From a virus: a stretch of DNA of 21,838 nucleotides. Both the position numbers and the translations under genes were made by a program. Below are positions 1 to 21,838 of the stretch, piece by piece (positions within the stretch are counted from its first letter, which is position 1; the number at the start of each line of letters is the position of its first letter). The stretch spans positions 1 to 21,838 of IMG/VR virus record IMGVR_UViG_3300003690_000112; one strand, written 5' to 3'. The notes below the pieces were generated by a model. It saw only the letters and a list, made by a program, of their open reading frames with translations, had not been told where the DNA came from and searched no databases.

Positions 1-1
1 A

Positions 2-49
2 GATGGCTGTGTAACTTGCACAAGTTGTGGTTATGCTAAATGTGGTTAA
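2..49 (+). CDS. C-terminal end of a Cys-rich protein, probably class II (B12-dependent) ribonucleotide reductase
   Basis: Only the last 15 codons are inside the window, ending at a TAA at 47-49. They read DGCVTCTSCGYAKCG, a CxxC pair followed closely by a further Cys. This matches the zinc-ribbon/redox tail that closes many adenosylcobalamin-dependent ribonucleotide reductases (NrdJ), where C-terminal cysteines re-reduce the active site. The downstream dUTPase, IMP dehydrogenase and glutaredoxin make a nucleotide-reduction gene plausible here. With so few residues another zinc-ribbon protein is possible. The gene is cut by the window edge and is not thought to be truncated in the genome. Confidence 0.45.
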   Translation, partial: DGCVTCTSCGYAKCG

Positions 50-56
50 AATAATT

Positions 57-73
57 TATAAATAAGGTATAAT
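57..73 (+). promoter_or_regulatory. Candidate promoter: TATAAATA late-type box overlapping a TATAAT -10
   Basis: The gap after the first gene contains TATAAATA at 57-64, identical to the core of T4 late promoters, and TATAAT at 68-73, a perfect sigma-70 -10 box. The hexamer 17 nt upstream of the latter (45-50, GTTAAA) is a poor -35, and a start about 7 nt past TATAAT would fall on the Shine-Dalgarno itself. The late-type reading therefore gives a more workable leader. Either could drive the 93-2715 gene run. In AT-rich DNA such boxes arise by chance, so confidence is modest. Confidence 0.35.
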
Positions 74-92
74 AATTTAAAAGGAGGAATTT

Positions 93-383
93 ATGTCTAT
101 TGAATTAAAAGTGTGCGAAGAACAAGAAGAAGAAACAACAAAAGAGCAATACGTTGTAGAATATCTTAAATCTATGCTGGCGGTAGAACAAGCAATGGAG
201 CCCTATAAAGAACAAAAAAAGGAATTACGAAAAGAATATATTGAAGAGGGCTGGCTTACTCAACAAGATATTTGGAGCGCAGTAAAAGCATTTCGTTTAT
301 ATGAACAAGGCGCCGACATGGATGATTTAAATGATATGTTTGAAACAGTAGAAAAGCAATTTGGAGTAAAAAATGAAGTTTGA
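93..383 (+). CDS. Small conserved phage protein, possibly GapR/DUF2312-like
   Basis: This 96-residue soluble protein has an exceptionally strong Shine-Dalgarno (AAGGAGG at 81-87) five bases before ATG. It is predicted to be helical and highly charged: an acidic head (residues 8-19), then a long amphipathic helix (about 20-50) with alternating Lys and Glu, then a second helix pair. The layout PYKEQKKELRKEYIEEGWL, with a short turn and another helix, recalls the GapR/DUF2312 nucleoid-associated fold, but the match is by pattern only. It overlaps the co-chaperonin gene by 11 nt, so the two are probably translated together. Function unknown; DNA-binding is a guess. Confidence 0.8.
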   Translation: MSIELKVCEEQEEETTKEQYVVEYLKSMLAVEQAMEPYKEQKKELRKEYIEEGWLTQQDIWSAVKAFRLYEQGADMDDLNDMFETVEKQFGVKNEV

Positions 384-654
384 GCCTAGAAATAGACATC
401 TTTTACTTGAGCCCACAGCAAAGGAAGAACAAGAAGAAAGTACAGTTTTAGTACCAAATGATTATTCTGTTCCTAAATCTAGATATGACTTGTATAAAGT
501 TGTGGCAGTTTCAATTGACTGTGAAAAATTTAATCAAGATGATGTGGGCAAGTTGGTAGTGGTGAATAATTCTACAGTGGAAGAAATAAAAGTTATGAAT
601 CATATTCAATATTTAATGTTAGAAAACCATGTGTATGGAATCTTTTTAAAGTGA
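373..654 (+). CDS. GroES-like co-chaperonin
   Basis: At 93 residues this is the size of bacterial GroES (about 97). It aligns along the family: an N-terminal strand with LLLEP, a flexible acidic segment (15-23), the hydrophobic tripeptide V25-L26-V27 at the same place as the I-V-L that docks on GroEL in E. coli GroES, a VVAVS strand, a DDVGKLVVV strand, and a closing IQYLMLENHVYGIF segment matching the usual EYLILREDDILAI type ending. The usual glycines around the tripeptide are missing, as in divergent phage co-chaperonins such as T4 Gp31. It presumably caps the GroEL encoded at 16011-17588. It overlaps its upstream gene by 11 nt and its downstream gene by 4 nt. Confidence 0.75.
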   Translation: MKFEPRNRHLLLEPTAKEEQEESTVLVPNDYSVPKSRYDLYKVVAVSIDCEKFNQDDVGKLVVVNNSTVEEIKVMNHIQYLMLENHVYGIFLK

Positions 655-1043
655 CAAAGACGATTATAATTCTTTTTATCACGTTTGTTGGTTTAGGATA
701 TATTATATATGACTTAAAAAAGACTGTAACTACTCTAGAAAACGAAACTGATTTATTACAGCAAAAGAATAATCAACTAAAAGAAAAAGTTCATACTTGT
801 AATCTTAATATATCTTCTATTTGTCATGCAGGTGCTGATTATCAAGGTGATATAAGATACATAGATTGTGGTGAATCTTTTGCTGAAAGGTGGGCCACGT
901 GTTTGTGTACAACCATGTGTTTAGAAGATTTTACTATTACTGTAAACAACAGAGAACGCTGCAGAATTTGGCCAAGCGTACCCATTCAAATAAGACCAGA
1001 ACCAGACGAGGAAGAAGACGAGGAAGAAGAAAATGAGAAATGA
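651..1043 (+). CDS. Membrane-anchored Cys-rich protein of unknown function
   Basis: This 130-residue protein starts at GTG, sharing GTGA with the preceding stop. Residues 4-20 form one hydrophobic segment that is either a signal anchor or a transmembrane helix. Residues 22-48 are a short coiled coil rich in Lys, Glu, Asn and Gln. A middle domain (50-105) carries seven cysteines at 50, 58, 73, 84, 86, 90 and 104, including CLCTTMC, suggesting disulfides outside the cytoplasm or metal binding. The last 15 residues are almost all Asp/Glu. I do not recognise the family. The anchor-plus-cysteine layout would suit an envelope-located or spanin-like role, but it has no lipobox I can defend. Confidence 0.75.
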   Translation: MTKTIIILFITFVGLGYIIYDLKKTVTTLENETDLLQQKNNQLKEKVHTCNLNISSICHAGADYQGDIRYIDCGESFAERWATCLCTTMCLEDFTITVNNRERCRIWPSVPIQIRPEPDEEEDEEEENEK

Positions 1044-1837
1044 AAAACCATATTTACTTTTTTGATAGGGCAGTTGTTGGCGGAAACTTAAATGCTTTTA
1101 TTTATGCATATACAAACAACTTGCCCCTGATCATAAATTCATTATCTAGTCCATATTTTTTTCAAGAAAAGGAAAAAACTCTCTGGAATAAAATATATTT
1201 CTTACTCTCTATTTCGGGCTTAAATATGTTCGGAGATAAAGTTGATCGTATTCGACTAGACGACAATGCGATATCGGTCGCCACAAAAGATTTTAAGGTA
1301 ATAAAGATTCAATTTAATGAATTGATTTTATTTGATGATGATTCTTTAGAGGGGCTTCCGCTGGCTAAAAAGAAAAAAGATAAATTTATAGTTTTAGATT
1401 GGATGACTGCTTCTCCATGTGCGAAACATCAACATGAGCATTTCTCAACTAATGATAACTTTGTAAAAGATGTTTATTTTTATCCCACAGAAAGGATGTT
1501 CGGAAACCATTTAGACATAAAAGATTTGGTGACAGTTTCTTATCTTAATTCAAAACAATTACAAAATTTTGATTATTCTGATACATATGCACGTTTTAAA
1601 ACAGAAAAGATACTTAAACAAAACGATATTACTGGACGAAAAAATGGCTTTCTTAATGGAAAACAAGTACATTATAGTTTAAAATTGAAAGTGGAAAAAC
1701 GAGATATTAGAAAAATGGAAATGGATTTATATGAAGACACAAACAATCTAAAGTTTAAGTATTCCTCACAAATAGAAGCTAACAGCTTATTTCCATCATA
1801 TGCCGTAAAGCTTAATAAGATATTTGATACTTTATGA
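1040..1837 (+). CDS. Unknown protein with a Rossmann-like N-terminal glycine motif
   Basis: This 265-residue protein begins with an ATGA overlap and ends with another into the next gene, so the pair is translationally coupled. Its N-terminus (YFFDRAVVGGNLNAFIYAY, about 6-24) has strand, VxGGxxxAF loop and helix, the arrangement seen where FAD or NAD-binding Rossmann proteins grip the dinucleotide. The canonical GxGxxG is not complete and no other cofactor motif is clear. Further visible pieces are an LDWMTASPCAKHQHEH stretch and a charged C-terminal third. No transmembrane segment is seen. The constant partnership with the nucleotidyltransferase-like neighbour suggests a shared small-molecule pathway, for example sugar or cofactor modification. 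Function is unassigned. Confidence 0.8.
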   Translation: MKNHIYFFDRAVVGGNLNAFIYAYTNNLPLIINSLSSPYFFQEKEKTLWNKIYFLLSISGLNMFGDKVDRIRLDDNAISVATKDFKVIKIQFNELILFDDDSLEGLPLAKKKKDKFIVLDWMTASPCAKHQHEHFSTNDNFVKDVYFYPTERMFGNHLDIKDLVTVSYLNSKQLQNFDYSDTYARFKTEKILKQNDITGRKNGFLNGKQVHYSLKLKVEKRDIRKMEMDLYEDTNNLKFKYSSQIEANSLFPSYAVKLNKIFDTL

Positions 1838-2715
1838 TTGAATCTGGAGTCCAAAATGTAAACACATTTCACCTAGCAGGAATTGTGCCAGTCGCAGGGC
1901 AAAAATTAGATTTTAATTTCCCCTGGCATGATTGTTTACAACCAATTAATAAGAACTATTTAGCAGTAGAGCGCGCCGTTCTAGAATGTGCATATGCAGG
2001 TTGCGAAACTATATGGGTAGTTTGTCATAATGATATGCAACCTTTAATTAGATATCGTCTAGGAGATTATATTTTAGATCCAGTTGACCTACAAAGGACT
2101 AGATTTACCGCAATAGGAGAACAACGTGAAATACCAATTTATTACGTTCCTATCCACCCAAAGGACAGAGATAAAAGAGATTGCTTAGGATGGAGTATAC
2201 TTCATGGTGCTTTAACTGCTTATTGGCTTAGTAGAACTATTAGTAAATGGGTTATACCAGATAAGTTTTATGCAGCTTTTCCTTATGGCGTATATGACCC
2301 AATAGAAATACAACCATTTAGAAAAATTATTTCAAGCAAAACACCATTTTGTATTTCTTATGAAGACAAAACCATTAAGGATAATGAGTACTTAGGATTT
2401 ACTTTTGATGGCGAGGATTTTAAGAACTGTCGCAGAATTGTCAGAAAAGAAGGAACTGGAGAATTTTATGGTTATGACACAGAAAGAATACCTGTTGAAA
2501 AAAGATGGTCAGCAAGGTTTTTTGCACTTGACAAAATATTTAGATATGTTAATATGGAAGGGGCAGAGAAGTTAAAAACATCTTGGTATTACAATATTGA
2601 TAATTGGGAAAACCTTTGTGAATATCTCGGCTCAAAAGAAAAGCTTGACAAACCATCACACATGTTCTATCATGAATGGAACCCTATAGGAGTAGATATT
2701 GAAGAAAAAAAATAA
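1834..2715 (+). CDS. Nucleotidyltransferase-like protein
   Basis: This 293-residue protein opens with a beta strand and loop HLAGIVPVAGQKLDF (about 13-27), then a WHD.L.PI element, a helix LAVERAVLECAYAGCETIW and a strand VVCHNDMQPLIRYRLG. That succession resembles the N-terminal GT-A/NTP-transferase fold of sugar-1-phosphate nucleotidyltransferases, where the loop binds the NTP. The usual GGxGTRL signature is not present, so substrate and even catalytic activity are uncertain. Later conserved-looking patches are YYVPIHPKDRDKRDCLGWS and FPYGVYDP. It is coupled by ATGA to the preceding gene and overlaps the polymerase start by 17 nt. It may activate a sugar or phosphonate group, but that is inference. 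Confidence 0.55.
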   Translation: MIESGVQNVNTFHLAGIVPVAGQKLDFNFPWHDCLQPINKNYLAVERAVLECAYAGCETIWVVCHNDMQPLIRYRLGDYILDPVDLQRTRFTAIGEQREIPIYYVPIHPKDRDKRDCLGWSILHGALTAYWLSRTISKWVIPDKFYAAFPYGVYDPIEIQPFRKIISSKTPFCISYEDKTIKDNEYLGFTFDGEDFKNCRRIVRKEGTGEFYGYDTERIPVEKRWSARFFALDKIFRYVNMEGAEKLKTSWYYNIDNWENLCEYLGSKEKLDKPSHMFYHEWNPIGVDIEEKK

Positions 2716-5700
2716 TATACCATTTGTTGGCTTACACGCTCATAGTGGCATGGGTAGTCCATTTGATGGGCTTGGATACCCAGCAGAACATATGGATTTT
2801 GCATTTGAAAATGGCAACGATGCAATTGCACTAACAGATCATGGCAATATGAACGCTATGGCATATCAAGTTCAACACGCCAGACAAATGCAAAAAGACG
2901 GAAAAGACTTTAAACCAATTTTTGGTATAGAAGCATATTTTCTACCAAGCATTGCTGAATGGAAAAAAGAATATACAAAAGCAAAAGAAGATAAAAAACA
3001 AAAGAAAACTCTTGACAATTCCAGATCAGCAACAACGATTGAAGATGAAACAAACAAACAATCAGTAAAGAATGTTCTTAACCGCCGTAGGCACCTTATT
3101 CTTTTGGCACAAAACCAAACTGGACTAAACAACATCTTTAAAATGGTTTCTAAATCATTTTCACCAGATAACTTTTATCGTTATCCTCGCATGGACTATG
3201 CAATGCTTAAAAAGCACAATGAAGGAGTTATAGCAGCATCGGCTTGTCTTGGAGGTATATACGCTGGAAACTATTGGGAAAATAGAGAAGCAGGTTCAGA
3301 TGCTGTTTTAAATGCCATGCGCGACACAACGATGACAATGATGGATATTTTTGGAGATCGCTGGTATGGCGAACTTCAATGGAATAGTATTCCCGAGCAG
3401 CATGAACTAAATAGATACATTATACAACTTCATAAGGAATTTGGTGTTAATTTAATATCAACTGCTGATAGTCACTACCCAAATCAAGATGCGTGGAAAG
3501 ACCGGGAACTTTATAAACGACTTGGTTGGTTAGGCAAAGGAGGACTGCCCTCCTGGATGGAGTCAGAGCTTCCAGCAGGCATTGATGAAATTGGATATGA
3601 GTTATATCCAAAGAATGGCGAACAAATGTGGGAATCATATAAAGTTTATTCAGAAAAGTGTGGAATTGACTTTGATGATGATCTTGTTAGACAATCTATT
3701 GAAGAAACTCACAATATTGCTCATAATAGAATTGAAACTTTTATGCCCGATAATAAAGTTAGACTTCCTGATTTTGTTGTACCAGGCGGGAAAACAGCAA
3801 CAGGAGCTTTAACCCAACTTTGTTTAGATGGATTACGTAATTCAAACCTGCAACACAACAAAGAATATATTGACAGATTAAAAGAAGAATTAGAGGTAAT
3901 TGATGATCGAGGATTTAGTAAATATTTTCTAACCATGAATGCAATTGCCAATCAGGCAAACGAAGTTCAGATTACAGGCCCAGGAAGAGGTTCTGCTGCT
4001 GGGTCTTTAGTTGCTTATGTTCTTGGCATTACTCAAATAGACCCAATTAAATATAATCTTCTATTTTCACGTTTTTTGCGGAGAGATGCAAAAGATTATC
4101 CAGACATCGATTATGACGTTTCAGATCCAATGGAATTAAAAGAACTATTAATTGAGAAGTGGGGGAAATCAACTGTCGTTCCTATTTCAAACTTTAACAC
4201 TCTGCAGCTTCGTTCTCTGGTTAAAGACATTTCAAAACTTTATGAAATACCCTTTACAGAGGTTAATTCCGTAACTTCGCGAATGATGAGTGAAGCAACG
4301 CCTTTGGCAAAGAAAAAACATGGAATTAAGGCAGGCGTTTATGTTCCAACCTTTGATGAAGTTATGGAATATTCAGATTCACTAAAGGCGTTCTTAAAAA
4401 AGTATCCAAATGTAGCAAGTCATATTAATGTTTTATATGGGCAAGTAAGATCTGTCTCGCGTCATGCTGGAGGAGTTGTTGTTGGAGAAAATTTAGATCA
4501 TTATATGCCTTTAATTAATAGCGGCGGAGTAACACAGACTCCATGGTCAGAGGGACAAAACGTTCGTCACCTTGAACCAATGGGTTTTATTAAATTTGAT
4601 ATCCTCGGTCTTTCAACACTAAAGATGATTGAAGGTGCTATTGGTCATATCCTTAAGCGACACCATGGAATTGAAAATCCAACATTTGAAGAAATACAAA
4701 ATTATTATAATGAAATCCTTCATCCTGATAAAATTAATTTGAATGATAAAAAAGTTTATAAGAACATTTTTCATAAAGGAAAATGGGCTGGAATATTTCA
4801 ATTTACTGAAGACGGATCACAAAAGTTTTGTGTAAAAGCAAAACCAAAGAACATCATTAATATTGCAGCAATTACAGCAATTTACAGACCTGGGCCCTTG
4901 AGTGCAAATGTGCATGATAGTTATGTGAATGCAAAAGAAAATCCAGGCAAGATAAAATATGGAAATGACATAGTAAAAGAAGTCACAAAAGAGACTTATG
5001 GATTCCTAATTTTTCAAGAACAAATTGCATTGCTTGCTCATAAATTGGGTAAAGATATTAGTTTAGATGAAGGCAACACACTCCGTAAACTTTTCACAAA
5101 GAAAGGAACTGGAGAAACAAGGACACACAAAACTAAAATAAAACTTAAGTTTATTGCAGGTTGTCTTGAAAAGGGACTAACAGAAGATTGGGCAAATAAA
5201 ATGTGGCAAAAGTTTGAGTTCTTCTCAGGCTATGGCTTTAACAAATCACATGCTGTTTCTTATTCCATTATTTCATATCAATGCGCTTGGTTGTTTAATT
5301 ATTACCCAGCAGAATGGATGGCTGCTTTCTTAGATAAAGAGCCAGAGACTAGAAAAGAAAAAGCAATTAATTTAGCAAAAAAGTTTAAGTTTAAAATTAA
5401 ACCTGTCGACATTAATACTTCTGGTATTGTCTGGGAAATCGCAAAGGACAACAAAACATTAATTCAACCTTTGACATCTTTAAAAGGCTTAGGAGACAAA
5501 GCAATTGAACAAGTTATTGCCAATAGGCCTTTTGATGATATTGAAGCGCTTCTTTTTAACGACAATATAATATATTCTAAATTAAATAAAAAAGGATTAG
5601 ATGTCCTTACAAGGAGCGGCGCCTTAAACGAGTTAGTAGATAAAAGATTTTCAGGCCTTAAACATTTTTGGACTGCATCTGTTGTAGATAGACCAAAAAA

Positions 5701-6127
5701 CCTTAAAAAGTTTAAAGAAAATATAGTATTATATAAACCAGAGGGTGAATTTACTAATGAAGAAAATATAGAAAATTTAGTATCATTAACTGGCATATTT
5801 CCAATTGAATTGATTTTAAGTGATAATGTTTTAAATCAGCTAAACGATTATTGTATTCCACCATTAAGTGAGTGGGACAAGGATATTGGTGTAGCGTGGT
5901 TTGTCCCAAGAGAAGTTCTCCAAAAGAAAACAAAAAATGGAAAATCATATTGGATTATTAAAACTATTGATAATACGTCAACAGTAAATAGCATTAAATG
6001 TTGGGGGATAAAAAAAGGAAGAGATAATATTGCGATTAATCGCCCTTACGTTGGGAGATTAGATTACGATGAACAATGGGGTTTTAGCACGAGATCTATC
6101 AAATATAACTTTAGACTATTAAAATAA
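2699..6127 (+). CDS. dnaE: DNA polymerase III alpha subunit, DnaE type, with intact PHP domain
   Basis: This 1142-residue C-family replicative polymerase is close to E. coli DnaE in length (1160). The TTG start overlaps the upstream gene and puts the PHP motif at residue 13; no ATG serves. All nine PHP metal ligands can be traced: H13, H15, D23, H48 (in TDHGN), E78, H132, C183, D257 and H259. The palm shows GPGRGSAAGSLVAYVLG, then PDIDYD with catalytic D469 and D471, and the third Asp at D634 in FIKFDILGL. Fingers-type motifs RPGPLS, FQEQIALLAHKLG and GYGFNKSHAVSYSIISYQ are conserved. A helix-hairpin-helix-like stretch (KGLGDKAIEQVI) and an OB-like tail follow. It synthesises phage DNA and may proofread through the PHP site. 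No clamp-binding peptide was clear. Confidence 0.97.
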   Translation: MKKKNNIPFVGLHAHSGMGSPFDGLGYPAEHMDFAFENGNDAIALTDHGNMNAMAYQVQHARQMQKDGKDFKPIFGIEAYFLPSIAEWKKEYTKAKEDKKQKKTLDNSRSATTIEDETNKQSVKNVLNRRRHLILLAQNQTGLNNIFKMVSKSFSPDNFYRYPRMDYAMLKKHNEGVIAASACLGGIYAGNYWENREAGSDAVLNAMRDTTMTMMDIFGDRWYGELQWNSIPEQHELNRYIIQLHKEFGVNLISTADSHYPNQDAWKDRELYKRLGWLGKGGLPSWMESELPAGIDEIGYELYPKNGEQMWESYKVYSEKCGIDFDDDLVRQSIEETHNIAHNRIETFMPDNKVRLPDFVVPGGKTATGALTQLCLDGLRNSNLQHNKEYIDRLKEELEVIDDRGFSKYFLTMNAIANQANEVQITGPGRGSAAGSLVAYVLGITQIDPIKYNLLFSRFLRRDAKDYPDIDYDVSDPMELKELLIEKWGKSTVVPISNFNTLQLRSLVKDISKLYEIPFTEVNSVTSRMMSEATPLAKKKHGIKAGVYVPTFDEVMEYSDSLKAFLKKYPNVASHINVLYGQVRSVSRHAGGVVVGENLDHYMPLINSGGVTQTPWSEGQNVRHLEPMGFIKFDILGLSTLKMIEGAIGHILKRHHGIENPTFEEIQNYYNEILHPDKINLNDKKVYKNIFHKGKWAGIFQFTEDGSQKFCVKAKPKNIINIAAITAIYRPGPLSANVHDSYVNAKENPGKIKYGNDIVKEVTKETYGFLIFQEQIALLAHKLGKDISLDEGNTLRKLFTKKGTGETRTHKTKIKLKFIAGCLEKGLTEDWANKMWQKFEFFSGYGFNKSHAVSYSIISYQCAWLFNYYPAEWMAAFLDKEPETRKEKAINLAKKFKFKIKPVDINTSGIVWEIAKDNKTLIQPLTSLKGLGDKAIEQVIANRPFDDIEALLFNDNIIYSKLNKKGLDVLTRSGALNELVDKRFSGLKHFWTASVVDRPKNLKKFKENIVLYKPEGEFTNEENIENLVSLTGIFPIELILSDNVLNQLNDYCIPPLSEWDKDIGVAWFVPREVLQKKTKNGKSYWIIKTIDNTSTVNSIKCWGIKKGRDNIAINRPYVGRLDYDEQWGFSTRSIKYNFRLLK

Positions 6128-6136
6128 GAGTTGCAG

Positions 6137-6607
6137 ATGAACATTAAAGTGTACAGAATTCGTTCGGAAGCAAAATTACCAGTTCGAGTATATCGAGGAG
6201 ATGCTGGAATGGATTTATTTTATTGTCCGGACGGAGAAAAAAAGCTATATGATTGTACAAAAGATTTTTTTATTCCACCAAAAGAATCACGATTGCTTCC
6301 AACTGGAATAAAAGTAGAAATTCCATATGGCTACATGTTAGAGATTAAGAATAAATCGGGAATTGCTTCAAAAAAACAACTTATAGTTGGCGCTTGTGTT
6401 ATAGATTCTGGTTACAATGGAGAAGTGTATATAAACATTCATAATCTTGGAACAGAAACACAATCTTTTAAACCAGGCGCTAAAATTGCACAAGCAGTAT
6501 TAGTGCCTATTGTTCACTGTGGAATTAAAGAAGTTTTTGATTCTGAATTACTAAATATAGATAGTGCAAGAGGTAAGGGTGGATTTGGAAGCACAGGAGA
6601 TAAATAA
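6137..6607 (+). CDS. dut: dUTP diphosphatase (dUTPase)
   Basis: This trimeric-type dUTPase hydrolyses dUTP to dUMP and diphosphate, keeping uracil out of phage DNA and feeding dTMP synthesis. All five family motifs are present in order: AGMDL (23-27), NKSGIA (72-77), GACVIDSGYNGE (85-96, catalytic D90), KIAQAVLVPI (116-125) and RGKGGFGSTG (145-154), the last being the flexible P-loop-like arm. Length, 156 residues, is normal. I chose ATG at 6137 over an in-frame TTG at 6131 because AAGAG at 6126-6130 is six bases from the ATG. It directly follows the polymerase stop and precedes the next start with no gap. Cytoplasmic. Confidence 0.96.
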   Translation: MNIKVYRIRSEAKLPVRVYRGDAGMDLFYCPDGEKKLYDCTKDFFIPPKESRLLPTGIKVEIPYGYMLEIKNKSGIASKKQLIVGACVIDSGYNGEVYINIHNLGTETQSFKPGAKIAQAVLVPIVHCGIKEVFDSELLNIDSARGKGGFGSTGDK

Positions 6608-7201
6608 ATGAAAAGATTGATAGAAAATTGGCAAAAGTTTTTAACTGAATCTTCTTTGTCTAGACTATACAGACACATGATAAAACATGAAAGTGCCATT
6701 CTTTCTGCTTTTAAAGATCAATACACAAAAAAAGAAAACTATGAAAGAAATAGAGAATTAAAAGCAAGATTATTAGAACAAGGACATGGCGTAACAAAAG
6801 TTCTTGGCTCATATATTGAAAACTTTCAAACCCCAAAAGCAGTAGAAGTAAGTGAAGAAAGTTTTTTTGTTTCAAATCTTCGCGATGACCCACAATTTGT
6901 GAAAAACATCGGTCATTTAGGAGAAGAGTATGATCAAGATTCTATTTTAATTATTCCCCAAGGCGCCGAAGATGCGTATCTTTTAGGAACAAATCCCGAA
7001 GGAGAATATCCAGCATACGAGACTCGCGAAAGTGTTGGTTCCTTAAAAATGGGTGAAGAATCTGAATTTATGTCTAGAGTTTCTGGTCGTCCAGTGACAT
7101 TTTCTGAAGGAATGGAAACATATGAAAATTTATCTAGAAATTCTAAATGGGCAGTTAAAAAAATAGTTGAAAGAGCTAAAAAGAGGAAGCAAACTAAGTG
7201 A
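6608..7201 (+). CDS. Putative capsid-targeted internal protein with DUF3293-like body
   Basis: This 197-residue protein opens with MKRLIENWQKFLTE, ending in LTE. T4 internal proteins begin with a similar short helix ending in IAE, cut by prohead protease Gp21 at (L/I)xE. The next gene has nearly the same leader, arguing that it is a transferable packaging tag. The body resembles DUF3293: ILSAFKDQYTKKENYERN (31-48), then EESFFV (83-88), LGEEYDQDSILIIP (104-117) and a late SRVSGRP (156-162). DUF3293 has no established activity. The final 20 residues are Lys/Arg-rich, which could bind packaged DNA. Its start abuts the dUTPase stop. Cleavage after E14 and packaging are inferred. Confidence 0.7.
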   Translation: MKRLIENWQKFLTESSLSRLYRHMIKHESAILSAFKDQYTKKENYERNRELKARLLEQGHGVTKVLGSYIENFQTPKAVEVSEESFFVSNLRDDPQFVKNIGHLGEEYDQDSILIIPQGAEDAYLLGTNPEGEYPAYETRESVGSLKMGEESEFMSRVSGRPVTFSEGMETYENLSRNSKWAVKKIVERAKKRKQTK

Positions 7202-7728
7202 AAAGACTATTAGAGGGGTTCAAAAGATTTTTAACTGAAGGAGAATTAGAAGATTATGACAGTGGCGGAATGATGACGTTATATCATTATGGAAAGAGCG
7301 ATGAAGATACTTTGACGTTAGATCCTAATTATTTCTTGTCAAGCACTAGTAGACATAGCCGTAATGAAAAAGAAGTTAGTATGGTACCGCGTGTTTTCTT
7401 TTATGCTGATAAAGAAAACACTGAAGCAATAATTGCAAGAGATTATGGTCGTAAACTTTTTGCGACAGAAGTACCGCATTCAGAAATTTATAATTTAAAA
7501 AATGATAGAAATTTAGAAAACTTTATAGGATTTATAAAAGAAAATAGAGAAAAAGAAGAAGGCCTCCCAATTGGCCTACAGCTACGAACGGGCATTGACT
7601 GGGATAATCTTTTAAATTTAATAAAAGAAAAATATAATGGTATATTTTACAGCATAGGCCAGCCGGATATAGTGGCTTGGTTTGAGCCAATTGAGATTTA
7701 TAAAGTTAATGAAAAGGAGGGCGAATGA
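7198..7728 (+). CDS. Putative capsid-targeted protein, ADP-ribosyltransferase-like pattern (tentative)
   Basis: This 176-residue protein starts at GTG in a GTGA overlap and carries a leader, MKRLLEGFKRFLTE, almost identical to its upstream neighbour, with a predicted cleavage after E14. The body has MTLYHYG (26-32), YFLSSTS (45-51), RVFFYAD (65-71), an EVPHSEIYNL strand (91-100), YNGIFYS (146-152) and WFEPIEIYKV (161-170). An aromatic/His first strand, an STS-like turn and a late Glu in a strand recall ADP-ribosyltransferase folds. T4 Alt is a packaged ADP-ribosyltransferase with a cleaved leader, so the analogy is tempting. No complete R-S-E or H-Y-E triad can be proved by eye. It may instead be an uncharacterised barrel. 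Confidence 0.6.
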   Translation: MKRLLEGFKRFLTEGELEDYDSGGMMTLYHYGKSDEDTLTLDPNYFLSSTSRHSRNEKEVSMVPRVFFYADKENTEAIIARDYGRKLFATEVPHSEIYNLKNDRNLENFIGFIKENREKEEGLPIGLQLRTGIDWDNLLNLIKEKYNGIFYSIGQPDIVAWFEPIEIYKVNEKEGE

Positions 7729-8000
7729 AAATTGGAGATTTAGTGTGGAATCGTTATAACGGATTATTAAGATTTGGCACTGTTATAAATAAACAAAAAA
7801 AAGAAGGTGGATGGATGTACTTTATTGTTGACTGGCATGACGATGAATGTTATAGTAGTAGTATGGAGTGGCGCAAAGAACTTTGTGGCGAAGATCCCAC
7901 ACTGAAAGAATATCGTGTGGACCAAATAAAAACAATTTCTGCTGACCGTCTAAAACAAGTTTTAAAAGAACATAATGTACAAAAAGAAAAGGAGATATAA
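7725..8000 (+). CDS. Small MKxGDL-family protein (SH3-like, unknown function)
   Basis: This 91-residue protein begins MKIGDLVWNRYNGLL and is the longest of five in the window sharing the MKxGDL opening (others at 9331, 9497, 18257 and 21681). The N-terminal half looks like a small beta barrel: GDLV strand, GTVINK strand, then YFIVDWHDD strand. The remainder is helical and charged. Such GDLV-type barrels are common small SH3-like modules in phages and usually lack an assigned role. It shares ATGA with the upstream stop, and AAGGAGGG at 7714-7721 is a strong Shine-Dalgarno. Confidence 0.75.
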   Translation: MKIGDLVWNRYNGLLRFGTVINKQKKEGGWMYFIVDWHDDECYSSSMEWRKELCGEDPTLKEYRVDQIKTISADRLKQVLKEHNVQKEKEI

Positions 8001-8843
8001 ATGAGTTTTAAATATACTTTGCGCAAAGGCAACAAAGGACAAGAAGTTGCAAGACTTCAATCAGAAACAGGCGCCAAACCCGATGGCGACTTTGGCCCTA
8101 ATACAAAAAAAGCAGTAAAAAAATATCAAGACAATAACGGATTACTAGTGGATGGAATCGCCGGTCCTCAAACGCTTGGCAGCATGGGTATTGAAGTTTT
8201 TTCTGGTGTTGATCTTTCAAGCCATAACGGCACCGTCGACTTTAAAGCAATGACAAAGGCCGGAGTCAAATATGCTTGGATTAAAGTCACCGAAGGAACA
8301 ACCCACATTAATCCAGGCTTTGAGAAAAAGTTTAATGATGCTAGAAGTGAAAATATGCCAGTTGGTGCTTATCACTTTGGAAGACCAGACACTTCACCAA
8401 ACGACCCGAATGATTGGAAGAAAGAAGCAGATAATTTCTTGACACAATTAAATAAAGCTGGTTTAGAATGTGGCGACCTTGTTCCAGTACTGGATGTAGA
8501 AAAGGGCATGAAAACCGATGATAACCACAATGTCCACTGGTGCTTACATTGGCTAGAAAGAGTTGGTTGTGAAACAAATACAAAACCAATTATCTATACT
8601 GCACGTTGGGCTTGGCAACTTTATATAATGAAAGCAGAAGAAGCTTTACAAAAAGAATTAGCTGCATATCCATTATGGCTAGCAAGTTATAATAGCGGAG
8701 TTGAACCTAAACGCAAAACAAAACTCTGGGATGAATGGGATATTTGGCAATGGACAGGTTCCGGAAAAGTCCCTGGCGTAAAAGGTCGCTGCGATCAAAA
8801 CTGGATTGCTGGTGGCAAATTAAATGAATTGAGGGTTTCATGA
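8001..8843 (+). CDS. Endolysin: peptidoglycan-binding domain plus GH25 lysozyme
   Basis: This 280-residue muramidase would cut the MurNAc-GlcNAc bond of peptidoglycan. Residues 7-60 form a PG_binding_1 domain with a GxxGxxVxxLQ start, PDGDFGPNTKKAVKKYQ, and a closing VDGIAGPQTL. Residues 67-277 form a glycoside hydrolase 25 barrel: GVDLSSHNG gives D71, PVLDVEKG gives the D165-x-E167 pair with the acid Glu, and WQWTGSG near the end is typical. No signal peptide is seen, so export would need a holin or the protein is tail-carried. A good Shine-Dalgarno (AAAGGAG) precedes ATG, which directly follows the previous stop. The candidate holin lies well downstream at 17619. Confidence 0.95.
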   Translation: MSFKYTLRKGNKGQEVARLQSETGAKPDGDFGPNTKKAVKKYQDNNGLLVDGIAGPQTLGSMGIEVFSGVDLSSHNGTVDFKAMTKAGVKYAWIKVTEGTTHINPGFEKKFNDARSENMPVGAYHFGRPDTSPNDPNDWKKEADNFLTQLNKAGLECGDLVPVLDVEKGMKTDDNHNVHWCLHWLERVGCETNTKPIIYTARWAWQLYIMKAEEALQKELAAYPLWLASYNSGVEPKRKTKLWDEWDIWQWTGSGKVPGVKGRCDQNWIAGGKLNELRVS

Positions 8844-9124
8844 GTTTAAAGAGAACAATAAAAAGAACAAAAACAAATAAATCAAAAAAGAAAGTAAAAA
8901 AAGAATTAACAACAAAAATTGCATTATTTGGTAAACTACCAAATAAGTGCTTAACCTGCGAAGAACCATTCGATAAAACTAATAAAGAAATGGTTCTGGC
9001 ATGGAATGTAGTAGTGCGAGAACAAAATGAAATTGTTCGACTTTACTGTCCTAAATGCTGGAAAAAAGCATTACAAATATTAGATGATTTTAAAAAACAT
9101 ATAGAGGAAAAAGATGAGCGATGA
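8840..9124 (+). CDS. Small zinc-ribbon protein
   Basis: This 94-residue protein has a very basic N-terminus (residues 4-22, mostly Lys, Arg, Thr and Ser) followed by a single zinc ribbon: C37-x2-C40 (PNKCLTCEEPF) and C70-x2-C73 (LYCPKCW), 29 residues apart. The knuckles frame a beta segment MVLAWNVVV. The basic tail plus ribbon suggests nucleic acid or RNA polymerase binding, but nothing identifies the target. It starts in an ATGA overlap with the lysozyme and overlaps the next gene by 11 nt. Confidence 0.75.
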   Translation: MSLKRTIKRTKTNKSKKKVKKELTTKIALFGKLPNKCLTCEEPFDKTNKEMVLAWNVVVREQNEIVRLYCPKCWKKALQILDDFKKHIEEKDER

Positions 9125-9344
9125 TCATATAAACCACCCAAAACATTATAATATTAATTGGGCTGGGGAACAGGCCATCGAGACATTTGATTACATTAAT
9201 TCTTGGAAAATGGGATATGCCGAAGGCAATATAATTAAATACGTTTCTAGACACAGATATAAGGGAAAAGCAATACAAGATTTAAAAAAAGCACGTTGGT
9301 ACTTAAATAAGATGATTGAAGAATTAGAAAGTGAAAATCGGTGA
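9114..9344 (+). CDS. DUF3310 (SaV-like) protein
   Basis: This 76-residue protein carries the recognisable DUF3310 order: an NHPKHYN start (about 7-13), EAIETFDYI-type helix (here QAIETFDYINSW), the GNIIKYVSRH centre (38-47), and a KAIQDLKKARWYLNKMIEEL C-terminal helix. The family is widespread in phages and appears as a distant relative of nucleotide pyrophosphohydrolase-type helical folds; its activity is not established. Full length for the family. Its last codons overlap the following MKIGDL gene by 14 nt. Confidence 0.88.
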   Translation: MSDDHINHPKHYNINWAGEQAIETFDYINSWKMGYAEGNIIKYVSRHRYKGKAIQDLKKARWYLNKMIEELESENR

Positions 9345-9510
9345 TTTAATTAGACATACTCGTTCCGGTAGAATCGCGTTAATATTAAATATATTTGAAC
9401 GTAATCATAAAACATACGCAAAACTTTTATTTTCTGGTGAAGCTTCTGTTACTCAAGCGCCTTTTAAAATTTTGAAAGATCGCTGGGAAATTTTAAATGA
9501 AAGTGGGTGA
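9331..9510 (+). CDS. Small MKxGDL-family protein
   Basis: This 59-codon gene starts at GTG (GTGAAAATCGGTGATTTAAT) inside the end of the DUF3310 gene. The product starts MKIGDLIRHTRSGRIALIL, then NIFERNHKTYAKLLF and a closing DRWEILNESG, the strand pattern of a small SH3-like barrel. The GGT-GAT codons for Gly-Asp supply the TGA stop of the upstream gene in another frame. The same 14-nt overlap design recurs at its own 3' end. No clear Shine-Dalgarno is visible, so re-initiation by terminating ribosomes is likely. Function unknown. Confidence 0.65.
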   Translation: MKIGDLIRHTRSGRIALILNIFERNHKTYAKLLFSGEASVTQAPFKILKDRWEILNESG

Positions 9511-9676
9511 TTTAATACGCGATATATATGGTTCTATGGGGATCATTTTAGAGATAAAAGAATATAAAGATATTAAGGTTTATAAAGTGTATTGGTCAAC
9601 AGATAAAATAAAAATTCAAGTCAATGAAGAGAAAGTTGTTTTTTTAGATAACTGGGAGGTTATAAGTGATAAATAA
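9497..9676 (+). CDS. Small MKxGDL-family protein
   Basis: A second 59-codon member directly follows, starting at ATG in ATGAAAGTGGGTGATTTAAT and overlapping its neighbour by 14 nt. The product begins MKVGDLIRDIYGSMGIIL, continues EIKEYKDIKVYKVYW, and ends with DNWEVISDK. The shared GDLIR start, a GIIL strand, a YKVYW strand and a final WEV/WEI strand indicate tandem duplication and divergence from the gene at 9331. It overlaps the start of the IMP dehydrogenase gene by 11 nt. Function unknown. Confidence 0.65.
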   Translation: MKVGDLIRDIYGSMGIILEIKEYKDIKVYKVYWSTDKIKIQVNEEKVVFLDNWEVISDK

Positions 9677-10706
9677 GACTGAGGCATTAACATACGATGA
9701 TGTATTGTTAATACCACAATATTCTGATATTGAAAGTAGAAAAGAAGTTGTCATTGGTAATTATTTAGATGACAACACCTTTTTAGGATTACCAGTCATT
9801 TCTTCCCCCATGGATACTGTGACAGAATCGACGATGACAACTGCAATGCATCAAGCTGGTGGCCTAGGAATTATACATAGATATAATTCAATTGAAAAAC
9901 AAGTTAATTTTGTCCTTAATGCACGCACACCAGGGGACTATGAAGAAATGTGTAATGTCGGTGCAGCCATTGGCGTGACGGGAGATTTTAAAGAGCGTGC
10001 CTGTGCCTTATATGATGCTGGCGCAAATGTCATTTGTGTTGATATTGCTCATGGTCATCATATATATATGAAAAAAGCCTTAGAAACATTGCGTAATATT
10101 TTTGGCGATAAAGTTCATATTATGGCTGGTAACGTCGCAACACGAAAAGGCTTTGAAGATTTAGCAGATTGGGGCGCCAATAGTATAAGATGCAATGTCG
10201 GTGGTGGTTCTATCTGCTCTACTAGAATTCAAACTGGGCATGGCATGCCCGGACTTCAAACAATTATGGATTGTGCAAAGAGCGACAGAGATACTAAAAT
10301 TATTGCAGACGGAGGCATTAAAAGCTCTGGCGATATAGTAAAAGCATTGGCTGCTGGAGCAGATTTTGTGATGCTTGGTTCCATGTTAGCCGGAACTAAA
10401 CAAGCACCAGGATTTATTGTCGAGGACAAAAATAAAAATCAATATAAAATTTATAGAGGAATGGCTAGCAAAGAAGCTCAAATCAATTGGCGAGGAGAAT
10501 ACTCATCAAACGAAGGCGTTTCAACAAAAATTCCTTACAGGGGTTCGGTTGTAGACGTGTTAAAAGATATTAGGAATGGTGTGGCATCTGGTTTTTCTTA
10601 TTCTGGTGCCAGAAATATTACAGAATTATGGTCAAAGGCGATTTGGGCACGTCAAACTAATGCTGGTTTAACGGAAAGCCATGCTCATATTTTAAGGACA
10701 AACTAA
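9666..10706 (+). CDS. IMP dehydrogenase/GMP reductase family enzyme lacking CBS domains
   Basis: This 346-residue TIM-barrel enzyme acts in guanine nucleotide supply: either IMP to XMP (NAD-dependent) or GMP to IMP. Visible features are [13 protein letters not shown] (8-20), SSPMDTVTE (47-55), IAHGHH (127-132), IMAGNVATR (152-160), the catalytic loop GGSICSTR with C184, [16 protein letters not shown] (213-228), [10 protein letters not shown] (234-243) and a C-terminal [11 protein letters not shown] (332-342), the last closest to IMPDH. The barrel runs straight through where CBS domains normally insert, so GTP/ATP feedback through them is absent. The mobile flap is short and the Arg-Tyr dyad of IMPDH is not obvious. 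GTG start follows GGGAGG. Confidence 0.92.
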
Positions 10707-11030
10707 ATGCCAAATTATGGGAAAACAATAAAACAAATTTGTTTTGAAAGTAACGATAAACTTCATGCAGATTTAAAAATACGTTTACATTATGATGGAA
10801 TTAAAATAAAAGAATTTTTTAATTTAACAGTCAAAGCGTATACAGAAAGTAACGAACATATACTTGCTTTTGTTGAGGAAATTAAAGAAAATAAAGCCAT
10901 TTCCAAACGAAAGCGTAATAAAACAAACAAAGCAAGATTAAAAGAAAAAGAAACTATTAAACAATTTGGGTTAAATGAAAATGAGATAGAAAATATATTT
11001 GATATTTTAGAAAAGGAGAGTGGTTTATGA
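10707..11030 (+). CDS. Conserved phage protein, possible ribbon-helix-helix-like N-terminus
   Basis: This 107-residue protein begins at the base after the guaB-type stop. The first 55 residues contain a strand ICFES, a helix DKLHADLKIRLHYDG and a second helix IKEFFNLTVKAYTESNE, an arrangement compatible with a ribbon-helix-helix or similar small DNA-binding dimer. A Lys/Arg-rich linker (about 67-83) precedes a final helix ETIKQFGLNENEIENIFDIL. There is no enzymatic motif. It shares ATGA with the sigma-4-like gene that follows, so a joint regulatory role is possible but unproven. Confidence 0.7.
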   Translation: MPNYGKTIKQICFESNDKLHADLKIRLHYDGIKIKEFFNLTVKAYTESNEHILAFVEEIKENKAISKRKRNKTNKARLKEKETIKQFGLNENEIENIFDILEKESGL

Positions 11031-11266
11031 AAGAATGTGCCAAGAATTGTATTTTAAAAAACAAGGCATGCAAAATTAAGGATTGTAGAATGTGGATTGA
11101 TTATGGAAAAGACTTAAATTGTACCCTTATAACAATTAACAAAAACAAAGGTTCAATGACATTAGACGAAGTTTCAAAAAGGATGCACTTGAGTATTGTT
11201 CGGATAAAACAGATTCAAGACAAGGCAGTGGAAAAAATGAGGAAAAATAATCCATTACTGAAATGA
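11027..11266 (+). CDS. Mini-protein with sigma-70 region 4 helix-turn-helix and Cys-rich head
   Basis: This 79-residue protein ends in a near-complete sigma region 4.2: MTLDEVSKRMHLSIVRIKQI (44-63), then QDKAVEKMRKN. E. coli RpoD has the equivalent helix-turn-helix that reads the -35 box. The first half has cysteines at 4, 8, 15, 20 and 32, with an acidic-aromatic MWIDYGKDLNC stretch, which looks like a small metal-binding head in place of regions 1-3. It could be a phage promoter-recognition factor or a mimic that occupies RNA polymerase beta-flap. It begins in an ATGA overlap. The gene lies just before a late-type promoter motif and the virion genes, which fits a switch role. Confidence 0.75.
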   Translation: MKECAKNCILKNKACKIKDCRMWIDYGKDLNCTLITINKNKGSMTLDEVSKRMHLSIVRIKQIQDKAVEKMRKNNPLLK

Positions 11267-11279
11267 AATACTATTTATG
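11266..11279 (+). promoter_or_regulatory. Candidate late promoter (ATACTATTTAT motif)
   Basis: The 44-nt gap before the 11311 gene holds AAATACTATTTATG. It shares ATACTATTTAT with 17589-17599, the gap before the holin-like gene. T4 late promoters read TATAAATACTATT, so the right half matches and the left half is degraded. No -35 element would be required for that class. A start near 11274 gives a leader of about 37 nt with GGAGTGATATAATG as ribosome site and start. Confidence 0.45.
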
Positions 11280-11310
11280 TTAGAAATGCTGTTTTCTAAG
11301 GAGTGATATA

Positions 11311-11931
11311 ATGAGTAATAAAAACAAGCAACTTTTAAATGAGTCAACCGTGCGCCGTTTTATGGGACTAGCCGGAATTGGTGCCCTTACTGACAATGCT
11401 GTAGAAAAGCTACAAGAGCAGGATGAGCTAGAAGCTCCTCCTGAAGAAGCAGCTCCTCCTATGGATGCGGCCGAAGAAGAACTGCCACCTGATATGGAAG
11501 GCGAATTGGAAGGCGAATTGGAAGGCGAAGAAGAAGGCCCTGCAGACATTGATTTAAGTCAAAAAGAAGCAGAAGTCATCGTCGCCCTTGGCAAGCGATT
11601 AGAACCCGAAATGCCCGAAGAAGGCGATGAAGGCCTTGAAGGGGAAGTTGAAATGCCTCCTGGTCCTGAAATGCCTCCTGGTCCTGAAATGCCTCCTGGT
11701 CCTGAAATGGGCATGCCCCCAGAAGAAGAAACTGCTATGGTACAAGAAGCTTTTATAAGAGAGCTTTCTCATCGTGTAGCCCGTAGAGCGACCCGGGAAC
11801 AAACATTTAACGAGGAACTTTCACGTCGCGTTGCTGGTAGAGTTAAAAAAGAGCAAATTATTAATGAGACTATGAAAAGAGTTGCAAAACGCCTAACTCC
11901 ACGCAGACGCCGAAGCCGCCGCCGCCGCTAA
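11311..11931 (+). CDS. Virion-type low-complexity protein with prohead-protease-like sites
   Basis: This 206-residue protein has three parts. The head reads KQLLNESTVRRFMGLAGIGA (6-25), with an LNE site followed by a conserved-looking helix. The middle (35-140) is very acidic and Pro-rich, with GELEGELEGE and three PPGPEM units. The tail has three related helices of about 18 residues, sharing ELSxRVAxRxxxEQ, each preceded by an NE or RE site (FNE, INE), and it finishes in RRRRSRRRR. Acidic scaffolding and Arg-rich DNA-binding ends are typical of internal head or prohead core proteins. It follows the late-type motif at 11266 and a good ribosome site. Function inferred, family not named. Confidence 0.75.
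   Translation: MSNKNKQLLNESTVRRFMGLAGIGALTDNAVEKLQEQDELEAPPEEAAPPMDAAEEELPPDMEGELEGELEGEEEGPADIDLSQKEAEVIVALGKRLEPEMPEEGDEGLEGEVEMPPGPEMPPGPEMPPGPEMGMPPEEETAMVQEAFIRELSHRVARRATREQTFNEELSRRVAGRVKKEQIINETMKRVAKRLTPRRRRSRRRR
11497..11523 (+). repeat. 12-bp tandem repeat coding GELE units
   Basis: Two full copies of GAAGGCGAATTG (11497-11508 and 11509-11520) plus a partial third run in frame and encode the Glu-Gly-Glu-Leu units of the acidic middle of the 11311 product. Copies are identical, suggesting recent slippage. Confidence 0.85.
11650..11703 (+). repeat. 18-bp tandem repeat, three identical copies
   Basis: Three perfect copies of GAAATGCCTCCTGGTCCT lie end to end at 11650-11667, 11668-11685 and 11686-11703, in frame, encoding EMPPGP units. 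Perfect identity implies recent expansion and likely copy-number variation among relatives. Confidence 0.95.
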
Positions 11932-11944
11932 AAGGAACGATATC

Positions 11945-13021
11945 ATGTCTAAAAAGAAAGCACTTTTAACAGAACAAGAGGTTAAAAGATTCGCAAAGTT
12001 GTCAGGTGTTAAAATCGTAGAGAAAATGGTCTACCATCAAGGCAAGCTCTACGACGACGGCCAACCTTCGAAGGCCCCAGCGGCATCATCGACGGGTCCA
12101 GCGGCACCAGGGCCACCCAAGTTCGCAAAAATGAAGCATCTTATGACCCCGGACCCATCCCCAGAAGCTGCTCCTGAAGCGGAAGCTGCTCCTGAAGCGG
12201 AAGCTGCTCCTGAAGCGGAACCAGCACCAGAAGCAGAGCCTGGAGGTGAGTACATATATGATGAAGAAGGCAATCCAATTGGTAACTTAGGTCCACCGCC
12301 CGCCGCCGCTGCACTACCGGCGCTAGCAGCAGCGCCTGGGCCTTCACGCGCCACCGGACGCAGACGGAGGGCTCAAAGAGCAAGCCGACGTGGTTTGGGG
12401 ATATTGAGCGGCGCCGCCGTCGAGGGAGTTACAGATTATGGCTCATTCTATAGTGCATTAGATAACGCTGGTTTATCTGGTATGTTGAAATACGGTCGCG
12501 GATCTGGAAAAGATAAAACTTGGGGCCCTAAACATGCCGCCGCTCTTCGCGCTTTACAAAAGAAAAAGGCGTTTACTCCAACCCCTGGATTTGAAGTGGA
12601 CTTGACCAAGACCGTGAGTCCAGCCGAACTTCTTGCGACTAAGTTGGCCGCACGCATACCAGGAGGTGCGGAGCCACTTAGTGCAGACCAGCTAGCAGTG
12701 CTGAGCACCCCACAAAGGGATATAGAAGCGATGCGCGCAGGAGGGCCCCCGTCATCCCGCGGCATTAAAGGCGGATACAAGACAGGCCAGGGGTGGGTTC
12801 CTGATAGTCTTGCACTGCAACAGCATTTAAAAACTGGCGAACTTCCTGGCACAGAAGCACAAAGGCAGTTTCGTAGTCTTTTAAAAAGACCCCGAAGGGC
12901 CCGCCGCTTTCTAGCGCAAGGAGAAACGCCGCTGCAAGAAAATAAAGGCTTTTCTCTCCAAGAAGAAAAACTAATTCAAGAACTCACCAGACGTATCTTG
13001 AAAAAATACTTTAAAAAATAA
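11945..13021 (+). CDS. Virion-type protein, Ala/Pro-rich, with prohead-protease-like N-terminus
   Basis: This 358-residue protein starts KKALLTEQEVKRFAKLSGVK (4-23), the same plan as the 11311 product: LTE site then a [VK]RF helix. Residues 40-135 are Ala/Pro/Glu-rich with an EAAPEA repeat. A basic patch GRRRRAQRASRRG (138-150) precedes a compact-looking region (155-230) with YGSFYSALDNAGLSGMLKYG and GPKHAAALRALQKK. The tail ends in LQEEKLIQELTRRILKKYFK, resembling the repeated C-terminal helix of 11311. The gene is distinctly more GC-rich than its neighbours, largely from its Ala, Pro, Gly and Arg content. Paralogy with 11311 and packaging in the head are inferred. ATG follows AAAGGAACGATATC. 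Confidence 0.72.
   Translation: MSKKKALLTEQEVKRFAKLSGVKIVEKMVYHQGKLYDDGQPSKAPAASSTGPAAPGPPKFAKMKHLMTPDPSPEAAPEAEAAPEAEAAPEAEPAPEAEPGGEYIYDEEGNPIGNLGPPPAAAALPALAAAPGPSRATGRRRRAQRASRRGLGILSGAAVEGVTDYGSFYSALDNAGLSGMLKYGRGSGKDKTWGPKHAAALRALQKKKAFTPTPGFEVDLTKTVSPAELLATKLAARIPGGAEPLSADQLAVLSTPQRDIEAMRAGGPPSSRGIKGGYKTGQGWVPDSLALQQHLKTGELPGTEAQRQFRSLLKRPRRARRFLAQGETPLQENKGFSLQEEKLIQELTRRILKKYFKK
12164..12217 (+). repeat. 18-bp tandem repeat, three identical copies
   Basis: Three perfect copies of GAAGCTGCTCCTGAAGCG occupy 12164-12181, 12182-12199 and 12200-12217, in frame, encoding EAAPEA units; a degenerate continuation (EPAPEA) follows. The unit length equals that of the unrelated repeat at 11650. 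Confidence 0.95.
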
Positions 13022-13031
13022 ATTATATCCA

Positions 13032-13060
13032 TTGACAATCCAATAAAATCATGTTATCCT
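13032..13060 (+). promoter_or_regulatory. Sigma-70 promoter, TTGACA - 17 - TATCCT with extended -10
   Basis: A perfect -35 (TTGACA, 13032-13037), a 17-nt spacer and TATCCT (13055-13060) lie in the gap between the structural gene and the 13095 gene. TG at 13052-13053 one base before the hexamer makes an extended -10. It should be read by the host main sigma factor and drive 13095 onward. Confidence 0.8.
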
Positions 13061-13094
13061 TACTTAGGTATCTTAAATCTGAGAGAGGTGATAT

Positions 13095-13466
13095 ATGTAT
13101 GAGTTTTTTTGGTTCCTTGGGGGTGCAATACTTTATGCTACTCTGTATAGAGTTTTAAAAATTGCTAAGTTCTATTTGTTTTTTAATGAAATTCACTTAT
13201 ATATATTAATGATGCTTGAAGCCACGTCACAATATCTGGAAGTTGCCAACACCATTCAGTCGGAGTTGCTAGAAGATTCAGATATTTCAGAAGAAGAGGT
13301 TAAAGAAATTAAATTAGCAGGTAAACAAATGATACTTGTTTGGAAAGAAACAGCAGTTCATAAAGTAAAAAACTGTCTTCCTCCGGCATTTAAACATTCT
13401 GTGAAATACCAATCGTGGGACAGCATGATAAATTATTTGAATAAGCAAACAGAGATGAAAAAATGA
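13095..13466 (+). CDS. Conserved phage membrane protein of unknown function
   Basis: This 123-residue protein has an N-terminal hydrophobic segment (3-20, with FFWFLGGAILYATLY) and a second moderately hydrophobic helix (28-45), then a soluble domain with acidic helices (SELLEDSDISEEEVKEIK) and a late YQSWDSMINYLNKQ motif. It looks like an inner-membrane anchored cytosolic domain. It has a strong promoter (13032-13060) and a Shine-Dalgarno GAGAGGTG. It ends in an ATGA overlap with the next gene. No family assigned. Confidence 0.75.
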   Translation: MYEFFWFLGGAILYATLYRVLKIAKFYLFFNEIHLYILMMLEATSQYLEVANTIQSELLEDSDISEEEVKEIKLAGKQMILVWKETAVHKVKNCLPPAFKHSVKYQSWDSMINYLNKQTEMKK

Positions 13467-13774
13467 CAAAAGCAAGAAAAGCTTTCAAGCAGTGGCTAGT
13501 AGATGAAAAAGCATTAAGCCAAAATGAAAATGTATTTCATGCTGAAAAAGCTTTTCTTGCCAATTCTATTTTCATCTGGTACTTGAAACAAAGCAAAGCA
13601 AAAGTCTTTGATGAAAAACAAATTAGACAATGTATGCACATATTAAGAAACTTTTTAAAAGGAAAACTTGACATTTACTGGGAGAATGGTATACTTAAGA
13701 CACAAGATAAAAAATCACATAAAAAAGGAGATAGTGATGAACGCAGTGGCATGGAGAATACAAACAAGCAATAA
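13463..13774 (+). CDS. Hypothetical protein
   Basis: This 103-residue soluble protein starts in an ATGA overlap. Its first 80 residues are helical and mixed-charge, with AEKAFLANSIFIWYLKQSKAK's neighbourhood giving an amphipathic helix and RQCMHILRNFLKGKLDIYWE a second. The last 20 residues are Lys/Asp/Ser-rich and overlap the next gene by 38 nt, suggesting the C-terminus is dispensable or recently extended. No recognisable motif. Confidence 0.65.
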   Translation: MTKARKAFKQWLVDEKALSQNENVFHAEKAFLANSIFIWYLKQSKAKVFDEKQIRQCMHILRNFLKGKLDIYWENGILKTQDKKSHKKGDSDERSGMENTNKQ

Positions 13775-14027
13775 AAATGAATTTAATTATAGACTTCAGG
13801 TAGAAAACATTTCAGGCGTGAGAGCTAAAAATCGAATTCTAAAGGCAGTAGATAATTGGAAGCATGTTGGTGAAGGTCGCAATAAAAGAAAAGATCTCAT
13901 TATGCTTTTTTCTCGCACCTTTAACGATAGACAATCGTGGGTTAAATGGGCAAGACAATTTCCTTATGACCTTGCAGAATTAAAGAAAAACGGCACGCTT
14001 AAACCAATAAAGAGGCGAAAAGCTTAA
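13737..14027 (+). CDS. Hypothetical basic protein
   Basis: This 96-residue protein begins at ATG 13737, chosen because AAAAAAGGAG ends seven bases upstream; a longer frame from 13668 lacks a ribosome site and would overlap more of the preceding gene. The product starts MNAVAWRIQTSNKNEF, continues with NYRLQVENISG and a basic helix VDNWKHVGEGRNKRKDLIM, and ends in KPIKRRKA. Net basic with several Trp, it may bind nucleic acid. Function unknown. Confidence 0.65.
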   Translation: MNAVAWRIQTSNKNEFNYRLQVENISGVRAKNRILKAVDNWKHVGEGRNKRKDLIMLFSRTFNDRQSWVKWARQFPYDLAELKKNGTLKPIKRRKA

Positions 14028-14050
14028 ATGATGTAAAAGGAACTGTTATA

Positions 14051-14272
14051 ATGTTAACAAAGTTATTAATCATATTAAACAAAAGATTATCAAAAAAATA
14101 TGGTTGGCATCCTTGTTGGTTTACTGCATTCGGTTTTAATAAAAACTTGATAAAGAAAATTAAATTATTTCAGAAAAAATTTGGATTATTGCCAAGTGGT
14201 TTATGCGGGAAAAAAACTTATCGTCTTGTTTTACTTAAGGTATTATTAGATATTAAGAGGAGAAAAGACTAA
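14051..14272 (+). CDS. Small protein resembling a single peptidoglycan-binding domain
   Basis: This 73-residue protein contains LIKKIKLFQKKFGLLPSG (about 33-50) followed by LCGKKTYRLVL, which fits the PG_binding_1 pattern (helix with FQ, hydrophobic turn, G, GxxT). The first half is basic with a WHPCWF stretch and could be a weak signal or membrane-proximal helix. There is no catalytic domain, so it might anchor a partner to the cell wall or serve as a virion baseplate cap. AAAAGGAA lies upstream of ATG. The call rests on one motif. Confidence 0.5.
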   Translation: MLTKLLIILNKRLSKKYGWHPCWFTAFGFNKNLIKKIKLFQKKFGLLPSGLCGKKTYRLVLLKVLLDIKRRKD

Positions 14273-14282
14273 TTATTATATT

Positions 14283-15986
14283 ATGGTAGATATTAACAAA
14301 CTAGTTTCAAAACATTACGTAAACTCAGGTAGTCTATTAGAAATGATTGAAGAACAGCTTTCTCAAGCTAGAGAAAGACTTCTTGAAGATGTGTCAAACG
14401 AAGCACAGCTTGAAACTGATGAATTTGCCGTTAATGTATATAACACCATGTTGAAAGCTTTCAGGGCCCCCACAGAACAAGCCGGAAAGCTCGGCACAAG
14501 CGAGCGCGATGATTTTCAATCATACATTGCAAGTAATGTTGAGGGCCTCACTTTAAGTAAAAAAATACTTTCAATAAACAAAATTCTCGAAGGAAGAATG
14601 GAAGGAGAACCATCAATTTCTGAAATTATGGGTTCTCTCGGAGCGGTTAAGATGTTGCAACAAACCATAGATGATTTTAACGAATCGACAGCTGGTTTTT
14701 TGTTTGAAGCTTTCTTGTCTGCTTTGCTTGAAGGAAAGCAAGTAACCGGCGGCTCACTTCCAATTGAAGACGTCAGATTTTTCGTTGATCCTAAAACCGG
14801 TAAAGGTGGTCAACCAGTGAGTCTTAAATTATTAGCTCCTGGTACAAAGATTGAGGGAAGTTTACAACTTTTATTAGATTTTTTTATGAAGCCTGAAGTT
14901 GCTGCAGTTGCCGAAGATCGCGGAATTGAATATGTTGTTGCAACCAAAACAAAGAAAGATACGTTAGATTTATATTCTTTCAATATTAAGCCAAGTAACT
15001 TTTTTTATTGGATACACGAAGAATATTTTGATCTTAAAGGGTATAAAAAAAGAAAGATTCAAGAAGCCACCGAACCAGATCCGATGTCGCCAGAAGAAGT
15101 TAATTTTAAAAAAGAGCGGTGGGAAAAGGCATTTTTATTGCGCGCCCCAATGTTTGGTTTAGACCCATCACAGGTTAAATTTAATTATGATTGGGGATCG
15201 AAAGGGTCTGGAAATTGGAAAACTGTAGTAAGAAAACCCTCGATTGCCGCCGCCACCGCCGGATCAGTAGCAGAAATAATGTTGAGTGATGAAGGTCAAA
15301 GGGCATTTGATTTGTGGGCAAATAGCGAGTTCGGAAATGGTCCGGACTCTGTACAGGAATGGGACGGTGAAAAATTAACTTTTTCTCAATTAGTTATAAG
15401 CCCCGAGGATGAAGAAGCATTTCGTAGTGATGATCCACAAAGAAAGAATACAGCTGCGGTTCGGATTGCCTGGCTTGGTCGATACAGACGGGCTTCATAT
15501 CTTAATTCAATTCTCGGGACTAGCGAAGATTTTCATGAAGCACCGGTGCATATAACTAGGTGGTGGGATCATAATATAAAAGGGGAACACGAATATTCTA
15601 ATATTGTGAATAAAATAAATGCTTTAGTACAAGCTAACGATGCTGAGTCTATTATTGAATGGGCTAGCCTATTAAAAGGTTTGCTCCGTAAAGGTAGAAC
15701 ACAATTTCATATCCAGCCAATGACAGTCCGCTCAGGAGGAACTTTGTATGGTACAATTAGATTTAACAAAACAAACATTCTTCGCGCTCTGCAAAGATAC
15801 AGCAAAATACTTGAAAAACTAGTAGCGCCTTTATATCAAGAAATGGACAACTTAACCAATCAAATTAACGGTTATTATTTGAAAAATCGTGTTGGCGATG
15901 CGTTTAAAGCTTCAGATACTGCAAAAAGATTAGCCACTCACACTGCAACTTTATCACGAGAAGCACAAAAACGACCTGAGAAATAA
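14283..15986 (+). CDS. Large phage protein with PD-(D/E)XK-like motif (tentative)
   Basis: This 567-residue protein is the third longest here. After a helical N-terminus (1-135) comes STAGFLFEAFLSALLEGKQV (135-154), then PIEDVRFF (160-167) and QPVSLKLLAPG (177-187). A helix with FE (E142), an Asp strand (D163) and a strand with SLK (K182) is the order of PD-(D/E)XK nucleases and related Cas4/restriction folds, although Ser stands where Asp/Glu is expected. The rest is alpha-rich, with WWDHNIKGEHEYSNIVNKIN near residue 426-445 and a coiled-coil end. It sits between head-type genes and groEL, so it may be a virion or packaged protein. No strong Shine-Dalgarno precedes ATG. Confidence 0.7.
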   Translation: MVDINKLVSKHYVNSGSLLEMIEEQLSQARERLLEDVSNEAQLETDEFAVNVYNTMLKAFRAPTEQAGKLGTSERDDFQSYIASNVEGLTLSKKILSINKILEGRMEGEPSISEIMGSLGAVKMLQQTIDDFNESTAGFLFEAFLSALLEGKQVTGGSLPIEDVRFFVDPKTGKGGQPVSLKLLAPGTKIEGSLQLLLDFFMKPEVAAVAEDRGIEYVVATKTKKDTLDLYSFNIKPSNFFYWIHEEYFDLKGYKKRKIQEATEPDPMSPEEVNFKKERWEKAFLLRAPMFGLDPSQVKFNYDWGSKGSGNWKTVVRKPSIAAATAGSVAEIMLSDEGQRAFDLWANSEFGNGPDSVQEWDGEKLTFSQLVISPEDEEAFRSDDPQRKNTAAVRIAWLGRYRRASYLNSILGTSEDFHEAPVHITRWWDHNIKGEHEYSNIVNKINALVQANDAESIIEWASLLKGLLRKGRTQFHIQPMTVRSGGTLYGTIRFNKTNILRALQRYSKILEKLVAPLYQEMDNLTNQINGYYLKNRVGDAFKASDTAKRLATHTATLSREAQKRPEK

Positions 15987-16010
15987 CATATTTTTTAACA
16001 CGGAGGAAAA

Positions 16011-17588
16011 ATGCCACGAAAATATGAATCTGATTTAGAACTACATAATAAAATCCTTAAAGGTGTTACAATCTTAGCTGATAACGTGGCATCAACACTT
16101 GGCCCACGTGGCCGAAACGTCATTATCCGCCAAAAAGGTAAAAGACCAATAGTAACAAAAGATGGCGTTACAGTTGCCAAGTTTATTGAACTTGAAGATC
16201 CATTTGAAGACGTCGCCGCACAAATAATTAAACAAGCAGCAGCAAAAACAAATTCCGAAGCAGGAGATGGCACAACAACTTCAACTGTTTTAGCGAGAGC
16301 AATCTTAGAAAAAGCTCAGAAATATCTTATTGCTGGCGCACCTCCCATTGAATTAAAAAGAGGAATGGATAAGGCTGTAAGCCAAATTGTTAAAAATCTC
16401 AAAGAAATTTCTACTCCAATCATGTCTCAAGATGATATTGCTCACATTGCAACTATTTCAGCCAACGGCGACAAGACAATTGGAAGTCTTATTGCAACAG
16501 CGGTAGATTTAGTTGGACAAGATGGCTCTATTACAATAGAAGATGCGCGCTCTGTTGAAACAAGTTTAGATATTGTTGAAGGCTTTAGATTTGATTCTGG
16601 CTATCTAGCCACCGCTTTTATTACAGATGAAAAGCGCAATATTGTAAAGTATGAAGATCCTTTAATTTTAGTAACCGACGAAAAAATTGATTCTATTGAT
16701 GATATGATGCCAGTATTAGAATTAGTTTCTAGAGAAGCTAGACCAGCAATCTTTATTGCTGAAAACATTGAAGGACAGGCTTTGGCTGCGCTCATTATGA
16801 ACGCCAAGCGTGGAACTTTAAGAGTCGCTGCGGTAAAAGCTCCAAAATATGGAGAGGAAAGAAGAAATATATTAAAAGATTTAGCTCTTTCTGTTGGAGC
16901 AACTTTTATTTCTCGTTCTGATAATTTAAGATTGAAAGATATAAAGTTAACTCAATTTGGAGAAGCAAAGACCTTTGAATGTTCAAAATTTTTTACCACA
17001 ATAGTTGGAGGAAAAAACAGCCCATCTCAAATTGAAGAAAGAATTGAAACTCTCAAGGCGGAAATTGAACAGACAGAAGATATTGGCGAATGTGAAAGAA
17101 TACAAGAAAGAATTACAAGATTGGCGAGCGGTGTTGCAATAATTAAAGTTGGTGCAGCTACTGAAATTGAAATGATAGAAAAGAAATATAGAATACAAGA
17201 TGCGCTTGAAGCTGTTTATTCTGCTCAACAAGAAGGAGTTGTACCAGGAGGCGGCACTGCTTTACTTAGAGCATCAAAAGATTTGGATGTTAAAGTTGAT
17301 AATGAAGATCAAGAATTAGGTGTAAAAATAATTTTAGAGGCAGTTAAAGAGCCACTAAAACAAATGGCATATAATGCCGGTCAATCCCCAGACTTGATTT
17401 TAGAGAAAGCCATAAATGCCCTTAATGACGAAGAAAATTTAGGTATTGATTTCACTTCGGGTAAAGTAATAAATATGTTAGAAGCTGGCATCATAGATCC
17501 AACAAAGGTAACTCGTTGTGCAATACAAAATGCTACTTCTGTTGCCTCAATTTTAATTACGACGAACCACGCCGTTATTGAGGTTTAG
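16011..17588 (+). CDS. groEL: GroEL chaperonin
   Basis: This 525-residue chaperonin would form ATP-driven folding rings. Key features: LGPRGRNVII (30-39), TKDGVTVAK with D51 (49-57), the phosphate-binding GDGTTT (85-90), an apical domain (about 190-370), GVAIIKVGAATE (374-385), QDAL with catalytic D397, EGVVPGGGTALL (408-419), and DPTKVTRCAIQNATSVAS (496-513). Positions D51, D86 and D397 correspond to E. coli D52, D87 and D398. It ends IEV soon after the equatorial domain, so the Gly-Gly-Met tail (about 25 residues) is absent. Shine-Dalgarno CGGAGGAAAA precedes ATG. Its likely partner is the GroES-like protein at 373. It is divergent enough in the apical helices (IEERIETLKAEIEQTEDIGE) to have specialised substrates. 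Confidence 0.98.
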   Translation: MPRKYESDLELHNKILKGVTILADNVASTLGPRGRNVIIRQKGKRPIVTKDGVTVAKFIELEDPFEDVAAQIIKQAAAKTNSEAGDGTTTSTVLARAILEKAQKYLIAGAPPIELKRGMDKAVSQIVKNLKEISTPIMSQDDIAHIATISANGDKTIGSLIATAVDLVGQDGSITIEDARSVETSLDIVEGFRFDSGYLATAFITDEKRNIVKYEDPLILVTDEKIDSIDDMMPVLELVSREARPAIFIAENIEGQALAALIMNAKRGTLRVAAVKAPKYGEERRNILKDLALSVGATFISRSDNLRLKDIKLTQFGEAKTFECSKFFTTIVGGKNSPSQIEERIETLKAEIEQTEDIGECERIQERITRLASGVAIIKVGAATEIEMIEKKYRIQDALEAVYSAQQEGVVPGGGTALLRASKDLDVKVDNEDQELGVKIILEAVKEPLKQMAYNAGQSPDLILEKAINALNDEENLGIDFTSGKVINMLEAGIIDPTKVTRCAIQNATSVASILITTNHAVIEV

Positions 17589-17600
17589 ATACTATTTATA
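17588..17600 (+). promoter_or_regulatory. Candidate late promoter (ATACTATTTAT motif)
   Basis: GATACTATTTATA lies just after the groEL stop and 18 nt before the 17619 gene. It repeats the ATACTATTTAT word found at 11268-11278 and resembles the right half of the T4 late consensus TATAAATACTATT (two differences over 13 positions: positions 2 and 5). It would drive the holin-like gene as a late promoter. Confidence 0.45.
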
Positions 17601-17618
17601 CCGCAGGGGGATTTCTTC

Positions 17619-17903
17619 ATGTCTGATGTTGGCTGTGAAACAGAAACAAAAGTAACCTTGGCTGAAATGTCTGGGAGATTTGATCAAGTGATAGATAAAA
17701 TAGAAACAGTAAAAGACAAGCAAGATGAAATGGGAGAAGATATCTCTAAAATTAAGGAAGCTGTTTTTCACCCTGATTCCGGCTTATATGCGAGACTTCG
17801 CGAATTAGAATCTTGGCAAGAAACTTCTTCTCGCCTCATTTGGCTTATAATCACTTCAGTGACTATGTTAATCGTTGCAACAGTGTACAAATCTTTTTTA
17901 TAA
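17619..17903 (+). CDS. Coiled-coil protein with C-terminal membrane helix, holin/XhlA-like
   Basis: This 94-residue protein has a soluble coiled coil (about 12-52: FDQVIDKIETVKDKQDEMGE region), a linker with LYARLRELESWQETSSRL and one C-terminal transmembrane helix (about 72-90, LIWLIITSVTMLIVATVY). This tail-anchored plan is seen in XhlA/hemolysin-type phage lysis accessories and in some holins. Only one membrane helix is present, so it would be an unusual stand-alone holin. It has a likely late promoter and a GCAGGGGGA ribosome site. The lysozyme at 8001 lacks a signal peptide and needs such a partner. Confidence 0.65.
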   Translation: MSDVGCETETKVTLAEMSGRFDQVIDKIETVKDKQDEMGEDISKIKEAVFHPDSGLYARLRELESWQETSSRLIWLIITSVTMLIVATVYKSFL

Positions 17904-17909
17904 AAACAC

Positions 17910-17938
17910 TTGACATTAGGAACAGCATTGTATATACT
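17910..17938 (+). promoter_or_regulatory. Sigma-70 promoter, TTGACA - 17 - TATACT
   Basis: Perfect -35 TTGACA (17910-17915), 17-nt spacer, and TATACT (17933-17938; five of six consensus bases). It starts a unit of small genes, 17956 to 19759, whose members all overlap or abut. Confidence 0.85.
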
Positions 17939-17955
17939 GTTATAAGAGGTGGTTT

Positions 17956-18270
17956 ATGAACAAGAGAGTGAATATCACATATTCTGTAGAGTTTGATGAT
18001 ATACTTAAAACCGTTGGAGACATGCTCCAGAAGAAACACAGCGTCACGTATCGATCTTTGGATAAAGATTTTAATGATTTGTTAGTTTCTTTAACAAAAG
18101 ATCGCGAAAGAGAAGCAATTAAAAAAGTAGACGAAATGAGAATTAAATTATTTAATGTTGATCTTTGTCTAAGTGATTGCTCAAATATTCTTAAAGGATA
18201 TAGAAAAGAACTTCTAGAAAGTACAACTTCAAAGAAAGAAGAAAAAGAAGAAGAAAATGAAAGCGGGTGA
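17956..18270 (+). CDS. Hypothetical phage protein, helical
   Basis: This 104-residue protein starts after a strong AGAGGTGG Shine-Dalgarno. It opens with a short strand MNKRVNITYSVEFDDIL and continues as helices: KTVGDMLQKK, DLLVSLTKDREREAIKKV and DEMRIKLFNVDLCLSDCSN. Two Cys (about 74 and 78) lie four apart, C-x3-C. The C-terminus is a Lys/Glu tail ending ENESG. It overlaps the next MKxGDL gene by 14 nt exactly as at 9497. Function unknown. Confidence 0.75.
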   Translation: MNKRVNITYSVEFDDILKTVGDMLQKKHSVTYRSLDKDFNDLLVSLTKDREREAIKKVDEMRIKLFNVDLCLSDCSNILKGYRKELLESTTSKKEEKEEENESG

Positions 18271-18496
18271 TTTAGTATACATTCCATCAGAAGTTACATT
18301 GTTACAATTTAATTCAATAGAAGGCTTTGATCCTGAAAAAACTTATATTGGTCCATCTCCAGTAAAAACACACAAACTTGAAAAACCGGCAAATCTTTTA
18401 TTGACTGAAATGACAGCATTAGATAAAACTCATATTAAAGTCTGGTATAATGGAGATGAATGGTATGTTAATAAAAAAGATATTAACGTTTTATAG
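18257..18496 (+). CDS. Small MKxGDL-family protein
   Basis: This 79-residue member starts MKAGDLVYIPSEVTLLQF and ends KVWYNGDEWYVNKKDINVL, a strand-rich design like the others but with an inserted proline-rich middle (ETKTYIGPSPVKTHK-type). It overlaps the upstream gene by 14 nt, where GGT-GAT again provides the foreign TGA. Role unknown; the W-V-N ending parallels the WEV/WEI endings of 9331 and 9497. Confidence 0.7.
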   Translation: MKAGDLVYIPSEVTLLQFNSIEGFDPEKTYIGPSPVKTHKLEKPANLLLTEMTALDKTHIKVWYNGDEWYVNKKDINVL

Positions 18497-18504
18497 GAGA
18501 AAAA

Positions 18505-18810
18505 ATGATTAAGTTAGTAGAAGTTTGCGAGATTCCAAATGCTGCGAATACTGTAAAGAAAAGATATTCTTTGCGCGAACTATATGTTAATCCAAAACAT
18601 GTTGTTTCTTTGAGAGAAGAACCTAAATTTAAAAGAATATTAGAAGAAGGCTTGTTGCCAGAAAATTTAGATTCAAGGCAAGAATTTACCAGAGTTACAT
18701 TAGATAAAGGAAATGTAGGTTTGGAAGTTATCGTAGTTGGGGCGCCCAATTATATTAATGGAAAACTAAATGTAAATTCCAAAGGAGACAGAAATGTCCT
18801 TAAGGGTTAG
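18505..18810 (+). CDS. Conserved phage protein of unknown function
   Basis: This 101-residue protein begins MIKLVEVCEIPNAANT and has a VNPKHVVSLRE strand-turn-strand (28-38), then FTRVTLDKGN and VGLEVIVVG. The alternating short strands recall FlbD-type small beta domains but no functional residue is clear. AGGAG lies six bases before ATG. Its 3' end overlaps the glutaredoxin gene by 17 nt, indicating coupling. Confidence 0.75.
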   Translation: MIKLVEVCEIPNAANTVKKRYSLRELYVNPKHVVSLREEPKFKRILEEGLLPENLDSRQEFTRVTLDKGNVGLEVIVVGAPNYINGKLNVNSKGDRNVLKG

Positions 18811-19060
18811 TCGTCATTACTTTCTTTGGACAAAATCTACTTGTCCATTTTGTAAAAAAGCTTCTGATATTTTAGCTGAAAATAGATATCCACATACCAT
18901 CTACACACTTGACAGCAATCCAGAACTATTACAAAAAGCAAAAGAAAAATTTAATTGGGAAACTGTCCCCCTTGTTTTAGAGCAAAGTTCTGATGGTGAA
19001 AGCAAATTTATAGGCGGCTGCAGCGATCTAGAAACTTACCTGGAGACATTAAATGATTGA
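18794..19060 (+). CDS. Glutaredoxin
   Basis: This 88-residue protein has the glutaredoxin active site C17-P-F-C20 (in KSTCPFCKK), the cis-proline motif TVPLV (57-61) and the GGCSDLETYL glutathione-binding end (74-83). It would deliver electrons to ribonucleotide reductase, fitting the RNR fragment at 2-49, or keep virion proteins reduced. Length is normal for glutaredoxin/NrdH. CPFC rather than CPYC is common in phages. It overlaps both neighbours, upstream by 17 nt and downstream by 8 nt. Confidence 0.92.
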   Translation: MSLRVSRHYFLWTKSTCPFCKKASDILAENRYPHTIYTLDSNPELLQKAKEKFNWETVPLVLEQSSDGESKFIGGCSDLETYLETLND

Positions 19061-19427
19061 ATGCAAGGCAAAATCTGGCCTATATTCTAATTCTATATAT
19101 CATAATATTAAAGGATTTGGAACTAAAGCCTGGGTTGTGATAGTAAATATTATTGACCTGGATTATGAAGAACATGCATCCAAGGGCAAAGACTTAGAGG
19201 AGATAACAAAAGAATGTGTAGAATATTTGAATATTCCTCCTAAAAGCAAATATGGCAAACGAAGAAAAAGAAAACCTTTATATGGACTTTTTGAAAGCAA
19301 ACCTTATCGCGCATATTTGAAAGAACAAAGCGGCAAAAAATATATTCAGGCTCTATTAATTGTTGGCGATAGAAAAAGAAAATGTTTTTGGGGCCAAGGC
19401 GAAAAAATGTCTTTGCGAAAGAAATGA
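19053..19427 (+). CDS. Hypothetical basic protein
   Basis: This 124-residue protein begins MIECKAKSGLYSNSIYHNIK, has one hydrophobic strand AWVVIVNIIDLDYEE and a helix GKDLEEITKECVEYL, then a highly basic linker YGKRRKRKPLYG. It closes with IQALLIVGDRKRKCFWGQG. No catalytic motif is seen. Its stop overlaps the next start by 4 nt (ATGA). Basic charge suggests nucleic acid contact. Confidence 0.7.
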   Translation: MIECKAKSGLYSNSIYHNIKGFGTKAWVVIVNIIDLDYEEHASKGKDLEEITKECVEYLNIPPKSKYGKRRKRKPLYGLFESKPYRAYLKEQSGKKYIQALLIVGDRKRKCFWGQGEKMSLRKK

Positions 19428-19759
19428 GTGAGGAAACACTTGTTCATATACTTCCTGAAGAAAAATATCTTATCTACCTAATAAAAATTTCAGAAGAGAA
19501 AAGATTAATTCATAATTTACTTTTTAAAGATCCTTATGTAAGTGGTCAAGAACATATCTTGGCCGATTTATGTGAGGGCTACGCCTCTTTATATAAAATG
19601 GGTAAAATTTTGGAAGAAGCTGAAGATTCCTTTAGTACAGAAAAGCATGAATTTTATATAACTAACGACTCAGCACTTAAGTTTATTTTTTACCTTTCTT
19701 CAATTATAACCATTAAAGAAAAACTGCCAATGTGTAACATTTCATTTTCTCTCCACTAA
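19424..19759 (+). CDS. Hypothetical protein
   Basis: This 111-residue protein starts at ATG 19424 in an ATGA overlap; a longer frame from 19382 would lie inside the previous gene and has no ribosome site. It is helical and acidic in the first two-thirds (LPEEKYLIYLIKISEEKRL, HILADLCEGYASLYKMG) with a hydrophobic FIFYLSSIITI segment (about 88-98) that may be a buried helix or weak membrane contact. No assigned family. It ends the run begun at 17956. Confidence 0.65.
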   Translation: MSEETLVHILPEEKYLIYLIKISEEKRLIHNLLFKDPYVSGQEHILADLCEGYASLYKMGKILEEAEDSFSTEKHEFYITNDSALKFIFYLSSIITIKEKLPMCNISFSLH

Positions 19760-19816
19760 CTAAAAATAAAGTTTTTAAATAAAAAATAACAATTACAAGT
19801 CTTTTTATAAATTCTC

Positions 19817-19852
19817 TTGATATGTATTTTTGAAGCGTGAAAATTTTTTCAC
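19817..19852 (+). promoter_or_regulatory. Inverted repeat beside a weak promoter-like -35
   Basis: The 135-nt gap before the PAP2 gene contains GTGAAAATTTTTTCAC (19837-19852), a 7+7 bp inverted repeat with a two-base centre, and TTGATA at 19817-19822. The hexamer 17 nt downstream of TTGATA is AAAATT, a poor -10 that overlaps the repeat. A repressor operator or a small hairpin are both possible; I see nothing else in this gap except A/T runs. Confidence 0.35.
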
Positions 19853-19894
19853 ACCAATCACCACGTTTTAATTTTACAAAGGAATCGCACCTTA

Positions 19895-20512
19895 GTGACC
19901 AAAAAGGCAAAAGCTAAATATGTTTTAATTTTATTTTTGCCTTATCTTTTTTTTTATTTTTTAATTCAATCAGTAATAACCTCTGGTTACAACCTTTTAA
20001 CCGATTTAGATGAGTTTATTCCGTTTGTTCCGGAATTCATATGGATCTATCACACTTTGATTCCTATTTTTTTCATAACAACAGTGATCATGATAGAAAA
20101 GAAAAAGGTTTTCTTTGCTACTCTTTTTTCCATTATAGTAGCCGCTATAATTATGATTCTTTTTTATGCCTGCTTCCCTGTGTTTTATCCTAGAGATGGT
20201 TATACTGAAGCTTCTATTTCAGGCTTTGTCGTAGAATTAACAAGACAAATCGACGGCTCTAATAATACTTTCCCCTCCAGCCATGTGACTTTTTCTTGGT
20301 TGCTGGCGTTTTTTATTGGATTGTCAAGCTGTGCAAAGCACAAAAAATGGATTCAGCCTGTGTATTTAATATGGGCTTTTTTAATATCCATATCAACAGT
20401 TGTGCTTAAACAACATTTTATACTTGATGTATTTTCTGGTTTTGTGTTAGCTTCGGCGTGTTATGTTTTAGCTAAAAACGTTGTATACGAACGAATGCAC
20501 ACAACTAATTAA
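19895..20512 (+). CDS. PAP2-family membrane phosphatase
   Basis: This 205-residue integral membrane protein has about five to six hydrophobic segments (near 9-30, 50-66, 72-93, 131-145, 153-170, 178-195). PAP2 residues appear as TFPSSHVTFS (motif 2, H130) and S167-T-x5-H174-x3-D178 (motif 3, STVVLKQHFILD). The usual Arg after Ser in motif 3 is Thr, as in a subset of PAP2-like lipid enzymes. Motif 1 is only hinted at by YPRDG. It could dephosphorylate lipid carriers or phosphatidate, changing host membranes. GTG start, with AAAGGAA ten bases upstream. Confidence 0.8.
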   Translation: MTKKAKAKYVLILFLPYLFFYFLIQSVITSGYNLLTDLDEFIPFVPEFIWIYHTLIPIFFITTVIMIEKKKVFFATLFSIIVAAIIMILFYACFPVFYPRDGYTEASISGFVVELTRQIDGSNNTFPSSHVTFSWLLAFFIGLSSCAKHKKWIQPVYLIWAFLISISTVVLKQHFILDVFSGFVLASACYVLAKNVVYERMHTTN

Positions 20513-20515
20513 AGT

Positions 20516-21136
20516 GTGAACTTAACTTACCCGGAAGAATTAGAACTTGAAAAAAACAAATTGATACTTAGCAAAATATTAGGGAAAAATCAAGTTCATA
20601 TCGACGTTCAAAAATTTTCACTTATAGAAGACTTTGATAGCAATTTGTCATATATATCTTGTGATTTAAAATTTGTTTTTAAGGGAAAAGAAAAAACTAT
20701 CAATATTGAAGGGACAGGAAAAGGAACTATAGATGCTTTGCTAAATGGAATGTTAGCTTATTTTTCAACTGATTACGTCTCTTTGCAAATGATTCAATTG
20801 TGTGATTTTTTAGTCAATGTTGATTTTAAGAAAAGCAGGAATATGATTAATACTGACGCTCCAGTCGAAGTAAAAATAGCACTTAAGGGCGACGGCTTAG
20901 CTAAATTTTATTTTAAGGCAAGATCAAATTCTTTGGTAAAAGCAGGAATAAAAGCGGTTTGTGACGCTATAGAATATTTGATAAATGCAGAAATAGCTGT
21001 TTTGCAACTTCGTGAAGATATTTTATTGGCAAAAAAGAGGCAGAGAACAGATTTAGAAAATAATTATGTATGTATGCTTCTAGAACTAGTTAAATTTATT
21101 CCTTATTCAGAAGCAATAAAGAAGAAAAGGAATTAA
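20516..21136 (+). CDS. Stand-alone domain resembling the LeuA (isopropylmalate synthase) regulatory domain
   Basis: This 206-residue protein, GTG start, contains a segment at about 50-165 resembling the C-terminal allosteric dimer domain of 2-isopropylmalate synthase. Signs are INIEGTGKGTIDALLNGMLA (62-81, like the GxGPVDA helix), IQLCDFLVNVD (93-103), TDAPVEVKIALKGDG (113-127), and a helix SLVKAGIKAVCDAIEYLIN (139-157) like the SxDIxxASxxAxxxAIN ending. The catalytic TIM barrel is absent. It might sense an amino acid, or simply reuse the fold. No Shine-Dalgarno is clear and it follows the PAP2 gene by three bases. The function is unknown and resemblance is by pattern. Confidence 0.6.
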   Translation: MNLTYPEELELEKNKLILSKILGKNQVHIDVQKFSLIEDFDSNLSYISCDLKFVFKGKEKTINIEGTGKGTIDALLNGMLAYFSTDYVSLQMIQLCDFLVNVDFKKSRNMINTDAPVEVKIALKGDGLAKFYFKARSNSLVKAGIKAVCDAIEYLINAEIAVLQLREDILLAKKRQRTDLENNYVCMLLELVKFIPYSEAIKKKRN

Positions 21137-21162
21137 ATTTTTTACTTTTTTACAAAAACCTC

Positions 21163-21191
21163 TTGACAATTAATAATTTTTATGGCACAAT
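21163..21191 (+). promoter_or_regulatory. Sigma-70 promoter, TTGACA - 17 - CACAAT with extended -10
   Basis: TTGACA (21163-21168), 17-nt spacer, CACAAT (21186-21191), with TG at 21183-21184 one base before the hexamer. A transcript starting near 21198 would carry a leader of about 190 nt before the 21390 gene. Confidence 0.75.
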
Positions 21192-21214
21192 ATATATAGA
21201 AATAGGAGTACGTT

Positions 21215-21229
21215 ATGAATCTAGATTGA
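21215..21229 (+). CDS. Possible leader mini-ORF (four codons)
   Basis: AGGAG (21204-21208) lies six bases before ATG 21215, an excellent ribosome site for an ORF that reads M-N-L-D and stops at TGA. It sits at the front of the structured leader. It may be a leader peptide or a ribosome loading site that affects the downstream fold; it could also be coincidental. Confidence 0.35.
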   Translation: MNLD

Positions 21230-21245
21230 CATAATACAAAATCAC

Positions 21246-21369
21246 AGGACAGTAGAAATAGGACTATTGAAGGCGATATAATTTTTATCGAGTTGAAATG
21301 AGCCTAGTCATCTTCTCGGGCAAAGAACAAAAGAGAGGGCTGTCCTATTTTTTATTTTTTTATTTTTTA
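21246..21369 (+). ncRNA. Structured leader or small RNA ending in a T-run
   Basis: AGGACAG (21246-21252) pairs perfectly with CTGTCCT (21340-21346), and a U-G pair extends it inward, enclosing about 87 nt. Inside, CGATA (21274-21278) pairs with TATCG (21286-21290), GACTA (21262-21266) with TAGTC (21305-21309), and GCCT (21302-21305) offers an alternative with GGGC (21318-21321). A T-rich tail (21347-21369) follows directly, as in an intrinsic terminator. With its own sigma-70 promoter it could be a stand-alone RNA, an attenuator or a riboswitch-like leader for the 21390 gene. The family is not recognised. Confidence 0.55.
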
Positions 21370-21389
21370 ACAAAAGAGAAACAAGATAT

Positions 21390-21681
21390 GAGTAACAATA
21401 AAAGAATCGTATGTGCTGATGGGTTCAACATGAGCGTACAAGCTAGCGAAACAAATTACTGTAGTCCTCGCGTAGATCACGCAGAGCGATACACCGCAGT
21501 TGAAGTGGGATTTCCATCCCAAATGGAACCTTTGCTTATGGAATGGGTAGAAAATGAAAACATGCCCACTGAAACGGTTTATGGATGGGTGCCTTCAGAG
21601 CGAGTTGCACTTGTTTGTGCCAAACACGGAGGTGTTGTTGAAGGCGAATTGCCTGCTGGTGTGGTTCGTCTAAATTCATAA
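21390..21681 (+). CDS. Conserved small phage protein of unknown function
   Basis: This 96-residue protein starts at ATG 21390 (MSNNKRIVCADGFNMSVQAS); an in-frame upstream ATG at 21298 would lie within the structured RNA and add a low-complexity Phe-rich stretch. Further features are NYCSPR, VEVGFPSQMEPLLMEWVEN, and VYGWVPSERVALVCAKHGG. The motif succession ADGFxMSVQA..YCSPR..EVGFPS is one I associate with small conserved phage proteins without assigned function. AAAGAG-type ribosome site about 12 bases upstream is weak, so leader structure may control translation. Its TAA shares one base with the next ATG. Confidence 0.8.
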
Positions 21682-21838
21682 TGAAGATTGGTGATTTGAT
21701 AAAGCACAAAAGAAATGGAGTGCGCGGTTTAATTGTAGACGTTTTTGAAGCGGCTCTTGGCGATATTATATGCTATATTTATTGGCTTGATGAATGGGAA
21801 TCCAAAACAAATCATTTTGAAAACGAGTTGGAGCTAGT
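21681..21838 (+). CDS. Small MKxGDL-family protein, 3' end outside window
   Basis: The first 52 codons of a gene starting MKIGDLIKHKRNGVRGLIVD and continuing with a strand DIICYIYWLDEWE. It is the fifth MKxGDL member here, closest in the first ten residues to 9331 and 9497. The ATG shares one base with the previous stop (TAATG). The gene is cut by the window end, not broken. Confidence 0.7.
   Translation, partial: MKIGDLIKHKRNGVRGLIVDVFEAALGDIICYIYWLDEWESKTNHFENELEL

Follow-up and report, generated by a model that had tools for sequence, protein, structure and literature searches.

The leader and its neighbourhood

The window analysed here is the whole of an IMG/VR virus contig, 21,838 nucleotides long and AT-rich overall, and it carries genes for a DnaE-type polymerase, an IMP dehydrogenase-like protein and GroEL, the DnaE and GroEL assignments being backed by similarity searches. 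ARAGORN detected no tRNA or tmRNA gene in the window. Two proline/alanine/glutamate-rich low-complexity proteins are encoded at 11311-13021, where the DNA is locally GC-rich (54% G+C in 12001-13000). Several small proteins that start with MKxGDL(V/I), often in adjacent copies, are encoded at 18257-18496, 9331-9676 and 21681-21836, and relatives such as contig L002 possess long arrays of them.

The leader considered below lies between two genes. On its 5' side is a stand-alone LeuA_dimer-domain gene (20516-21136; PF08502, E 7.8e-7), itself preceded by a PAP2 phosphatase gene. This phage-encoded gene comprises the allosteric (leucine-sensing dimerisation) domain of LeuA with the catalytic part absent; homologues were found in nine of the GroEL-bearing relatives, and those of L009, L012, L016 and L017 have a PAP2 phosphatase gene as neighbour. 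On the 3' side, at 21388-21681 of the + strand (as are all features described below), is a gene for a 97-aa phage protein of unknown function, the CxDGFxMSVQA family, with homologues in 74 viral contigs. Its predicted fold is confident (pLDDT 96) and has no match in the PDB, and so gives no functional clue. Upstream of this gene, and in frame with it, an ATG at 21298 would allow a longer reading. Since the homologues begin at about the position of 21388, we do not regard the extension as real coding sequence and treat the leader as non-coding, in agreement with an earlier, sequence-only reading of this DNA, which saw no other gene in the stretch.

The leader begins with a sigma-70-type promoter at 21163-21191, consisting of TTGACA (21163-21168), a 17-nt spacer and CACAAT (21186-21191) with an extended TG. 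It was located as that reading had claimed and matches the consensus at 10 of 12 positions. Its −10 element is weak, and over the full scan promoter matches were little commoner than chance predicts (40 sites against 30 expected); the case for this promoter therefore comes mainly from relatives: L012 has TTGACA-17-TATTAT ahead of its RNA, and L124 and L126 have TTGACA-17-TATCAT between apparently the same two genes. By its position, transcription would be expected to start near 21198. A Shine-Dalgarno sequence, AGGAG (21204-21208), follows and is separated by 6 nt from the four-codon mini-ORF ATG AAT CTA GAT TGA (MNLD; 21215-21229), ribosome site and ORF (together 21204-21229) both lying where they had been described. 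The mini-ORF ends 16 nt 5' of the stem that closes the remainder of the element.

The closing stem, P1, pairs 21246-21253 with 21339-21346 over a span of 101 nt. It contains the exact 7-bp match AGGACAG (21246-21252)/CTGTCCT (21340-21346) noticed earlier and extends to 8 pairs including one G-U; analogous P1 pairs are present in every relative described below. An interrupted T-run of 6, 7 and 6 T (21347-21369) begins 1 nt past the 3' strand, from 21348. When we required at least 7 pairs with at least 4 G/C, arms 40-120 nt apart and T's thereafter, this combination appeared just once on the + strand of the entire 21.8-kb window, and dinucleotide shuffling of the gap produced it in only 2 of 2000 trials. 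As in an intrinsic terminator, a G+C-containing stem stands directly before a U-run, and the tail may well terminate transcription; because P1 closes an 85-nt interior, it is absent from a standard short-loop terminator scan.

Within P1 the fold model predicts at least two inner helices, in keeping with what had been seen in the letters alone. The first, the hairpin CGATA-TAATTTT-TATCG (21274-21290; pair probability about 0.97), occupies the place of the relatives' P2 hairpin. The 3' half (21300-21338) reads GAGCC-TAG-TCAT and then forms the P5 hairpin CTTCTC/GAGAGG (21312-21317/21333-21338), with GCAAAGAACA (21320-21329) in its loop and P1' directly after it; it resembles the 3' domain of the family described below. 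Both helices have modelled pair probabilities of at least 0.96. Relative to shuffled sequences the fold energy has a z of −2.46 for 21236-21356 and of only −1.48 for the whole supposed transcript, in whose predicted fold the Shine-Dalgarno sequence is mostly paired, with the T-rich tail as its partner.

No close homologue of the exact leader was found among annotated phages by DNA, among viral contigs by exact 21-mer or among the relatives, and the window's own pairs and inner helices are therefore without covariation support of their own. Hits of the leader in annotated phages were chance AT-rich pieces only, and in the first four homologues of the downstream gene the leader is not conserved alongside it. 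The Rfam covariance search proposed with the earlier reading was run and gave no match to the window leader at gathering level; permissive matches looked like chance. A tRNA-like reading of the 7-bp stem was rejected, as the T-arm is absent and ARAGORN was negative.

A covarying RNA family in related marine phages

Among the GroEL-bearing relatives, L012 and L016 led us to an undescribed RNA family in related marine phages. In L012 a promoter is followed by an RNA with a covarying closing stem, then by a T-run and by the downstream gene known from the window. By two DNA-pattern scans, a covariance model (R1) and searches of whole virus records we gathered 20 distinct members, all on metagenomic contigs, several of them incomplete. 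The RNA occurs once per record, apart from two copies in G044. L012, L106 and L117 have it at the locus of the window element, directly in front of the gene for the same small protein, which in L106 and L117 shares 64-65% identity with its window counterpart; the other 17 members are elsewhere.

P1 varies in sequence and pairs in every member, spanning 112-186 nt with 8-21 positions as delimited. Inside it, the P2 hairpin has a loop of 10 nt, and the six bases at the centre of this loop form a 6-bp pseudoknot with the strand just before a U[G/A]G. Across the 20 members, 119 of 120 pseudoknot cells are paired, compared with a shuffled mean of 83, and none of 2000 partner shuffles scored as high. 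The 3' domain is conserved and ends in a hairpin with the loop GNNNAGNACA directly before P1', although it is divergent in L232 and L234. In a 13-member alignment 98% of cells pair, eight pairs have changed on both sides, and the covariation score was reached in none of 500 shuffles and collapsed in slid controls. The compensatory changes that had been suggested as a check on leaders upstream of the same protein are thus strong for L012, L106, L117 and the wider family. A T-run after P1' is also found in L012, L125, L199 and L218.

The family corresponds to no model in release 15 of Rfam, and the members tested against Rfam gave no match. Searches of a phage collection with two family RNAs by blastn returned nothing, and literature searches did not find a published description. 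One degenerate pattern, run against a collection of 84,980 genomes to look for host copies, yielded no accepted bacterial copy; its sole match, in an Alteromonas sequence, looks like chance and has no family 3' domain. L240, which reached 18.7 bits with R2 (the covariance model of the 20-member family) and has no core, was likewise treated as chance.

Five of the 20 members have a Shine-Dalgarno-equipped mini-ORF of two to five codons ahead of P1 (L016 MQ, L201 MKLM, L204 MRDL, L218 MIII and L238 MKPYS), an optional feature of the family. The rule used here (ATG, one to four further codons and a stop; Shine-Dalgarno 4-10 nt ahead; stop 5-20 nt before P1) was set after examples had been seen, which makes its statistics somewhat optimistic: shuffled upstream segments gave a mean of 0.16 mini-ORFs and a maximum of 2 in 1000 rounds, and random positions conformed in 0.23% of cases. 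The window mini-ORF conforms as well, as do 40 of 5000 shuffles. In L106 and L199 the upstream gene's own stop codon lies in, or right after, P1. To judge from these positions, the pattern of stops and mini-ORFs suggests that ribosomes terminate right at the entrance to the RNA.

The genomic context of the family varies. The RNA has its own upstream promoter in L012, L016, L232 and L243, is inside an operon in L106, L117, L125, L218 and L223, and stands last in an operon, ahead of a new TTGACA-type promoter, in L199, L201, L204, L209, L219, L237, L238, L241 and L242. In L237, L241 and L242 the 3' strand of P1 holds CTTGACA, so that P1 and a possible −35 box for the promoter that follows share sequence; right behind the RNA of L199, L201, L219 and L238 is a recurring phage promoter form, TTGACA ... 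TATGAGATAAT. In L232 and L234 the RNA is directly 5' of a phage tmRNA gene. These tmRNA genes (L232:1612-2022 and L234:1615-1926) encode the tags ANDNVEFDYALAA and ANDNVEFDYAIAA, respectively, and a permuted-tmRNA match over the L232 RNA was discarded because it derives mainly from the adjacent tmRNA. Such variety favours a free-standing RNA over a switch for one gene.

This variety bears on whether the window leader acts only in cis, with P1 and the T-run serving as a conditional terminator or attenuator for the 97-aa gene and a ribosome on the mini-ORF, or a ligand, as the switch. Promoter, leader and gene do stand in line, a related RNA abuts the same gene in L012, L106 and L117, and the predicted pairing of the Shine-Dalgarno sequence with the T-rich tail means that ribosome binding could compete with the fold. 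We nevertheless find a purely cis-acting leader doubtful, though possible. At about 70 of the 74 loci of the gene such a leader is absent, the gene in most relatives sitting directly behind another gene, and most family members precede other genes, a tmRNA or a fresh promoter, which speaks against riboswitch control of this one gene; a riboswitch-like element had been among the options of the sequence-only reading. L124 and L126 are sites without the RNA: apparently the same upstream and downstream genes (the upstream one judged from its C-terminal end only) are 65 nt apart with a promoter only between them, and these phages have the family RNA elsewhere in the genome (L201/L210). They show that the 97-aa gene does not need the RNA at this site. 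An attenuator had been another of those options, and one that works through a leader peptide is also unlikely. MNLD has no run of one codon, the repeated codons that would mark an amino-acid attenuator, and the relatives' mini-peptides are unrelated.

Relationship of the window element to the family

The window element and the family have in common the locus, the promoter, the mini-ORF, the closing stem, the T-run and a similar 3' half. Among all 52-mers of the window, on either strand, the one at 21289-21340 looks most like the family, with a score of 16.6; L232 and L234, which diverge most among the accepted members, have leave-one-out scores of 19.9 and 18.9. Mean similarity of the 3' half to the 20 members exceeded that of all 2000 shuffles, with some unrelated stretches, many of them GC-rich, coming close. 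GCAAAGAACA lies in the loop of the hairpin directly before P1', where the family has the loop GNNNAGNACA, but the window's loop is 15 nt long rather than the family's 10 and the stem differs. The window also has the UAG variant found after the pseudoknot strand in L232, L234, L243 and L244. Unlike the family, it has no P2 loop pseudoknot and no CGCG...GCG core: no upstream hexamer pairs in register, at five or more of six positions, with the strand directly before UAG. Its covariance scores are not significant. R1 gave no match, and R2 gave 6.7 bits (E 2.4, rank 4-5 within the window), the E-values of such home-made models being rough. Taking these comparisons of sequence together, we consider the window element a probable divergent relative of the family but stop short of counting it as a member.

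It is very improbable, in our estimation, that an unrelated second RNA family has replaced the pseudoknot RNA here and come by convergence to a layout that is alike in outline. The different inner hairpin, the missing pseudoknot and the lack of a covariance-model match are what such a replacement would leave. Against it, the 3'-half similarity is in the right register, and the mini-ORF position, the promoter and the gene are the same.

A more ordinary arrangement would consist of a promoter for the next gene and a large-loop terminator of the upstream operon, the inner helices and mini-ORF being due to chance. AT-rich DNA easily gives promoter-like and stem-like matches, the whole-transcript z score is modest, and in L124 and L126 a promoter is all that is present here. 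Yet the stem would end transcripts from the promoter just upstream of it, the stem with its T-run and a mini-ORF at the family distance are jointly improbable by the shuffles given above, and the 3' half is similar to that of the covarying family, which also occurs at this locus. On balance we judge this arrangement distinctly unlikely.

Our preferred explanation, to which we attach roughly even confidence, is that the element is a small-RNA gene doubling as a 5' leader, which holds the syntenic position of the family RNA and is probably related to it, though diverged. RNA polymerase would start near 21198, and within the first 50 nt a ribosome would load at the strong site of the mini-ORF and finish 16 nt before the folded body (21246-21346, closed by P1). 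That ribosome would most likely protect the 5' end of the RNA or block entry into the fold. Most transcripts would stop at P1 and the T-run, which would leave a stable RNA about 150-170 nt long that might be released as free RNA, and read-through would allow expression of the downstream 97-aa protein. The window copy itself would descend from the pseudoknot family. This scheme builds on direct observations, namely the sequence parts, the family and its covariation, the recurrence of the mini-ORF and the shared locus. Against it weigh the insignificant covariance scores, the absence of the pseudoknot in register, the negative searches for a close homologue of the exact leader, the RNA-less sites of L124 and L126, a whole-transcript fold only mildly better than shuffles and, in that fold, a mostly paired Shine-Dalgarno sequence. 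The varied context of the family makes us prefer a free RNA that ends at a terminator and carries a 5' tag for ribosome loading, rather than a riboswitch or a peptide attenuator.

Significance and comparison with known systems

Outside Rfam release 15 there is thus a clearly covarying RNA family of marine phages, present about once per genome in unrelated contexts, and the repeated tiny Shine-Dalgarno-driven ORF before its closing stem suggests that a parked ribosome protects or gates a non-coding RNA. Taken by itself, the copy in the window is diverged and makes a weaker case. We tentatively propose, as an idea more likely wrong than right, a new class of small RNAs, each joining a ribosome-loading mini-ORF and a pseudoknotted body into a functional unit that would influence translation or RNA decay, of the host or of the phage, in trans; the window copy would be a fast-evolving version with its pseudoknot hairpin swapped. 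In two phages the family RNA is beside a phage tmRNA.

6S RNA is known for its size and its closed, rod-like outline, and the present RNA shares both. The covariation of the relatives supports a structured, independently transcribed non-coding element, as had been supposed; the 6S-like character suggested for it found no support, for there was no Rfam match to 6S even at permissive thresholds, and a pseudoknot and a mini-ORF tag set the present family apart. GOLLD and ROOL are likewise phage-encoded structured non-coding RNAs of unknown function. They are several hundred nucleotides long and recognised by Rfam, whereas the present RNA is smaller, about 100-170 nt, and matches no Rfam family. 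The closest parallel to the mini-ORF is the two-codon minigene of axe-txe, likewise a good ribosome site on a few-codon ORF in a leader, which is reported to act in cis on its mRNA, a proposed stabilisation that may come from protection against an endonuclease (PMC8708949). The axe-txe minigene precedes a coding gene, whereas the mini-ORF of the window, known here from sequence, precedes a folded non-coding body.
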